Below, one piece after another: positions 1-64,000 of a stretch of 64,000 nt of DNA. The notes beneath the pieces were generated by a model. That model was not told the origin of the DNA. It made no database searches and saw only the letters and a list, made by a program, of their open reading frames with translations. The stretch is from positions 2,046,001 to 2,110,000 of the forward strand of contig NZ_JBBOCT010000001.1 of the NCBI RefSeq assembly GCF_038002605.1, in the 5' to 3' direction. Position numbers and translations under genes: made by a program. How positions within the stretch are numbered: position 1 is the first letter of the stretch; every line of letters starts with the position of its first letter. The DNA is from Bacillus sp. FSL K6-3431 (GTDB lineage: Bacteria > Bacillota > Bacilli > Bacillales > Bacillaceae_C).

Positions 1-103
1 CGACTCTTTTTTCTTCAGATACATATTTATGGTTGTTTAGAACCCTCGACACAGTCGAAACTGACACACCAGCTAACTTAGCTATATCATTAATATTTGT
101 CAT
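1..103 (-). CDS. LacI-family transcriptional regulator, N-terminal part (cut by window edge)
   Basis: Only the first 34 residues are in the window. They read MTNINDIAKLAGVSVSTVSR followed by VLNNHKYVSEEKRV, the classic LacI/GalR helix-turn-helix and start of the hinge. The ATG is preceded by a GGGAGAAG ribosome binding site. Such regulators usually control sugar-use genes. The target cannot be told from here, because the rest of the gene and its neighbours lie outside the window. Confidence 0.9.
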   Translation of the reverse strand, partial: MTNINDIAKLAGVSVSTVSRVLNNHKYVSEEKRV

Positions 104-282
104 ATGAATATCTTCTCCCTTAACTGCGGTAACTCATTACTAATCTATTGGTCCATTATTTTAGACTTTATTATATCTTATTACCAACCCGAAGATTGAA
201 AAAGCCTTCTTCTCTTATCTGCTTTTTGAACTTTTGTAATAAATGTATTTGAGCTGCTTGAAGTTTCAAATCGTGCCCACAT

Positions 283-314
283 AAAAAGGCTGCCCCAGAC
301 AAAGGGGCAGCCTT
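283..314 (-). terminator. Rho-independent terminator after ltaS
   Basis: An 11-bp GC-rich stem (AAGGCTGCCCC with its complement) with a 7-nt loop is followed on the minus strand by a run of T. It lies about ten bases past the ltaS stop codon. Confidence 0.9.
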
Positions 315-323
315 CTATTTATA

Positions 324-2297
324 TTACTCTCTCACTGATTCATCATCTTGAGATTCTTCATTATCTTGAGATTTTTTATAGTTGTATTGTGATCGATCCA
401 CTGGAACAAAGCCTTCAGGAGTGTAAAAACGCAATAAATCTCCTGTTACTACTCTATCCGAAAGAGATAGCTTATAATTTACGGCTTCCTGATATTTCTT
501 AGCTTCTTCTATTTTATTCATTTCCAATTCCATTCCAGTACTTGAATCATAGAATTTACCATCAGCCGACGTAATCGTTGAACTGACAAAATCACCATTT
601 CGGAATGGTATTAGATCATCATGATTTTCAGATAATAAATCTGTTCCAAATTGTACATATTCCTTTGTATCTATTCCAACCATGTGAAGTAATGTTGGAA
701 GTAGATCTATTTGTCCACCGTATTCGTGATTCACTCCACCTTCTATACCTGGGACACGAATGAATAATGGTACTCGTTGTAAACCAGAGCTCTCAAAAGG
801 TGTAATTTCTTTTCCAAGAACCTTTTCCATTGCTTTATTATGATTTTTTGAAATGCCATAATGATCTCCATACATAATTATAATGGAATTGTCATATAAT
901 CCAGATTCTTTTAAGTAGGCAAAGAATTGTTCCAACGCCTCATCTGCATAACGAGCTGTTTGGAAGTACCTATCTACAGAACCATCACCTGTTGTATGTG
1001 GTTCAATTGTAGCATCTTCTTCATCTATCGGATACGGAAAATGATGTGATACCGTAATAAACTTTGAGTAAAATGGTTGAGGTAATGTTTCCAAAAGTGG
1101 AATTGACTCCTCAAAAAACGGTTTGTCTTTTAGGCCATAAGGAGCCATGTTTTCGGATTCCATATCATAATAGCTAGAATCAAAAAAGTGATTAAATCCA
1201 AGCGATTTATAAATTTCATTCCTATTCCAAAAGCTACCCGCATTTCCATGAAACACTGCAGAAGTATAACCTTTCTGTCCTAAGATAGCTGGAGCGGATT
1301 GGTAAGTGTTTAATCCTTTTGTTGTAAATGCTGCACCCTGCGGTAATCCATATAATGAATTTTCCAACATAAATTCAGCATCCGCTGTTTTACCTTGCGC
1401 AGTTTGATGGAAGAAGTTATCAAAATAAAGTGTATTTTCTTCGCTTGTCAATGAATTTAAAAACGGTGTGACTTCTTCTCCGTGCAATTTATAATCAATA
1501 AGGAAGTTTTGAATGGATTCAAGATGTAAATAAATAACATTCATTCCTTTTCCCGAAGCAAAGTAATCCGGATTTGGTTTGGCATAGTTAGATTTTGTAT
1601 AGTTTATTACTTCTGTCATATCGTCACTACTTGCGGTAACCCTTTGCGCAGTTGCTTTCGTACTTTGAACCGCATCATAAATAGTGTAATTGTACATACC
1701 TAAATATTTCACAATATAGTTTCGGTCAAATCCTCTAGTTAATAATTGAGGACGATCCGTTTCTGCTAAAGCTAGATTTACACTTGTGATAGCTAATCCC
1801 AATGAAAGTAAAGCCACTACCTTCCGACGATTCATGTTTTTGACCTCAATTTTTACGAATCGGAAAGCAAGAATAGCGATTAAAAAGATGATATCAATAA
1901 AAAATAAAAAATCATAAGGTTTTAATAGGGATACTATACTACCGCTAACGTCTCCAAAATTTTGGGTCTGTGTCAAAGTCGGTAACGTAATAAAATCATT
2001 AAAGAATCGGTAATATAAACTATTGGCATATAAAAGAAAGGATAAAAGAAAATCGATTACAATTAACCAAATATACTTTTTCCGTCCTTTAAAAAAGATA
2101 GCCAAGCCTAAAAATAGTAAGGATGATCCTAAAGGATTTAAAAACAATAGGAAGCTTTGAAGAGAATTTTCAATTCCTAAGTCAAACTGCGTTAATTGAA
2201 CGATATATGTTTTGGTCCAAAGAAAGAATACAGCCAAAAAGAAAAAGCCTATATATTTATTGAATATACCTTGAGCTTTTTGAAATATATTATTCAT
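324..2297 (-). CDS. ltaS: Lipoteichoic acid synthase (LtaS type)
   Basis: This 657-residue membrane enzyme polymerises glycerol phosphate from phosphatidylglycerol onto a glycolipid anchor outside the membrane. About five transmembrane helices fill residues 15-175, followed by an extracellular sulfatase-fold domain from about residue 245. The catalytic threonine is in QGKTADAEF (about residue 304). Metal-ligand motifs are visible in YLHLES (about 260) and YGDHYG. The ALA-E near residue 178-180 resembles the signal-peptidase cleavage zone of LtaS proteins. Length is normal for the family. Bacilli often carry several LtaS paralogues (LtaS, YfnI, YqgS, YvgJ), so the exact paralogue is not certain. 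It is a single-gene unit with its own terminator. Confidence 0.93.
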   Translation of the reverse strand: MNNIFQKAQGIFNKYIGFFFLAVFFLWTKTYIVQLTQFDLGIENSLQSFLLFLNPLGSSLLFLGLAIFFKGRKKYIWLIVIDFLLSFLLYANSLYYRFFNDFITLPTLTQTQNFGDVSGSIVSLLKPYDFLFFIDIIFLIAILAFRFVKIEVKNMNRRKVVALLSLGLAITSVNLALAETDRPQLLTRGFDRNYIVKYLGMYNYTIYDAVQSTKATAQRVTASSDDMTEVINYTKSNYAKPNPDYFASGKGMNVIYLHLESIQNFLIDYKLHGEEVTPFLNSLTSEENTLYFDNFFHQTAQGKTADAEFMLENSLYGLPQGAAFTTKGLNTYQSAPAILGQKGYTSAVFHGNAGSFWNRNEIYKSLGFNHFFDSSYYDMESENMAPYGLKDKPFFEESIPLLETLPQPFYSKFITVSHHFPYPIDEEDATIEPHTTGDGSVDRYFQTARYADEALEQFFAYLKESGLYDNSIIIMYGDHYGISKNHNKAMEKVLGKEITPFESSGLQRVPLFIRVPGIEGGVNHEYGGQIDLLPTLLHMVGIDTKEYVQFGTDLLSENHDDLIPFRNGDFVSSTITSADGKFYDSSTGMELEMNKIEEAKKYQEAVNYKLSLSDRVVTGDLLRFYTPEGFVPVDRSQYNYKKSQDNEESQDDESVRE

Positions 2298-2768
2298 TGT
2301 AATACCTACTTTCTAACATAAATTAAGATTATTTATTCACTTTTAAATAGATTATATTATACGAATCAATAATCTAGTATTTATTTTAACAGTTATTTAT
2401 GAACAAACTATGAATATGCTTTAATAAATTGTAACAGAAGTATATGTTACGCTCTTTTGTTAGAAATGTCAATTCGTCATACAAAGCCATATAGGCTTTC
2501 TCCACTTATAAGGTGATTCAATTAAGTATTGTTTCTGTAGGTTTATCCGTCTGAAGAAAGGTTATTTTCCCATATATTCCTTACAAACCAAGTGGGTAAA
2601 ACAAAAGCTAAGCATTTGGATCACTAGTATTAGTCGAAAAGTCTATTTGATTTATTCATGCCTCCTACGATGAAGTTTATTATTGATGTATTAAAATATA
2701 TTTAAGAATGGTGAAATACCCGTACAGAAAAAGTTTTTTAATGAAAGCGATCCTTTGTCAATGGTTGT
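2298..2768. other. AT-rich intergenic region, no gene seen
   Basis: I see no supported coding sequence here. The segment next to 2297 should contain the ltaS promoter and ribosome binding site. A weak short hairpin (AAAGCC/GGCTTT) lies near 2481-2500. Short reading frames near 2660 lack a ribosome binding site. Confidence 0.5.
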
Positions 2769-3581
2769 TTAATTTTTTAAATCCTCCGATACCATCGCTA
2801 GACGCTCATTAATTCTTCTCTTTCGGTATAGCATCATCCCGGTCTCGGCTAGGTCGTTAACCGCGGAACGATTAATAAATGCACCGAAAATCAGCCCAAC
2901 AATTGGAATCATTTGAAAAAGCTTTTTCCAACCGACTTGATCCCTGTATGTAATTACAACTTCTCTCCATCCTTGGAGTTCTGAAATAACTTCTCTTTTC
3001 GCCTCTTCATCAGGAGAATCTATGAGAGATAATTGTTGTAATATCGCTTGTTTCCCTACAATATCTGAAGAAACAAACTGTAAAACCTTCACAATATGCA
3101 CTCTTTCCTTTTTATCGTTCGGATTATATCCGTAGCAAATTGCAATGTCCTGTAAAGTCTTTAATTGAAGACCTAAAAGCAATGGGATATCAATCGATAA
3201 AGTTAGAAATCCTCCAATACCCGTACTTGCACCTTGAAAGGTTGCCAGTCGCTTTCTGTTATTTATAAACCCGCTAACTGCCTCATCCATTTCTGCTATG
3301 GAAATACAATCTACATCTTCCAATGTATGGACATCTTTATGGGGATAATAGGATTTCAGTGAGGATACAGAACTTAAATATTTCCCCCCTGATTGAACAT
3401 ATTGACCTAATTCGTCTAGAATGATGCCAATCTTTTTTTGTAAAAATGCTGGAGTGACCCTGTCCAACAGTTTGAATGGAAGACGGCCAAGTTTTTCCCA
3501 AAACCATAAATCATTCTGATCTTTTTCCCAATCCTCACTTTTTTTCAGTTCTACAAGTAATTCCTCAATTGTTTCAACCAC
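2769..3581 (-). CDS. EcsC-family protein
   Basis: A 270-residue protein of the EcsC family (PF12787 type), matched over its whole length: an acidic N-terminus, a central FINNRKRLATFQGASTGIGG segment, a hydrophobic LSIDIPLLLGLQLKTLQDIA segment, and the conserved GWKKLFQMIPIVGLIFGAFINRSAVNDLAETGMMLYRKRR at the C-terminal end (named here only by its ends GWKK and YRKRR in alignment terms). The molecular role of this family is not settled. The likely start is GTG, about ten bases after AAAGGA. It lies about 100 bases downstream of the Spo0M-like gene on the same strand, so read-through from that operon is possible. Confidence 0.85.
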   Translation of the reverse strand: MVETIEELLVELKKSEDWEKDQNDLWFWEKLGRLPFKLLDRVTPAFLQKKIGIILDELGQYVQSGGKYLSSVSSLKSYYPHKDVHTLEDVDCISIAEMDEAVSGFINNRKRLATFQGASTGIGGFLTLSIDIPLLLGLQLKTLQDIAICYGYNPNDKKERVHIVKVLQFVSSDIVGKQAILQQLSLIDSPDEEAKREVISELQGWREVVITYRDQVGWKKLFQMIPIVGLIFGAFINRSAVNDLAETGMMLYRKRRINERLAMVSEDLKN

Positions 3582-3679
3582 TTGGCATTAATCCTTTCAT
3601 TTCACGATAAAGTTTCTATTTCTTTTGACAAAAATCATGTCCCCTTTGTTGCATGCTGCCTTACTAATAGATAATCCAG

Positions 3680-4066
3680 CTAAATGATGTGAATGCTATC
3701 CTGATCCTTGCTTGCTACCCCTTCCTTAAAAGTGAGCTTTGTTTTAAAACGGTAAGATACTTCTTCGGTAGAAACTTGGACAGTAGCTGGTATTTTTAAT
3801 GTAAATGATATTTTATATACTTCTTCTGAATGGATAAGTTTTGACGTTAAAATGGTAGTTGTATTAATTATTTTTTCTAAACCCGATGATCGTTCCGTCA
3901 TGACCAAATCACAGTCAAATCGTTTTGCTTTTTGGTCGATGGTACCGCCTTTGATTATGAAATAGCCTTGAATACATTCACCAGCCTTATACGTTTGCTT
4001 AGGCAAAGTAAGATCTATTCGTGCAGAACCTATTCCCAATAGGGACATGTATCTTCTCAGTAACAA
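3680..4066 (-). CDS. Single-domain Spo0M-like (arrestin-fold) protein
   Basis: This 128-residue protein resembles the N-terminal arrestin-like half of sporulation-control protein Spo0M: SLLGIGSARIDLTLPKQTYK, then a beta-rich domain with IQGYFIIKGG. B. subtilis Spo0M is about twice this length, so this is either a one-domain paralogue or a truncated form; the stop codon looks natural. The start is TTG, about seven bases after a strong GGGAGGGTG site. The ATG six codons further in (MSLLGIG) has no such site. It begins 16 bases after the FbpB-like gene, so the two are co-transcribed and both lie downstream of the manganese riboswitch. Function is unknown. Confidence 0.75.
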   Translation of the reverse strand: MLLRRYMSLLGIGSARIDLTLPKQTYKAGECIQGYFIIKGGTIDQKAKRFDCDLVMTERSSGLEKIINTTTILTSKLIHSEEVYKISFTLKIPATVQVSTEEVSYRFKTKLTFKEGVASKDQDSIHII

Positions 4067-4082
4067 TAAACACCCTCCCGTA

Positions 4083-4211
4083 TCATTTATTTAGTTTTAA
4101 GTATTTTTCATCAACGCGTTTTTCAATCTTTTCAATTAATGCCTTATCTTTAAGAAGCTCTTCTTTGTTTATTTTAATTAATTCTGATAAGGATATTTTT
4201 CCTTTTTTCAT
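4083..4211 (-). CDS. FbpB-family small basic protein
   Basis: A 42-residue lysine-rich protein beginning MKKGKISLSELIKINKEELL and ending in a helical, charged tail (IEKIEKRVDEKYLKLNK). This matches the Fur-regulated basic protein B family, a protein thought in B. subtilis to act with the small RNA FsrA in iron sparing. The gene is supported by a strong GAGGTGAC site before the ATG and by tight spacing to the next gene. Unusually, it lies about 110 bases downstream of a manganese riboswitch terminator. An AT-rich 14-bp palindrome (TTAATAATTATTAA) near 4237-4252 is a weak Fur-box candidate. Confidence 0.8.
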   Translation of the reverse strand: MKKGKISLSELIKINKEELLKDKALIEKIEKRVDEKYLKLNK

Positions 4212-4324
4212 GTTGTTTTGTCACCTCGCCCAAGTTAATAATTATTAATTAAGGTCGTTTCATTCTTTCCATGCGTGTTCAATCACTATTAATCCATAAC
4301 ATCAAGTGAATGCCTGCTTTTCCA

Positions 4325-4362
4325 ACAAAAAAAACCTCTACCACTTGTGTGGTAAAGGTTTT
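4325..4362 (-). terminator. Riboswitch-controlled intrinsic terminator
   Basis: On the minus strand AACCTTTACC pairs with GGTAGAGGTT across a short loop and is followed by eight T. It sits directly after the manganese aptamer. Its 5' arm can alternatively pair with GGTAAAGGTC at 4377-4386, which would prevent termination. Confidence 0.9.
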
Positions 4363-4390
4363 TACGTGTATATAAAGACCTTTACCAATA

Positions 4391-4489
4391 GGTAAAGGTC
4401 TCGCTAACAACATTATGTTGCTAACAAAGCCGAGAGTTTTAAACTCCGTAATGACGACTTTGTTATAAAAGCTACTCCCCTTTAGGAGA
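4391..4489 (-). promoter_or_regulatory. yybP-ykoY manganese riboswitch aptamer
   Basis: The minus strand carries the hallmark AAAGGGGAGTAGC segment, then AACAAAGTCGTCATTACGGAG, then CTCTCGGCTTTGTT, a GCAACATAATGTTG stem, and the closing GCGAGACCTTT. These are the conserved helices and loops of the yybP-ykoY class, which senses Mn2+ and normally switches on MntP or TerC-type exporters. A sigma-A promoter lies upstream, a terminator downstream, and the first gene after it is the FbpB-like gene. Confidence 0.93.
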
Positions 4490-4510
4490 ACTATTTAAGT
4501 TTATGAGTCA

Positions 4511-4539
4511 ATCATAAACAATCTCTATTAATTTGTCAA
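4511..4539 (-). promoter_or_regulatory. Sigma-A promoter of the riboswitch transcript
   Basis: TTGACA (4534-4539) and TATGAT (4511-4516) are separated by exactly 17 bases on the minus strand. The predicted transcript start, near 4503, leaves about 14 bases before the riboswitch P1 helix. Confidence 0.9.
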
Positions 4540-4601
4540 GTTACAATTCTGTTTATATCTGCATCACTTGAAAAAATATCGCAGGGGACTAAATTTGCTT
4601 G

Positions 4602-5690
4602 TTATCCGATTAACACATCTGCATAAGGATAGCGAACATTAGATTGATTTCGTTTTGCAAGGGAAAAAGCCAATGTTAGCGGACCTAGCTTTCCGAGAAG
4701 CATTATGAAAATAATTACTCCTTTCCCGATTGCACTTAGATCAGTGGTTATCCCCATTGGGAGTCCTGCTGTACCGATAGCAAAGACAATTTTAAATATT
4801 AATTACATAAATGGCAGATTCTCTGTAATGTTCAAGGTAAACTGTGCAATAAATATACATATTAAACTAATAATCGTAACAGCAAATGCTTTATATATAT
4901 GGGCGTGGTTAATTGTTCTGTTAAAATAGGTAACCTCTTTTTTCCTTTTAGAAAAGTTCCAACAGCAAGTAAAATAATTAAAAACGTAGTTAATTTAATT
5001 CCGCCTCCCGTCAATACGCTCCCAAGCACCTACAAACATCAGCAACAACATGTATAAAACTGTTGAATTTCAAAACCCCCGAATTCATTGTATTAAATCC
5101 AGCGGTCCTTGTTGTTACTGCTTGAAATAGGATTCCCACCACTTCTCCGCTGTGTCTAGTGCTTCAATTGTTTGAGGGTTTTGAAACTCCAATAAACAAA
5201 TAATAACGTCGAAACAGTATTTATAATCAATGTTCCATATTAGCTGAGTGCAATAACAGTTTTTAAATTTTTTTAGAATACCACATATCTGACAACACGG
5301 TATAACCAATCCCACCAATAATAATGAAACTGGTTATAGTAAGATTCACCATGGGATCACCTACATATTGTGACAATTTATCCGGCCATAAGGCAAATCC
5401 TGCATTATTAAAAGCGAAATTGAGTGAAGGTAACTGACGAAGATCCCTTTCCCCATCCACACTGCGGAACCCATTTAAAGCATAAAATTATTACAGCAAT
5501 TGCCTCAATCAAAAACGAAAAAACAAACAGATTACGGATGAGCATGATTACATCGTCGATGGATGTCTGATTTAATACCTTTTGTAAAACGATTCTTTGC
5601 TTTAAACCAATTTTTCTCCGCAGCATAATAAAAATCAGCATTGAAAAGGACATAATACCAAGCTTGACTACCGGAATAAGCAGCTTTATA
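4602..5690 (-). pseudogene. ktrB: Decayed KtrB/TrkH-type potassium transporter subunit
   Basis: Pieces of a KtrB protein appear in order but in different frames: IMSFSMLIFIMLRRKIGLKQ, then WVPQCGWGKG, FAFNNAGFALWPDKLSQYVG, VTTRTAGFNT, GGGIKLTTFLII, and the C-terminal IFIMLLGKLGPLTLAFSLAK ending VRYPYADVLIG. FNNAGF and TTRTAGF are the potassium selectivity-filter loops of this family. Several frameshifts break the gene, and the first roughly 80-100 residues are missing. It is therefore not expected to make a working channel. Its partner ktrA is not nearby. Confidence 0.88.
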
Positions 5691-5766
5691 TAAGCAATTA
5701 TGCATCGGCGGGATTCATCCAGATTTTTATCGAGAGTTCAAACGATAAACTTCCTATGAGAATCTT

Positions 5767-5883
5767 TGACATCCACCGAAGGTTTTCACTTCATTCAGCC
5801 GGAGTTTGAAGTCCCACTGAATTAGGTAAATCGCATTCATCCCCCACTTATGGAAGCTGGTACTTCTGCTGAATAAGTTTAAT
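5767..5883. repeat. Dispersed noncoding repeat, copy A
   Basis: The plus strand starts TGACATCCACCG, contains GTTTGAAGTCCCACTGAATTA and a CGCATTCAT segment, and ends ACTTCTGCTGAATAAGTTTAA. The same order of motifs recurs at 13734-13855, and a shortened version at 17883-17947. No coding frame spans it. Confidence 0.7.
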
Positions 5884-5894
5884 CAGTTCTTCAC

Positions 5895-6941
5895 CTAATA
5901 CAAATGCTTCACTAATTCGCGATTTTTATCTTTAAATATATCATTATGTGAGGATACCATTCCATGTCCATAAGCATCTGGTGTGATATACTGCTTCGCT
6001 TTATTCACAGCGTTCGCTGCGTCCTGAAACGCCCCTGCAATTAAATGAAGTTTTCCTTCGTGACTCAAAATATCTCCTGCGGCATAAAGCCCTGACACAG
6101 AGGTTTCGCTCATCGGGCTGCCCGCAATACCGTATTCATCTGCCATCTCAATGTTCAATCCACTATTTGATGTCAACTCTTTATCACGTTCATAACCATG
6201 ATTGATGATGACTTCATCCACAGACAACTGAATTTTACTTCCATCTTCCCCGCTCAACAACTCTACTTTCTCAATTGTTTCATGGTCACTTGCCGCGATA
6301 AGGCTTTCGATGGAGGTATTTAATAAGCATTCAGCAGAACTATTAAATAATCGGGATACTTCAGCTTCATGTCCTTTCAATATCTCTTTCCGATAAGTCA
6401 AATAGACTTTTTTGGCAATAGGTTCTAGTTCATTTGCCCAGTCAACAGCAGCATTGCCCCCTCCGGAAATTAAAACGGTCTTCCCTTTGAATCGTGATAG
6501 TGATTTTACCGTATAATGCAAATTTGCAACTTCAAAGCGCTCAGCGCCTTCAATAGGCAATTTCAATGGTTTCAAGATGCCCCCACCTACAGCTAAAATA
6601 ACTGTTTTGGATAAATGCTTTTGGTTCGTAGACGTCTGCACAACAAAGTTTCCATCTTCATCTTTGTTTATTAAGATCACTTTTTCACCCAATACTACAT
6701 CTGGATCAAACGTTAATCCTTGCTCAATCGTTTGTTCAATCAGTCGTTCTCCTGTAATAGGTATGAGACCGCCAACATCCCAAATCATTTTCTCCGGATA
6801 GACATGTACTTTTCCGCCTAAATAAGGTTGATACTCAATAATCTTTGTTTTCATTTCCCTTAACCCGCTATAGAAAGCTGAAAAAAGTCCTGCTGGGCCG
6901 CCTCCAATAATTGTTACATCATATAATTGTTCAGAATTCAT
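5895..6941 (-). CDS. Ferredoxin--NADP reductase, thioredoxin-reductase-like
   Basis: A 348-residue FAD/NADPH flavoprotein. The FAD-binding motif is TIIGGGPAGLFSAFYSG (residues 10-26), the NADPH motif is LISGGGNAAVDWANE (about 157-171), and the final FAD contact is GLYAAGDI. It lacks the CxxC pair of true thioredoxin reductases, which places it with the type-2 ferredoxin-NADP reductases (YumC/YcgT group). The product would supply electrons to ferredoxin or flavodoxin, for example for reductive release of iron. Its place at the end of a siderophore-uptake cluster supports such a role, but that is inference. A GGAGC site precedes the ATG. Confidence 0.92.
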   Translation of the reverse strand: MNSEQLYDVTIIGGGPAGLFSAFYSGLREMKTKIIEYQPYLGGKVHVYPEKMIWDVGGLIPITGERLIEQTIEQGLTFDPDVVLGEKVILINKDEDGNFVVQTSTNQKHLSKTVILAVGGGILKPLKLPIEGAERFEVANLHYTVKSLSRFKGKTVLISGGGNAAVDWANELEPIAKKVYLTYRKEILKGHEAEVSRLFNSSAECLLNTSIESLIAASDHETIEKVELLSGEDGSKIQLSVDEVIINHGYERDKELTSNSGLNIEMADEYGIAGSPMSETSVSGLYAAGDILSHEGKLHLIAGAFQDAANAVNKAKQYITPDAYGHGMVSSHNDIFKDKNRELVKHLY

Positions 6942-6957
6942 CTTGTATGCTCCTTTT

Positions 6958-7191
6958 TTATGAAGTTGCTTTTAAAAAAATCAATTTGTTCATAAATTGC
7001 AATTGGATCCTATCGGTAAAATGTGTCAAAGTCATTTGTAAAATTCTTGGTCCTACATAGCATCTAGCCATGTCAAATCGGATATTTTCATCAGATCCTT
7101 TAGTGCTTCCTCCCCTATTGTCAGGATCATAGGTCATCAAAAGCCTATAATCTGCAACATTCTTTGGCAATGTCTCCATTGATAGTTGCAA
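6958..7191 (-). CDS. Unrecognised small open reading frame (77 residues)
   Basis: I do not recognise this protein. It would start with TTG, has no clear ribosome binding site, no membrane segment and no motif I can name. It ends 16 bases before the ferredoxin reductase start, which keeps open the possibility of a small gene or the remains of a larger one. It could equally be chance. Confidence 0.25.
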   Translation of the reverse strand: MQLSMETLPKNVADYRLLMTYDPDNRGGSTKGSDENIRFDMARCYVGPRILQMTLTHFTDRIQLQFMNKLIFLKATS

Positions 7192-7256
7192 TGTTTGTTC
7201 TTATAATTACTTTTGTGAGGCATTTTAGCTACTTCGTATTGTACAGCGTTTGTCCG

Positions 7257-8231
7257 CTATTTAGACAATAGTTCAATAGCTTGATCCAATGATTTCTCAA
7301 TTGCGATTGGGGCGTATGTAAACCATGGATCTTCTTCAATATAGTAAACTTGGTTATTTTTTATTGCATCAACGTTCTTCCACAAAGCACTCTGTTCAAT
7401 TTGATTTAACATACCGCCTGCTTCTTTTGTTTCTTGCTCAAAAGAAAGCATGACAATTCTATCTCCCAAGAATTCCGGTAATTTTTCCATCGATATATCA
7501 TCATAGACAAATTCCTCAAATTTAGGATCCGTTTTTAATTTCTCTTGAATATAAGCAGGAGGCGTTAATTCCAATGAGCGGTAAAATACATGACCAATAT
7601 TCCTTGCGCCATATAGTCTAAGCGTGTCTTTTCCATATGTCATAAAAATGGATACAACCTCATCTTTACTAATTTTATTTACGATTTTCTTTCTTCCTTC
7701 TGAAGCCTTTTCATCTAACTTTACAATCCATGCATCTGCCTCTTTTTCCTTACCTAAAATATTTCCGACTTCATTTAATTGTGTGAAAACATCTCCATAT
7801 AGCCATGGAATAACAACGGTAGGAGCGATTTTACTTAGTTGCTCTACTTCTTCCTGATCTGCTGAAATTATTAAATCTGGAGCTAATTCCAATACTTTCT
7901 CGATGCTAAAAGGACTGCCAAGATCTTTTACACCATCTTGTAAATCACCTAAATAATCATTGTCTAATACATGAGTTGGTGCACCAATTGGTTTTACTCC
8001 AAGTGCGAGCATCGCATCTAAGTATTGTGTAGTTACTACACGCTTCGGATTGACAGGAATTTCTACTTCTCTTCCCGTTACATCTTTATACATTCTTGTC
8101 GATCCGTTCTCCTCTTTTTTACTATCATTTCCCGATATTGTCACTTGGGCTTCGTTTTTTCCGCAACCTCCTAAAAAAATAAAACAAAGCATGAGTGAAC
8201 CTAAAATAAGTAAATATGATTTCACTCTCAA
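7257..8231 (-). CDS. Siderophore-binding lipoprotein of an ABC importer (copy 1)
   Basis: A 324-residue periplasmic-binding-protein homologue (FecB/FepB, PF01497 type). The signal peptide ends in a lipobox, LGGC with Cys about 23, followed by the family start TGREVEIPVNPKRVVTTQYL, then ALGVKPIGAP, LAPDLIIS and KIAPTVVIP. It would be anchored outside the membrane and hand ferric siderophores to a FecCD permease. The start is TTG, seven bases after GGAGG; the longer open frame upstream crosses the Fur-box promoter and is unlikely to be translated. No permease gene is adjacent. Confidence 0.9.
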   Translation of the reverse strand: MRVKSYLLILGSLMLCFIFLGGCGKNEAQVTISGNDSKKEENGSTRMYKDVTGREVEIPVNPKRVVTTQYLDAMLALGVKPIGAPTHVLDNDYLGDLQDGVKDLGSPFSIEKVLELAPDLIISADQEEVEQLSKIAPTVVIPWLYGDVFTQLNEVGNILGKEKEADAWIVKLDEKASEGRKKIVNKISKDEVVSIFMTYGKDTLRLYGARNIGHVFYRSLELTPPAYIQEKLKTDPKFEEFVYDDISMEKLPEFLGDRIVMLSFEQETKEAGGMLNQIEQSALWKNVDAIKNNQVYYIEEDPWFTYAPIAIEKSLDQAIELLSK

Positions 8232-8255
8232 AGTATTGCCTCCTTGATATAGATA

Positions 8256-8324
8256 TTTGATAATGATAATCATTATCAAATTCGTGTATTGTATATTATA
8301 AACATTTTTAATTAATTTTGGCAA
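8256..8324 (-). promoter_or_regulatory. Fur box and sigma-A promoter
   Basis: A perfect 12-1-12 palindrome at 8256-8280 contains TGATAATGATAATCATTATC, an ideal Fur operator. Just upstream on the minus strand lie TATAAT (8295-8300) and TTGCCA (8319-8324) with an 18-base spacer. Fur bound here would overlap the transcript start and block the gene at 7257-8231 in iron-replete cells. Confidence 0.9.
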
Positions 8325-8536
8325 TGATAAAACTTTGCGAAAGGGCGTCTTGATTCCCCCCTCTTTTACAAGGGCAGCCAGTCGAACGATTGACTTTTGT
8401 AAATCCACGTGTGCTAAGGGCAAGATAGACACGATTTACTGACGCTTCAATTAACATGTTGATATCAATTGTTCCCGAGCAGTGTATGATCATTTACACT
8501 CACAATTTGCTATTACCCCTACGCAGAATAGTATGA

Positions 8537-9514
8537 TTATTTATTACCTTCCACTAGCTTATTTGCAATTTCCTCAGCTTGATATAATGCTGATAATGGG
8601 TCTGAATTAAAAAATTTTTTAATATCAAATTCGTATACATTGTTGTTTTTCACGGCATCAAAATTATTCCATATAGTTGGAAGTTTAACTCCTTCGCTCC
8701 CTTCACTTTTCATTGAAATGATATAGTCACCCATATAATCTCCGACTGTTTCCCAAGATGTATCTATACGTTCCTCTTTTTTATCAATGATGTCACTTTT
8801 AACACGTGGAGCAGGTGTCAATTCTAATAATCTATATGCAGCTTTGCTACCTCGCTCACCCAAATCACCGATGATCATTACATTTTTATCCATGCCATAA
8901 TCAGCAACTGTAAATGTTGCACCTTCTGGAATAACTTCCTTTATTTTTGCCTTGGCAGCATCGACACACTGATCAAAATCAGCTAGCCATTTCTTCGCGT
9001 CATCTTTTCTGTTCAATATTTCAGCCATTGCGTTAATTTCTTCATGAATTGAATTGTATTTAGTAGTATCGTAAACAATTGTCGGTGCAATTTTTGAGTA
9101 ATTCTCATATGCTTCTTGATCCCAAGTAATGATTAAGTCCGGTTCAAGTTCCAGTACTTTTTCCATTGAAACTGCACCCTCTACACCAATATCCTCGATG
9201 CCATCTGATACAAGCCGCTTCAAAAACGCACCATAATCTGTTAAAGTTGAAGGTGCTCCAACTGGCATTAGACCTAAAGCCATAACTTGTCCTAAATGCC
9301 AATCAACTACAACACGCTCAGGATGATCAGGCACGTCAACTTCACCCATTACTGTTGATATTTTCCGAGTTTCTGCATTGCTTATTTTATGACCAGTTGT
9401 TTCAGTTTGCTCTTGATCTTTTGTCGCATTTACATCATTTGAACAGGCGCAAAGTAATAAAACAAACCCTAATGTTACTATTGATTTAATCACTAGCTTT
9501 GATCTTTTTAACAT
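8537..9514 (-). CDS. Siderophore-binding lipoprotein of an ABC importer (copy 2)
   Basis: A 325-residue FecB-type binding protein. The lipobox is LLCAC with Cys about 24. Family landmarks are EVDVPDHPERVVVDWHLGQV, ALGLMPVGAP, LEPDLIITWD and the C-terminal WNNFDAVKNNNVYEFD. I prefer the ATG at 9512-9514 (MLKRSKL) because GGGAG lies nine bases ahead. No Fur box as clear as that of copy 1 is seen upstream, only a weak AACGATGGTGATTA stretch near 9610. Confidence 0.88.
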   Translation of the reverse strand: MLKRSKLVIKSIVTLGFVLLLCACSNDVNATKDQEQTETTGHKISNAETRKISTVMGEVDVPDHPERVVVDWHLGQVMALGLMPVGAPSTLTDYGAFLKRLVSDGIEDIGVEGAVSMEKVLELEPDLIITWDQEAYENYSKIAPTIVYDTTKYNSIHEEINAMAEILNRKDDAKKWLADFDQCVDAAKAKIKEVIPEGATFTVADYGMDKNVMIIGDLGERGSKAAYRLLELTPAPRVKSDIIDKKEERIDTSWETVGDYMGDYIISMKSEGSEGVKLPTIWNNFDAVKNNNVYEFDIKKFFNSDPLSALYQAEEIANKLVEGNK

Positions 9515-9716
9515 TGTCATATACTCCCTATCCGTATTTTCATATACCTTTTTTATCATACTAAAATCTGATATTCTTCTTTGTAATTTGTTCTTCTACT
9601 ACTCTATAATCACCATCGTTATTTAAGCCTTATATGATTTAAGGATACATATGATGATTTCTCCTTGATAAAATGAGCACTCTGCCACCAAGATTTGCTT
9701 CAAAGTCTAATCGCTT

Positions 9717-11432
9717 TTACATACTAAATTGCGCTTCGTGAAGCCTGTTATAAGCGCCTTTTAAAGCAAGTAGCTCATAGTGACTTCCTTGTTCAGCTAT
9801 CCCATCCTCTGTAACAACAATAATCCGATCTGCATTTTTAATTGTTGCTAATCGGTGCGCAATCACAAGCGTAGTACGTCCTACCGATAATTCTGTTAGG
9901 GCCTGTTGAATTGCGACCTCCGTTTCAGTATCTAGTGCAGATGTAGCCTCATCCAAAATGAGGATAGATGGATTTTTTAGGAACATTCGAGCAATGGATA
10001 GACGTTGTTTTTGACCACCAGATAGTTTGACACCTCGTTCTCCAATCAATGTATCCATCCCTTCAGATTGTGATAAAATGATATCTTCCAACTGAGCTCT
10101 TCTTGCCGCTTCCCATATCTCCTCTTCAGAAGCAAGTAGATCGCCATATGCTATATTCTCTCGAATCGTTCCATCAAATAGATATACATCTTGTTGGACA
10201 ATTCCAATTTGAGAGCGGAGAGATGCAAGGGTCATTTGTCGAGTCTCCATTCCATCAATCAGTAAAGAACCTTCCTTAATATCGTAAAAGCGAGGTAAAA
10301 GACTACAAATCGTCGTTTTCCCAGCGCCGGATGGCCCAACAAGGGCTACTGTTTCTCCTGCATGAATCGTTAAATTGATATTAGCTAATACGTTCTCTTT
10401 GCCCTCATAACCAAACGATACGTTTTGGTATTCTATATTCCCTTCCAAATGTTGGACAGTGATTGCATCCGGTTCATCCGCTACATCAGGCTCAGTTTCA
10501 AGCATCTCTATGTAGCGCTTAAATCCAGCAATACCTTTTGGATACATTTCAATCACGCCGTTGATTTGTTGAATTGGTCCTAAAAACACATTCGACAGAA
10601 GCACAAAGGCAAGGAACTCTCCGTACGTCATATCTTTATTGATCACAAACCACGTTCCGCATAGCAGAACAAACAATGTGACAATTTTCATGAGAATATA
10701 GCTAATGGATGAATTCCAAGCCATCACACGATAGGCAATTAATTTTGAATCACGAAAACGCCCGTTATTATCATTGAATTGAGCGATTTCATGATCTTCA
10801 TTGGAAAATGCTTGAACGACACGCATACCACTCACATTGTTTTCTACACGTGCATTAAAATCGGCAATATCTGCAAAGAAGCGCCTAAATGCGATAGACA
10901 TTTTCTTACTGAAGTACAATGATAGACTGATAATAAGTGGAACAATAATAAAAGTAAGTACAGCCAGTTGTGGGTTTATCGTGAACATGATTGCAAATGC
11001 ACCAGTGAGAGTCATAAAAGCGATGAACAAATCCTCAGGCCCATGATGTGCAATTTCACCAATATCCATTAAATCGTTTGTCATTCTTGAAACCAAATGA
11101 CCAGTTTTATTATTATCAAAAAAGCGGAACGATAACTTCTGTACATGCGTGAAAAGATCTTTTCGCATATCCGACTCTATATTAATGCCTAACTTATGTC
11201 CCCAGTAGGTGACAATATAATGGAGAGCCGCACTGATAATATAAATTCCGAGTAACGAGACGCATCCCCATAAAATCCAACTCCAGTTTGAGCTAGGTAA
11301 CAAATCATCTACAACACGATGGACCGCTAGCGGAAACGCTAGTTCCAATAATGCTGCTATGATTGCACAAGAAAAATCGAGATAGAAAAGTTTTTTATAA
11401 GGTTTGTAATAAGAGAAAAAACGCTTTAACAA
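9717..11432 (-). CDS. ABC exporter half-transporter (copy 1)
   Basis: A 571-residue fusion of a six-helix membrane domain (about residues 15-300) with an ATPase domain. The ATPase shows Walker A GPSGAGKTT, the Q-loop IGIVQQDVYLF, signature LSGGQ, Walker B ILILDEATSALD and the H-loop IAHR. It belongs to the MdlB/MsbA-like exporter group, working as a homo- or heterodimer. It is closely related, almost segment for segment, to the gene at 32762-34480. Its place among siderophore genes suggests export of a siderophore or a related drug, but nothing in the sequence fixes the substrate. The start is TTG, about 11 bases after GGAG. Confidence 0.92.
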   Translation of the reverse strand: MLKRFFSYYKPYKKLFYLDFSCAIIAALLELAFPLAVHRVVDDLLPSSNWSWILWGCVSLLGIYIISAALHYIVTYWGHKLGINIESDMRKDLFTHVQKLSFRFFDNNKTGHLVSRMTNDLMDIGEIAHHGPEDLFIAFMTLTGAFAIMFTINPQLAVLTFIIVPLIISLSLYFSKKMSIAFRRFFADIADFNARVENNVSGMRVVQAFSNEDHEIAQFNDNNGRFRDSKLIAYRVMAWNSSISYILMKIVTLFVLLCGTWFVINKDMTYGEFLAFVLLSNVFLGPIQQINGVIEMYPKGIAGFKRYIEMLETEPDVADEPDAITVQHLEGNIEYQNVSFGYEGKENVLANINLTIHAGETVALVGPSGAGKTTICSLLPRFYDIKEGSLLIDGMETRQMTLASLRSQIGIVQQDVYLFDGTIRENIAYGDLLASEEEIWEAARRAQLEDIILSQSEGMDTLIGERGVKLSGGQKQRLSIARMFLKNPSILILDEATSALDTETEVAIQQALTELSVGRTTLVIAHRLATIKNADRIIVVTEDGIAEQGSHYELLALKGAYNRLHEAQFSM

Positions 11433-11552
11433 TATGGATCACGCTCCTAAATTTCCACATATTTTTACTACTTTCTTTTATTAGACACTTAAATTCTTTT
11501 TCGGTATTTAGGTCTTAATCTGTTCAAAGGAGCTTTACATATCATTTCCAGC

Positions 11553-12531
11553 TTAATTCTTCATCATAAGTTTAGGCAATTCATCTAATAGCCTTTCTCT
11601 AGTGATCGGGTCATCAAAGTTCCATAGACTGTCCATGATATATACATGTCCGGTTTTAACAGCTGGAATCATTTTCCAGGTGTCGCTATTCAAAAGATTT
11701 TCAGTTTCTGTAGTAGTTTCTTCACTTTGATCTGTCAAAACAAACAGTACATCGCCTGCGTACTCTGGTAATACCTCCTCAGAGATATCAGAGAATCCGT
11801 CGCCATTGTCAATCAGTTGTTTCACTTTTTCTGCTGGTTGGAAACCAAGCATTCATATAATGATACACTCAAACCTTGATGCCCTATCACATATAGTTGC
11901 TCCCCCATTTGTAATAGTACAGTTGCTGTCTCATGGGATTGAATATCAAGATTCAACAATTCCTTCGTCTTTTCCGCTTTAGCTTGATAGTTTGTTATGA
12001 AAGAATCCGCTTCGGTCTTTTTACCGAATATTTCCGCAACTCTCTCCAAACGTTCGAACGTTCCAACTTCACCAATTACGACAGTTGGATCAATTTTTGC
12101 CAATGAATCAATCGCCTTGTCATCCCAGTCATTAAACACGATCAAATCCGGATTCAGTGCAATAATCTTTTCAAGGTTTGCAGGATAACCAATATCCTCC
12201 ATCCCTCCAAGGAGATCGGGATAAGCTACCTGCGTACCGATTACTTGTAAACTAGATCCTAATGGTTTAACGCCAAGTGCCAACAGATCACCTGGATCGC
12301 TGCCGATATAAACAACTCGTTGCGGATTAACTGGCACTTGGACTTCACGACCCTTGGAAATTAGATAATTGGTATGCTTAGCCTCACCTTCTGATCCGGC
12401 ATCCGTTAGCTTATCTACTGGCTCTGACTTACTTGCATCTTTAGAAATGTTTGAGTCTGTTCCACATGCTAAAATCAGTATCATTGTCAGGAAAGCTGGA
12501 CATATTATAGTAATCCATTTTTTAGTGCCAC
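11553..12531 (-). pseudogene. Siderophore-binding lipoprotein (copy 3), frameshifted
   Basis: The two halves of a FecB-type binding protein lie in different frames. The first part starts at a GTG nine bases after GGAGG (MALKKWITIICPAFLTMILI, lipobox LILAC) and runs through GREVQVPVNPQRVVYIGSDP to about 11850. The remainder continues in another frame (LGFQPAEKVKQLIDN through KTGHVYIMDSLWNF). A single-base indel near 11845-11852 explains both. Apart from the indel the gene looks fresh, so it was inactivated recently or carries a sequencing error. Confidence 0.85.
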
Positions 12532-12651
12532 CCTGCTTTTCCTCCTAATCTCCCACCAAAATCATAATAGTGGCGTTTTCGTGCTTTTACTGACGGTAAT
12601 ACTAGTCTAACACTAGCTATTTTGATATTTATCTTTCTCAATGTCGAATTA

Positions 12652-13620
12652 CTATTCAGGCTTCTTCTTAGAAACTAGCATATCAGCCACTTCTTCCACT
12701 TGCGCTAAAACTGCAATTGGATCGTACGGCCAAAAAAAGTCCGGATCAAGATAGAAAATTTTATCATTTTTAACAGCGTCGATCGAAGCCCAAACAGGAT
12801 CTTCTTTGTCTAACACCCCACCATTTGATTGATCAAAAAAGATATAATCTCCGGCATAATTAGCCAACACCTCAAAAGAAACCTGTTTGTACGTCTCACC
12901 TGCATCGATTAGTTCTGTTTTAACAAGTTCTGGCGGCGTTAATCCAAGATGTTTGTAAATTGCTTGCCCACCACGGTAAATACCATCACCATAGATATAA
13001 GAGTCTTTATCAAAAGCCCCAAAGATAGAAACTGTTTCTCCCTCGTCCATTACTTTCTGGACTTTATCGCGCTGTTCTTGAACTTTCTTATCAAAGTCCG
13101 ATAACCAGGCTACTGCTTCTTTATCCTTACCTAGCATCTCTCCTATTGCACTTACTTCCTCGTAAACATCACCATATGTTTCGTAAGGTATAATGACAGT
13201 CGGAGCGATTTTAGAAAGTTGATCAAATGTGCCTTTTTCAGCATCAGCACTTATGATTAAATCTGGATTTAAACTCATGATTGCCTCAATAGAGTTCTCT
13301 CCTGTACTTTCAATACCAGTGATTAAATCCTGGATATGAACGTTCTCAAGGTCTCTTTTTGTTGCCCCAACAGGTTCCGTCCCTAGTAAAAGCAATGTAG
13401 GTAAATATGCATCTACAACAATTCTTTTAGCGTTAGCGGGTATTTCAATATCACCATGAATGGTGTTAACTGTTCTTATTTCTGGTTGTTCTCTTGCGGA
13501 CGATTCGAGCTCTTGCTTACTATTAGTGGTTTCGCTACCCGAACTACTACAAGCAGCCATAACAATAGAAATCATAACGAGTAACATACTAAGGACAACA
13601 TACGATTTTTGCTTTAACAA
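12652..13620 (-). CDS. Siderophore-binding lipoprotein of an ABC importer (copy 4)
   Basis: A 322-residue FecB-type protein with lipobox MAAC (Cys about 24) followed by a serine-rich linker. Landmarks are HGDIEIPANAKRIVVDAYLP, LLGTEPVGAT, LNPDLIISAD, KIAPTVIIPYE, and the C-terminal AVKNDKIFYLDPDFFWPYDP. The start is TTG, seven bases after AGGAGG. It is closest in character to copies 1 and 2, suggesting duplication followed by divergence in ligand preference. No clear Fur box is seen upstream. Confidence 0.9.
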   Translation of the reverse strand: MLKQKSYVVLSMLLVMISIVMAACSSSGSETTNSKQELESSAREQPEIRTVNTIHGDIEIPANAKRIVVDAYLPTLLLLGTEPVGATKRDLENVHIQDLITGIESTGENSIEAIMSLNPDLIISADAEKGTFDQLSKIAPTVIIPYETYGDVYEEVSAIGEMLGKDKEAVAWLSDFDKKVQEQRDKVQKVMDEGETVSIFGAFDKDSYIYGDGIYRGGQAIYKHLGLTPPELVKTELIDAGETYKQVSFEVLANYAGDYIFFDQSNGGVLDKEDPVWASIDAVKNDKIFYLDPDFFWPYDPIAVLAQVEEVADMLVSKKKPE

Positions 13621-13697
13621 TATTATTCCTCCTAATTAATGAAGATTCTCGTTTTTTAATAGCCCACTCTATTACGCTTCGGCGTGATTCAGTCCAA

Positions 13698-13723
13698 AAT
13701 GTATCGAGCTTGCTCGATACATT
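13698..13723. repeat. Perfect 12-bp inverted repeat
   Basis: AATGTATCGAGC and its exact complement flank two T bases. There is no T-run after it on either strand, so it is a poor terminator. It lies between two binding-protein genes, just before dispersed repeat copy B. Confidence 0.6.
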
Positions 13724-13733
13724 CCTAAATCTG

Positions 13734-13855
13734 TGACATCCGCCGAACGCATTTAACTTTATGCAGCTAGGGTTTTGAAGCCCACTGAATTATAGAACTG
13801 TTTTGCGTTCATCTTGCCATTTATAGAAGTGGAGACTTCTGCTAAATGAAGTTAA
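13734..13855. repeat. Dispersed noncoding repeat, copy B
   Basis: It shares with copy A the opening TGACATCCGCCG, the middle TTTTGAAGCCCACTGAATTA and GCGTTCAT, and the end ACTTCTGCTAAATGAAGTTAA, in the same order and spacing. Confidence 0.7.
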
Positions 13856-13923
13856 TGTGTAGATTTCAACATATTTTTAGCTGCATGTGTTATGTGGAGA
13901 AAGTACCCTTCTCTGCATATCTA

Positions 13924-14892
13924 TTATTTAGTAAGGGATTCTACTACCCCGTCTATAATTTGCGTGTTTGCAATTACACCTGCATATAACCAGCTAGTAT
14001 CTGAACCGTATTCATAAATTTGGCCATTTTGCACAGCAGGAATGTTTTTCCACAAAGGGTCTTTTAGCATTTCTGCACCATTTCCTTTGTCGCTATTAAT
14101 TAAGAAAAGATGATCTGCATCAAGTTCAGCTAAACGTTCTAAAGAAACCTCTGACCAATTTCCCGTTGCAGTGCTGGAAATTTCTTTGACTACACTTGGG
14201 GTTGAAAGACCAAGATCTCCATATAACACAGTGCCACTAGATACATTTTCGCTAACGATATAGAAAGTATTATTTACAAGCCAAATCGCAGCAGCTGATT
14301 CCGAGCCAACATAATCTTGTATCAACTTCTTCGATTCTGCGGCCTTCATTTCATATTCTTTTAATACTTTTTTCGCTTCTGATGTTTTTCCAAAAATGCC
14401 ACCCATGGTTAATAACTGCTCTCTCCAATCGCCATTATTTTCTTCTTCCACAACATAAGTTGGAGCAATTTTATTGTATTGTTCGTATTTAGACCCTTCG
14501 ACAGCATGTGCAGAACCCATAATGATTAAGTCGGGCGTAAAGCTGGCCACAACTTCAAATGGTAATTCTGACGGAATCGACGGTACTTCTTTTAAATAAT
14601 CCTGGAGATAATTTTGTACCCCTGCACCGTCATTAATCCCCCACTGTGCAACAGGTTTAATTCCAAGTGCGACTAAATTATCTTCTAAATAGGAAGCAAT
14701 CACCCTTTTAGGATTTGCGGGAATAGTAACTTCATGTCCCATTACATCCGTTATTGTACGCCCTGTTGATGTTTCTTCTATAACTGGTTCAGATTGCTTA
14801 TCTTCATTCTTTTTATCGTTACATCCAACTAGAATGAATAAAAGCACTAAAAAACTTGCAATCATTCTTGTTACTTTTTTATGATTAGACAA
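13924..14892 (-). CDS. Siderophore-binding lipoprotein of the FecCD importer (copy 5)
   Basis: A 322-residue FecB-type protein with lipobox ILVGC (Cys about 24), followed by GHEVTIPANPKRVIASYLED, ALGIKPVAQW, TPDLIIMGSAH and KIAPTYVVEEE. It is the last gene of the ATPase-permease-permease-binding protein operon, so it is the best candidate for the cognate binding protein of that importer. I choose TTG at 14890-14892, ten bases after GGAG, because the resulting signal peptide is compact. A GTG three codons upstream is the alternative. Confidence 0.9.
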   Translation of the reverse strand: MSNHKKVTRMIASFLVLLFILVGCNDKKNEDKQSEPVIEETSTGRTITDVMGHEVTIPANPKRVIASYLEDNLVALGIKPVAQWGINDGAGVQNYLQDYLKEVPSIPSELPFEVVASFTPDLIIMGSAHAVEGSKYEQYNKIAPTYVVEEENNGDWREQLLTMGGIFGKTSEAKKVLKEYEMKAAESKKLIQDYVGSESAAAIWLVNNTFYIVSENVSSGTVLYGDLGLSTPSVVKEISSTATGNWSEVSLERLAELDADHLFLINSDKGNGAEMLKDPLWKNIPAVQNGQIYEYGSDTSWLYAGVIANTQIIDGVVESLTK

Positions 14893-14967
14893 CTTTTCCA
14901 CTCTCCAATATCCTTTTATAACAATAGTAGTAGTCCCTCTCATTAGCTGACTATTAGACATTTTCCA

Positions 14968-16005
14968 TCAATCTTTTAAGCGTGAAAGTAAGTAAAGGAA
15001 GTACGGTGCACCTATCACAGCGACAACAATACCTGCTGGAATTTCTGATGGTTGTAAGATCCAACGACCGATTGTATCCGCAACAATAACCAACAGCCCT
15101 CCTGTCAAAGCAGAAGCCGGAATTAAAATTTGATGTTTAGACCCGACAAGTTGACGAGCCAAATGGGGCCCAATTAGTCCGACAAATCCTATACCTCCGC
15201 TAACTGATACACTAGCTCCTGCTAATCCTACGGCAGCTGCGAGTAAAATACGCCGCTCTTTTTCAATCGATGTTCCGAGACCTGTTGCCGTTAGATCACC
15301 TAGATTCAATACGTTAAGCACACGTGCTCTCGAATATACAAATGGAATTAAAACAATGACCCAAGGTAATAGCGAAAATACAAACTTCCAATTTGATCCC
15401 CATATACTTCCTGCTAACCAAGTTGCCACAAACTGATAATTTTCTGGACTTAAACGGAGGGTTAACACGATCATCGCTGAACTAATACCTGCAGCAACTG
15501 CAACGCCTGTTAATAATAGCCGCATTGGTGAGATTCCCTCATATCGTTTATAGGCTAATGAATAAATAATAATGGCTGTAATGCCTGCGCCTGTAAACGC
15601 CAAAACTGGGAGTAAAAATACTGGAGCTGCTGTCGTTGATGGGAAAAAGGAAATAAAAAGCATAACTGCTAGCCCTGCTCCCGCGTTAATCCCTAATATT
15701 CCCGGATCAGCTAATGCATTGCGGGATATCCCCTGTAACACGCAGCCTGATACAGCAAGTCCCATACCTACAAGAATGGAAATAATAATCCGTGGCAAGC
15801 GAAATTCATACAATACAAGTTGCTGCTTTTCGTTCCCTAAACCAAACAATGTACGCATTACTTCCAATGGAGACAACCTGATGAATCCCGTATTCATGCT
15901 AATAATAATAACGATGATTATGAGCAAACCAAGAGTAGCAATGATCAGTCGATTTCGAGTATGTATTTTATGTTGAATATGCGTCATAAACGGCTTTTCC
16001 TTCAT
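14968..16005 (-). CDS. FecCD-family siderophore ABC permease (second)
   Basis: A 345-residue, roughly ten-helix membrane protein. Family motifs include LPRIIISILVGMGLAVSGCV, LADPGILGINAGAG, the loop GGIGFVGLIGPHLARQLVG that contacts the ATPase, and a C-terminal PAGIVVAVIGAPYFLYLL. The ATG follows GGAGGG and overlaps the stop codon of the upstream permease gene by four bases, a sign of coupled translation. The two permeases probably form a heterodimer, like FhuB/FhuG or FeuB/FeuC. Confidence 0.93.
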   Translation of the reverse strand: MKEKPFMTHIQHKIHTRNRLIIATLGLLIIIVIIISMNTGFIRLSPLEVMRTLFGLGNEKQQLVLYEFRLPRIIISILVGMGLAVSGCVLQGISRNALADPGILGINAGAGLAVMLFISFFPSTTAAPVFLLPVLAFTGAGITAIIIYSLAYKRYEGISPMRLLLTGVAVAAGISSAMIVLTLRLSPENYQFVATWLAGSIWGSNWKFVFSLLPWVIVLIPFVYSRARVLNVLNLGDLTATGLGTSIEKERRILLAAAVGLAGASVSVSGGIGFVGLIGPHLARQLVGSKHQILIPASALTGGLLVIVADTIGRWILQPSEIPAGIVVAVIGAPYFLYLLSRLKD

Positions 16006-17048
16006 AGTTCTTTCCCTCCTTTTCGTGCGAGATACAGGAAGAATGGAACCCCAATTAAAGCAATCAAAGCACCAATTGGTGTTTCATAAGGAGGATTAAT
16101 CATTCTCGCACAAAGATCAGCCAAGACAACTAACAGTCCTCCTAGAACAATCGAGCAAGGAATAATCCACCGATAATCATGTCCGACTAGAAAACGAGTT
16201 AGATGGGGAACAATTAACCCAACAAAACCAACTGCGCCTACAACAGAAACGGCTGCTCCGGCCAAAATAAGCACAAAAATCATTCCAAATACTTTAATGG
16301 TCTTTGTTCGTTGACCGAGTCCAATAGACACTTCTTCACCAAGACTTAATAATGTAATCGACCGTGACAGAATCACTGCGCCAATCATGGCCACCAAAAT
16401 CCAGGGTGACATAATTTGGAGGTGAATCCATTTCGTACCCGATACACCACCCGCATACCAAAAGGCCAAATCTTGACCGATTCGGAAATATAGTGCAACA
16501 CCTTCACTAAGTGCGGCTAACAATGCACTAACCGCAGCTCCTGCAAGCACAAGACGCATGGGTGTTAACCCGCCTCTTGACATGGAACCGACCCCATAAA
16601 CAATTCCAACACCTAACCCAGCACCTAAAAACGAATACATGATTAAATACATATAAGGTAGACCTGGAAAAAGGGCGAAGCATAGGGCAAGCATAAATGC
16701 AGCGCCCGAATTAAGTCCCAATAGTCCAGAATCGGCTAATGGATTTCGAGTCATTCCTTGCATCAGTGCACCAGATACTGCGAAACATGAACCAACCAGC
16801 GCTGCACCAAGAACACGTGGCATCCTGATTTCTCGAATAATTTGATGGGAAGTTAAATCTGCATTAAATTGAAACACCGCCTCCCAAACGGTAGTGAACT
16901 TAATGTCAGCAGCTCCAAAGGAAATAGATAATCCAATTGCAATCAGCAATGCTAATATGCCCCCAAATAAAACAACGACAGCAATAATTGGATGCGAATG
17001 CTTCTTTATTTCTTTTAATTCTGTGGTCACTTCCGCTCGGGTAGACAT
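16002..17048 (-). CDS. FecCD-family siderophore ABC permease (first)
   Basis: A 348-residue permease with the same fold as its neighbour: IREIRMPRVLGAALVGSCFA, NPLADSGLLGLNSGAA, the ATPase contact loop GAVGFVGLIVPHLTRFLVG, and IGALIALIGVPFFLYLARKG. The start is the ATG (MSTRAEV) nine bases after GGAGG. The longer open frame runs back into the ATPase gene. Confidence 0.93.
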   Translation of the reverse strand: MSTRAEVTTELKEIKKHSHPIIAVVVLFGGILALLIAIGLSISFGAADIKFTTVWEAVFQFNADLTSHQIIREIRMPRVLGAALVGSCFAVSGALMQGMTRNPLADSGLLGLNSGAAFMLALCFALFPGLPYMYLIMYSFLGAGLGVGIVYGVGSMSRGGLTPMRLVLAGAAVSALLAALSEGVALYFRIGQDLAFWYAGGVSGTKWIHLQIMSPWILVAMIGAVILSRSITLLSLGEEVSIGLGQRTKTIKVFGMIFVLILAGAAVSVVGAVGFVGLIVPHLTRFLVGHDYRWIIPCSIVLGGLLVVLADLCARMINPPYETPIGALIALIGVPFFLYLARKGGKEL

Positions 17049-17059
17049 ACTTTTCCTCC

Positions 17060-17851
17060 TTACTTCTTCTGACACATTTGATAAGATAAACAAATTGGGT
17101 TCGTACTAAATGGGCATGTCACTATACTTGCATCAATATTAAAAACCAGTTGTAAATTTGGACAAGTCATCAGTTCGGCTGGCGTACCTTCTCTCATTAA
17201 TACACCATCCTTCATAGCAATCATGTAATGGGAAAATCTCGATGCGTGATTTAAATCGTGAAGTACCATAATGATTGTGCGACCTTCCTCTTCATTAAGT
17301 CGCTGCAAAAGCAGTAATATGTCCAGTTGATGAGCCAAATCTAAATACGTTGTTGGTTCATCAAGAACCAGGATTTCTGTGTCCTGGGCAAGCGCCATCG
17401 CAATCCATACCCGTTGCCTTTGACCACCGGATAATGCATCAATCGGACGATCAATAAACTCATTTAATCCAGTTACATCAATTGCCCAGTAAATAGATTC
17501 ATAGTCTTCCTTTTTTAAAGAGCCAAACCCCTTTTGATGAGGAAACCGGCCATATGAAACGAGCTCAAATACAGTTAATCCCCCGGGTGCATCCGCTGTT
17601 TGCGGCAATATCGCCATCTTTTTGGCAACATCTTTCGTCGCTAGTTGATGGATGGCATACCCATCTAAATAGACAGCGCCACTTTTCATTTTTAATATTC
17701 TAGATATTGCTTTCAATAAAGTTGATTTCCCGCAACCATTTGGACCAATAATCGTTGTTATTTTATTTTTTGGGATGGAAACACTTAAATCCTCAATTAT
17801 CAGTGCGTTTGAATAGCCAATGGCTACCTGATCTACTTTTAAATCTTCCAT
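17060..17851 (-). CDS. Siderophore ABC importer ATP-binding protein
   Basis: A 263-residue ATPase of the FecE/FhuC/YusV type. It has Walker A IGPNGCGKSTLL (about 36-47), signature LSGGQRQR, Walker B ILVLDEPTTYLDL and H-loop MVLHDLNHASRF. The C-terminal tail holds three cysteines (CPFSTNPICLSYQMC), similar to tails in other bacillibactin-type ATPases. As first gene of the operon, with the Fur-controlled promoter about 180 bases upstream, it energises uptake through the two permeases that follow. Confidence 0.94.
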   Translation of the reverse strand: MEDLKVDQVAIGYSNALIIEDLSVSIPKNKITTIIGPNGCGKSTLLKAISRILKMKSGAVYLDGYAIHQLATKDVAKKMAILPQTADAPGGLTVFELVSYGRFPHQKGFGSLKKEDYESIYWAIDVTGLNEFIDRPIDALSGGQRQRVWIAMALAQDTEILVLDEPTTYLDLAHQLDILLLLQRLNEEEGRTIIMVLHDLNHASRFSHYMIAMKDGVLMREGTPAELMTCPNLQLVFNIDASIVTCPFSTNPICLSYQMCQKK

Positions 17852-17882
17852 ATTATTACACCTCTCTTATTATCAAAATCTA

Positions 17883-17947
17883 TGACATCCGCCGGAGGCA
17901 TGCATCCCGGCAATTATTAAAGTAGGGACTTTTGCTGAATGAAGTTA
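17883..17947. repeat. Dispersed noncoding repeat, copy C (internally deleted)
   Basis: It has the opening TGACATCCGCCGGAGGCAT and the end TTTTGCTGAATGAAGTTAA of copies A and B but lacks their middle. It lies in the leader between the Fur-controlled promoter and the ATPase gene. Confidence 0.6.
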
Positions 17948-18009
17948 ATAAATGTGAAAATGCATTTTTGAATCGTCATGTAACTTTGATTTATAGATGA
18001 TTGTTTAAG

Positions 18010-18067
18010 TGATAATGATTATCACTATCACTTGTCTCATCTTAGATGGTCTTTTGACAATTGTCAA
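18010..18067 (-). promoter_or_regulatory. Fur-controlled promoter of the siderophore importer operon
   Basis: TTGACA (18062-18067) and TAAGAT (18039-18044) are 17 bases apart on the minus strand. Just downstream, at 18010-18024, is the exact Fur box TGATAATGATTATCA. The operator covers the expected start of transcription. Confidence 0.93.
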
Positions 18068-18604
18068 TACAATCCTTACATTACTAATTTAAACATTAAA
18101 AAAATTGTCAAATAAATGAATAATATTTCATTTACACCATCTTTTTAAAATGAAGTAACAATAATACAGCTTTTTTCGACACAATATCTAGTTGCATACT
18201 CTGATTTATAGAGTACCTTAATTAATAAATCGATATATCCTACTCATAACCGTTACACAACCTATCCATGATTCTCATCTGGAGCGATATAAAACTCCGT
18301 TATTAATTGGTCTTTTTGAAGCATGTTCATTATTGATAATAGATGGTTTTCTAGTAGGAGTTGATTTCATTAAATGGTTCGTTTGTAGAATAATACTACA
18401 ATAATATTAAATAAAAAAAGCCATATTATCGCTAATAGCAATGATATGGCTTTCTAATATTCAAGCATATATTTTCATAAAGTATTTTAAAGCATAAATC
18501 TTCACTTTTGGAAAACTTATGTTTGCAGTCACAAATGTCTATCATATTTTTTAAAGATTATTGAAATAATAATAATTTGAAGTATATTAAAGTTACAAAC
18601 ACAA
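18068..18604. other. Long intergenic region
   Basis: No gene is seen. It holds one hairpin at 18414-18456 (AAGCCATAT and complement) with a T-run on the minus strand, able to stop transcription coming from the tmRNA side. The rest is AT-rich without a recognisable element. Confidence 0.5.
18414..18456 (-). terminator. Intrinsic terminator (backup stop after ssrA)
   Basis: AAAGCCATAT pairs with ATATGGCTTT around a loop of about 17 bases that can itself form a few pairs. On the minus strand seven T follow. Confidence 0.7.
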
Positions 18605-18634
18605 ATAAAAAACCACCAAATATGTATTTGGTGG
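18605..18634 (-). terminator. Terminator overlapping the tmRNA 3' end
   Basis: CCACCAAAT, which includes the tmRNA CCA end, pairs with ATTTGGTGG across a three-base loop and is followed by six T. Confidence 0.85.
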
Positions 18635-19277
18635 AGACGGTGGGACATGCTATTCCATGCTTTCGTCATGGCACTGACTATGTCTTGAACCTGTATTACA
18701 CAGGCCCCTCGGCGTATTATGCGAAAGTATATTTACCTCTGTTTATCACAGGTAGATTCTCGCATCCTAGTACTACCAGTTGTACTGGCAGCCTATAAGT
18801 CGATACACGGCTGTTGGATTACTCCACATACCGCTCGGCATTGCCTTACCGCATTACATGCGACTTAGGTTTCACCGATAAAGCCGAATTTTCACTTATG
18901 TGTTACCACATAAGGCGACTATTTACTAATCGAACCCACGTCCAGAAATATCGCCACTTAAGCGTCTACGAGTGTAGTCGATATATTAGTATTTCGCATC
19001 TTCTTCCGCCTATCAACAGGCATCAGAAGCGCTAGCCCGATTGGTCTCTTCCATGGTCCCCAGGCGGAGGACTTCCGGTGTAGCCCACTTAGAGTGAGTC
19101 CCTTACCCTACCACATGGGCGATGGAGGGAGGAACCGCTATCGACTGTTATTAAGCAGCGAAAGCGAAGTTGTTGTTTTCTTTGCCAGTTATTATTGGCT
19201 TTGACGTTTTAACGAGGCCGATCCCCTCGACTCGCAACTTAAGCTCAAACTATCCCTGTCGAATCCGTAACGTCCCC
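18629..19277 (-). ncRNA. ssrA: tmRNA, interrupted by a group I intron
   Basis: The 5' end begins GGGGACGTTACGGATTCGAC, and the 3' exon ends in GTCTCCACCA, pairing as the tRNA-like acceptor stem. The tag frame reads GGC AAA GAA AAC AAC AAC TTC GCT TTC GCT GCT TAA, predicting the tag (A)GKENNNFAFAA. The gene is split: the first exon (18929-19277) stops inside the T-loop at GTGGGTTCGAT and the last exon (18646 down to 18629) resumes at TCCCACC. Joining the two gives a perfect T-arm GTGGG-TTCGATT-CCCAC. The RNA rescues stalled ribosomes with SmpB, whose gene lies just upstream. Confidence 0.97.
18646..18928 (-). other. Group I intron in the T-loop of tmRNA (283 nt, no ORF)
   Basis: The exon before it ends in U and the intron ends in G, as group I splicing demands. 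The exon CGAU pairs with GUCG at intron positions 10-13, giving P1 with the U.G wobble at the splice site. Next comes a P2-like hairpin CUUAUGUG-GUAA-CACAUAAG. UUCGGC pairs with the distant GCCGAG (P3), AUGCGA with UCGCAU (P8), and the S-like element AAGACAUAGUC can pair with an upstream ACUA (P7). CCAUG/CAUGG forms a P9 stem. There is no homing endonuclease frame. Confidence 0.9.
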
Positions 19278-19536
19278 ATGAGTAAAAGATAAGCGGTGAA
19301 TATCCGCGTCAGCTTGTTTGTTCGCATCCCTCACGTACTTTGTACGCTCCGGTGCTCTCGCACTGCGCTTCCTTGATCTTCTTGTTCTCTTTTCCTCATT
19401 TTGCGGAGGATAGATAAGCTATGAAGATTCAAATCACTATGCCTTATCAATATGGGCGCTCGGGTATAGAGCACTTCATCACTTACATTTATTATTATAA
19501 CATAAACTCACAAAAAATCAATGTTGGCAAGGCTAC
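19278..19536. other. smpB-ssrA intergenic region
   Basis: No gene is supported. A TATCTT about ten bases before the tmRNA 5' end could be its -10 box, but no good -35 is seen. Processing from an smpB transcript is equally possible. Confidence 0.4.
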
Positions 19537-20004
19537 TTACATTTTTTGGCGTTCACGGAATGCTCTTTCGATATCGCGTTTTGCTTCTTTTTGTTTCAAA
19601 TCTTCACGTTTATCATATTTCTTTTTCCCTTTACCAAGCCCAATTAAAACCTTAGCAAAACCATTTTTCAAATATACCTTTAATGGGATAATGGAATATC
19701 CTTGTTCTTTTGATTCGCCAATTAATTTATTGATTTGCTTGCGATGCAATAATAGCTTCCGGGCTCGAAGTGGATCATGATTATATCTATTACCTTGTTC
19801 ATAAGGGCTAATATGAGCATTATGCAAATAAATCTCACCTTGATTAATACGCGCAAATGAATCTTTTAAGTTAATTCGCCCCGCACGTATAGATTTAATC
19901 TCCGTTCCTTGCAATACGACTCCTGCTTCAAATGTCTCTTCGATAAAAAAATCATGGTTTGCTTTTCTATTTTGTGCAATCATTTTCCCTGTCCCTTTTG
20001 GCAT
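19537..20004 (-). CDS. smpB: SsrA-binding protein SmpB
   Basis: This 155-residue protein starts [20 protein letters not shown] and contains the typical [19 protein letters not shown] and [17 protein letters not shown] stretches, with the basic C-terminal tail (ALRERQKM-like end, here AFRERQKM). It binds tmRNA and brings it to stalled ribosomes. Length is normal, a GGGGG-type site precedes the ATG, and the RNA partner is encoded 260 bases downstream on the same strand. Confidence 0.97.
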
Positions 20005-20156
20005 TTGTTCTCCCCCCTAGCGTTCCTTCTGTTTTTCTATTATACACGAGTGTGAAAAAGGTTAGAAGCATAACTACTTCCAGACTGTTTGATATATATT
20101 ACAACGGCGTAGCTCCTTTTCTAGCAACGCCGCTGTTCCTTCTTCAAACCTGAAGC

Positions 20157-22502
20157 CTAGCGCTTTTTCCCACTACGTTTTTTTCTTGTTGTCGAAGGTT
20201 TATTTTCATACGATTTCTTCTTTTTTTTCTTTTTCGGAGGCTTTGTCGACCATTCGTCATCTCCAACTACTACTATTGAATCTTTGCTAATACTTTCTTT
20301 AGCAGGTGCTTTTAACTTCACAATTCTTGGTTTCTGTTCTTCCTCTTTACGTCTACGGTTATTTTTCATACCGACGATTTCAAAGTCGATATCATGTTCA
20401 ATTTTATTTACTTTAATTAATCGTACCGTTATTTCATCGCCAATTCGAAACACATTTCCAGTTCGCTCACCAATCATGGCCAGATGTCGTTCATCATAAT
20501 GATAATAATCATCCGTCATAAAGCTTACATGAACAAGGCCCTCAATTGTGTTTGGAAGTTCAATGAACATACCGAAATTAGTGACTGAACTAATGATACC
20601 TTCAAATTCTTCACCAATTTTGTCTTCCATGAATTCCGCTTTTTTCAACTCATCTGTATCTCGCTCTGCCTCAACTGCACGACGCTCTCGTTTAGATGTA
20701 TGGTCCGCAATCTCAGGTAATTGAGCGTTCCATTTTGCCCGTGTAGCTTCATCTAATTTACCTTCAATTAAATAATTACGGATTAGACGATGAACAATCA
20801 AATCCGGATACCTGCGGATCGGTGAAGTAAAATGGGTATAGTATTCAGTAGATAATCCAAAGTGGCCTAAGCTCTCAGGGTCATATTTTGCTTGCTGCAT
20901 CGAACGTAGCATAACCGTAGATATAACCATTTCTTCTGGTTTGCCAGCCACAGCTTCAATAATTTCCTGTAAAGCGCGCGGATGAACAGCATTTGCGGTC
21001 CCTCGTACAACCAACCCAAAGTTCGTAATAAATTCAAAGAAACGTTGCAACTTTTCTTCTTTAGGATTTTCATGAATACGGTAAATGAACGGAACATCCA
21101 TCCAGTGAAAATGCTCTGCAATTGTTTCATTAGCAGCAAGCATAAATTCCTCAATTATCCTTTCACCAATTGACCGCTCTCTAATAACTACATCTTTTGG
21201 TTTTCCACTTTCATCAACCAATACTTGCGCCTCTTTAAAATCAAAATCAATCGCTCCACGCTTTTTACGTTTACTCTGTAGAACACCTTGCAACTCTTCC
21301 ATTAATTCAAACATTGGAACAAGCTTCTCATATTTTTCACGAAGTGCTTCATCTTTGTCTAACAAGATTTTATTCACATCTGTATATGTCATTCTTTCCG
21401 TTGTCTTGATCACACTTTGAAAAATTTCATGCTTTAAAACTTCCCCGCGGTCATTTAATTCCATTTCACAGGATAGCGTAAATCTATCCACTTGAGGATT
21501 GAGTGAGCAAATCCCATTTGATAATCTGTGTGGTATCATTGGAATTACCCTGTCAACTAAATACACGCTTGTGCCACGATCATATGCTTCCCGATCAAGC
21601 GCTGAACCTTCTTGTACATAATGACTTACATCCGCGATATGAACACCAAGTTTGTAATTTCCATTTTCAAGCTTTGTAATGGACACCGCATCATCAAGAT
21701 CTTTTGCATCCGCACCATCAATTGTAACAATCGTTTCTCCACGCAAATCTTTTCGGTTTGGAATCTCCGACTCTTCTACTGTATCGGAAATACTATTCGC
21801 TTCTGCCATTACTTCATCTGGAAAAGCAAGTGGTAATTCATGTTGGTGAATAATAGACAATATATCTACACCTGGGTCATTTTTATGACCAAGTATTTGA
21901 ATCACTTCACCCTCGGCATTTTTACGATTTTCTGGGAAAGTAGTTATTTTAACGACTACTTTATGACCTTCCACCGCACCCATATCTGCACTTTTCGGAA
22001 TAAAAATATCATCAGCAATCTTTTTATCATCTGGAATGACAAATCCAAAATGTTTACTTTCTGTAAATGTCCCAACTACTTTATCCGAGCCCCGTTGAAT
22101 AATGCGAATAACGGCCCCTTCTGGTCGTGATCGAGAACTACTAGTAGATATACGAACAAGTACCGTATCTCCATGCATTGCACCATTTTTCTCGTGTGGT
22201 GGAATAAAAACATCATCTAAACCTGCTTCTTCAGGTAATAGAAAAGCAAATCCTTTCGCGTGCCCAGAAAGGGTACCGCGAACAAGATTCATTTTCTCTG
22301 GAAGTCCATAACGGTTACTTCTCGTTCTAACAACAAGTCCATTTTCCTCCATTTGCACTAACGCTTTTACGAAATACTTAAAGTCTTCCGAATCGCTAAT
22401 TTGGAAAGCCTCTTCTAATTCTTTAACAGTTAATGGCTTATATGCCTCTTCTTTCATATATGCCAATACTTGATCCATATATTTCTGTATCACGTCTTCC
22501 AT
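20157..22502 (-). CDS. rnr: Ribonuclease R
   Basis: A 781-residue 3'-5' exoribonuclease. It has an N-terminal winged-helix region, two cold-shock OB domains, the RNB catalytic domain with the acidic cluster [14 protein letters not shown] (about 275-288), and a C-terminal S1 domain ([20 protein letters not shown]) followed by a lysine-rich tail. RNase R degrades structured RNA and, in trans-translation, the broken mRNA, which fits its place upstream of smpB-ssrA. I set the start at the ATG (MEDVIQKYM) after GGAGGGAAAAAG; the longer frame overlaps the esterase gene. Confidence 0.96.
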
Positions 22503-22521
22503 CTTTTTCCCTCCTTCAAGC

Positions 22522-23268
22522 CTACTCAGACCAATCAAGTTGTTCTAAAAATTGATATATATCCTCATGTAGCGTTTCTTTTTCAGGTCCCAGTGTTATT
22601 ACATGACCTGACTTTTCATACCATTTCAAATCCTTGTTCGGCGACTCAGCCTTTTCATAAATAATATCGGCACTTTTTGCATTAATCATATGATCATGTC
22701 TTGCCTGTACAACAAACAGTGGAGCATATGTCATATCTACATTTTCCCGAACATCTGCAATTAATCCTTGCATTGCTTGTAATGTTTTCATAGGTGTTTT
22801 TCGGAATTCTTTCATTTCTATTTCGATTTCTTCTTCAGATTTACGTTCGAATTTTTTAAACTCGCGGGCATAGTCGATAATTCCATCGAACATAACTTCT
22901 TCGCTTTTTATGTACATAGGCGCACACATTGTTATAATTCCCTTTACAGGTACAGTGTAACCCAGTTTTAAAGAAAATACCCCACCGAGTGATAGCCCAG
23001 CAACAGCAATTTCTTCATAACCATTTTCTTTTAAATGATTGTAACCTTCCATCACATCCTGCCACCAATCTTCTGGTCCAGTATGAACCAATTCTTCAGG
23101 TGGAACGCCGTGGCCTTTATAGTGTGGCGCATGTGATGTGTATCCTTTCTTTTCAAGAAATCGCCCTAACATTCTTACGTCGGCACTATTTCCAGTAAAA
23201 CCATGTAGTAGCAATACCGCTCGTTTGCCAGCCTTAAATGTAAATGGTTGCGGTAGCTTGATTTTCAT
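22522..23268 (-). CDS. est: Carboxylesterase
   Basis: This 248-residue alpha/beta hydrolase has HGFTGN (oxyanion region, 22-27), the nucleophile elbow GLSLGG (serine about 93), an acid in ARHDHMI and the catalytic histidine in [10 protein letters not shown]. It matches the Est30/YvaK carboxylesterases, which sit between secG and rnr in bacilli exactly as here. It hydrolyses short-chain esters in the cytoplasm; the natural substrate is unknown. Confidence 0.94.
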
Positions 23269-23492
23269 ATGTAATGACTCCTTTTTCTAAACAATATATG
23301 TAAACTCAATATGTCTGCCTATCCTTATTTTTAACAAAGTATAGAAAAACAATCCAGAAATAGGTCTTTTAATTTGCTAATATCCTTTATAAGAATACTG
23401 ATTCTTTCACGAATGTTTATGCATGTATCCTTAGGAGCGCTAACCCCATCCGATTCAAAGGTTACCGTAACAGTAATATTCCCCTGTATAAA

Positions 23493-23527
23493 TAAAAAAA
23501 CCCGGCATCCAATTAGCCAGGTTGGTT
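23493..23527 (-). terminator. Terminator after secG
   Basis: An AACCTGGC / GCCGGGTT stem with one wobble pair is followed by seven T on the minus strand. Confidence 0.85.
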
Positions 23528-23533
23528 TTTCAT

Positions 23534-23767
23534 TTAAACTTCAAATATGGTTACTAAAATTGTCAAAATGAAAAATAATACAGACAGTACTACTGTGATA
23601 CGTTGAAGAACTAGGTCCATTCCACGAGCTTTTTGCTTTCCGAATAATTGCTCGGCACCACCTGAAATAGCACCCGAAAGCCCAGCGCTTTTCCCTGACT
23701 GTAATAATACGACTACAATAAGTGCGATTGAAACAATAATCAATAATGTAATAATCAATGTATGCAC
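23534..23767 (-). CDS. secG: Protein-export membrane protein SecG
   Basis: This 77-residue protein has two membrane helices (about 3-23 and 52-74) around a polar loop with the SecG signature [20 protein letters not shown]. It is an accessory subunit of the SecYEG channel. The start is GTG, seven bases after GGGGGG. Position between eno and est agrees with other bacilli. Confidence 0.95.
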
Positions 23768-23974
23768 TTGCGTACACCCCCCGAAACGAACATAAACAAT
23801 ACGTTAAATGTATCATAAACTTGAAGCGTGTACAAGTAGGAATAACAGGGCAAGCCCAACGAGCATCGTCGTACGTCATTAGCAACTCTGGACTAAGTAC
23901 GCTATGTCTTACGGGTAGCGTCTGTCTACCTTTTATCATGCAGACCTCATACAGCCCTAATTATTTCTATTCAT

Positions 23975-24020
23975 AAAAAAATAGAAAAGGGGCAACCGCT
24001 AATCAACGTTTGCCCCTTTA
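23975..24020 (-). terminator. Terminator of the glycolytic operon (after eno)
   Basis: AAAGGGGCAA and TTGCCCCTTT form the stem. On the minus strand a T-rich tract follows (CTATTTTTTT). Confidence 0.9.
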
Positions 24021-24026
24021 TGTTAC

Positions 24027-25340
<1,314 letters not shown>

Positions 25341-25424
25341 TTATTTTTTAAAAGAAAAACGCAAGCGCCTTGGTTAGTTGTTATTTTCTTACCTATTATA
25401 AATCGACTGCAGTCTTTTTAATCT

Positions 25425-27717
<2,293 letters not shown>

Positions 27718-27782
27718 TTAACTCATCCTCTCATTTATACAAAGAAGCGGTTATTTTTTACTCCACTTCTTTTCTATAAATA

Positions 27783-28967
27783 TTATTTATTATCAATTGC
27801 AGAGACTCCAGGTAATACCTTACCTTCCATGAATTCTAGTGAAGCACCGCCACCAGTCGAAATATGGCTCATGCTCTCTGCTAATCCAAATTTTTCTACA
27901 GCTGCCGCCGAGTCTCCTCCACCTATGACAGAATATGTATCTGTAGCTCTAGCAAGTGCTTCAGCAACTGCCTTTGTTCCATGTGCGAAAGGTTTTAACT
28001 CAAATACGCCCATCGGTCCATTCCATATAACAAGTTTAGACTCTTGGATAACCTTAGCATACAGTTCTCTCGTTTTTGGTCCGATATCAAGTGCTTCCCA
28101 ATCTGAAGGAATCTCTTCCACCGATACCGTTTTCGTGTTCGCTGTTTCTGAAAAATCATCAGCAATGGTAACATCTAATGGCATATAGAAGTTTACGCCT
28201 TTTTCCTTTGCCTTTTCAATAAATGATTTTGCAAGATCTATTTTATCTTCTTCCAATAAAGATTTACCAACTTCGTGGCCTTGGGATTTGATAAATGTAT
28301 AAGCAAGTCCCCCGCCGATAATCAAGTTATCCACTTTATCAAGCAAATGGTCAATTACACCAATTTTATCTTTTACTTTTGCGCCACCAATAATTGCTGT
28401 GAAAGGTCTCTCAGGATTTGATAATGCTTTCCCTAGAACTTCAAGTTCTTTATCCATTAACAATCCTGCAGCTGAAGGAATATATTTTGCGATCCCTTCT
28501 GTTGATGCATGTGCGCGATGTGCTGCCCCAAATGCATCATTAACATAAAGATCAGCAAGATCGGCAAATGCTTTTGCAAGTTCTGGATCATTTTTTTCTT
28601 CACCAGGATAAAAACGAACATTTTCAAGTAAAATGACGTCACCCATTTTTAATTCAGAAATTTGTTTTTTTACATTATCACCGTAAGCTTCGTCCGCTTT
28701 CGCCACATCATTACCTAGCAACTCGCTAAGTCGTTGTGCCACAGGTGTTAGTCTAAGTTCTTCCTTCACTTCACCTTTAGGTCTGCCAAGATGACTTGCC
28801 AAAATGACGATAGCCCCTTGTTCTGCTAAATATTGAATTGTTGGCAATGCAGCGCGAATTCGTGTATCGTCAGTTACTTTACCATCATTCATCGGAACAT
28901 TGAAGTCGACACGACAAAATACGCGTTTACCTTTTAGATCTAGATCTCTAATTGATTTCTTCTCCAT
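27783..28967 (-). CDS. pgk: Phosphoglycerate kinase
   Basis: This 394-residue two-domain kinase has the substrate signature [16 protein letters not shown] (about 14-29), [10 protein letters not shown], and the nucleotide-binding [15 protein letters not shown] and [13 protein letters not shown]. It produces ATP and 3-phosphoglycerate. Length is standard. Confidence 0.98.
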
Positions 28968-29191
28968 AACGCAAGCCTCCTTTTAATAGCAAAAATAAGG
29001 GAGGGGGATTGTTCCCCGCTCCCCTTCACTCTTATATTATAGATGCCAAGCCTCGAATTATCCAATTTGGGGCCCATATGTGTAGTGGTCCAACAAAATG
29101 TAATTCACACCGATGTTGTCATACGACGTGGTGCTCTATACGGGCACCTTTCGCTTGGACTCGCACGATGCTGCTCTTAGGCGTTATTCTT

Positions 29192-30226
<1,035 letters not shown>

Positions 30227-30238
30227 TTAAATCTATAT

Positions 30239-31288
30239 TTAAAAGGTTGCATCCGAGTCGAATGTTCCTTTTAAAAGCTCTTTTGCTGCACCTTCATCCG
30301 TGATTAATATTGTCGAATTCGGTGCACTTTTCATGTAAGCCTTGATTGCTTTAGCTTTCGACTTTCCTCCAGCTGCAGCGATCACTTGCCGTCCACTATG
30401 AAGATCAGAAATTTGGATTCCAATTGTGGGGACCTTATGTACTATTTCCCCATTTTCATTAAAATAATAGCCAAATGCTTCAGCAACAGCTTTTTCTTCG
30501 ATAATTTTTTTCATCGAGGATTCAGACGATCTTCGTCTTCCTGCCATTGTAATAGCATCGCCAATACCATGAAGAACAATATTGGATGATTTAATCAGCT
30601 GTAAAATTTCCGAAATTACTGGTTCTTTAAGTAGAGATTCGTATACTTCTCTACCTACCTGATCCGGGACATATAACACTCGATGGGAACCGCCGGTGTT
30701 TTCAGCCATTGTTGCGCAAATCACATTTGCCTGGTTCCTTACATCTTCTCCAATTCCACCACGAGCAGGCACAAAAAGCAAATTTCTTTTTTCACCAAGA
30801 TGATTTGTTAACATCTCTGCAGTACAAGTCATCGTTGTTCCACCTGTCACCGCAATGACATTATCTTTGCTAAGACTACTACTTAATCGTTCAGCACAAG
30901 CTTTACCGAGTTCTTCTTTAACAAATGTAGCTGAATCACTGTCACCAGGAACGATTATTACTTCGGATATACCTAATATTTCTTTAAGTTCATGCTCCAA
31001 CTGACGGATACCTGTTAATTCACCCATCGTCTTATCAAGTTCCGCAAGTAGTTTCTTTCCTTTATTGGTCACCATCATTCCAGCTGTTTTTACAACAATT
31101 AGGTGTTGGGACTTTAAAAAATCAGCTTCACTTCTTAAAGTCCGTTCTGTCATTCCTAGCATTTCCGCTAGCGTTCGACGTCCCACTGGTTCCGTTAAGC
31201 GTATAGAGCGCAATATCTGATAACGTTTTTGCATGACAACCAGCAAGTCAGGCACAATTTTCGATTGTATTTTTAAAAAATCATGCAT
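30239..31288 (-). CDS. cggR: Central glycolytic genes regulator CggR
   Basis: A 349-residue SorC-family repressor. A winged helix at about 25-90 (RILRSIRLTEPVGRRTLAEM) precedes a sugar-phosphate-binding domain (VTGGTTMTCTAEML, VPARGGIGEDV, LHGIGDAI). In B. subtilis it represses this operon and is released by fructose-1,6-bisphosphate. It is the first gene of the operon, and a well-matched CggR operator lies between its start and the promoter. Confidence 0.96.
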   Translation of the reverse strand: MHDFLKIQSKIVPDLLVVMQKRYQILRSIRLTEPVGRRTLAEMLGMTERTLRSEADFLKSQHLIVVKTAGMMVTNKGKKLLAELDKTMGELTGIRQLEHELKEILGISEVIIVPGDSDSATFVKEELGKACAERLSSSLSKDNVIAVTGGTTMTCTAEMLTNHLGEKRNLLFVPARGGIGEDVRNQANVICATMAENTGGSHRVLYVPDQVGREVYESLLKEPVISEILQLIKSSNIVLHGIGDAITMAGRRRSSESSMKKIIEEKAVAEAFGYYFNENGEIVHKVPTIGIQISDLHSGRQVIAAAGGKSKAKAIKAYMKSAPNSTILITDEGAAKELLKGTFDSDATF

Positions 31289-31313
31289 AATTATTGCTCC
31301 TTCACCCTCCTAG

Positions 31314-31349
31314 GTCATACAACGTCCCAGCCAGACATAAAACGTCCCA
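31314..31349 (-). promoter_or_regulatory. CggR operator
   Basis: The minus strand reads TGGGAC-N6-TGTC-N4-TGGGAC-N6-TGAC, which matches the known B. subtilis arrangement CGGGAC-N6-TGTC-N4-CGGGAC-N6-TGTC in spacing and nearly every fixed base. It lies downstream of the promoter, so CggR should act as a roadblock. Confidence 0.93.
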
Positions 31350-31383
31350 TCTTGGGTAAAAAAATAAGTTCCTGCTTACTTAT

Positions 31384-31412
31384 ATAATAGCATGATGAAA
31401 ATTAAATATCAA
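31384..31412 (-). promoter_or_regulatory. Sigma-A promoter of cggR-gapA operon
   Basis: TTGATA (31407-31412) and TATTAT (31384-31389) are separated by 17 bases. The -35 overlaps the stop codon of the upstream glutaredoxin-like gene. Confidence 0.85.
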
Positions 31413-31651
31413 TTAAGGTGTTCTTGCACTTTTTCCTCAATAGTAAGTAAATCAATTATCCCTTCCTGAATCACTTCACCATCTATTTTAACTACTGGGA
31501 TGTTTATTCCGTATTTTTCCATCCAATCCTCATTTGTTTCTATATCATTTGTAATTATTTCAAAGTTATACTCTTTCTGTAGTATTTCCAAGATTAATTT
31601 TGCATCATCACATAGTGAACAGCCTTTTTTTGTATAGAAAATTACTTTCAT
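31409..31651 (-). CDS. Glutaredoxin-family protein
   Basis: This 80-residue thioredoxin-fold protein has the redox motif CSLC near its start (MKVIFYTKKGCSLCDDAKLI) and the cis-proline segment INIPVVKIDGEVI. I chose the ATG after GGAGCGATTACA; the longer frame has no site. It probably reduces disulfides or mixed thiols, but the partner is unknown. It is transcribed towards cggR. Confidence 0.85.
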   Translation of the reverse strand: MKVIFYTKKGCSLCDDAKLILEILQKEYNFEIITNDIETNEDWMEKYGINIPVVKIDGEVIQEGIIDLLTIEEKVQEHLN

Positions 31652-31675
31652 TGTAATCGCTCCATCCATTAATCT

Positions 31676-31712
31676 CAAAAAAATACCCACATGATCTAGT
31701 GGGTATTTTATC
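31676..31712 (-). terminator. Terminator between tRNA-Arg and glutaredoxin-like gene
   Basis: A near-symmetric AAAATACCCAC / GTGGGTATTTT hairpin followed by seven T on the minus strand. It can also stop plus-strand transcription. Confidence 0.85.
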
Positions 31713-31799
31713 GTTATCTAGTTATTAAATTATGTACTTCTTACGATCTCATTTTTTACGTTTTAACAACCTTATAACCATTGATGTTCAACATATTTA

Positions 31800-31871
31800 T
31801 GCCCTCGGCGGGAATCGAACCCACATCGCAAGCTTCGGAGGCTTGCGTGTTATCCGTTACACTACGAGGAC
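31800..31871 (-). tRNA. tRNA-Arg, anticodon CCG
   Basis: The 72-nt cloverleaf has acceptor GTCCTCG/CGAGGGC, T-arm GTGGG-TTCGATT-CCCGC and anticodon loop CTCCGAA between GCAAGC and GCTTGC, giving anticodon CCG (reads CGG). The CCA end is not encoded. A strong promoter lies just upstream. Confidence 0.95.
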
Positions 31872-31897
31872 TAAGTATTTTTATCGTACGATTAATA

Positions 31898-31926
31898 ATT
31901 ATAAGTCAAATAACTAACCATTGCAA
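31898..31926 (-). promoter_or_regulatory. Sigma-A promoter of tRNA-Arg
   Basis: TTGCAA (31921-31926) and TATAAT (31898-31903) are 17 bases apart on the minus strand, about 27 bases before the tRNA. Confidence 0.88.
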
Positions 31927-32005
31927 GCACTTTTTGTTTAAAATAATAGAGAATGGTTAACTATGTTATGGTATGAACTTTATTTGTTAAATTTGAATTC
32001 ATTCA

Positions 32006-32035
32006 TTTGACCTTTACTGACCATCGATGTATGAT
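32006..32035 (+). promoter_or_regulatory. clpP promoter with CtsR operator
   Basis: TTGACC (32007-32012), a 17-base spacer and TATGAT (32030-32035) form the promoter. The -35 region overlaps TTTGACCTTTACTGACC (32006-32022), whose complement GGTCAGTAAAGGTCAAA fits the CtsR heptad direct repeat (GGTCAAA-NAN-GGTCAAA) with two changes. This predicts heat-shock control by CtsR. Confidence 0.88.
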
Positions 32036-32105
32036 TATATTACATCGAATGTAAACAGACTGTAGTTGCAATAACCATCTGATTTTTTATAAGGAGGAAA
32101 ATTAC

Positions 32106-32705
32106 ATGAATTTAATTCCAACAGTTATTGAACAAACAAGCCGTGGGGAGCGGGCGTATGATATTTATTCCCGATTATTAAAAGATCGCATTATTATGCT
32201 TGGTAGTGCAATTGACGATAATGTAGCTAACTCAATTGTTGCACAATTATTATTCTTGGAAGCTGAAAACCCTGAGAAAGACATCTCTATTTATATTAAC
32301 AGCCCAGGTGGAAGCATTACCGCTGGTATGGCAATTTATGACACAATGCAATTTATTAAACCTGATATCCAAACAATTTGTATCGGGATGGCTGCATCTA
32401 TGGGCTCATTCTTACTTTCAGCAGGTACAAAAGGAAAACGCTATGCTTTGCCTAACAGTGAGGTTATGATTCATCAACCACTTGGTGGTGCACAAGGTCA
32501 AGCAACTGAAATCGAGATTGCTGCGAAACGCATCCTCTTCTTGCGTGAAAAGTTAAATCAAATTTTGTCTGATCGCACAGGCCAGCCAATTGACGTGATC
32601 CAACGAGATACAGATCGCGACAACTTTATGACAGCTGATAGAGCGAAAGAATACGGCTTGATTGATCACATTTTACAACGCCATGAAGAAATTGAGAAAA
32701 AGTAA
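32106..32705 (+). CDS. clpP: ATP-dependent Clp protease proteolytic subunit
   Basis: A 199-residue serine protease subunit that forms the tetradecameric chamber used by ClpX/ClpC/ClpE. The catalytic serine is in [14 protein letters not shown] (about residue 98), histidine in MIHQPLGG (about 123) and aspartate in DRDNFM (about 172). AAGGAGG precedes the ATG. It is the only complete plus-strand gene in the window. Confidence 0.98.
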
Positions 32706-32720
32706 ATCATCATTCATGGA

Positions 32721-32757
32721 AAAACGCTTGGGGGAAATTTCACCTCAAGCGTTTTTT
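32721..32757 (+). terminator. Terminator after clpP
   Basis: AAAACGCTTG and CAAGCGTTTT form the stem, followed by T. It separates clpP from the converging ABC exporter gene. Confidence 0.9.
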
Positions 32758-32761
32758 GTGT

Positions 32762-34480
32762 TTACACTTCTTGAAACTGAATATGATGTAACCTCGCAAA
32801 GATACCATCATGTTTAACTAGTTCAGAGTATGTTCCATCCTCCGCTATCCCATCTTCTGTTACAACCACTACTCTGTCTGCATCCCGTATCGTTGCCAAT
32901 CGGTGTGCAATGATAAGTGTTGTCCGATTTTCAGCCAACTCGTTTAATGCTTGTTGAATTATTTTTTCTGTTTCCGTATCAAGCGCGGAAGTTGCCTCAT
33001 CAAGAATAAGTATCGGTGGATTTTTCAAAAACATACGTGCAATTGCTAGTCTTTGCTTTTGACCTCCGGATAATTTCAAACCGCGTTCGCCAATTTGCGT
33101 CTCATATCCATCAGGTAAAACAGCAATAAAATCTTCCAAATGCGCTTTACGAGCTGCATCATGGATTTCTGATTCACTTGCATCTTTTTTTCCATAGGCA
33201 ATATTTTCGCGAATTGTTCCAGTAAATAAGAAGACATCCTGTTGAACAATCCCAATTTGCGAACGAAGTGAATGCTTCGTCATATCTCTAACATCGATAC
33301 CATCAATGGATATAGCACCTTCATTCACATCATAAAATCTAGGAATTAAAGAACAAATCGTTGTTTTTCCTGCGCCAGACGGTCCGACAAAGGCCACCGT
33401 CTCTCCCGCGCGAATATTTAAATTAATATCCTCTAATACCGCTTGATGTTCATCATACTTGAAATAAACATCATGAAAGCTGATATCCCCCATTAACCCA
33501 TCTACTTTTTCCGCATTTGGGCGATCCTGTATTTCCGGCTCCTGTTCAATCAAATCACGAAAGCGCCTGAAACCCGCCATTCCTTTCGGGTACAGCTCGA
33601 GCAATGCACTAATTTTATCAATGGGCTTTATTAAGACGTTAATGTACAAAACAAAACTGACAAGTTCCCCATATGAAAGCTTTCCGTTAAAACTAAACCA
33701 AGCACCTACTACAAGTACTAACAACGTAACAATACGCGTCATCATATAAATACTGGAATGGGTTCCAGCCATGACTTTATAGGCAAAAAGCTTCGCTAGT
33801 CTAAAACTATCATTATCTTTTTTAAAACGCTCAATTTCAAACTCTTCATTTGTAAAAGACTGAACAACCCTTGCACCAGAAACACTATCTTCTACACGCG
33901 CATTCACATCCGCAATTTTCCCATACATGTTTCTCCAGGCATTATTCATTTTCACATTACAAAACGTGACTAGCCAAATTAGAAACGGCACCATAATAAT
34001 GGCGATAATAGCAAGTTGGGGGTTAATGTTGAGCATAATTGTAAATGCGCCAACGAATGTCATAATCGCAATAAAGAAATCCTCAGGGCCATGATGTGCA
34101 AGCTCACCGATATCGAATAAATCATTTGTAATCCGACTCATCACATGCCCTGTTTTCGTATTGTCAAAAAAACGAAACGACTGCCGCTGCACATGCGTAA
34201 ATAGCTCCTCACGCATATCCGTTTCGATATTGATCCCAAGCTTATGTCCTAAATAACTAACGATAAACTGAAGACCTGTACTAATTACATAGACAAGTAA
34301 CAATAGAATACCTACCGTCACAATTGTATTCCAGTCCCCATTAGGCAAAAGCTTATCTATGAACCACTGGACAGCCACAGGAAATGCGAGTTCAAGAATG
34401 GCAACAACTACTGCGCTGGAAAAATCGATAATAAAGAGCCTTTTATGGGGCTTATAGTAAGAAAAAAATTGTTTAATCAT
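32762..34480 (-). CDS. ABC exporter half-transporter (copy 2)
   Basis: A 572-residue membrane-plus-ATPase protein with Walker A GPSGAGKTT, Q-loop IGIVQQDVFLF, LSGGQKQRLAIARMFL, Walker B ILILDEATSALD and IAHRLATIRDADR. Its N-terminus IKQFFSYYKPHKRLFIIDFS parallels LKRFFSYYKPYKKLFYLDFS of the gene at 9717-11432, and similarity continues throughout. The pair may be duplicates or partners of a heterodimer, although they are 21 kb apart. It converges on clpP. Confidence 0.92.
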   Translation of the reverse strand: MIKQFFSYYKPHKRLFIIDFSSAVVVAILELAFPVAVQWFIDKLLPNGDWNTIVTVGILLLLVYVISTGLQFIVSYLGHKLGINIETDMREELFTHVQRQSFRFFDNTKTGHVMSRITNDLFDIGELAHHGPEDFFIAIMTFVGAFTIMLNINPQLAIIAIIMVPFLIWLVTFCNVKMNNAWRNMYGKIADVNARVEDSVSGARVVQSFTNEEFEIERFKKDNDSFRLAKLFAYKVMAGTHSSIYMMTRIVTLLVLVVGAWFSFNGKLSYGELVSFVLYINVLIKPIDKISALLELYPKGMAGFRRFRDLIEQEPEIQDRPNAEKVDGLMGDISFHDVYFKYDEHQAVLEDINLNIRAGETVAFVGPSGAGKTTICSLIPRFYDVNEGAISIDGIDVRDMTKHSLRSQIGIVQQDVFLFTGTIRENIAYGKKDASESEIHDAARKAHLEDFIAVLPDGYETQIGERGLKLSGGQKQRLAIARMFLKNPPILILDEATSALDTETEKIIQQALNELAENRTTLIIAHRLATIRDADRVVVVTEDGIAEDGTYSELVKHDGIFARLHHIQFQEV

Positions 34481-34638
34481 GTCTATTCTCCTTCAGTGAA
34501 CTCGTTCAGCAAGCTGAAACATCGTGGAATCTGGTGGGAATTCTACCTACCCGACCTGATTGGTAAATCCCATCTACGCTTTGCGGGGTCCTAAACCCTA
34601 AAGAAAGACCAGGATAAATTCATTCAAATTATATTTCT

Positions 34639-35589
34639 CTAGGTTATCGAAGATTCATCCCCAGCCCGAAGCTTTGTAGCGATTTCATCAATTTTTCGCA
34701 ACCGATGATTAATACCTGATTTACTAATCGGACCACTTGAAAGCATCTCACCTAGTTCTTTTAAGGTAACATCCTGATGTTCTACTCTTAATACAGCAAT
34801 TTCTCGTAGCTTATCAGGCAAAATATCAAGTCCAGCTGACGCTTCTATATAGCGGATATTTTCAACTTGCCTTAATGCAGCACCGATTGTTTTATTTAGA
34901 TTGGCTGTTTCGCAATTTACTAATCTATTTACTGAATTTCGCATATCTCGAACAATTCTAACGTCTTCGAATCTAAGCAATGCATTATGCGCACCGATCA
35001 CACTGAGAAACTCTGTGATTTTTTCGGCTTCCTTTAAATAAGTAATAAACCCTTTTTTCCGCTCTAACGTTTTACTATTTAATTGGAAGTTATTCATTAA
35101 TTCACATAATGATTCATTATGTGAATGATAAAGTGAAAACACCTCAAGATGATAGGATGATGTTTCCGGATTATTTACCGAACCTCCAGCAAGAAAGGAG
35201 CCCCGTAAATAGGATCTTTTGCAACATTTCTTTTTAATCAAGCTCTTATCTATATCATGAATAAAAGACATTCCTTCTCCAAGAATATGTAGATCTCGAA
35301 GCATTTTCTCCGCATCCTTTTTTAATCTGACAATGTAAACATTGTTTTTTTTCAGGCGCATTTTTTTCCTAACGAGCAATTCAACGGTTGCGTTATACAG
35401 CTTTTTAAGTAGAATATAGATTCTCCGTGCAATCGCAGCATTCTCAGTCTGTACATTTACTACTAATATTCTATTAGAAAATGACAAAGATCCGTTCATA
35501 CGAATCAAAGCCGATAGCTCCGCTTTTGCACAGCAATCTTTCACTTCTACGTTCGTAAGCTCTTTTTTCGTTTCCGAGGCAAACGACAT
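34639..35589 (-). CDS. whiA: WhiA, DNA-binding cell division/sporulation regulator
   Basis: This 316-residue protein has an N-terminal LAGLIDADG-like domain ([44 protein letters not shown]) and a C-terminal helix-turn-helix ([20 protein letters not shown]). Part of the conserved rapZ-glmR-whiA group; the ATG is 29 bases from the glmR stop. In B. subtilis the next gene is the HPr-like crh, which I do not find here. Confidence 0.95.
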
Positions 35590-35617
35590 CTTTCCTACCT
35601 CCTAACAATTACGACTA

Positions 35618-36601
35618 TTACGTCTGAGCGATGTGGTCTGTGTCTCGTTCCAGAAGTGAATAGAGGATATTCGCGACTTTTTCAGTATCATGTCGGATGT
35701 AACCTTGATCAAAGCTAATGATTTCATCATGAATGACTTCCATTCCAAGCGCAACCAGTCGATCTACATCAAATAGTACTGGCTTGGCTTGCTCCTCTTT
35801 ATAGCGATTTTGCAATTCAATCGGAACTGCTTCATTATTCACTAAAATAATATCTATGAACGGGCATAGCATATGACTATAAAGCGCATCAATATGATGA
35901 CTAGCAGTAAATCCAAGCGTTTCTCCAGCTTGCGTCATTAAATTACATATATATACTTTCTTCGCCTTCGCCTTACATACTTCCTCACCTAGGCCTGGAA
36001 CAAGTAGATTTGGCAAAATACTAGTATAAAGACTACCTGGTCCAACGACTATTAAATCGGCTTCCCTGATCGCCCTAATTGTTTCCGGTAATGGCTGAAT
36101 AATATCTGGTGTTAAATAAACCCGTTTTATTTTTTTACCAACTGTTGGGATTTTGGATTCTCCCGACACGATTGATCCGTCTTCCATTTCTGCATGAAGA
36201 ATTACACTTTGATTGGCTGCGGGTAATACCTTACCATGAACATTCAACACCCGACTCATTTCATGGACAGCATGAACAAAGTCACCAGTAATAGAGGTTA
36301 GCGCAGCTATAATCAAATTGCCTAAAGAATGTCCCGAAAGTTCATTAGTTGTCTTGAAACGATGCTGAAACATTTCTTCAACTAATGGTTCTACGTCAGA
36401 CAATGCTGCTAAAACATTCCTAATGTCACCAGGTGGTGGAATTTCCATTTCCGATCTTAATCTTCCAGAGCTACCTCCGTCATCAGCGACGGTTACAATT
36501 GCGCTAATGTCGACTGGGAATTTCTTTAACCCTCTCAAAAGGACAGGTAACCCAGTTCCACCACCTATCACGACAATTTTAGGCTTCACATCCTTCTTCA
36601 T
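35618..36601 (-). CDS. glmR: GlmR/YvcK, gluconeogenesis and cell-wall precursor factor
   Basis: This 327-residue CofD-like protein opens KIVVIGGGTGLPVLLRGLK, followed by VTVADDGGSSGRLR and PPGDIRNVLAAL. YvcK proteins bind UDP-sugars and channel carbon to glucosamine-6-phosphate synthesis. The start codon overlaps the rapZ stop by one base. Confidence 0.95.
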   Translation of the reverse strand: MKKDVKPKIVVIGGGTGLPVLLRGLKKFPVDISAIVTVADDGGSSGRLRSEMEIPPPGDIRNVLAALSDVEPLVEEMFQHRFKTTNELSGHSLGNLIIAALTSITGDFVHAVHEMSRVLNVHGKVLPAANQSVILHAEMEDGSIVSGESKIPTVGKKIKRVYLTPDIIQPLPETIRAIREADLIVVGPGSLYTSILPNLLVPGLGEEVCKAKAKKVYICNLMTQAGETLGFTASHHIDALYSHMLCPFIDIILVNNEAVPIELQNRYKEEQAKPVLFDVDRLVALGMEVIHDEIISFDQGYIRHDTEKVANILYSLLERDTDHIAQT

Positions 36602-37491
36602 TAGGCCAATTCCTTTCTTTTCTGGATATCACGATGCGTTACTTGAATATGATATTCATTTTCATAGAATTTCCCAATATATTCAGCGAGTGCGACAGAT
36701 CGGTGCTGTCCACCTGTACATCCGATAGCGACGACGAGTTGACTTTTCCCCTCGCGTTTATAGTGAGGGAGCATAAATGATAATAGATCCGTTATTTTCG
36801 CAAGGAACTTTTGTGTATCATGCCATTTCAACACATAATTGGATACTTCCTCTTCCAAACCTGTCTTAGGTCTCATATGGTCAATATAATGTGGATTAGG
36901 CAAAAAACGGACATCAAAAACAAGATCTGCATCGATAGGAATGCCATGTTTAAAACCAAATGACATCATATTCACTGTAAAAATAGATTGTTTATTTGCC
37001 GAAAATTCCATAAGTATTTTCTCTCTTAATTCTTTAGGCTTCATATTAGATGTATTATAAATAAGCTTTGCTTGCCCTTTTAATTCTTCTAGTAGCTTTC
37101 GCTCTTGATTAATCCCATCAAGCGGTAATCCAACAGGGGCTAACGGGTGAGTACGTCGTGTTTCCTTATATCTACGAACTAGCGCCGCATCATCAGCATC
37201 GAGAAACAAGATTCGTGGGGTTACCCACGTAGAATCCCCAAGCTCTTCAACGACACGTAAGAGCGTATCGAAGAAATCTCTCCCACGTAAATCCATTACA
37301 AGTGCTACTTTATTCATTTTATTTCCTGATTCCTTCATTAACTCAAGAAATTTCGGCATGAGTGCAGGAGGTAAATTATCGACACAAAAGAAACCCAAGT
37401 CTTCAAAACTGTGGACCGCAACCGTCTTTCCTGCCCCAGACATCCCCGTAATGATAACCAATTGCACTTCTTCCGTAACACTAGTATTCAT
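36601..37491 (-). CDS. rapZ: RNase adapter protein RapZ / nucleotide-binding YvcJ
   Basis: This 296-residue protein has Walker [14 protein letters not shown] (about 14-26), [33 protein letters not shown], and the C-terminal signature [16 protein letters not shown]. In bacilli the YvcJ protein hydrolyses GTP and affects competence; in enterobacteria RapZ controls GlmZ decay. Usual first gene of the group. Confidence 0.95.
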
Positions 37492-37642
37492 AATCTTACA
37501 CCCCTATTCCTATTTATATATTCTTTTCATTATTATTTAAATTACGTTCTTAACATTATACTATTTTAAATTGTATTTAAACAGTTCTTCTACCTTGTTC
37601 ATCATTTGAAGCATCTTTTTATTAGCTTATTTTTCTTTACAA

Positions 37643-37670
37643 TAAAAAAAGCACAGGCTTTTGCCTGTGC
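37643..37670 (-). terminator. Intrinsic terminator upstream of rapZ (from the trxB side)
   Basis: GCACAGGC AAAA GCCTGTGC is followed by seven T on the minus strand, giving a strong stop between trxB and rapZ. Confidence 0.92.
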
Positions 37671-37786
37671 ACCAAGAAAGGGATATTGTATAAAAAAGGG
37701 GGTCAATATCTCATGTTTATACTGTACCCTAATTTCATTTCAACACTGTTACAATAGCATTAAAATGAAATTACTTTTAGGCCAGG

Positions 37787-37829
37787 CCCACACGACGTGG
37801 GTCACACAGGCGTTGCCACACGACGTGGC
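37787..37829. repeat. Two near-identical small palindromes
   Basis: CCCACACGACGTGGG (37787-37801) and GCCACACGACGTGGC (37815-37829) each fold on themselves and share the core CACACGACGTGG. A related CATACGACGTGGTG occurs near 29137 between gapA and pgk. Confidence 0.6.
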
Positions 37830-37832
37830 GTC

Positions 37833-38100
37833 CTTAGCCTCTGTTCCTTATAAATAAGTGGCGTCTCCCCAAGTACTTAGCCTGTGTTCCTTTAAAACCA
37901 AGTGTATCTCCCAAGGTCCTTGGCACGTTAAAAATAAGTGCTATTTCCCCTATTCGTGCTAAAAACCAATGTATTTCCAAAGTACTTAGCCTGCAATCTT
38001 TCAAAAGGCTAAGTGCTATCTCTCAAGTCCCTAGCCTGTGTCCTTTAATAACTAAGTAATTATGATTCCTAGGCTAGTATTCCCGTGTATACCAAGGACA
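37833..38100. repeat. Degenerate tandem repeat of about 45 bp downstream of trxB
   Basis: The plus strand repeats a pattern like TACTTAGCCTGTGTTCCTTT, then AAACCAAGTG and ATCTCCCAAG, some five to six times with much divergence. Clear copies begin near 37831, 37875, 37978 and 38021. No reading frame is kept. Confidence 0.65.
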
Positions 38101-38111
38101 CTACAACGTTC

Positions 38112-39074
<963 letters not shown>

Positions 39075-39192
39075 TTATAAATAAAACGGCTTTCGTCAAC
39101 ATAGGAATGCTGCTTCAGGCCGCTATCAATGATAATTATTATGCCACTACTTATATCGTATTAAACAACTGCTGTTCCGTCCAAGAATATGC

Positions 39193-40707
39193 TCATTTCC
39201 AATACTTTTCTAATAATTGAATATACTTTCTTAATGTTGACAGTGAAGTACCACATTCATCTGCTATTATTTTTTGTGATTTTTTATTTTCTTGATCACG
39301 AAGCCAAATGTATTCCATTGCAGCTGCAATCGCATGAGGATTATTAAAGTGTTCTCCAGCTTTTAAAGCATCCACAAAAATAGAAAACCACGTTAAAATA
39401 AGGTCGTCAGCTTTCTTTCTATCATAATTGCATTTCTTATACAATTTCAACGCGACTTCATGTCCTTTTTCCACTAGACCATCTGGATCAATTTTTTCTT
39501 TTGTGTTTGATTGGATGATAATTGCTAAATAAATTTTTTCTGTTAATGAAAATTCATCCAATGGTTTAAATTCATCGTGCGTGATCAACTCTTGTTTTCG
39601 TCCAGATACCCCAATTAGAAAAATGGCGTACAGTCTTTCTCTCAAACGATCACTACGTAGCATTTTCATAATGGAAGCATCATCATCTATTTTTCTAATA
39701 TATGTTTGTTGAACTTCTTTCCAAGGCTCCGTTACGGCCCTATCAGGATTCATCTCTGCCAATTGTTTCCATGCTCGTTGTGCATTTGCAGGGTTCCCAG
39801 TAAAATGTGCTGCTCTTGCTAGCCAATAATAATAACCTGCATCGCCTTCATAGCCATGCTTCTGAATATGACGTAGCCAATAATATGCTATGTCATATTT
39901 ACCCGCTAGTGCGAATGTTGCCCCCAATTTATATCGATGTTCCATGGAGATTGGTTGAACTTTTTCTAGGGCTGAAAGCAGTGTATTTAATTCGTCTTCT
40001 TTTCTTTCATAAAATAAAAAGATAACTAAATTACATAATGCGTGTAAGTTTCCTGGATTTTTTTCCAAAACCTTTTCCAAAATCCCCAATGCTTTACCAG
40101 TTTCCCCTTCATAGAAATATGCTAGGGCAAGATTATTATATGCAGGCCAAAACTCAGGATTGTCCTCCACTGCTTGTTCAAGCATCTCAATCGCATGATT
40201 AAAATCTCCCGCTTCTAATAACTGGCGAGCAACTTCCTGTTGATTTGCTAATGACTCCTGCTCTTCAAGTTCATCTAAATCCTCATCTTCATTTATCCCC
40301 ATCAAAGCAAGTAGCTCTTCCGCATCTTCCGAAAACTCGCCTAGTTGGTCTAGATCGAGATATAGCCGTGCGTGTTTATAAGCTTCAGTAAAAAGACCAA
40401 GATGAGCATAATTGTTAGCCAAAAAGTAATGGCATTCAGTCATTCGCTCGTCAAGATCTTTAATTACTTTATGCAATAATGCGTTTGATTCAGTGTATTC
40501 GCCTTCTTCTGTGTAGATTAGTGCTAATTGGCATGCAATCATTGGCTCGTCAGGTTCTAGCTCCCATGCTCTTATTAAATACTTTTTCGCTTTGCTTAAA
40601 TCATATCGGTCATACGCTTTAATTCCTCTATGGTAATAATATTCTCCAGTTGGTACAAACGGAAAAATATTTGATTTCTCATACTTTAGTTTTGATTCTT
40701 TAACCAT
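39193..40707 (-). CDS. Tetratricopeptide-repeat protein (YvcD-like)
   Basis: A 504-residue soluble protein with at least five TPR units between about residues 20 and 270 (for example YYHRGIKAYDRYDLSKAKKY and YNNLALAYFYEGETGKALGI). Its C-terminal region ends in a helix-turn-helix-like CGTSLSTLRKYIQLLEKYWK. It lies upstream of trxB, as yvcD does in B. subtilis. TPRs bind other proteins; the partner is unknown. Confidence 0.85.
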   Translation of the reverse strand: MVKESKLKYEKSNIFPFVPTGEYYYHRGIKAYDRYDLSKAKKYLIRAWELEPDEPMIACQLALIYTEEGEYTESNALLHKVIKDLDERMTECHYFLANNYAHLGLFTEAYKHARLYLDLDQLGEFSEDAEELLALMGINEDEDLDELEEQESLANQQEVARQLLEAGDFNHAIEMLEQAVEDNPEFWPAYNNLALAYFYEGETGKALGILEKVLEKNPGNLHALCNLVIFLFYERKEDELNTLLSALEKVQPISMEHRYKLGATFALAGKYDIAYYWLRHIQKHGYEGDAGYYYWLARAAHFTGNPANAQRAWKQLAEMNPDRAVTEPWKEVQQTYIRKIDDDASIMKMLRSDRLRERLYAIFLIGVSGRKQELITHDEFKPLDEFSLTEKIYLAIIIQSNTKEKIDPDGLVEKGHEVALKLYKKCNYDRKKADDLILTWFSIFVDALKAGEHFNNPHAIAAAMEYIWLRDQENKKSQKIIADECGTSLSTLRKYIQLLEKYWK

Positions 40708-40955
40708 CGAATTCCTCCGTCGTCATCTTCCATTGTCGCTTTTTGTAGTATATCATACTAAATTGCGCGTTTATAGCATAAAAAAGTGGAAGCTGCTTGT
40801 TCAGGGACGTATGTACAAGCAGGAATTTTATGTTAGTTCCTCACGTTCTATGACAACATCAATGAAACCAACATGATATATTCCGAGGTGGTTGTATGAG
40901 ACATACACTTCGTCCGACAAATAGCTACTTCAATAAATTTTATAAAAGTTTCTTT

Positions 40956-40990
40956 CAAAAAAACCTGATAATTATTTCATCAGGTTTTTT
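40956..40990 (-). terminator. Terminator of the hprK-lgt-yvoD-ppaX-yvoF operon
   Basis: AACCTGATGA and its complement form a hairpin followed by seven T on the minus strand. It overlaps the last bases of the acyltransferase gene. Confidence 0.9.
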
Positions 40991-41513
40991 CTCCATATAT
41001 AGGATCACTTTTCCACTTTTCTGCAAGTTCTTCTTTTGTATAAATAATTCGCATCGGATTTCCTCCAACAAACGTTCCAGGAGGCACGTCTTTATTTACA
41101 AGTGTACCAGCTGAGACAATAGCACCATTGCCGATCGTGATTCCAGGCAAAATGGTAGAATTCGCTCCGATCATCACTTCATCACCAATGTTTACTTGTC
41201 CCAGTCGATATTCTTTAATTAAATATTCATGTGCTAAAATTGTCGTATTATAGCCAATCACCGTGTTTCGGCCAACAGAAATTTTCTCTGGATACATGAC
41301 ATCAAGCATAACCATTAGTGCGAATGACGTATGCTTGCCAATCTTCATATGTAAAAACGTCCGATACATCCCATTTTTTATACTTAAAAAAGGTGTATAT
41401 CTTGCCAGTTGAATTACGATAAAATTGCGAATAACCTTCCAGAACGGTACCGTTTTATATACATGCCATAAAGAATTTGCTCCCTCTACTGGAAACCGCT
41501 CTGTTTTCCTCAT
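40980..41513 (-). CDS. yvoF: Left-handed beta-helix acyltransferase (YvoF-like)
   Basis: This 177-residue protein carries the hexapeptide repeats of the LbH acetyltransferase fold ([40 protein letters not shown]) and ends with [10 protein letters not shown]. It is the last gene of the hprK operon and overlaps ppaX by four bases. The acceptor molecule is unknown. Confidence 0.9.
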
Positions 41514-42163
41514 TTGTTGTCTACTCCGATAATTTCGAGTAAATCAGCCATTTTTTCTAACATATAATCAGGATGAAATTGCTCTAAGTATTCTTTTCCT
41601 TTTAAGGACCATGAAACACCACATGTATATGTACCAGCATTTTTCCCGCCCAATATATCATGATGATTATCACCGATCATCATTGCCTCTTTCGGAGTTG
41701 AGCCTAATGCCTTTAAAGCTTTTTCTAACGGTTCGGGATCTGGTTTTGCTCGCTCGACCTCATCAAGACTAATAATCACATCGAAAAACTGGTCAAGCTT
41801 TGTCAACTCTAATCCTTTAATAACGGTATCTCTCATTTTGGTCGAGACAATAGCTAATTTAAAGTTATTTTCAGAGAGAGTTCGAATCGTTTCAAACACA
41901 CCGTTGAATTCTTTTACTAGTAAATCATGCTGAGCTAAGTTATATTTCCGATATTCTACGATCATTTCTTCCGTTTTCTGTGGATCAATTCCGTTAAATG
42001 TAACAACCAATGGCGGGCCTAGAAAAGGAAGTACATCCGCCCTTTCAAAACGATTTGGGTAAAATTTCCCCAATGTATGTAGAAAAGACGAAACGATTAA
42101 TTCATTCGTGTCTATTAATGTTCCATCAAGATCAAACAATAAAGTTGTAATTCGTTTATCCAT
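41510..42163 (-). CDS. ppaX: Pyrophosphatase PpaX
   Basis: A 217-residue HAD hydrolase with the nucleophile motif [15 protein letters not shown] (Asp 11/13), the cap, [15 protein letters not shown] with the motif III lysine, and [16 protein letters not shown]. In B. subtilis PpaX removes the pyrophosphate released when HPr kinase/phosphorylase dephosphorylates HPr-Ser-P, so its place in the hprK operon is meaningful. Confidence 0.95.
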
Positions 42164-43101
42164 TATGCTACATTCCTTTCTTCTGTCAATTTAACTCGCT
42201 TCCAAACCGACGCCACAAGTAAGGTTAGTAAAATAGCTGTTACAAGCCTGATAACCAGGAGGGGCAATACCGGTATACCGAGCGGAATAAAAATAAGAGT
42301 ATCCTCCACTACTGCGTGACATGCAACAAGGAAAATAAAAGCAAGCGTAACATCCTTTTTGCTTACCCCATCTTCTTGTACAGCTTGTATCATCACGCCA
42401 GCACCCATGGCAAGTCCGAAAAACAGCCCTGCAGCCATTGTTGTTGATGTATTTTCTTTCATTCCTAATAGTCGTGTGAATGGCGCTAACCACTTTGAAA
42501 AGATTGACAGCCATCCATAATCTTTCATTAACTGGATGCATACCATAAGCGGAATGACAATTACAGCTAATTGAGCAACTCCTAGCAAGGCTTTTTTAAG
42601 TCCGACTGCCGCAATTGCAGTCATTCCTACAACTTGTTTTTCATTGACTGGAATTATACCATACTGCGCAATTTCCTGTCCGCCACTCCAAACTAAATTA
42701 ATCAGCACAGCTGACAGCAGTGCCAATCCAACTCGAACAGCCACAATGATCCAGATTTTCACTCCTACTTTAATCGCAACAGCGGATTCGATAAATAAAT
42801 TATGCGAAAATGACATCATCATTGCGATAATAAACACTTCTTTTACCGATAATTCAACTGAAAATATCCCTGCAATTCCTGCATATAGATTCAGAAAGTT
42901 TCCAAGTACTAATGGAATAGCAGCATCTCCCGATAAGCCTAAAAGGCCCATAACTGGCTCTAATTTATTAATGATCCACGGTAAAATTGGCGTGTGTTGG
43001 AGCATAACTACGATCAATGTAATAGGAAAAATAACTTTTCCTAATGTCCATGTCGTTTTTACCCCCGTTACTGCTCCATTTTTGATCGAGGACTGCCACA
43101 T
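42163..43101 (-). CDS. yvoD: Nucleoside-recognition-domain membrane protein (YvoD-like)
   Basis: A 312-residue protein with about eight membrane helices and two Gate-like segments (HTPILPWIINKLEPVMGLLG and WLSIFSKWLAPFTRLLGMKE). It shares one base with ppaX. Function unknown, but it is conserved between lgt and ppaX in bacilli. Confidence 0.9.
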   Translation of the reverse strand: MWQSSIKNGAVTGVKTTWTLGKVIFPITLIVVMLQHTPILPWIINKLEPVMGLLGLSGDAAIPLVLGNFLNLYAGIAGIFSVELSVKEVFIIAMMMSFSHNLFIESAVAIKVGVKIWIIVAVRVGLALLSAVLINLVWSGGQEIAQYGIIPVNEKQVVGMTAIAAVGLKKALLGVAQLAVIVIPLMVCIQLMKDYGWLSIFSKWLAPFTRLLGMKENTSTTMAAGLFFGLAMGAGVMIQAVQEDGVSKKDVTLAFIFLVACHAVVEDTLIFIPLGIPVLPLLVIRLVTAILLTLLVASVWKRVKLTEERNVA

Positions 43102-43128
43102 GATGAATTTCTCTCCTAATAATTACAT

Positions 43129-43941
43129 TTATTTATCTAGATATTTAGCTGTGGCAAGCCCTAACTTTCTTCTATAGACCCAAATAGCCGATGCAATGAC
43201 TATTAGAATAAGCGAAATGACTTGAGCGATACGCAAACTATCTGTAAGCATTAAGCTATCTGTTCTCAAACCTTCAATAAAAAAGCGACCAACCGAATAC
43301 CAAATAACATAACTTAAAAATAATTCTCCACGGCGTAAGTTAACTCTTCTCAATGCAATTAATATAGCAAACCCAATAATATTCCAAATCGATTCATATA
43401 AAAACGTTGGGTGATAATAGGCGCCATTAATAAACATTTGATCAATAATAAATTGCGGAAGGTGCAAGTTCTCAAGAAAAGCTCTTGTCACTTCTCTCCC
43501 ATGTGCCTCTTGATTAATAAAGTTCCCCCAGCGGCCAATTGCTTGGCCAAGAATAATGCTCGGAGCAGCAATATCTACCACTTTCCAGAATGAAACACCC
43601 TTAAGCCTTGTAAAGATGACGGTCGTAATTACAGAGCCAATCAATGCTCCATGAATGGCGATGCCACCTTCCCATATTTTAATAATTTCTCCAGGATTTT
43701 GTCCGTAGTAGTCCCATTGAAAAATAACATAATAAATTCTTGCAGAAATAATAGCAATAGGAATAGCCCAAATCATTAAATCTGCAAATAAATCTTTATG
43801 TAACCCTCGTCTATCACTTTCACGTATAGCGACATATAACGCAAGTGCAATTCCTAGTCCGATGATGATACCGTACCAAGCAACTGACACAGGACCAAAC
43901 TTTATCGCAACTGGATTAATTGGGGTAATTCCAGATTCCAT
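43129..43941 (-). CDS. lgt: Prolipoprotein diacylglyceryl transferase
   Basis: A 270-residue, seven-helix enzyme that attaches diacylglycerol to the lipobox cysteine. The Lgt signature [13 protein letters not shown] (about 140-152) and YHPTFLYES are intact. All siderophore-binding lipoproteins of this window depend on this step. Confidence 0.97.
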
Positions 43942-43985
43942 CTATTTCACTCCATTCAAACATTTTATCATTTATTTATTGTTTA

Positions 43986-44915
43986 TTAGTCATTGTCACC
44001 ATCACGGATTACTTGATTAAGGCGTTCCGTAAATTGCTCCGCAGCATTCACACCAAGTCTTTTTAGTCTAAAATTCATCGCTGCAACTTCAATAATAACT
44101 GCTAAATTTCGACCAGGACGAACTGGTACGGTTAATCTGGTTATATCCGTATCAATAATCTTCATTTTTTCTTCATCAAGGCCAAGTCGATCATAATGTT
44201 TATTTTGGTCCCATGATTCCAAATTAATTGTTAAAGTAATACTCTTACTAGGTCTTACCGCTCCAGCTCCAAATAATGTCATTACATTAATGATTCCCAA
44301 ACCACGAATTTCTAATAAGTGTTCCAGCAGCTCCGGAGATGTTCCAACGAGTAATCCCTCATCCTCCTGCCGTATTTCTACACAGTCATCTGCGACTAAC
44401 TGATGTCCGCGCTTGATAAGCGCTAGTGCAGTTTCACTTTTACCTACACCACTTTGACCTGTAATTAGAACACCTATACCATATATATCTACTAGCACGC
44501 CGTGAACCGCAGTAGTAGGAGCTAATCTACCTTCTAAATAGTTTGTTAGCCTACTAGAAAAACGAGTGGACTTCATTGTTGTGCGCATAATTGGCACAGA
44601 ATGGCGCTCAGAAGCCTCTATTAACTCAGTAGGAATGTCTAACCCGCGTGTGATTACAATTCCAGGCGTCGTTGCATTACATAAAAGTTCCATCCGTTCT
44701 TGTCTCTCATGCCCTGTCATTTGTGCGATAAAGCTACTTTCAGATCTACCCAATAGTTGCACTCGTTCCGCTGGATAATAATTAAAGAATCCGGAAATTT
44801 CCAAACCAGGTCGTGAAATATCACTTGTCGTAATCAGTTTATGAATTCCTTCCTCACCGCTAATCAATTCCAAATCAAATTGTTTAATAATATCTTCTGT
44901 TCGCACTTTCGCCAA
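43986..44915 (-). CDS. hprK: HPr kinase/phosphorylase
   Basis: A 309-residue enzyme that phosphorylates or dephosphorylates HPr on Ser-46 and so controls carbon catabolite repression. Walker [13 protein letters not shown] (about 153-164), the HPrK signature [16 protein letters not shown] and ADDCVEI are present. I take TTG at 44913-44915 ([10 protein letters not shown]) as start, eight bases after GGGGAG; this matches the usual family N-terminus. Confidence 0.96.
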
Positions 44916-45167
44916 CAAAATCACTCCCCGTCCTCTATATATTGAAAAGCTATTAACCTTTGGGTTATTACATTCATTTTTCTATTTTAGCACTTAATAG
45001 CTTTGAAACTCTACCTTTCATTTTCAATCTTTTAAAACAACATGAAGAAAAGCACAAGCGCCTTCCTCAGCTCCACAAGTACAATTGTAAATATCCTTTA
45101 AAAGATTTATGCCTTCCAAAGATAGTCTTATACATTTAAACGATGGTAATGCTGACTTTTAAATAAC

Positions 45168-45201
45168 GAAAAAACCCGCTCAGTTTTCACCGTGCGGGTT
45201 G
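45168..45201 (-). terminator. Terminator after the yvlB-yvlD pair
   Basis: An AACCCGCACGG stem pairs imperfectly with TGAGCGGGTT and is followed by six T on the minus strand. Confidence 0.88.
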
Positions 45202-45204
45202 CTT

Positions 45205-45561
45205 TTATTTTTTTGTTTTTGGTTCTATTACTGTTTTTTGGATGATTAGATTAATAACTGACATCAATATCGCAATCAATATTGCTAATCCAAAACCAGA
45301 TATTTCAAATTTACTTCCCATTAACGCATCAGTCATCCATAACGTGATGGCATTTATAACAAACAAGAACAAGCCTAAAGTTATTATAGTAACGGGCAAT
45401 GTTAAAATAATAAGGATCGGTCTGACAAGCATATTTAAGATCGATAATACGAGGCTCGCTGCCAATGCTGCCCCAAAACTGGATACTTCAAACCCTTCGA
45501 AGAATCCAGCAAAAGCAATAAATAATAATCCATTGATCAAAATACCAAGTAACCATTTCAT
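45205..45561 (-). CDS. yvlD: Phage-holin-family small membrane protein (YvlD-like)
   Basis: This 118-residue protein has four membrane helices, including SLVLSILNMLVRPILIILTLPVTI, typical of PF04020 (YvlD). In B. subtilis yvlABCD are under sigma-W. Here it sits 15 bases after the yvlB-like gene; yvlA and yvlC are absent. Confidence 0.9.
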   Translation of the reverse strand: MKWLLGILINGLLFIAFAGFFEGFEVSSFGAALAASLVLSILNMLVRPILIILTLPVTIITLGLFLFVINAITLWMTDALMGSKFEISGFGLAILIAILMSVINLIIQKTVIEPKTKK

Positions 45562-45576
45562 TAATAATTCACCAGC

Positions 45577-46743
45577 CTATAAACTCTCACTATGCCTAAC
45601 AAGTACTGACCCTGTCTTTGTGTCTGCAAGCAGACGGATAACCTCTTCATCACTTCCTGGTCGCTTGAACTGTATTTGCTTTTGAACAATTTCTTTCTTT
45701 TCATGTGAAACATTGATGCCTTCAAGGTCAAGCTTATAACTACCTAGATTAGAACGCACATCCCCGTCAATCGTAGCTCCCTCTGGGACATATATATTAA
45801 TATTACCAGTAACTACTTTTGCTTCTATTCTTTTTGCACCTGTCTTAGGTAATGTACATGTAATATTACCATTAAATGACTGAAGTTCAGCTACCTGAAA
45901 AATTCCGGAAACATCGACTGTGCCATTTACTGTTTCAGCTTCAATTTCATCTACTTTCGAATCTTTCACATTGATTTGACCATTCACCGTATCTACTTCG
46001 AATTTTTTACCTTCCAATTTTGCTAGTTCCACTTTTCCATTCGTTGTTTTCACAGTTAATAATTCGGATTGGATATCTTCACCTGTAAGTCCACCGTTAA
46101 AGATTCTAATTGTTATTTTCTTATATTCCTTTTTAGGAATATAAACCACCGTTTCTACTCTCATCCATTTTGATTGTGTAGCAAAGCATAATAATCCATT
46201 TTCAATGGAAAAGATTGTGTTATCAAGAAAATATTTCCTCGCCTCTTCTCTGTCATCTGAACGATATACCTTTGCTTGACATTCAATCCGAACATCAGCT
46301 TGATCCCAAGCAACAATCCTCATTGGACCATTAGCTATATCTATGTCTATTTTTTCAATTTCATTATCCGTTTGTTGAAACGTATGCGGAATATCCACAG
46401 ATTGATTAAACTGAAAATCAATATGTTTAATTTTATGGAGTGCATTGTTTACAAAGTCAAAAATCCGTTCGCCTGCATTCTCAAGCTGGGAATAAAAAGT
46501 ATCATCCTTTTGATTTTCAGACGATTGTTCACCATTGGATTGAGAATTATCTGAAGTTGATTCTTTTTTGGTATCTGTCTTATTTGTCTCCGCACCAGTA
46601 TTTTCATCAACCTTTTTATCACTTTCACTAGGTTCCTGCATCTTTTCATCTTTTTCAAGTGCTTCAAGTAGGATAATCGCTTCTTGAGCGGAGAGCTTTC
46701 CGTCCTGAACTAATCCCAATATTTTTTTTCGTTCTTCATTCAT
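45577..46743 (-). CDS. YvlB-like DUF4097 beta-strand-repeat protein
   Basis: A 388-residue protein. The N-terminal helical hairpin (MNEERKKILGLVQDGKLSAQEAIILLEALE) is a SHOCT-like module, followed by a charged, low-complexity linker (about 45-95) and a long DUF4097 beta-helix (about 130-360) with repeated NG turns (VNGQINV, VNGTVDV, FNGNITC). No membrane helix is seen. Start ATG follows GAGGAGGAAGCGAA. Probably an envelope-stress protein with yvlD; the mechanism is unknown. Confidence 0.85.
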   Translation of the reverse strand: MNEERKKILGLVQDGKLSAQEAIILLEALEKDEKMQEPSESDKKVDENTGAETNKTDTKKESTSDNSQSNGEQSSENQKDDTFYSQLENAGERIFDFVNNALHKIKHIDFQFNQSVDIPHTFQQTDNEIEKIDIDIANGPMRIVAWDQADVRIECQAKVYRSDDREEARKYFLDNTIFSIENGLLCFATQSKWMRVETVVYIPKKEYKKITIRIFNGGLTGEDIQSELLTVKTTNGKVELAKLEGKKFEVDTVNGQINVKDSKVDEIEAETVNGTVDVSGIFQVAELQSFNGNITCTLPKTGAKRIEAKVVTGNINIYVPEGATIDGDVRSNLGSYKLDLEGINVSHEKKEIVQKQIQFKRPGSDEEVIRLLADTKTGSVLVRHSESL

Positions 46744-47047
46744 TTCGCTTCCTCCTCTTAAATGAAAATATAATCCTTTTGAAAACAAATAAGATTTTCC
46801 TTATCAGGCTTCAACGGACACGACGATAATAGCTATTCAAATACAGGCAAGACGCCTACTATCCAGTGGAGTATTCCCTCATTTCAATATTTCTTGACCA
46901 AGAGCATAATCAATGTAACGTATCAAGATGGCAAGTTTAGCCTTCTTAGATAAAGGAAAATGATTGTGGGCTTCCACTTTTCTTATCGCCTACATAAATA
47001 TACGGATACAGAGCGGTAATAGTTTCATTTTTTTATACAAGCACGTT
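46744..47047. other. Intergenic region between yvlB-like gene and uvrA
   Basis: No gene is supported. It contains the end of the uvrA transcript and the yvlB promoter region; no classical terminator is obvious. Confidence 0.45.
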
Positions 47048-49936
47048 TTATTGCTTCACATACTCTGCTATAATATTTTCTTGTTTTGATAATCTTTTTT
47101 TCATTCGTGCTCTGTCACGCTCTAAAATTGGCTTCAAGTATTTTCCTGTATACGACACAGGACTTTCTGCGATTTTCTCGGGCGTACCTTTCGCAATTAT
47201 CATCCCACCCTTATCCCCGCCTTCGGGTCCAAGGTCTACTAAATAATCAGCGGTTTTTATCACATCTAGATTATGTTCAATCACAAGTACTGTATCTCCA
47301 TTTTCCACAAGCCTTTGCAAGACTATAAGTAAACGTGCAATATCATCAGCATGTAGTCCTGTTGTTGGTTCATCCAAAATATAAAGTGAGCGGCCATTTG
47401 AACGACGATGTAGCTCTGAGGCTAACTTTACCCGCTGTGCCTCCCCACCTGATAATGTTGTCGCTGATTGTCCTAGCTTCATATAACCTAGGCCAACATC
47501 AAAGATTGTCTGAAGTTTACGTTTGATTTTAGGTATATTTTCAAAGAAAACTAGCCCATCCTCAATCGTCATATCCAATACATCAGCAATATTTTTCCCT
47601 TTATATTTTACTTCAAGGGTTTCGCGATTATACCTTTTACCATGACACACTTCACAAGGGACATACACATCTGGCAAAAAGTGCATCTCAATTTTGATAA
47701 TACCATCGCCCCGACATGCTTCGCAGCGACCACCTTTTACATTAAAACTAAATCGACCTTTTTTATAACCACGTACTTTTGCCTCGTTAGTTGATGCATA
47801 TACATCCCTAACATCATCAAAAACACCAGTGTATGTCGCGGGATTGGATCTTGGCGTTCTGCCAATTGGTGATTGATCAATATCGATCACTTTTTCCAAT
47901 TGTTCAATTCCTATAATTTCCTTATGTGCACCTGGTTTTGCCTTTGCTTTATTTAACTTTTGCGCTACTGCTTTATGCAAAACCTCATTAATCAAAGTAC
48001 TTTTACCTGAACCTGAAACACCAGTAATAGCGATAAACATGCCCAGTGGCAATTTCACATTTACATTTTTTAAATTGTTTTCTTTTGCCCCTTTAATCTC
48101 TATATATCTTCCATCAGCTTTCCGTCGTTCTGTTGGAAGCGGAATAAACTTTTCACCAGATAAATATTGGCCTGTAAGTGAATTTGGATTGTTTGTAACA
48201 TCAGCAGGCGTCCCGCTTGCGACAACTTCTCCACCATGCACTCCAGCTCCAGGACCAATATCAATCAAGTGGTCAGCAGCCAGCATCGTATCTTCATCAT
48301 GTTCGACAACAATTAGTGTATTCCCGATATCTCTCATGTTTTTTAATGTACTAATCAATCTGTCATTATCACGTTGATGCAAACCAATTGATGGTTCATC
48401 TAATATATAAAGCACACCCGTTAGACGTGATCCAATCTGTGTAGCAAGACGGATTCTTTGTGCCTCTCCACCTGACAAAGTACCCGCAGCACGACTTAAT
48501 GTTAAATAATCCAGACCTACGTTAATTAAAAAGCCAATTCGTTCATCAATTTCTCTTAAAATCAACCTCGCAATTTGCATTTCCTTTTCTGTTAAATGTA
48601 AGTTCATAAAAAATTTCGAAGCCTCGACAACTGAGAGCTCAGTAACCTGACTAATATGTCTGCCTTCCACTTTCACGGCTAAGCTTTCTTCTTTCAGTCT
48701 GTATCCTTTACAACGCGGACAAGCTTGCTGTGCCATATACTTTTCCATCTGTTCGCGGATATAGTCAGAACTTGTATCTTGATATCTGCGTTCCACATTG
48801 CGCAATACACCTTCAAATCGGATATTACTTTCACGAATTTGCCCAAAATCATTTTGATAGCGGAAGTTAATTGTTTTTTCGTTCGATCCTCTGAGAATTA
48901 TATCGATCTGATTTTTGTCTAGGTCCTTCACTGGTACATCAAGCGGAATCTTAAATTCCTTACATATCGCTTTTAATAATTGCGGATAATATTGAGAACT
49001 AACAGGCACCCAAGGTAATATAGCACCTTCCTCAAGCGTGAGGCTCCAATCTGGAATTACCAGTTCGGGATCTACCTCGAGCTTTGAGCCAAGACCATCA
49101 CAGTCCGTACACGCGCCAAATGGGCTATTAAAAGAAAACATGCGAGGTTCCAATTTATCGATCGAAAAACCACATTGTGGGCAAGCGTGATTTTGACTAA
49201 ATAATAATTCGCCTTCGCCAAACACATCAACAATGACTTTTCCATCCCCTAATCCAAGCGCCGTTTCCAAGGAGTCAGCAAGACGTGATTCTACACCATC
49301 TTTAATTACTATCCGATCAATGATCACTTCAATCGAATGCTTTTTGTTTTTATTCAGTTCTATTTCATCATCTAAATCAACCACTTCACCATTAACACGT
49401 ACACGAACAAACCCTTGTTTTTTTATATCTTCCAATACTTTAGCATGTGCCCCTTTACGGCCTGATATTAACGGTGCAAGTATTTGGAGCTTCGTGCGCT
49501 CAGGATAAATCATTATTCTATCTACCATTTGTTCGATTGTCTGAGAGGTGATTTCTATACCATGTACAGGACAAATCGGTCTCCCCACTCGAGCATATAA
49601 CAACCGCAAATAATCATAAATCTCTGTTACCGTTCCAACAGTCGAGCGCGGATTCTTACTTGTCGTTTTTTGATCTATCGATATGGCTGGTGATAATCCT
49701 TCGATTGCATCGACATCTGGTTTGTCCATTTGCCCTAAAAATTGTCGAGCATAGGCTGATAGAGATTCCACATAGCGACGCTGCCCTTCTGCATAAATCG
49801 TATCGAATGCGAGCGAAGATTTCCCTGATCCAGAAAGTCCAGTAATAACGACGAGCTCATCTCTTGGAATCGTGACGTCAATATTTTTCAAATTATGGGC
49901 TCTTGCGCCCTGAACAATTATTTTATCTAAAGCCAT
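47048..49936 (-). CDS. uvrA: Excinuclease ABC subunit A
   Basis: A 962-residue DNA damage sensor. Two ABC ATPase modules are visible: Walker [13 protein letters not shown] (about 33-44) and GVSGSGKST (about 645-653). Each has LSGGEAQR and a zinc finger with CxxC pairs ([14 protein letters not shown] and CEVCHGKR). It loads UvrB on lesions in nucleotide excision repair. uvrB lies seven bases upstream. Confidence 0.98.
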
Positions 49937-49943
49937 CGCTTAC

Positions 49944-51923
49944 TCATCCTTCCGCTTTTAACTCTAAAATGGCGTCACGAAGCTGTGCAGCGTGTTCAAA
50001 ATCAAGCGCTTTTGCAGCTTCCTTCATTTCTTTCTCCATCGAAGATATTAGTTTTTCTCTTTCTTTTTTCGTATATTTCTTAGGTTTCCCTTGTGTCGTA
50101 TATTCAGACCCATCTTCTGCAGCAACGGTCGCTCTAATAACATCACGAACTTCTTTTTGAATGGTCATTGGTGTGATGCCGTGTTCAATATTATAAGCTT
50201 CCTGAATGGACCTACGTCGTTTCGTTTCGCTTATCGCCTTTATCATTGAATCTGTCATTTTATCTGCGTACATAATAACTTGACCATTTGCATTCCGTGC
50301 AGCCCTTCCGCTCGTTTGGATAAGAGAGCGCTCTGAACGTAAGAAACCTTCCTTATCAGCATCTAAAATTGCCACGAGAGATACTTCAGGAATATCCAAT
50401 CCTTCTCTTAAAAGGTTAATACCAACAAGTACATCATAGTGACCAAGTCGCAAATCTCTAATGATTTCAATTCTCTCCAGTGTTTTAATGTCTGAATGTA
50501 AATACTGGACCTTTATTCCGACCTCTTTTAAATAATCCGTTAAATCCTCAGACATCCGTTTCGTCAGTGTGGTGATTAATACGCGCTCATTACGTGATAT
50601 TCTTTCATTAATTTCTCCCAATAAATCATCAATCTGACCTTCGATCGGACGGATATCAATTACTGGATCAAGCAAGCCCGTAGGACGAATAATTTGTTGA
50701 ACCATATCTGGTGTATGTTCAAGCTCAAAGGGACCAGGCGTGGCAGACACAAACATAATTTGATTAATATGTTTCTGAAACTCCTCAAATTTTAACGGTC
50801 GGTTATCAAGTGCTGATGGCAATCGGAAACCATGGTCGACAAGTACCTGTTTCCGCGCTTGGTCCCCATTATACATTCCACGAATTTGTGGTAACGTTGC
50901 ATGTGACTCGTCTACAACGATTTGAAAGTCGTCTGGAAAATAATCTAATAATGTATATGGAGTGGCCCCGGCTGGTCTTAATGTTAAATGTCTCGAATAG
51001 TTCTCAATGCCTGAACAAAAACCCATTTCTCTCATCATTTCTAAATCATAACGCGTTCTTTGTTCCAAGCGTTGTGCTTCCAATATTTTATTGTTTTCGC
51101 GCATGATAAGAAGTTGTTCATCCAGTTCCTTTTCAATATTTTCAATCGCAACTTTCAATTTATCTTCACGTGTAACGAAGTGAGATGCCGGGAAAATAGC
51201 AACATGTTCACGTTCACCCATTACTTCACCCGTTAGCGCATCTACTTCCCTTATTCGGTCAATATCATCTCCGAAAAATTCTACACGAATACATTGTTCA
51301 TCACGAGAAACTGGAAATATTTCTACTACATCTCCACGAACACGAAAAGTCCCGCGTTGAAAATCAATGTCATTGCGGGCATATTGAATATCTACCAACT
51401 TTCTTAGTAGCTGGTTCCGTTCAATCTCCATTCCCGTCCGGATGGAAAGAACATGTTCTCTATATTCTTCTGGAGAACCAAGACCATAAATGCATGAAAC
51501 ACTAGCGATTACAATTACATCTCTGCGCTCAAACAAAGAAGATGTTGCAGAGTGACGTAATTTATCTATTTCATCATTAATACTGGCATCTTTTTCAATA
51601 AATGTGTCTGTCTGCGGTACATAGGCCTCAGGTTGGTAATAGTCGTAATAGCTGACAAAGTACTCCACAGCATTATTCGGAAAGAATTCCTTGAACTCAC
51701 TATACAATTGTCCAGCAAGCGTTTTGTTATGTGCGATAACAATCGTCGGCTTATTTATATCTGTAATTACATTAGAAATCGTAAATGTCTTCCCAGTTCC
51801 TGTAGCCCCAAGCAAAGTCTGATATTTACGTCCTTCGTTTAAGCCTTCAATCAGCTGCTTAATTGCTCTCGGCTGATCGCCAGCAGGCTGGTAACGTGAT
51901 ACAAGTTCAAATTGATTTTCCAA
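49944..51923 (-). CDS. uvrB: Excinuclease ABC subunit B
   Basis: A 659-residue helicase-like protein with Walker [16 protein letters not shown] (about 38-52), the beta-hairpin [20 protein letters not shown], the DEAD-like VDESHATLP, motif [11 protein letters not shown], and the C-terminal UVR domain ([20 protein letters not shown]) that binds UvrC. The start is TTG, eight bases after AGGAGG. A one-mismatch LexA-like box lies about 130 bases upstream. Confidence 0.98.
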
Positions 51924-52039
51924 GCGGACAGCCTCCTATATATTTCTTTCTATTTCGAAATAAACCATCTATATACATCCTTGGTAAGTCGATTATTTTA
52001 TAAACGTCTTTATACTTATTTTACCACAAAGGACATAGA

Positions 52040-52080
52040 TAAAACCACCAAAAGACGAACAAACTTTCGGTGGTTTTTTT
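52040..52080. terminator. Bidirectional hairpin terminator after the ECF operon
   Basis: AACCACCAAAAG and CTTTCGGTGGTT pair with one mismatch. A seven-T run follows on the plus strand and a shorter T-tract on the minus strand, where it ends the DUF2164 transcript. The loop contains CGAACAAACTTTCG. Confidence 0.75.
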
Positions 52081-52098
52081 ATGGCATAGTTATAAAGT

Positions 52099-52341
52099 TT
52101 AATTTTGCCTCTCAAGTGCATATAAATCTTCTTCCAACGTCTGCATTCGCTGTTCCGCAATTTCACGCGCATCACGAATAGCTTCATTATAAAATACAGG
52201 CCCAAGCCTATCCTTAATAAAATCAAAACATATTTCTGCGGCGATTTCTCCAATCTCCTCTCCACGTTCTTCAAGAAAATAGGTTTGAATTTCACCGATC
52301 ATTTGTCTTTTCTTTTCTGCTGATAGCTTTGGCATTAACAT
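52099..52341 (-). CDS. DUF2164-family protein
   Basis: This 80-residue acidic protein (MPKLSAEKKRQMIGEIQTYF, then GEEIGEIAAEICFDFIKDRLG and YNEAIRDAREIAEQRM) matches the DUF2164 family over its length. Function unknown. I choose the ATG eight bases after GGAG (MLMPKLS). It is the last gene of the ECF sigma operon, 14 bases after the putative anti-sigma gene. Confidence 0.85.
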   Translation of the reverse strand: MLMPKLSAEKKRQMIGEIQTYFLEERGEEIGEIAAEICFDFIKDRLGPVFYNEAIRDAREIAEQRMQTLEEDLYALERQN

Positions 52342-52355
52342 ATACATTGCTCCTT

Positions 52356-52586
52356 TTATAAAAAAAATAGCGGTAAAATGGATGCGATGGTAATAAAAAT
52401 CGGGAGAAGTTGCATGAGTACCATTCCTTTTCTAGTTAACTTAAAATTAGTAGTCGGAAATGGTACTTCTTCGAACAACCAATTTGCCAGTCTTTCGATC
52501 CGGGATTTTCTTATCGGGAATTCTGGGACATCGACATGGAATCCTTTCAGTTTTTCATACAATTTTTCATCCTGATTCTTCATCAT
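52356..52586 (-). CDS. Small membrane protein, putative anti-sigma factor
   Basis: This 76-residue protein has a charged N-terminal half (KLYEKLKGFHVDVPEFPIRK, then SRIERLANWLF) and one C-terminal membrane helix (about 53-75). It overlaps the end of the sigma-factor gene by 20 bases with its own GAGGTGG site. Position and layout suggest an anti-sigma factor, but it lacks a recognisable zinc-binding (ZAS) HxxxCxxC motif. That role is inferred from context only. Confidence 0.7.
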   Translation of the reverse strand: MMKNQDEKLYEKLKGFHVDVPEFPIRKSRIERLANWLFEEVPFPTTNFKLTRKGMVLMQLLPIFITIASILPLFFL

Positions 52587-53106
52587 TTTCCACCTCTAAA
52601 TCTGCTTTCAGTTTCTTCAACGCATGGTGTAACCTCGACTTTACAGTGCCAACTGGTATCCCTAATATTCTTGCAGTTTCTCTTTGTGTCAAATCATGAT
52701 AAAACGATAGAATAATAACAGCCCTCTGTTCATCTGACAATGATTGAACAGCTTTTTGAACCAAAAGTTTTTCTTCCAACGCGAAGGTATGCGGGCTTTC
52801 GGCAGCTAAAAATGGTAGTATTGCCTTGAATTTTTGACGCCTCTTTAATTTTGTCATCATTGTATTATAAGCAATTTGAAAAAGATATGTTTTAAAATTC
52901 CCTTTTTCTGGAATGTAAAGATAATTTTTCTTCAGCAGTTTTTCGAATGTATCTTGGACAATATCAATGCTAAATTGACGATCATTAGAGTAGCGGTATA
53001 CAAATCGATATATTTGATCTTTGTACATGAGATAAATTGCGTCGATCGATTGCAAACTACCATTTGAATCCACCTTAATATATGCATTATTATTCTTGTA
53101 ACTCAT
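52567..53106 (-). CDS. ECF (extracytoplasmic function) sigma factor
   Basis: A 179-residue sigma-70 family protein. Region 2 is seen in YKDQIYRFVYRYSNDRQFSI and DIVQDTFEKLL (about 28-62). Region 4 has QSLSDEQRAVIILSFYHDLT, then ARILGIPVGTVKSRLHHALKKLK (about 116-168). It directs RNA polymerase to a small stress regulon. It overlaps the preceding membrane-protein gene by 17 bases. It does not clearly match a named B. subtilis ECF factor. Confidence 0.93.
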   Translation of the reverse strand: MSYKNNNAYIKVDSNGSLQSIDAIYLMYKDQIYRFVYRYSNDRQFSIDIVQDTFEKLLKKNYLYIPEKGNFKTYLFQIAYNTMMTKLKRRQKFKAILPFLAAESPHTFALEEKLLVQKAVQSLSDEQRAVIILSFYHDLTQRETARILGIPVGTVKSRLHHALKKLKADLEVENDEESG

Positions 53107-53473
53107 TTGGCCACCGCTCTTTTATTCCCCTGAAGACATAGGTGAGTTTTGTAATCAGCCATATAAAAGTAATTAAACTAAACACAAAAGTTTGATGGAT
53201 GAAATATTGGATGATCGGACTATTAATCGTATCACCTCTCAACAAAAAAATGAGTAATCCTGTTATATTGAAAAATGTATAAACGGCAGAAAACACTATG
53301 ATCGTGTCCCACCTAGTCCAACGAAAATATATATCGGTTTTCGTAAAGTCAATCTTTCCCCATTGATCACGGATAACCTTTTTATTCATCGGAACGATGA
53401 CCAAAGCAAAAATAAAACCAACCACACCAGCAACAATGCTACTAATAACCCAGCCTATAATCGGCATTTCCAA
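53090..53473 (-). CDS. Unknown membrane protein, first gene of the ECF operon
   Basis: I do not recognise this 127-residue protein. It has about four hydrophobic segments: near residues 5-27, 55-78, 92-110 and nearby. The start is uncertain between TTG (six bases after GGAGG, used here), GTG one codon upstream and ATG two codons downstream. Translational coupling to the sigma factor and the ECF-like promoter just ahead suggest a sensor or envelope role. Confidence 0.75.
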   Translation of the reverse strand: MEMPIIGWVISSIVAGVVGFIFALVIVPMNKKVIRDQWGKIDFTKTDIYFRWTRWDTIIVFSAVYTFFNITGLLIFLLRGDTINSPIIQYFIHQTFVFSLITFIWLITKLTYVFRGIKERWPNELQE

Positions 53474-53501
53474 CACCTTCCTCCACTTCTATTTACTAAG
53501 T

Positions 53502-53529
53502 TATACTATTAGCAAGGGGAAATGGTTCA
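53502..53529 (-). promoter_or_regulatory. Candidate ECF-type promoter of the sigma operon
   Basis: TGAACC (53524-53529), a 16-base spacer and AGTATA (53502-53507) on the minus strand differ by one base each from the sigma-W-like pattern TGAAAC-N16-CGTATA. The start codon follows about 30 bases later, with GGAGG between. Confidence 0.6.
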
Positions 53530-53759
53530 TTTATAAAGTGCTTTTTATATCCGATAGCCGTTAAAACAAATGAAAGCGCCAGTTTAGCGATGTATAAACT
53601 ACGCACAGGAAATGGAAGTTTTAGACTAGGAGCTACTATTGGTACAAGACAAACGAAACATGTTAGGCCTTTATGAACCGATTTTGACTTATTGATGTTT
53701 GCTGACGCTGAGATACCCGTCTTTTTAAAAAAATGCCCCATGATACAGATTCAATCTGC

Positions 53760-53999
53760 TCATGAAGCACTTTTGTTTTTTCTCTTCCTTTTCATTTCAT
53801 TAACAAAATACAGTCCAATCGTAAGCGATGCAGCTTCAATCACAATTAACCACCACATATTGATATATCCTTTGTAGGCAGATACTAAGATTAATGCTAC
53901 AGTGAGCAAAAAGCCGACAATCTGACTATAGGTAATTCTTGTAAAAAAGATAATTAGTAATGCAGGTAAGAATATTGCAGATAATACTTTGTCAATCAT
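53760..53999 (-). CDS. csbA: CsbA-like small membrane protein
   Basis: A 79-residue protein with two to three membrane helices, starting MIDKVLSAIFLPALLIIFFT, with KGYINMWWLIVIEAASLTIG and a basic tail. It resembles B. subtilis CsbA, a general-stress (sigma-B) protein of unknown role encoded just upstream of uvrB. Here the ECF operon separates csbA from uvrB. Confidence 0.82.
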   Translation of the reverse strand: MIDKVLSAIFLPALLIIFFTRITYSQIVGFLLTVALILVSAYKGYINMWWLIVIEAASLTIGLYFVNEMKRKRKNKSAS

Positions 54000-54077
54000 T
54001 TCTTACACCTCGATCTTCTATCTCACTTCCATCTTATCAAAATTATTAGAAGGTATTAATACTTTTTTCAAATTCGC

Positions 54078-54722
54078 TTAGTTTTCACTACTTTCCGAAA
54101 TCATTTTATGCGTAATGACCGTTAGTTCACTTTGTTCTATAAACCGTTCTTGAAGCATATCTGGTAAAATATAGTCTAAAAAATACTTAACGCACGTCAT
54201 ATCTTTGAATGTAAGAATGGTACTTAATGCTTCCTCATATATTTCAAGAAACAACTCTTCTGGGTTTTCCTTTTGAATTTCCCCGAAGGATTCATACAGC
54301 AAATCAATCTTATCTGCTACCGATAAGATACGCCCTTCCAGCGTCTCATCCTTACCTTCCTTCAAACGGTCCAAATAAACCTCTTGAAACTCCATTGGTA
54401 TTTCTTTTTCCACGAATTTCTTTGTCATCTCTTCCTCAACTTCATTGAAAAGACGTTTTAATTCTTTAGAAGCATATTTTACTGGCGTTTTGATATCTCC
54501 AGTAAAAAGCTCTGCATAATCATGATTTAATGCTTTTTCATATAAAAGTCGCCAGTCGACTTGTTCACCAGCTTCTTCCTCTACTGTACCAAGAAACTGA
54601 GCTATTTTCGTCACTTTAAAAGAATGGCTGGCAACAGAATGCTCTTGAAATTTAAATTTACCTGGGCAGCGAAAAATCTTCTCCAAATCCGACAAGCTTT
54701 TAAAATAATGATGAATTCCCAT
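54078..54722 (-). CDS. YfbR-like HD-domain hydrolase
   Basis: A 214-residue HD-domain protein: VASHSFKVTKIAQFL supplies the first histidine, ALNHDYAELFTGDIKTPVK the HD pair, and ILSVADKIDLLYE the last aspartate. YfbR of E. coli is a 5'-nucleotidase for deoxyribonucleoside monophosphates. ATG (MGIHHYF) is preferred; GTG three codons earlier is possible. Confidence 0.85.
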   Translation of the reverse strand: MGIHHYFKSLSDLEKIFRCPGKFKFQEHSVASHSFKVTKIAQFLGTVEEEAGEQVDWRLLYEKALNHDYAELFTGDIKTPVKYASKELKRLFNEVEEEMTKKFVEKEIPMEFQEVYLDRLKEGKDETLEGRILSVADKIDLLYESFGEIQKENPEELFLEIYEEALSTILTFKDMTCVKYFLDYILPDMLQERFIEQSELTVITHKMISESSEN

Positions 54723-54800
54723 ACTTAACACCCGCCCTTAAGTTATTTACAGGATTGTATCATGAAGAAGCGCTAGTGACAAAAAAGAGAAACTGCACTC

Positions 54801-55080
54801 ACGGATTTATAAGATACTCGCAAGATTTATGAGCCGCATACGAGATTTACGAACCGCTCACGGGATTTACGAGCCACTCACAAGATTTATAAGCCACTCA
54901 CAAGATTTATAAGCCACTCACGAGATTTACGAGCCACTCACAAGATTTATAAGCCGCTCACAAGATTTATAAGCCACTCACAAGATTTATAAGCCACTCA
55001 CAAGATTTATAAGCCACTCACGAGATTTATAAGCCACTCACAAGATTTATAAGCCACTCACGAGATTTACGAGCCACTCA
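54801..55080. repeat. Fourteen-unit tandem repeat, 20-bp period
   Basis: Fourteen units of exactly 20 bp follow without spacers. The consensus is CAAGATTTATAAGCCACTCA, with a second flavour CGAGATTTACGAGCCACTCA. The inner units are nearly identical and the units at the 54801 end are decayed. The period is not a multiple of three and stop codons occur, so it is noncoding. It is not a CRISPR array because there are no spacers. Confidence 0.97.
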
Positions 55081-55128
55081 TAAAGAATACATCTGGTATA
55101 CTAAATGTAAAAAATTTCCCCTACAACT

Positions 55129-55157
55129 AAGAGGCTGTCACTTTTCGAGACAGCCTC
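55129..55157. terminator. Hairpin GAGGCTGTC, possible terminator
   Basis: A perfect 9-bp stem GAGGCTGTC/GACAGCCTC with a 9-base loop. A weak T-rich stretch follows on the plus strand, where no gene ends, so its role is uncertain. Confidence 0.5.
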
Positions 55158-55185
55158 CATTTTATTGACTTACTTGAGCAATCAA

Positions 55186-55320
55186 TTAAAGTGATTGCAA
55201 TGTTTGAAACTCCTTGTCCGCAAAACCAGGTAGATGCTCATGACCAAATTCATGATATAAGAGCATTTCTTTTTTAGATGTAATTTTATTGTATGGGCCA
55301 ACCAGGGAGACTGGCTGGCC
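55186..55320 (-). pseudogene. C-terminal fragment of acetylxylan esterase
   Basis: Minus-strand codons read PVSLVGPYNKITSKKEMLLY followed by HEFGHEHLPGFADKEFQTLQSL and a stop. This is the end of a CE7 acetylxylan esterase / cephalosporin-C deacetylase, including the catalytic-histidine motif FGHEHLPGF. An in-frame stop cuts it off upstream. The N-terminal part of the same type of gene lies at 57414-57806, on the other side of the GH32 gene. Confidence 0.8.
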
Positions 55321-55429
55321 TTATCTAATGATACCTCCAACGGTGGTGCAACTTAGACATACGAGATACTCGTTACAATGAAGCTACCTTTGCCGGTAGC
55401 AATTGAGCTATTAATGAAAACTGCCACTT

Positions 55430-57022
55430 TTATTTGTTCCAAATATTATGAAGCTCTGCAACTTTCAATTCTCTAATTTCAACATTGTTATCTATAGCCT
55501 TCAGTTCAATATTGTTAATGTTGTAATCCTGAATATGGCTCATACACATGTATGCTTTACCGCCATTTATATAGATCTCAGTCACAATTGTATCGACAAG
55601 GATTCGTAACTCTATGCAGTCATCATAGAGTTCCGCAGGGGCGAGGCTGTCTAAGCTCTTCAGTTCATTCTTACTACCGTTATACTCTAGGGTGAGTCCA
55701 AAGATAGAAAAACTGAAGCTTGCAGCGCTCTTTGGAGAAAGCTTTAAGGTTATATCGTATAGCCTTCCTGTTAGCCTTTCTTTATAGGTTGCACCTGAAG
55801 CTAGTTCAACATTTTCTATCCTATTGATGTTCTGATATAATCCTTCAATCTCTTTAACAGGATATGTACATAAAAAGATTTCATCTTGAAATGTTTTTAA
55901 CTGCATCTCACAAGGGAAGTTCATGACGCTGCCAAAGGGCATCGAAGGGATCGTAATGGAACTATGAGCTGTCCTGATTCGACGTCCATCTTTCTTGCTA
56001 ATATTTGACCAGGATTGTGCGGCATAACCACTATTTCCGTAATTCAGTCTATTCAAATCTGTTTCCGGATTGAATGTATAACCATCAAAGCTACCAATAA
56101 AATATTTATCTGATGCTCCGATAAGTACCCACTTGATACTTTTTTCATCACCATCTACCGGAAGGGGATAAAAGTCAGGACACTCCGTTTCATTTGGCAT
56201 GGTAATTTCCTGAATTTGTGTCCAGTCCAATAGATTTTTTGATGATAAAAGTACAAATTTATTATTATCCAAATAAAGCGCCATGATATAACTGTCATTT
56301 GGCTCATAATAAATGACTTTTGGATCCCTGTTACCAGCCACGATTTGCTGTACTAAAGGATTCTTTTCATATTTCTTAAATGTGATACCTTTGTCCGTAC
56401 TGTAGGCAAGACATTGCGTAAACGGCTGACCCTTAGAGGTTTCAGAGGTGCTTCCTGCCGCAGTATAAAATAGCAAGATAACATCATTCTCATTCTCTTT
56501 CAGCCCTGTAGCATTACGAGTGTCTACGATTGCCGCCCCGGAAAACATTGTTCCCGAGAAATCAGGGTACAAGGCAATCTCTTTCTCCGTCCAATGAACT
56601 AGGTCACTGCTCACTGCATGTCCCCAATGCATGTTACCCCAGGTACAACCGACAGGATTATACTGGTAGAACATGATATATTCATTCTCATAATGAACTA
56701 ACCCGTTGGGATCATTCAGCCATCCTCTTTTTGTAGTAAAATGAAACCCCGGCCGATATTTCTCGTTATAAACTCCTTGATCAGGCAGCGCTGCATCAGA
56801 CTTACGAATGTTCAAGTCTATTTTAGGTAAACAGGTGATCTCCAATTCCGTTCCCTCGAACCGTTCCACATTCACAGAAAACTCGTAATCAGGATCTATA
56901 AAATCTAACTGAATCTCAAGATCATAAATCAAAGTTCCATCTGTAAAAAAATTCACTTTCTTCTTTTGAGCATGATAGCTTGCGGGAAAAATCAGATACT
57001 TGGAATCACATAAAACTTTCAT
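55430..57022 (-). CDS. Glycoside hydrolase family 32 (fructan/sucrose hydrolase)
   Basis: A 530-residue enzyme with the GH32 motifs: nucleophile WLNDPNG (about 98-104), FYQYNP, the transition-state stabiliser in NRDPKVIYY, and acid/base ETECPDFYPL. A C-terminal beta-sandwich follows. It has no signal peptide, so it probably acts in the cytoplasm on sucrose, levan or inulin oligomers. The start is ATG, eight bases after GGAGG. It lies between two remnants of an acetylxylan esterase, and tandem palindromes precede it. Confidence 0.93.
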   Translation of the reverse strand: MKVLCDSKYLIFPASYHAQKKKVNFFTDGTLIYDLEIQLDFIDPDYEFSVNVERFEGTELEITCLPKIDLNIRKSDAALPDQGVYNEKYRPGFHFTTKRGWLNDPNGLVHYENEYIMFYQYNPVGCTWGNMHWGHAVSSDLVHWTEKEIALYPDFSGTMFSGAAIVDTRNATGLKENENDVILLFYTAAGSTSETSKGQPFTQCLAYSTDKGITFKKYEKNPLVQQIVAGNRDPKVIYYEPNDSYIMALYLDNNKFVLLSSKNLLDWTQIQEITMPNETECPDFYPLPVDGDEKSIKWVLIGASDKYFIGSFDGYTFNPETDLNRLNYGNSGYAAQSWSNISKKDGRRIRTAHSSITIPSMPFGSVMNFPCEMQLKTFQDEIFLCTYPVKEIEGLYQNINRIENVELASGATYKERLTGRLYDITLKLSPKSAASFSFSIFGLTLEYNGSKNELKSLDSLAPAELYDDCIELRILVDTIVTEIYINGGKAYMCMSHIQDYNINNIELKAIDNNVEIRELKVAELHNIWNK

Positions 57023-57196
57023 ATATAAAACCTCCATCGTTTAGTTGCTGATATGATAATTCACGAGAAATCGCAATTAAATAAAATCAAGCTTCATAAA
57101 TAATATAGTTATTCAAGATACGAGTTCAACAGAGAAACCGATAAAAAGGTGAGAATTAACGACATGATAATTTATCTAAAAAACGATACTTGATTT

Positions 57197-57225
57197 TATC
57201 AATTGATAGGTTATATCAATTGATA
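57197..57225 (-). promoter_or_regulatory. Two perfect TATCAATTGATA palindromes (operator candidate) with promoter
   Basis: Identical 12-bp palindromes at 57197-57208 and 57214-57225 have centres 17 bp apart. On the minus strand the second half of one supplies TTGATA, and TAGATA follows 18 bases later, a plausible promoter for the GH32 gene. A dimeric regulator bound here would repress or be displaced by an inducer. Confidence 0.6.
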
Positions 57226-57413
57226 AAAAACTTGGTTTCTATAATGGTTAAAACACCCTTATTCATCACTTTTCACCTTCTAGGGAAAAGTGTCTTGTTA
57301 TTACTCTAAACAAGTACACTCCATTAAAACTTATTTCAAGTTATATTCCTTACGAACTTAATCTGCAAATTTCTTATTCTTTAGAAGTATCTATTTTTTT
57401 AAGATTAATATAA

Positions 57414-57806
57414 TCATCTTTGCGTTTTCTGGAGCATTAGCACAGCATTACGTTTAACAGTAGGAACAGCTGAGATAATCTTAGCTTGAATATCTTGACC
57501 TTTTCCTAAGAGCCAGTCTCCACTATCGACGGAATAACCATGAAATACAGCAAGCCCCGCACCGACCATTTGTATATTTTTTGGTTTTACATATTTACAA
57601 TGAACTTTTGCTCCGTCCACGCCCTTAAAATATAAATGATAGCAATCTGCAACAACTGATTTTATTTCTTCCGGGACGAGCGCATAGTCTAGTGACTGCC
57701 CATTAAGTTCCGCAAGTGTACGTGTCCAATAGTCATCAAAATCTGTAGGTTTTGGACTCTTCCCTTGATAATTTTCAAGTTCATGAAGTGGCATATCAAT
57801 ATGCAT
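57414..57806 (-). pseudogene. N-terminal fragment of acetylxylan esterase (CE7)
   Basis: The first roughly 100 residues match CE7 esterases: MPLHELENYQGKSPKPTDFD, then DYWTRTLAELN, VVADCYHLYFKGVDGAKVHC and the oxyanion region VFHGYSVDSGDW. The last 30 residues do not match. The catalytic serine (GGSQGG) and most of the hydrolase domain are absent. The enzyme would have removed acetyl groups from xylan or mannan sugars. It lies just downstream of the GH2 gene. Confidence 0.82.
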
Positions 57807-57898
57807 GAATCTTACTCTCCATTTGTCATATCGTGATTCTCAGTGTACCCGACCTGTATCTATCATGCCGCGAATACAGTCCTTTTACATAACAACCA

Positions 57899-60364
57899 TT
57901 AATACGTATTATAAATACTCCGTATCACTAATTGAGTTTTGAAATCTTCTAGACTTATAATCTCGCTTAAGCTTTCTTTTTGCACTGTAATTTCTCTTAC
58001 TTCCCCACTTGAGATATCAAAATAATTATCAGCAAACTTACAGTCAGCTTCACTTAAATCAAGCTCAACATATTTGGCTAAACCAGCCTTTGCTTGAATA
58101 GAAAGAACGAATTGATCACTTTCTTCACGTACATCTATATGCAATTGTGGATTAACAAACTCAAAATGCTTCGGTTTTACAAATAGAAGGACAGCATTGG
58201 AATGAACTTCTCCATCTAATACAAGTTTTGCTTCAAGATACGTGTTTCTCATGCCAGCATCAGAAAGTTGCTTTTCAAAGGAAAGTTCGATGCAATTTTC
58301 GGCAGATAACGTGGCTACTTTAGCATCCACACTGCCTTCTTCGAGAATTTCGGATGTATTAGAAAGTAATTTCCACTCTATACGCCCTTGAATATCCTTA
58401 AGCGTATCGTTTGTAACGTGAATGGATGCTGTTTTTCCTTCTTCCTCTATCGATAGCAAGATTGGCGAATAAAATTTCTTCGCATAATAATGTAGCGCCT
58501 TCCAACGACCAAAACTGTCAATACTTGACCATGATGCAACAGGCCAGCAGTCATTAAGCTGCCAGTATAATGAGCCCATGCAACGCCCCCGATTACGACG
58601 CCAATGTTCCACACCATATTTAATCGCTTCAGCCTGTAAAAGCTGAGATGTATATAGTAACGAGTCAAAGTCTTTTGGATAGAGGAAGTTCTCAGATAGA
58701 TAAAAAAGAATTTTCCCATTGGCTCCGTCATTTTTCTGATGGGTTTCCATCACATGAGAGAAAATATTTCGATCTTCCTGTAGCGTAAATGATTCCACTG
58801 TTTTTAATGAAGGAAATGACTGGAATCCAAACTCTGAACAAAAACGAAAGAAAAACTTTCGATATTCTGTAAATGGTTTCAATCCATGCCATACTTCCCA
58901 ATAATGGACATCGCCTCGATCTGGATCACGTGGCTTGTCAAACCCGCCACCAGATGATGGAGATGATGGCCAATAAAATCTTTCTGGGTCCATTTCTTTC
59001 ATAATTCCAGGCAAAATAAATTCGAATAGTTTAATATAATCTGTTCTAAGCTTTGGATCTTGTGGCCAGCCCCAATGCTCCCAGCCTTCTTCTGTTTCGT
59101 TGTTTCCGCACCAGATTCCAAGACTTGCATGGTGACGCAGGCGTTTCACATTATCTGCTACTTCTTTTTTCACCGTATCTAAAAATTCATCTGTCAGGTC
59201 ATATGCACTGCAAGCAAACATGAAATCTTGCCAAACAATTAGTCCAAGTCGGTCGCATAGGTCGAAGAAATAATCCTCTGGATAATGGCCACCACCCCAG
59301 ATGCGTACCATATTAAAGTTGGCTTCCACACTGTCTTTTAATAGACGCTCTGTTTTTTCAACAGAATTTCTAGCCAAAATATTATCTTCCGGAATATAGT
59401 TGGCACCCATTGCAAAAATAGATAGGCCATTCACATAGAATTCAAATGATTTTCCGTACTCATCTGGCTCATGTTTTACTTCAATCGTGCGTAGTCCGAT
59501 ATTAAAATCTTTTCCATCAAGCTTGTAACTATTTCTATCCAATACAGATACTTCTACTTTATATAACGGCTGTGCTCCATATCCATTTGGCCACCAAAGA
59601 TCTGGACTTTTCACATCAAATGTGATGACCTCTTTCAGTTTTGCTTGATTAATATTCTTTATTTCTACTTCACCATTCGGGCTTATCATCTTCACTTCCA
59701 GCTGAACGTTACTCGCTTGATCCCATTCAATAAGCTCCGTACGCACACTTAGCTGTACTTCATTCTCGGCGTGTATTTGTGTAATATACACATCATCAAG
59801 TTTCGCGGTCTTCCATGCATGAATAGAAATATTTCTCCAAATCCCCATGTCAGGAATTTTCGGTCCCCAGTCCCAGCCAAACATATAATGCGCTTTTCTT
59901 AAATGTGGGTAGCCTTCCACTGCGTGTTCTACACCAGCTAAAGGACGCTCTTTTTGTTGCTCTTGAATATAATGAAGTGGAGAAGCAAATTTCACTGTAA
60001 TTTCATTATCCCCAGCTGTCAAAAATTGCTGTACATCAATTTCATATGTGCGATGCATATTATTTGTTGTTCCTACAACCTCACCATTGATAATAATCTC
60101 AGCAAGCGTATCGACACCTTCACACAGAAGAACAATTTGATCATTTGTTAGTAGTTCTTCTTTAACTGTGAATGTTCTCGTATACGTATAATCATTGGCA
60201 GCGATATCTAAACCGATATTTTCATTGTCCCGATAAAAGGGATCTTCGATTTTACCGTGTTCTAGCAAATCATTCATGACCGAACCTGGAACCCAGACAT
60301 CAAGCCATTCCGCTGTTCCTGTTTCTTGCATTTTCCATTGACCATTTAAATCCACTTTTAACAT
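57899..60364 (-). CDS. Glycoside hydrolase family 2, beta-mannosidase
   Basis: An 821-residue cytoplasmic GH2 enzyme. It has an N-terminal sugar-binding sandwich (LNGQWKMQETG, then VWVPGSVMNDLL), the TIM barrel with acid/base in IWCGNNETEEGWEHWGW and nucleophile in FCSEFGFQSFP, WGGGHYPEDYFFDLCDRLG, and RCMGSLYWQLNDCWPVASWS. The overall pattern is that of beta-mannosidases. It frees mannose from mannooligosaccharides. ATG is preferred over a TTG three codons upstream. It starts 18 bases after the GH113 gene. Confidence 0.93.
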   Translation of the reverse strand: MLKVDLNGQWKMQETGTAEWLDVWVPGSVMNDLLEHGKIEDPFYRDNENIGLDIAANDYTYTRTFTVKEELLTNDQIVLLCEGVDTLAEIIINGEVVGTTNNMHRTYEIDVQQFLTAGDNEITVKFASPLHYIQEQQKERPLAGVEHAVEGYPHLRKAHYMFGWDWGPKIPDMGIWRNISIHAWKTAKLDDVYITQIHAENEVQLSVRTELIEWDQASNVQLEVKMISPNGEVEIKNINQAKLKEVITFDVKSPDLWWPNGYGAQPLYKVEVSVLDRNSYKLDGKDFNIGLRTIEVKHEPDEYGKSFEFYVNGLSIFAMGANYIPEDNILARNSVEKTERLLKDSVEANFNMVRIWGGGHYPEDYFFDLCDRLGLIVWQDFMFACSAYDLTDEFLDTVKKEVADNVKRLRHHASLGIWCGNNETEEGWEHWGWPQDPKLRTDYIKLFEFILPGIMKEMDPERFYWPSSPSSGGGFDKPRDPDRGDVHYWEVWHGLKPFTEYRKFFFRFCSEFGFQSFPSLKTVESFTLQEDRNIFSHVMETHQKNDGANGKILFYLSENFLYPKDFDSLLYTSQLLQAEAIKYGVEHWRRNRGRCMGSLYWQLNDCWPVASWSSIDSFGRWKALHYYAKKFYSPILLSIEEEGKTASIHVTNDTLKDIQGRIEWKLLSNTSEILEEGSVDAKVATLSAENCIELSFEKQLSDAGMRNTYLEAKLVLDGEVHSNAVLLFVKPKHFEFVNPQLHIDVREESDQFVLSIQAKAGLAKYVELDLSEADCKFADNYFDISSGEVREITVQKESLSEIISLEDFKTQLVIRSIYNTY

Positions 60365-60382
60365 TTTCCCCAATCCCCCAAA

Positions 60383-61243
60383 TTACATTTCAGAATAAAA
60401 TGCTTTAATTGTCTTTTCAGCAGGTTTTCCAAATACATCATATCCATCATTTTGCGGCGCATCATTTTCATCGTATAAAAAAGCACTCCAATCCCATAAA
60501 CCAAATCCCTTTACCCAAGTCCGCTCCTTCGTTTTCTCAAACATCATTTTGTAAAATTCATTCTGTTCTTCCATGTTGACACTGCCCTCATGTCCCCAGT
60601 CATTCGGAATAAAGGAAGAGTCCGTTCTGCTTGGACACCCTGCCTCATAAATAGGATAGTAGCCGCTAGAGGAAATAATATCGACCGCATCCCACCATTT
60701 CACATTGCCTTCTTGATATTTATCTGTGTTATACGTAATTGGACCTGTGTACACTTCTTTAACCGCTTTACACAGTTGTCTCCATTCATAATCTCGGCGC
60801 TCCGTTTGTACCATTTCACAGCCTACGATCATCATTTCACACTTTGTTTCTTCTGCAATTTTTGCATAGTGAAGCTGGTAATCTGTATAGCTTTTGAACC
60901 ATTCGTACCATTTAGGTTCGCATGGTACGTCTAAATCAAAGAAATTAATATGTGCTCGCCAAGTACCATTTCTCACGTTAACAGTCGGTTTCATAATCAC
61001 CTTTAAATCAAGACTGCGCGCGTACTCGATCAAACTGACAAATTCTTCATCTTCTGGCATATGCGCACCTGTATAATCAATTTCTGTTGAGTGTGGCGTA
61101 TCCTGTAAAGCCGCAAACGCAATGATCACGTGATCACTATTTGTCCGTTCCTTCATTAAACGCAAAGACTTCCTCGCTTCTTCTTTATAAAAATCTCCCT
61201 TTTTACAAATCCATCCATAAGTAAACCCCTTAATATAATCCAT
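60383..61243 (-). CDS. Glycoside hydrolase family 113 endo-beta-mannanase
   Basis: A 286-residue TIM-barrel enzyme resembling GH113 mannanases such as that of Alicyclobacillus: IKGFTYGW at the start, KPTVNVRNGTWRAHINFFDL, MMIVGCEMVQTERRDYEWRQ with the acid/base glutamate, ITYNTDKYQEGNVKWWDAVD, SGYYPIYEAG, and GFGLWDWSAFLYDENDAPQN. It has no signal peptide, so it should cut imported mannooligosaccharides. It forms an operon with the GH2 gene, with a GAGGGGG site ten bases before the ATG. Confidence 0.88.
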   Translation of the reverse strand: MDYIKGFTYGWICKKGDFYKEEARKSLRLMKERTNSDHVIIAFAALQDTPHSTEIDYTGAHMPEDEEFVSLIEYARSLDLKVIMKPTVNVRNGTWRAHINFFDLDVPCEPKWYEWFKSYTDYQLHYAKIAEETKCEMMIVGCEMVQTERRDYEWRQLCKAVKEVYTGPITYNTDKYQEGNVKWWDAVDIISSSGYYPIYEAGCPSRTDSSFIPNDWGHEGSVNMEEQNEFYKMMFEKTKERTWVKGFGLWDWSAFLYDENDAPQNDGYDVFGKPAEKTIKAFYSEM

Positions 61244-61271
61244 TTCTGTTTTTCCCCCTCTCGCTGCATAC

Positions 61272-62265
61272 CTATATATTTTGTAAATTGTAAAAGTAAC
61301 TTTTATTGACCATTAACTCTTCGAACGTTCCACAATCAACTATTTTCCTTTTTCCATGACAACAATCCTATCTGCACTTCGGATCGTTGATAGTCGATGT
61401 GCGACAATAAAAGTGGTTCAACCCTTAGATTATGTGTCCAATGCTTGTTGAATATGAAACTCTGATTTCTTATCGAGGGGGCAGACGTTGCCTCGTCAAT
61501 AAGAATAATTATCGGATCACGGATAAGTGCCCGTGTAATTGCAAATCGCTGGTTTTGACCACCAGAAAGCTTACTTCCATGTTCACCAACTTGCGAATGT
61601 ATTCCCTCTGGAAATTGCGCAATCACATCTTGTAAATTGGCCACTTCAATCGCCCGGCACAGTTTATCTTCACTTACAGTCGGTAATCCATATGTAATAT
61701 TGTCTTTAATTGTTCCCGAGAACAAGATCTTATTTTGTAGGACCATCGCAAGTGACTTTCGGTATTTTCTAATTGAATTGTCTTCAATCGAAATCCCATC
61801 GATTTCGATCCTTCCCACCTGTGCTTTATAAAATCCAATAATCAAATTTAAAATCGTCGAATTCCCCAGATCCCGATTCTCCTACAAAAGCAATTGTTTC
61901 AACCGATTTTACATCGAGTGTGAACGACTTAATAAGCGCATGGCTATCAGAATTAGGATATTTAAAAGCAACATTACGGAACGAAATATCTCCCTTTAAT
62001 GGCTCTAGAAATTTTTTTCCTTTAAATTTTTCTGTATCATGTGATAGTAGAATTTCCGTTACAGAAAATAATGATTCAAAACCTTTTGCGATGATTTGAC
62101 AAACATTTAATATCCCGCTTACCGCTCCAAGAATTAAAGTAAAAAAGTTTTCCAAAATGTTCCGATATATAACCTTAATAAAATGCCGGATGGCTTCACT
62201 TTAGAGACAGTTTCATCGTTGAAAAGCTGAATATATTCTATGGAAGTCTCTTCAAGTTTTGTCAT
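61272..62265 (-). pseudogene. Decayed ABC exporter
   Basis: A good start (GAGG site, then MTKLEETSIEYIQLFNDETV) leads into a few residues of a membrane domain. Most of the domain is missing, and ATPase pieces follow in several frames: GDISFRNVAFKYPNSDSHAL, a broken Walker A (FVGESGSGE), SLAMVLQNKILFSGTIKDNI, LSGGQNQRFAITRALIRDP, LIDEATSA, and IVDCGTFEELMVNK. At least three frameshifts. It could once have exported an oligosaccharide or drug. Confidence 0.88.
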
Positions 62266-62456
62266 ACAAATACCTCGGTTCTTTCTTCAAACTTTGTATA
62301 TTATTTAATTAATAATCTGTGTAAACACGCGTTTAATACTTTTTAAAAATAGATTCTTGTTTTTTATCTTTATGCCCCCACACCTGTAATACTATCTCAG
62401 TTATATGGCGAACGAAGCAGGTTTAAAGCAAGTGTTAAATGGTTTACTTCATAATA

Positions 62457-63414
62457 TTACCGATTTACATACCACTCTTTTAATGTTTGTTCCGCTTTTT
62501 TGCCATAGATATCAAAACCTTTATCTAGCTTAGCTTCTTCTAGCGGATACAGATTTGTGCTCCAATCCCACCAGAAAAATCCGGCAAACCATGGTTCATC
62601 CCAAAATGCTTCCATTACAGATCTATAGAAATTATTTTGCTCCTCTTGATGAAATGGAAGTTCTATTTGTTCAAAATCCCAAGGCATAGTTGCGCAGCCT
62701 TCTGCACTTCTGCAACCAATCTCCATAAATATAATAGGTTTATTAAATTGATAATGTAATTTTTCAATTCGGACTACTCTCGTTTCCAATTTTTCAGCAT
62801 CGTTTCATAGCTATCGTTCGGTTTTTCACCTACTGGATAGTAGGCACTCGTCCCAATAATATCGATTTTATCAAACCACTTAATCCCATCTTCTTTTCCA
62901 TGGTTAGCGTTATATACAATTGGCCCATTGTATACGCTTCTCACTTTTTTAATCACATGCTCCCAATGAGTCGTCTGAGATTCTGTACAACCATCTCACA
63001 GCCAATACAAAACATTTCGCAGCCTAATTCCTCAAATAACTCCGCATAATGCATTAGAAAATTCGTATATGACTGAAACCAGCTTTGCCAGTATTCATAT
63101 ACGTCATGTGGGGAGCCTATTCTCGCTCTCCAAAGACCGTCTTTTGAATTGACTACAGACTTCAAACAAACTTTCATCCCTAGCCTTTTTGCTTTTTACT
63201 GCAAAAATAATATCACTGTCGGACATCGTAAATCCGTAATCAAAGTTTATTTCTGTTGAAAAAATTGTTTTTTGATATGTATAAAAAGATAACGCTATCC
63301 ATTCGCTACCCGTTTTTTTAACTTTTCTAATGACTCTACAGCCTCAGGAGTTCTATATGCACCTCTTGATGAATTCCACCCATAAGTCATTCCCTTAATG
63401 AGTAATTCCTTCAC
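62457..63414 (-). pseudogene. Second GH113 mannanase, inactivated by frameshifts
   Basis: From a GTG eight bases after GGAGG, the pieces KELLIKGMTYGWNSSRGAYR, STEINFDYGF, VNSKDGLWRARIGSPHDVYE, CEMFCIGCEMV, IVYNANHGKEDGIKWFDKID, IIGTSAYYPVG and PWFAGFFWWDWSTNLYPLEE line up with the intact GH113 protein at 60383-61243. They occupy three frames with at least four breaks. The key glutamate segments survive, so decay is recent. Confidence 0.9.
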
Positions 63415-63482
63415 CTTTCATTCCTCCCTAATCATAATCTTACCTAACAAAAACACTTTATATCCAGAGACAGACATGCTAA

Positions 63483-63537
63483 TTAGCAACTTTCTATTAA
63501 TCTGTTATAATATAAATATTAACTTAATCGTTAACCT
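63483..63537 (+). promoter_or_regulatory. Promoter and operator candidate for the alpha-galactosidase gene
   Basis: TTAGCA (63483-63488) and TATAAT (63506-63511) are 17 bases apart. Directly after, TTAAC-TTAATC-GTTAA forms an inverted repeat of the size bound by LacI-type repressors. Confidence 0.5.
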
Positions 63538-63679
63538 TATGCAATTGTTTTTTTAAGATCAAGCATTTCACCAGATTACCTTAGCATCATTCCATATACT
63601 AATTTGACTCCTAAGCTTATTATCAATAAAGAAGAAGCCTTACCGTTTTTAGTAATTACTTTTAAAGGAGTTTTGTATA

Positions 63680-64000
63680 ATGACAATCTATCATCAAGAG
63701 AAGTTCAACATTTTTCATCTTCAATCAAAGGAAATGAGTTATATTATTCAAATTGTGAATGGCGCACCAGCGCATGCTTATTGGGGAAAAAAATTGCGTA
63801 ACGAAGCTAGTTTAGATCACTTTTTAGCTCCTCGACTGGAGGATACGCTTGATAGACTTCCCCAAGAATATCCACAATATGGGTCAGGTGACTTTAGAAA
63901 CCCTGCTTATCAAGTTAAGTTAAATGATGGTAGTAGAATAACTGAATTAATATATAAAGACTTTAAAATAATAAAAGGAAAGCCTGAACTAAAAGGTCTA
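63680..64000 (+). CDS. Alpha-galactosidase (GH36), N-terminal part, cut by window edge
   Basis: The 107 residues present read MTIYHQEKFNIFHLQSKEMS, then YIIQIVNGAPAHAYWGKKLR and YGSGDFRNPAYQVKLNDGSR, the N-terminal beta-sandwich of bacterial GH36 alpha-galactosidases. AAAGGAG lies nine bases before the ATG. The full enzyme would remove galactose side chains from galactomannan or raffinose-type sugars, matching the mannanase and mannosidase on the opposite strand. Confidence 0.88.
   Translation, partial: MTIYHQEKFNIFHLQSKEMSYIIQIVNGAPAHAYWGKKLRNEASLDHFLAPRLEDTLDRLPQEYPQYGSGDFRNPAYQVKLNDGSRITELIYKDFKIIKGKPELKGL

What the first reader, a model, noticed from the sequence alone, without database searches (positions are those of the whole stretch)
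4083..4489. Manganese riboswitch placed in front of an FbpB-like small protein and a Spo0M-like protein
The yybP-ykoY aptamer normally controls Mn exporters (MntP, TerC). Here the first gene is a 42-residue basic protein of the FbpB family, known from iron-sparing regulation, followed by a one-domain Spo0M-like protein. No exporter is present. This suggests a small protein made when Mn is high, perhaps tuning Mn/Fe balance, analogous in concept to MntS-type small proteins. I know of no described case.
Basis: partly seen in the sequence, partly recalled or inferred. Interest (0 to 1): 0.85.

Follow-up and report, generated by a model that had tools for sequence, protein, structure and literature searches.

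The report
Manganese riboswitch operon without its exporter
A manganese-sensing RNA switch sits in front of a tiny basic protein and a single-domain arrestin-fold protein; the arrangement recurs in many Bacillaceae, sometimes together with a known manganese-handling gene, which suggests that these two uncharacterised proteins help cells cope with excess manganese.

Summary

It is not a one-off. Of 80 named loci that encode the single-domain Spo0M-like protein, 77 have the aptamer upstream on the same strand (64 of the 67 not used to build the model). Controls lack it: 0 of 20 longer-frame Spo0M loci, 0 of 17 other FbpB-family loci, 0 of 29 EcsC loci outside the genus. Distant short Spo0M-like genes have it in 8 of 20. 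FbpB lies between in 62 of 80; TerC, a usual Mn-riboswitch target, follows in 16 of 80.

Conserved, mutually exclusive helices predict a Mn-ON transcription switch. The proteins' role is inferred: accessory factors of TerC-type Mn handling. A Mn/Fe link through FbpB is untested; Fur boxes are not enriched. The regulation is of a known kind; the gene set was not found in my paper searches, but the two founding Mn-riboswitch papers are not held.

The parts
4511..4539 (-). sigma-70-like promoter TTGACA-17-TATGAT
   Evidence: 11 of 12 matches; a site of at least 10 of 12 lies upstream of the aptamer in 70 of 77 relatives
4380..4489 (-). yybP-ykoY (Mn2+) aptamer with the start of the toggle hairpin
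   Evidence: RF00080 4486..4406, 33.5 bits, E 5.3e-7, below the gathering score; own model R1 122 bits
4479..4484 (-). segment 1, 5' strand of switch helix P1.1 (TAAAGG)
   Evidence: pairs with segment 2 in 216 of 216 cells of 36 leaders
4391..4399 (-). segment 2 (ACCTTTACC): pairs with 1 (ON) or 3 (OFF)
   Evidence: 2:3 paired in 319 of 324 cells
4378..4386 (-). segment 3 (GGTAAAGGT): pairs with 2 (OFF) or 4 (ON, antiterminator)
   Evidence: 3:4 paired in 320 of 324 cells
4330..4363 (-). intrinsic terminator: segment 4 (4361..4351) with segment 5 (4342..4332), then a T run
   Evidence: 4:5 paired in 393 of 396 cells; -20.1 kcal/mol
4083..4211 (-). 42-aa FbpB-family (PF13040) small basic protein
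   Evidence: 46.6 bits against a cut-off of 25; net charge +5 by K+R-D-E and third-position excess of differences in relatives
3680..4066 (-). 128-aa single-domain Spo0M-like protein (PF07070, N-terminal half only), TTG start
   Evidence: 61.1 bits, profile 2-134 of 213; model pLDDT 89.8, best solved match B. subtilis Spo0M 5cl2
2769..3581 (-). EcsC-family protein (PF12787), third gene of the run in this genus
   Evidence: 239.7 bits; follows in 9 of 9 operon loci of the genus, truncated in one

Best explanation
This is a Mn2+-ON transcription-attenuation operon. Shown by sequence: a promoter-like site, a yybP-ykoY aptamer, and a conserved chain of five overlapping segments leading to a terminator, followed by fbpB-like, spo0M-N-like and, here, ecsC. 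Inferred: at high cytosolic Mn the aptamer docks and helix P1.1 (1:2) forms, which frees segment 3 to pair with segment 4 so that the terminator (4:5) cannot form; at low Mn 2:3 and 4:5 form and transcription stops before fbpB. Inferred with less certainty: the core product is the arrestin-fold, single-domain Spo0M-like protein, an accessory factor for Mn handling at the membrane that works with TerC-family proteins, which share its gene run in some species and in this genus sit behind their own copy of the riboswitch. The FbpB-like peptide is an optional first partner. EcsC is a lineage-specific third gene.
For: 77 of 80 named loci with the Spo0M-like gene carry the aptamer upstream on the same strand, E at most 6.4e-29; 64 of 67 loci not used to build the model. 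9 of 9 operon loci of the genus by Rfam alone. Controls: 0 of 20 longer-frame Spo0M loci, 0 of 17 other FbpB-family loci, 0 of 29 EcsC loci outside the genus. Both alternative pairings kept in 36 leaders. P1.1 is the described switch helix of the L. lactis Mn riboswitch (PMC11087558, passages). Promoter-like site upstream in 70 of 77 and no internal one enriched. TerC in the same run in 16 of 80, and in each of the 16 genomes of the genus at least one TerC behind its own RF00080 match.
Against: No experiment shows Mn control here. The Rfam score is below the curated cut-off. The number of base pairs with a change on both sides is not above shuffles (2 against a mean of 1.3; 3 against 2.1), although cells with such changes are. 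64 of 80 loci show no TerC among the first three ORFs behind the Spo0M-like gene, and the TerC pairing changes at least 5 times on the tree, so the functional link is loose. Distant short Spo0M-like genes have the aptamer in only 8 of 20, and second copies L231 and L239 lack it. FbpB is absent from 18 of 80.
Confidence: 0.7

Rival explanations
1. FbpB is the point of the operon: high Mn makes a small iron-sparing helper that lowers demand for Fe proteins, since excess Mn disturbs Fe-S and haem proteins; the Spo0M-like gene only travels with it.
For: B. subtilis FbpB acts with the FsrA sRNA in iron sparing (PMC7430163, passages). Excess Mn affects Fe-S cluster and haem-protein biogenesis (PMC9603457, start of abstract in a listing). 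FbpB is the first gene where present, 62 of 80.
Against: FbpB is absent from 18 of 80 loci with the Spo0M-like gene and 77 of 80 keep the riboswitch; it is broken in L. lenta and L. citri while the Spo0M-like gene stays intact. No Fur-box enrichment (the window has one site of 11 of 14). The other FbpB-family genes of the genus lack the aptamer, 0 of 17. RNA binding by FbpB has not been shown.
Confidence: 0.15
2. The regulation is as described, but the 2:3 hairpin and the 4:5 hairpin are two terminators in a row, the first answering to Mn directly as in the TerC leader, rather than an anti-antiterminator plus terminator.
For: In the same genome's TerC leader the 2:3 hairpin is followed directly by a T run. 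Here 2:3 is very stable (-18.6 kcal/mol).
Against: In the window 2:3 is followed by only CTTTATATA, and 4:5 would stop transcription regardless of Mn unless 3:4 prevents it; 3:4 is conserved in 320 of 324 cells.
Confidence: 0.25
3. Chance: a rearrangement left a riboswitch stranded in front of unrelated genes.
For: Fragments of a K+ transporter gene lie just upstream (TrkH match), so the neighbourhood has decayed.
Against: The same order recurs in 77 of 80 named loci.
Confidence: 0.02

Closest known systems
yybP-ykoY Mn2+ riboswitches, e.g. B. subtilis ykoY (meeY), L. lactis yoaB, E. coli mntP and alx
   Same: Aptamer core and P1.1 switch helix; transcriptional ON logic as described for L. lactis (PMC11087558, passages); TerC is a target in the same genome
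   Different: First genes are an FbpB-family peptide and a single-domain Spo0M-like protein; the platform has a separate antiterminator and terminator behind the 2:3 hairpin, whereas the TerC leader of this genome seems to use 2:3 as terminator
B. subtilis FbpB
   Same: PF13040 by curated score; small and basic
   Different: Known FbpB is Fur-regulated and acts with FsrA (PMC7430163, passages); here a Mn riboswitch precedes it and Fur boxes are not enriched
B. subtilis Spo0M (5cl2)
   Same: Arrestin-like N-terminal domain, best solved match in sequence and fold
   Different: Only the N-terminal half is present; longer-frame Spo0M loci show no Mn aptamer, 0 of 20
TerC family (MeeY/YkoY)
   Same: Shares the riboswitch class; co-located in 16 of 80 relatives
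   Different: Not in the window's own operon; TerC stands alone behind another riboswitch copy in this genus
MntS of E. coli (recalled)
   Same: Small protein in Mn homeostasis, in concept only
   Different: From memory, made at low Mn under MntR; here predicted at high Mn; no sequence relation was tested

Membership tests
yybP-ykoY Mn riboswitch (RF00080) | covariance-model score at or above the curated gathering score | tested here: not met
   33.5 against 45 bits, E 5.3e-7; the TerC-linked copy of this genome, 43 bits, also fails, and 18 of 28 genus matches do, so the cut-off is strict for these genomes
yybP-ykoY Mn riboswitch (RF00080) | conserved core GGGGAGUAGC and P1.1 switch helix competing with the terminator pathway | tested here: met
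   core in window and 77 of 80 loci; 1:2 in 216 of 216 cells, competing 2:3 in 319 of 324; core motif recalled, P1.1
yybP-ykoY Mn riboswitch (RF00080) | binds Mn2+ and raises expression | not testable with these tools
   needs in-vitro transcription or a reporter
FbpB family (PF13040) | curated Pfam score | tested here: met
   46.6 against 25 bits
FbpB family (PF13040) | Fur regulation | tested here: inconclusive
   best Fur-box match at least 11 of 14 in 3 of 77 leaders against 49 of 770 shuffles; window 11 of 14
Spo0M (PF07070) | curated Pfam score | tested here: met
   61.1 against 23 bits
Spo0M (PF07070) | two-domain, full-length protein | tested here: not met
   128 aa, profile 2-134 of 213; matches residues 4-127 of the 252-residue 5cl2 chain. 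Filed as Spo0M-like single domain, not as Spo0M
EcsC (PF12787) | curated Pfam score | tested here: met
   239.7 against 30.4 bits
MntS-type small proteins | made at low Mn, repressed by MntR (recalled) | not tested
   no MntR-site search was made; the predicted switch is Mn-ON, the opposite sign

The most novel reading that the evidence does not exclude
A widespread Bacillaceae Mn-stress module: a single-domain bacterial arrestin acts as an adaptor that gates or places TerC-type Mn exporters at the membrane or translocon, and a co-induced FbpB-family peptide couples Mn excess to iron sparing; both are made only when a Mn riboswitch is on.
Probability: 0.2. Interest if true: 0.85.

Novelty: new variant of a known kind. 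Interest (0 to 1): 0.62.

Why it matters
Mn riboswitches are known for exporters and TerC proteins. Here the same switch is tied, across many genera and with controls that lack it, to two uncharacterised proteins. That hands a testable condition (excess Mn) to a bacterial arrestin-fold family annotated only as 'sporulation protein', and to a branch of the FbpB small-protein family whose studied member acts in iron sparing. It also makes it testable whether TerC-type Mn handling uses an arrestin-like partner. The regulatory half is ordinary in kind; the gene content is the surprise.

Tried and rejected
The first genome-contig scan, with the window protein alone, found no relative; the second, with an alignment as query, gave 80 loci, the tool's maximum. 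NCBIfam named none of the three proteins. Fur-box enrichment: not found. Internal promoter: not enriched. The EcsC model was too poor to search with (pLDDT 66.7). The tree gave no single origin for the TerC pairing; 28 of 73 inner branches are open. A PyrR-site match on the toggle hairpins (27.5 against 54 bits) was read as mimicry. Whether B. subtilis YybP is related was not settled. Paper searches; lists were capped and mostly only titles and abstract starts were seen; one paper holding riboswitch, manganese and Spo0M together (PMC5052260) was not opened. Dambach 2015 and Price 2015 are not held.

Uneven rows: the 80 named loci include near-identical species; all were kept. Thirteen of the 80 trained model R1. 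A5 holds the window and 35 of the 77 leaders, picked for diversity. The 20 longer-frame Spo0M loci are 20 of 32 listed with open frames of 252 aa or more; the order listing itself was cut. Anonymous genomes overlap the named ones (G006 is L. lenta and G011 Bacillus sp. FJAT-50079 by contig coordinates), so their counts are not independent. L095 has a chance core match upstream of the real aptamer. Downstream genes were taken from the first three ORFs of at least 90 aa within 3.5 kb, and one representative per cluster was named by Pfam. The promoter shuffles kept base content only.

Full report
What is there. On the minus strand the window holds, in order: a promoter-like site TTGACA-17-TATGAT at 4539..4511; a yybP-ykoY aptamer that Rfam places at 4486..4406 with 33.5 bits, E 5.3e-7, under the curated score of 45; a hairpin with core 4399..4378; an intrinsic terminator at 4363..4330; a 42-codon gene 4211..4083 of family PF13040; a 128-codon gene 4066..3680 matching positions 2-134 of 213 of the Spo0M profile; and an EcsC-family gene 3581..2769. 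The 201-nt leader folds at -72.9 kcal/mol, 9 s.d. below shuffles. The low Rfam score is not peculiar to this copy: the other match of the genome, before a TerC gene, scores 43.

Conservation in the genus. Sixteen genomes are held. Nine have the Spo0M-like gene, and in all nine loci, the window's included, an RF00080 match lies upstream (E 4.5e-7 to 0.0032). The 28 RF00080 matches of the 16 genomes divide into 17 before TerC, 9 before FbpB/Spo0M-like, 1 before an intact EcsC with what reads, by eye, like a decayed Spo0M-like gene between (L034), and 1 with no recognisable gene (L029). EcsC follows in the nine, truncated in one (L036). Each of the 16 genomes has at least one TerC behind its own match. 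FbpB is frameshifted in L006 and stopped early in L010 (by eye; no intact frame for the same two species). By contig coordinates G006 is Lederbergia lenta, so the window is of a Lederbergia-type genus.

Conservation beyond the genus. A scan with the alignment of the nine proteins returned 80 named loci, the tool's maximum. In 77 the core motif lies upstream of the Spo0M-like start on the same strand (163 nt away in L115 to 833 in L099), and a covariance model, R1, built from 15 aptamers matches all 77 with E at most 6.4e-29. Thirteen of the 80 loci were training rows; of the other 67, 64 match. The misses are L052, whose contig starts 300 nt upstream, so it cannot be judged, and L069 and L100, which are sister rows on the tree (100/99) and so look like one loss. 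Record titles name, among others, Lederbergia, Metabacillus, Peribacillus, Cytobacillus, Mesobacillus, Rossellomorea, Domibacillus, Robertmurraya, Neobacillus, Pseudoneobacillus, Halalkalibacter and Pseudalkalibacillus.

Controls and contrary results. R1 finds nothing in 17 loci of other FbpB-family genes of the genus and nothing in 20 loci of Spo0M genes with open frames of 252 to 349 aa from the order (Rfam shows no Mn aptamer there either). Among 20 more distant short-frame relatives (129 to 206 aa) it matches 8, one weakly (places, stretches). These genomes overlap the named ones. EcsC loci outside the genus: 0 of 29, with the caveat that closer EcsC relatives exist that I did not examine. 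So the link is with one subfamily of single-domain Spo0M-like proteins, not with Spo0M, FbpB or EcsC at large.

Gene content. A profile search finds an FbpB-like frame between aptamer region and Spo0M-like gene in 62 of 80 loci; 60 of these 62 have a start and 34 to 56 codons, and differences from the window number 877, 639 and 1267 at codon positions 1, 2 and 3, the pattern of a coding gene. Among the first three ORFs behind the Spo0M-like gene on the same strand come TerC in 16 of 80, a DUF1232-type protein in 22, a weakly kinase-like protein in 20 (Pkinase below its cut-off), a STAS-domain protein in 11, a CNNM/CorC protein in 8, and EcsC in 7 plus one truncated (some loci hold two or three, and one representative per cluster was checked by Pfam). 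On the tree the TerC label needs at least 5 changes even when only well-supported branches count, so the following gene has been exchanged repeatedly; 28 of 73 inner branches are open.

The switch. In 36 leaders (A5) five segments chain together: 1 (TAAAGG), 2 (ACCTTTACC), 3 (GGTAAAGGT), 4 (AAACCTTTACC), 5 (GGTAGAGGTTT). Pairing 1:2 corresponds to P1.1, the described switch helix of the L. lactis Mn riboswitch (PMC11087558, passages read). Standard pairs are kept in 216 of 216 cells for 1:2, 319 of 324 for 2:3, 320 of 324 for 3:4 and 393 of 396 for 4:5. Cells changed on both sides number 7 in the ON set and 15 in the OFF set, against shuffled means of 2.2 and 3.3, and sliding the partners destroys the pairing; but the number of pairs with such a change (2 and 3) is not above shuffles, and related rows inflate cell counts. 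Energies are -18.6 (2:3), -20.1 (4:5) and -16.0 (3:4 stretch) kcal/mol. The reading: Mn stabilises 1:2, segment 3 then pairs with 4, and the terminator cannot form. In the same genome's TerC leader the 2:3 hairpin is itself followed by a T run and I see no segment 5, so the fbpB leader looks like that switch with an added antiterminator and terminator; tandem terminators remain a rival.

Promoter. Within 100 nt upstream of the aptamer core a site of at least 10 of 12 matches is present in 70 of 77 loci (shuffled 44 of 770), mostly ending 27 to 32 nt before the core; between terminator and Spo0M-like gene it is present in 4 of 70 (shuffled 54 of 700). Sequence gives no support to a separate promoter for the small gene.

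The proteins. The Spo0M-like protein models well (pLDDT 89.8, 46 sequences); its best solved match is B. subtilis Spo0M 5cl2 (TM 0.80 by query length), then arrestin N-lobes; translocon TRAP subunits and glycosidase domains also score, so nothing finer is read from the fold. B. subtilis Spo0M has been linked to cell division and membrane proteins (PMC5325327, abstract and passages). B. subtilis FbpB is a Fur-regulated partner of the FsrA sRNA with no evidence so far of RNA binding (PMC7430163, passages). Fur boxes are not enriched in the 77 leaders (3 with at least 11 of 14 matches, against 49 of 770 shuffles), though the window has one of 11 just before fbpB.

Most likely working. High Mn turns on the operon; the arrestin-fold protein and, where present, the FbpB-like peptide are made with, or in parallel to, TerC. 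B. subtilis TerC proteins are reported to export Mn and to metalate secreted enzymes at the translocon (PMC12096827 and PMC10246235, passages), so the simplest role for a co-regulated soluble arrestin-fold protein is that of an accessory to TerC-type Mn handling. This is inference from co-occurrence; 64 of 80 loci show no TerC in the run.

Known or new. The riboswitch class and its logic are known. For the gene set, no paper holds TerC with Spo0M, and the listings for FbpB with manganese (20 of 44 shown), riboswitch, manganese and Spo0M (12 of 388 shown) and further combinations showed no description in titles and abstract starts. Older surveys, in the passages I read, name TerC and membrane proteins as yybP-ykoY targets (PMC2211319, PMC3766115). 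The two founding papers of 2015 are not held and could list some of these genes. I therefore call it a new variant of a known kind, with that caveat.

Noticed in passing
window 4602-5700 (minus strand): Fragments of a TrkH/KtrB-type K+ transporter gene in several frames, directly upstream of the promoter; one fragment passes the Pfam cut-off.
   Followed up: partly
window about 7257-17851 (minus strand): A long run that looks by eye like siderophore-iron uptake: several substrate-binding proteins, two FecCD-type permeases and an ATPase; not run through a family search.
   Followed up: no
L001 1430-1660 (minus strand): The TerC leader of the same genome seems to use the 2:3 hairpin as terminator and keeps a lone copy of segment 4 near the start codon.
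   Followed up: partly
L029 around 1501-1666: RF00080 match (43.3 bits, G005) with no ORF of at least 50 aa behind it in the stretch held: an orphan riboswitch or a decayed target.
   Followed up: no
L074 2567-2676 (+) and L105 7907-7800 (-): Further Mn aptamers (80.8 and 93.4 bits) ahead of a YtvI-like membrane protein plus a second membrane gene (L074) and ahead of a protein-kinase-like ORF (L105) (names by eye).
   Followed up: partly
L057, L064, L065 near 600-800 (minus strand): About 4 kb from the fbpB operon another Mn aptamer precedes a distant TerC relative (25% identity) in three Metabacillus records.
   Followed up: partly
L111 (record titled Chryseobacterium sp. ISL-80): A Bacteroidota-labelled record carries a Bacillaceae-type operon nearly like that of L112; probably a mislabelled or contaminated assembly.
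   Followed up: no
L211, L213, L214, L215, L220: Distant short Spo0M-like loci have below-cut-off cspA-thermoregulator matches nearby, on the strand opposite to the Spo0M-like gene in each.
   Followed up: no
window 4325-4476 (minus strand): A PyrR-site match (27.5 against 54 bits) falls on the toggle and terminator hairpins; a B. methanolicus study lists a yybP-ykoY plus PyrR pair before ykoY (PMC4342826, passages), perhaps the same mimicry.
   Followed up: no
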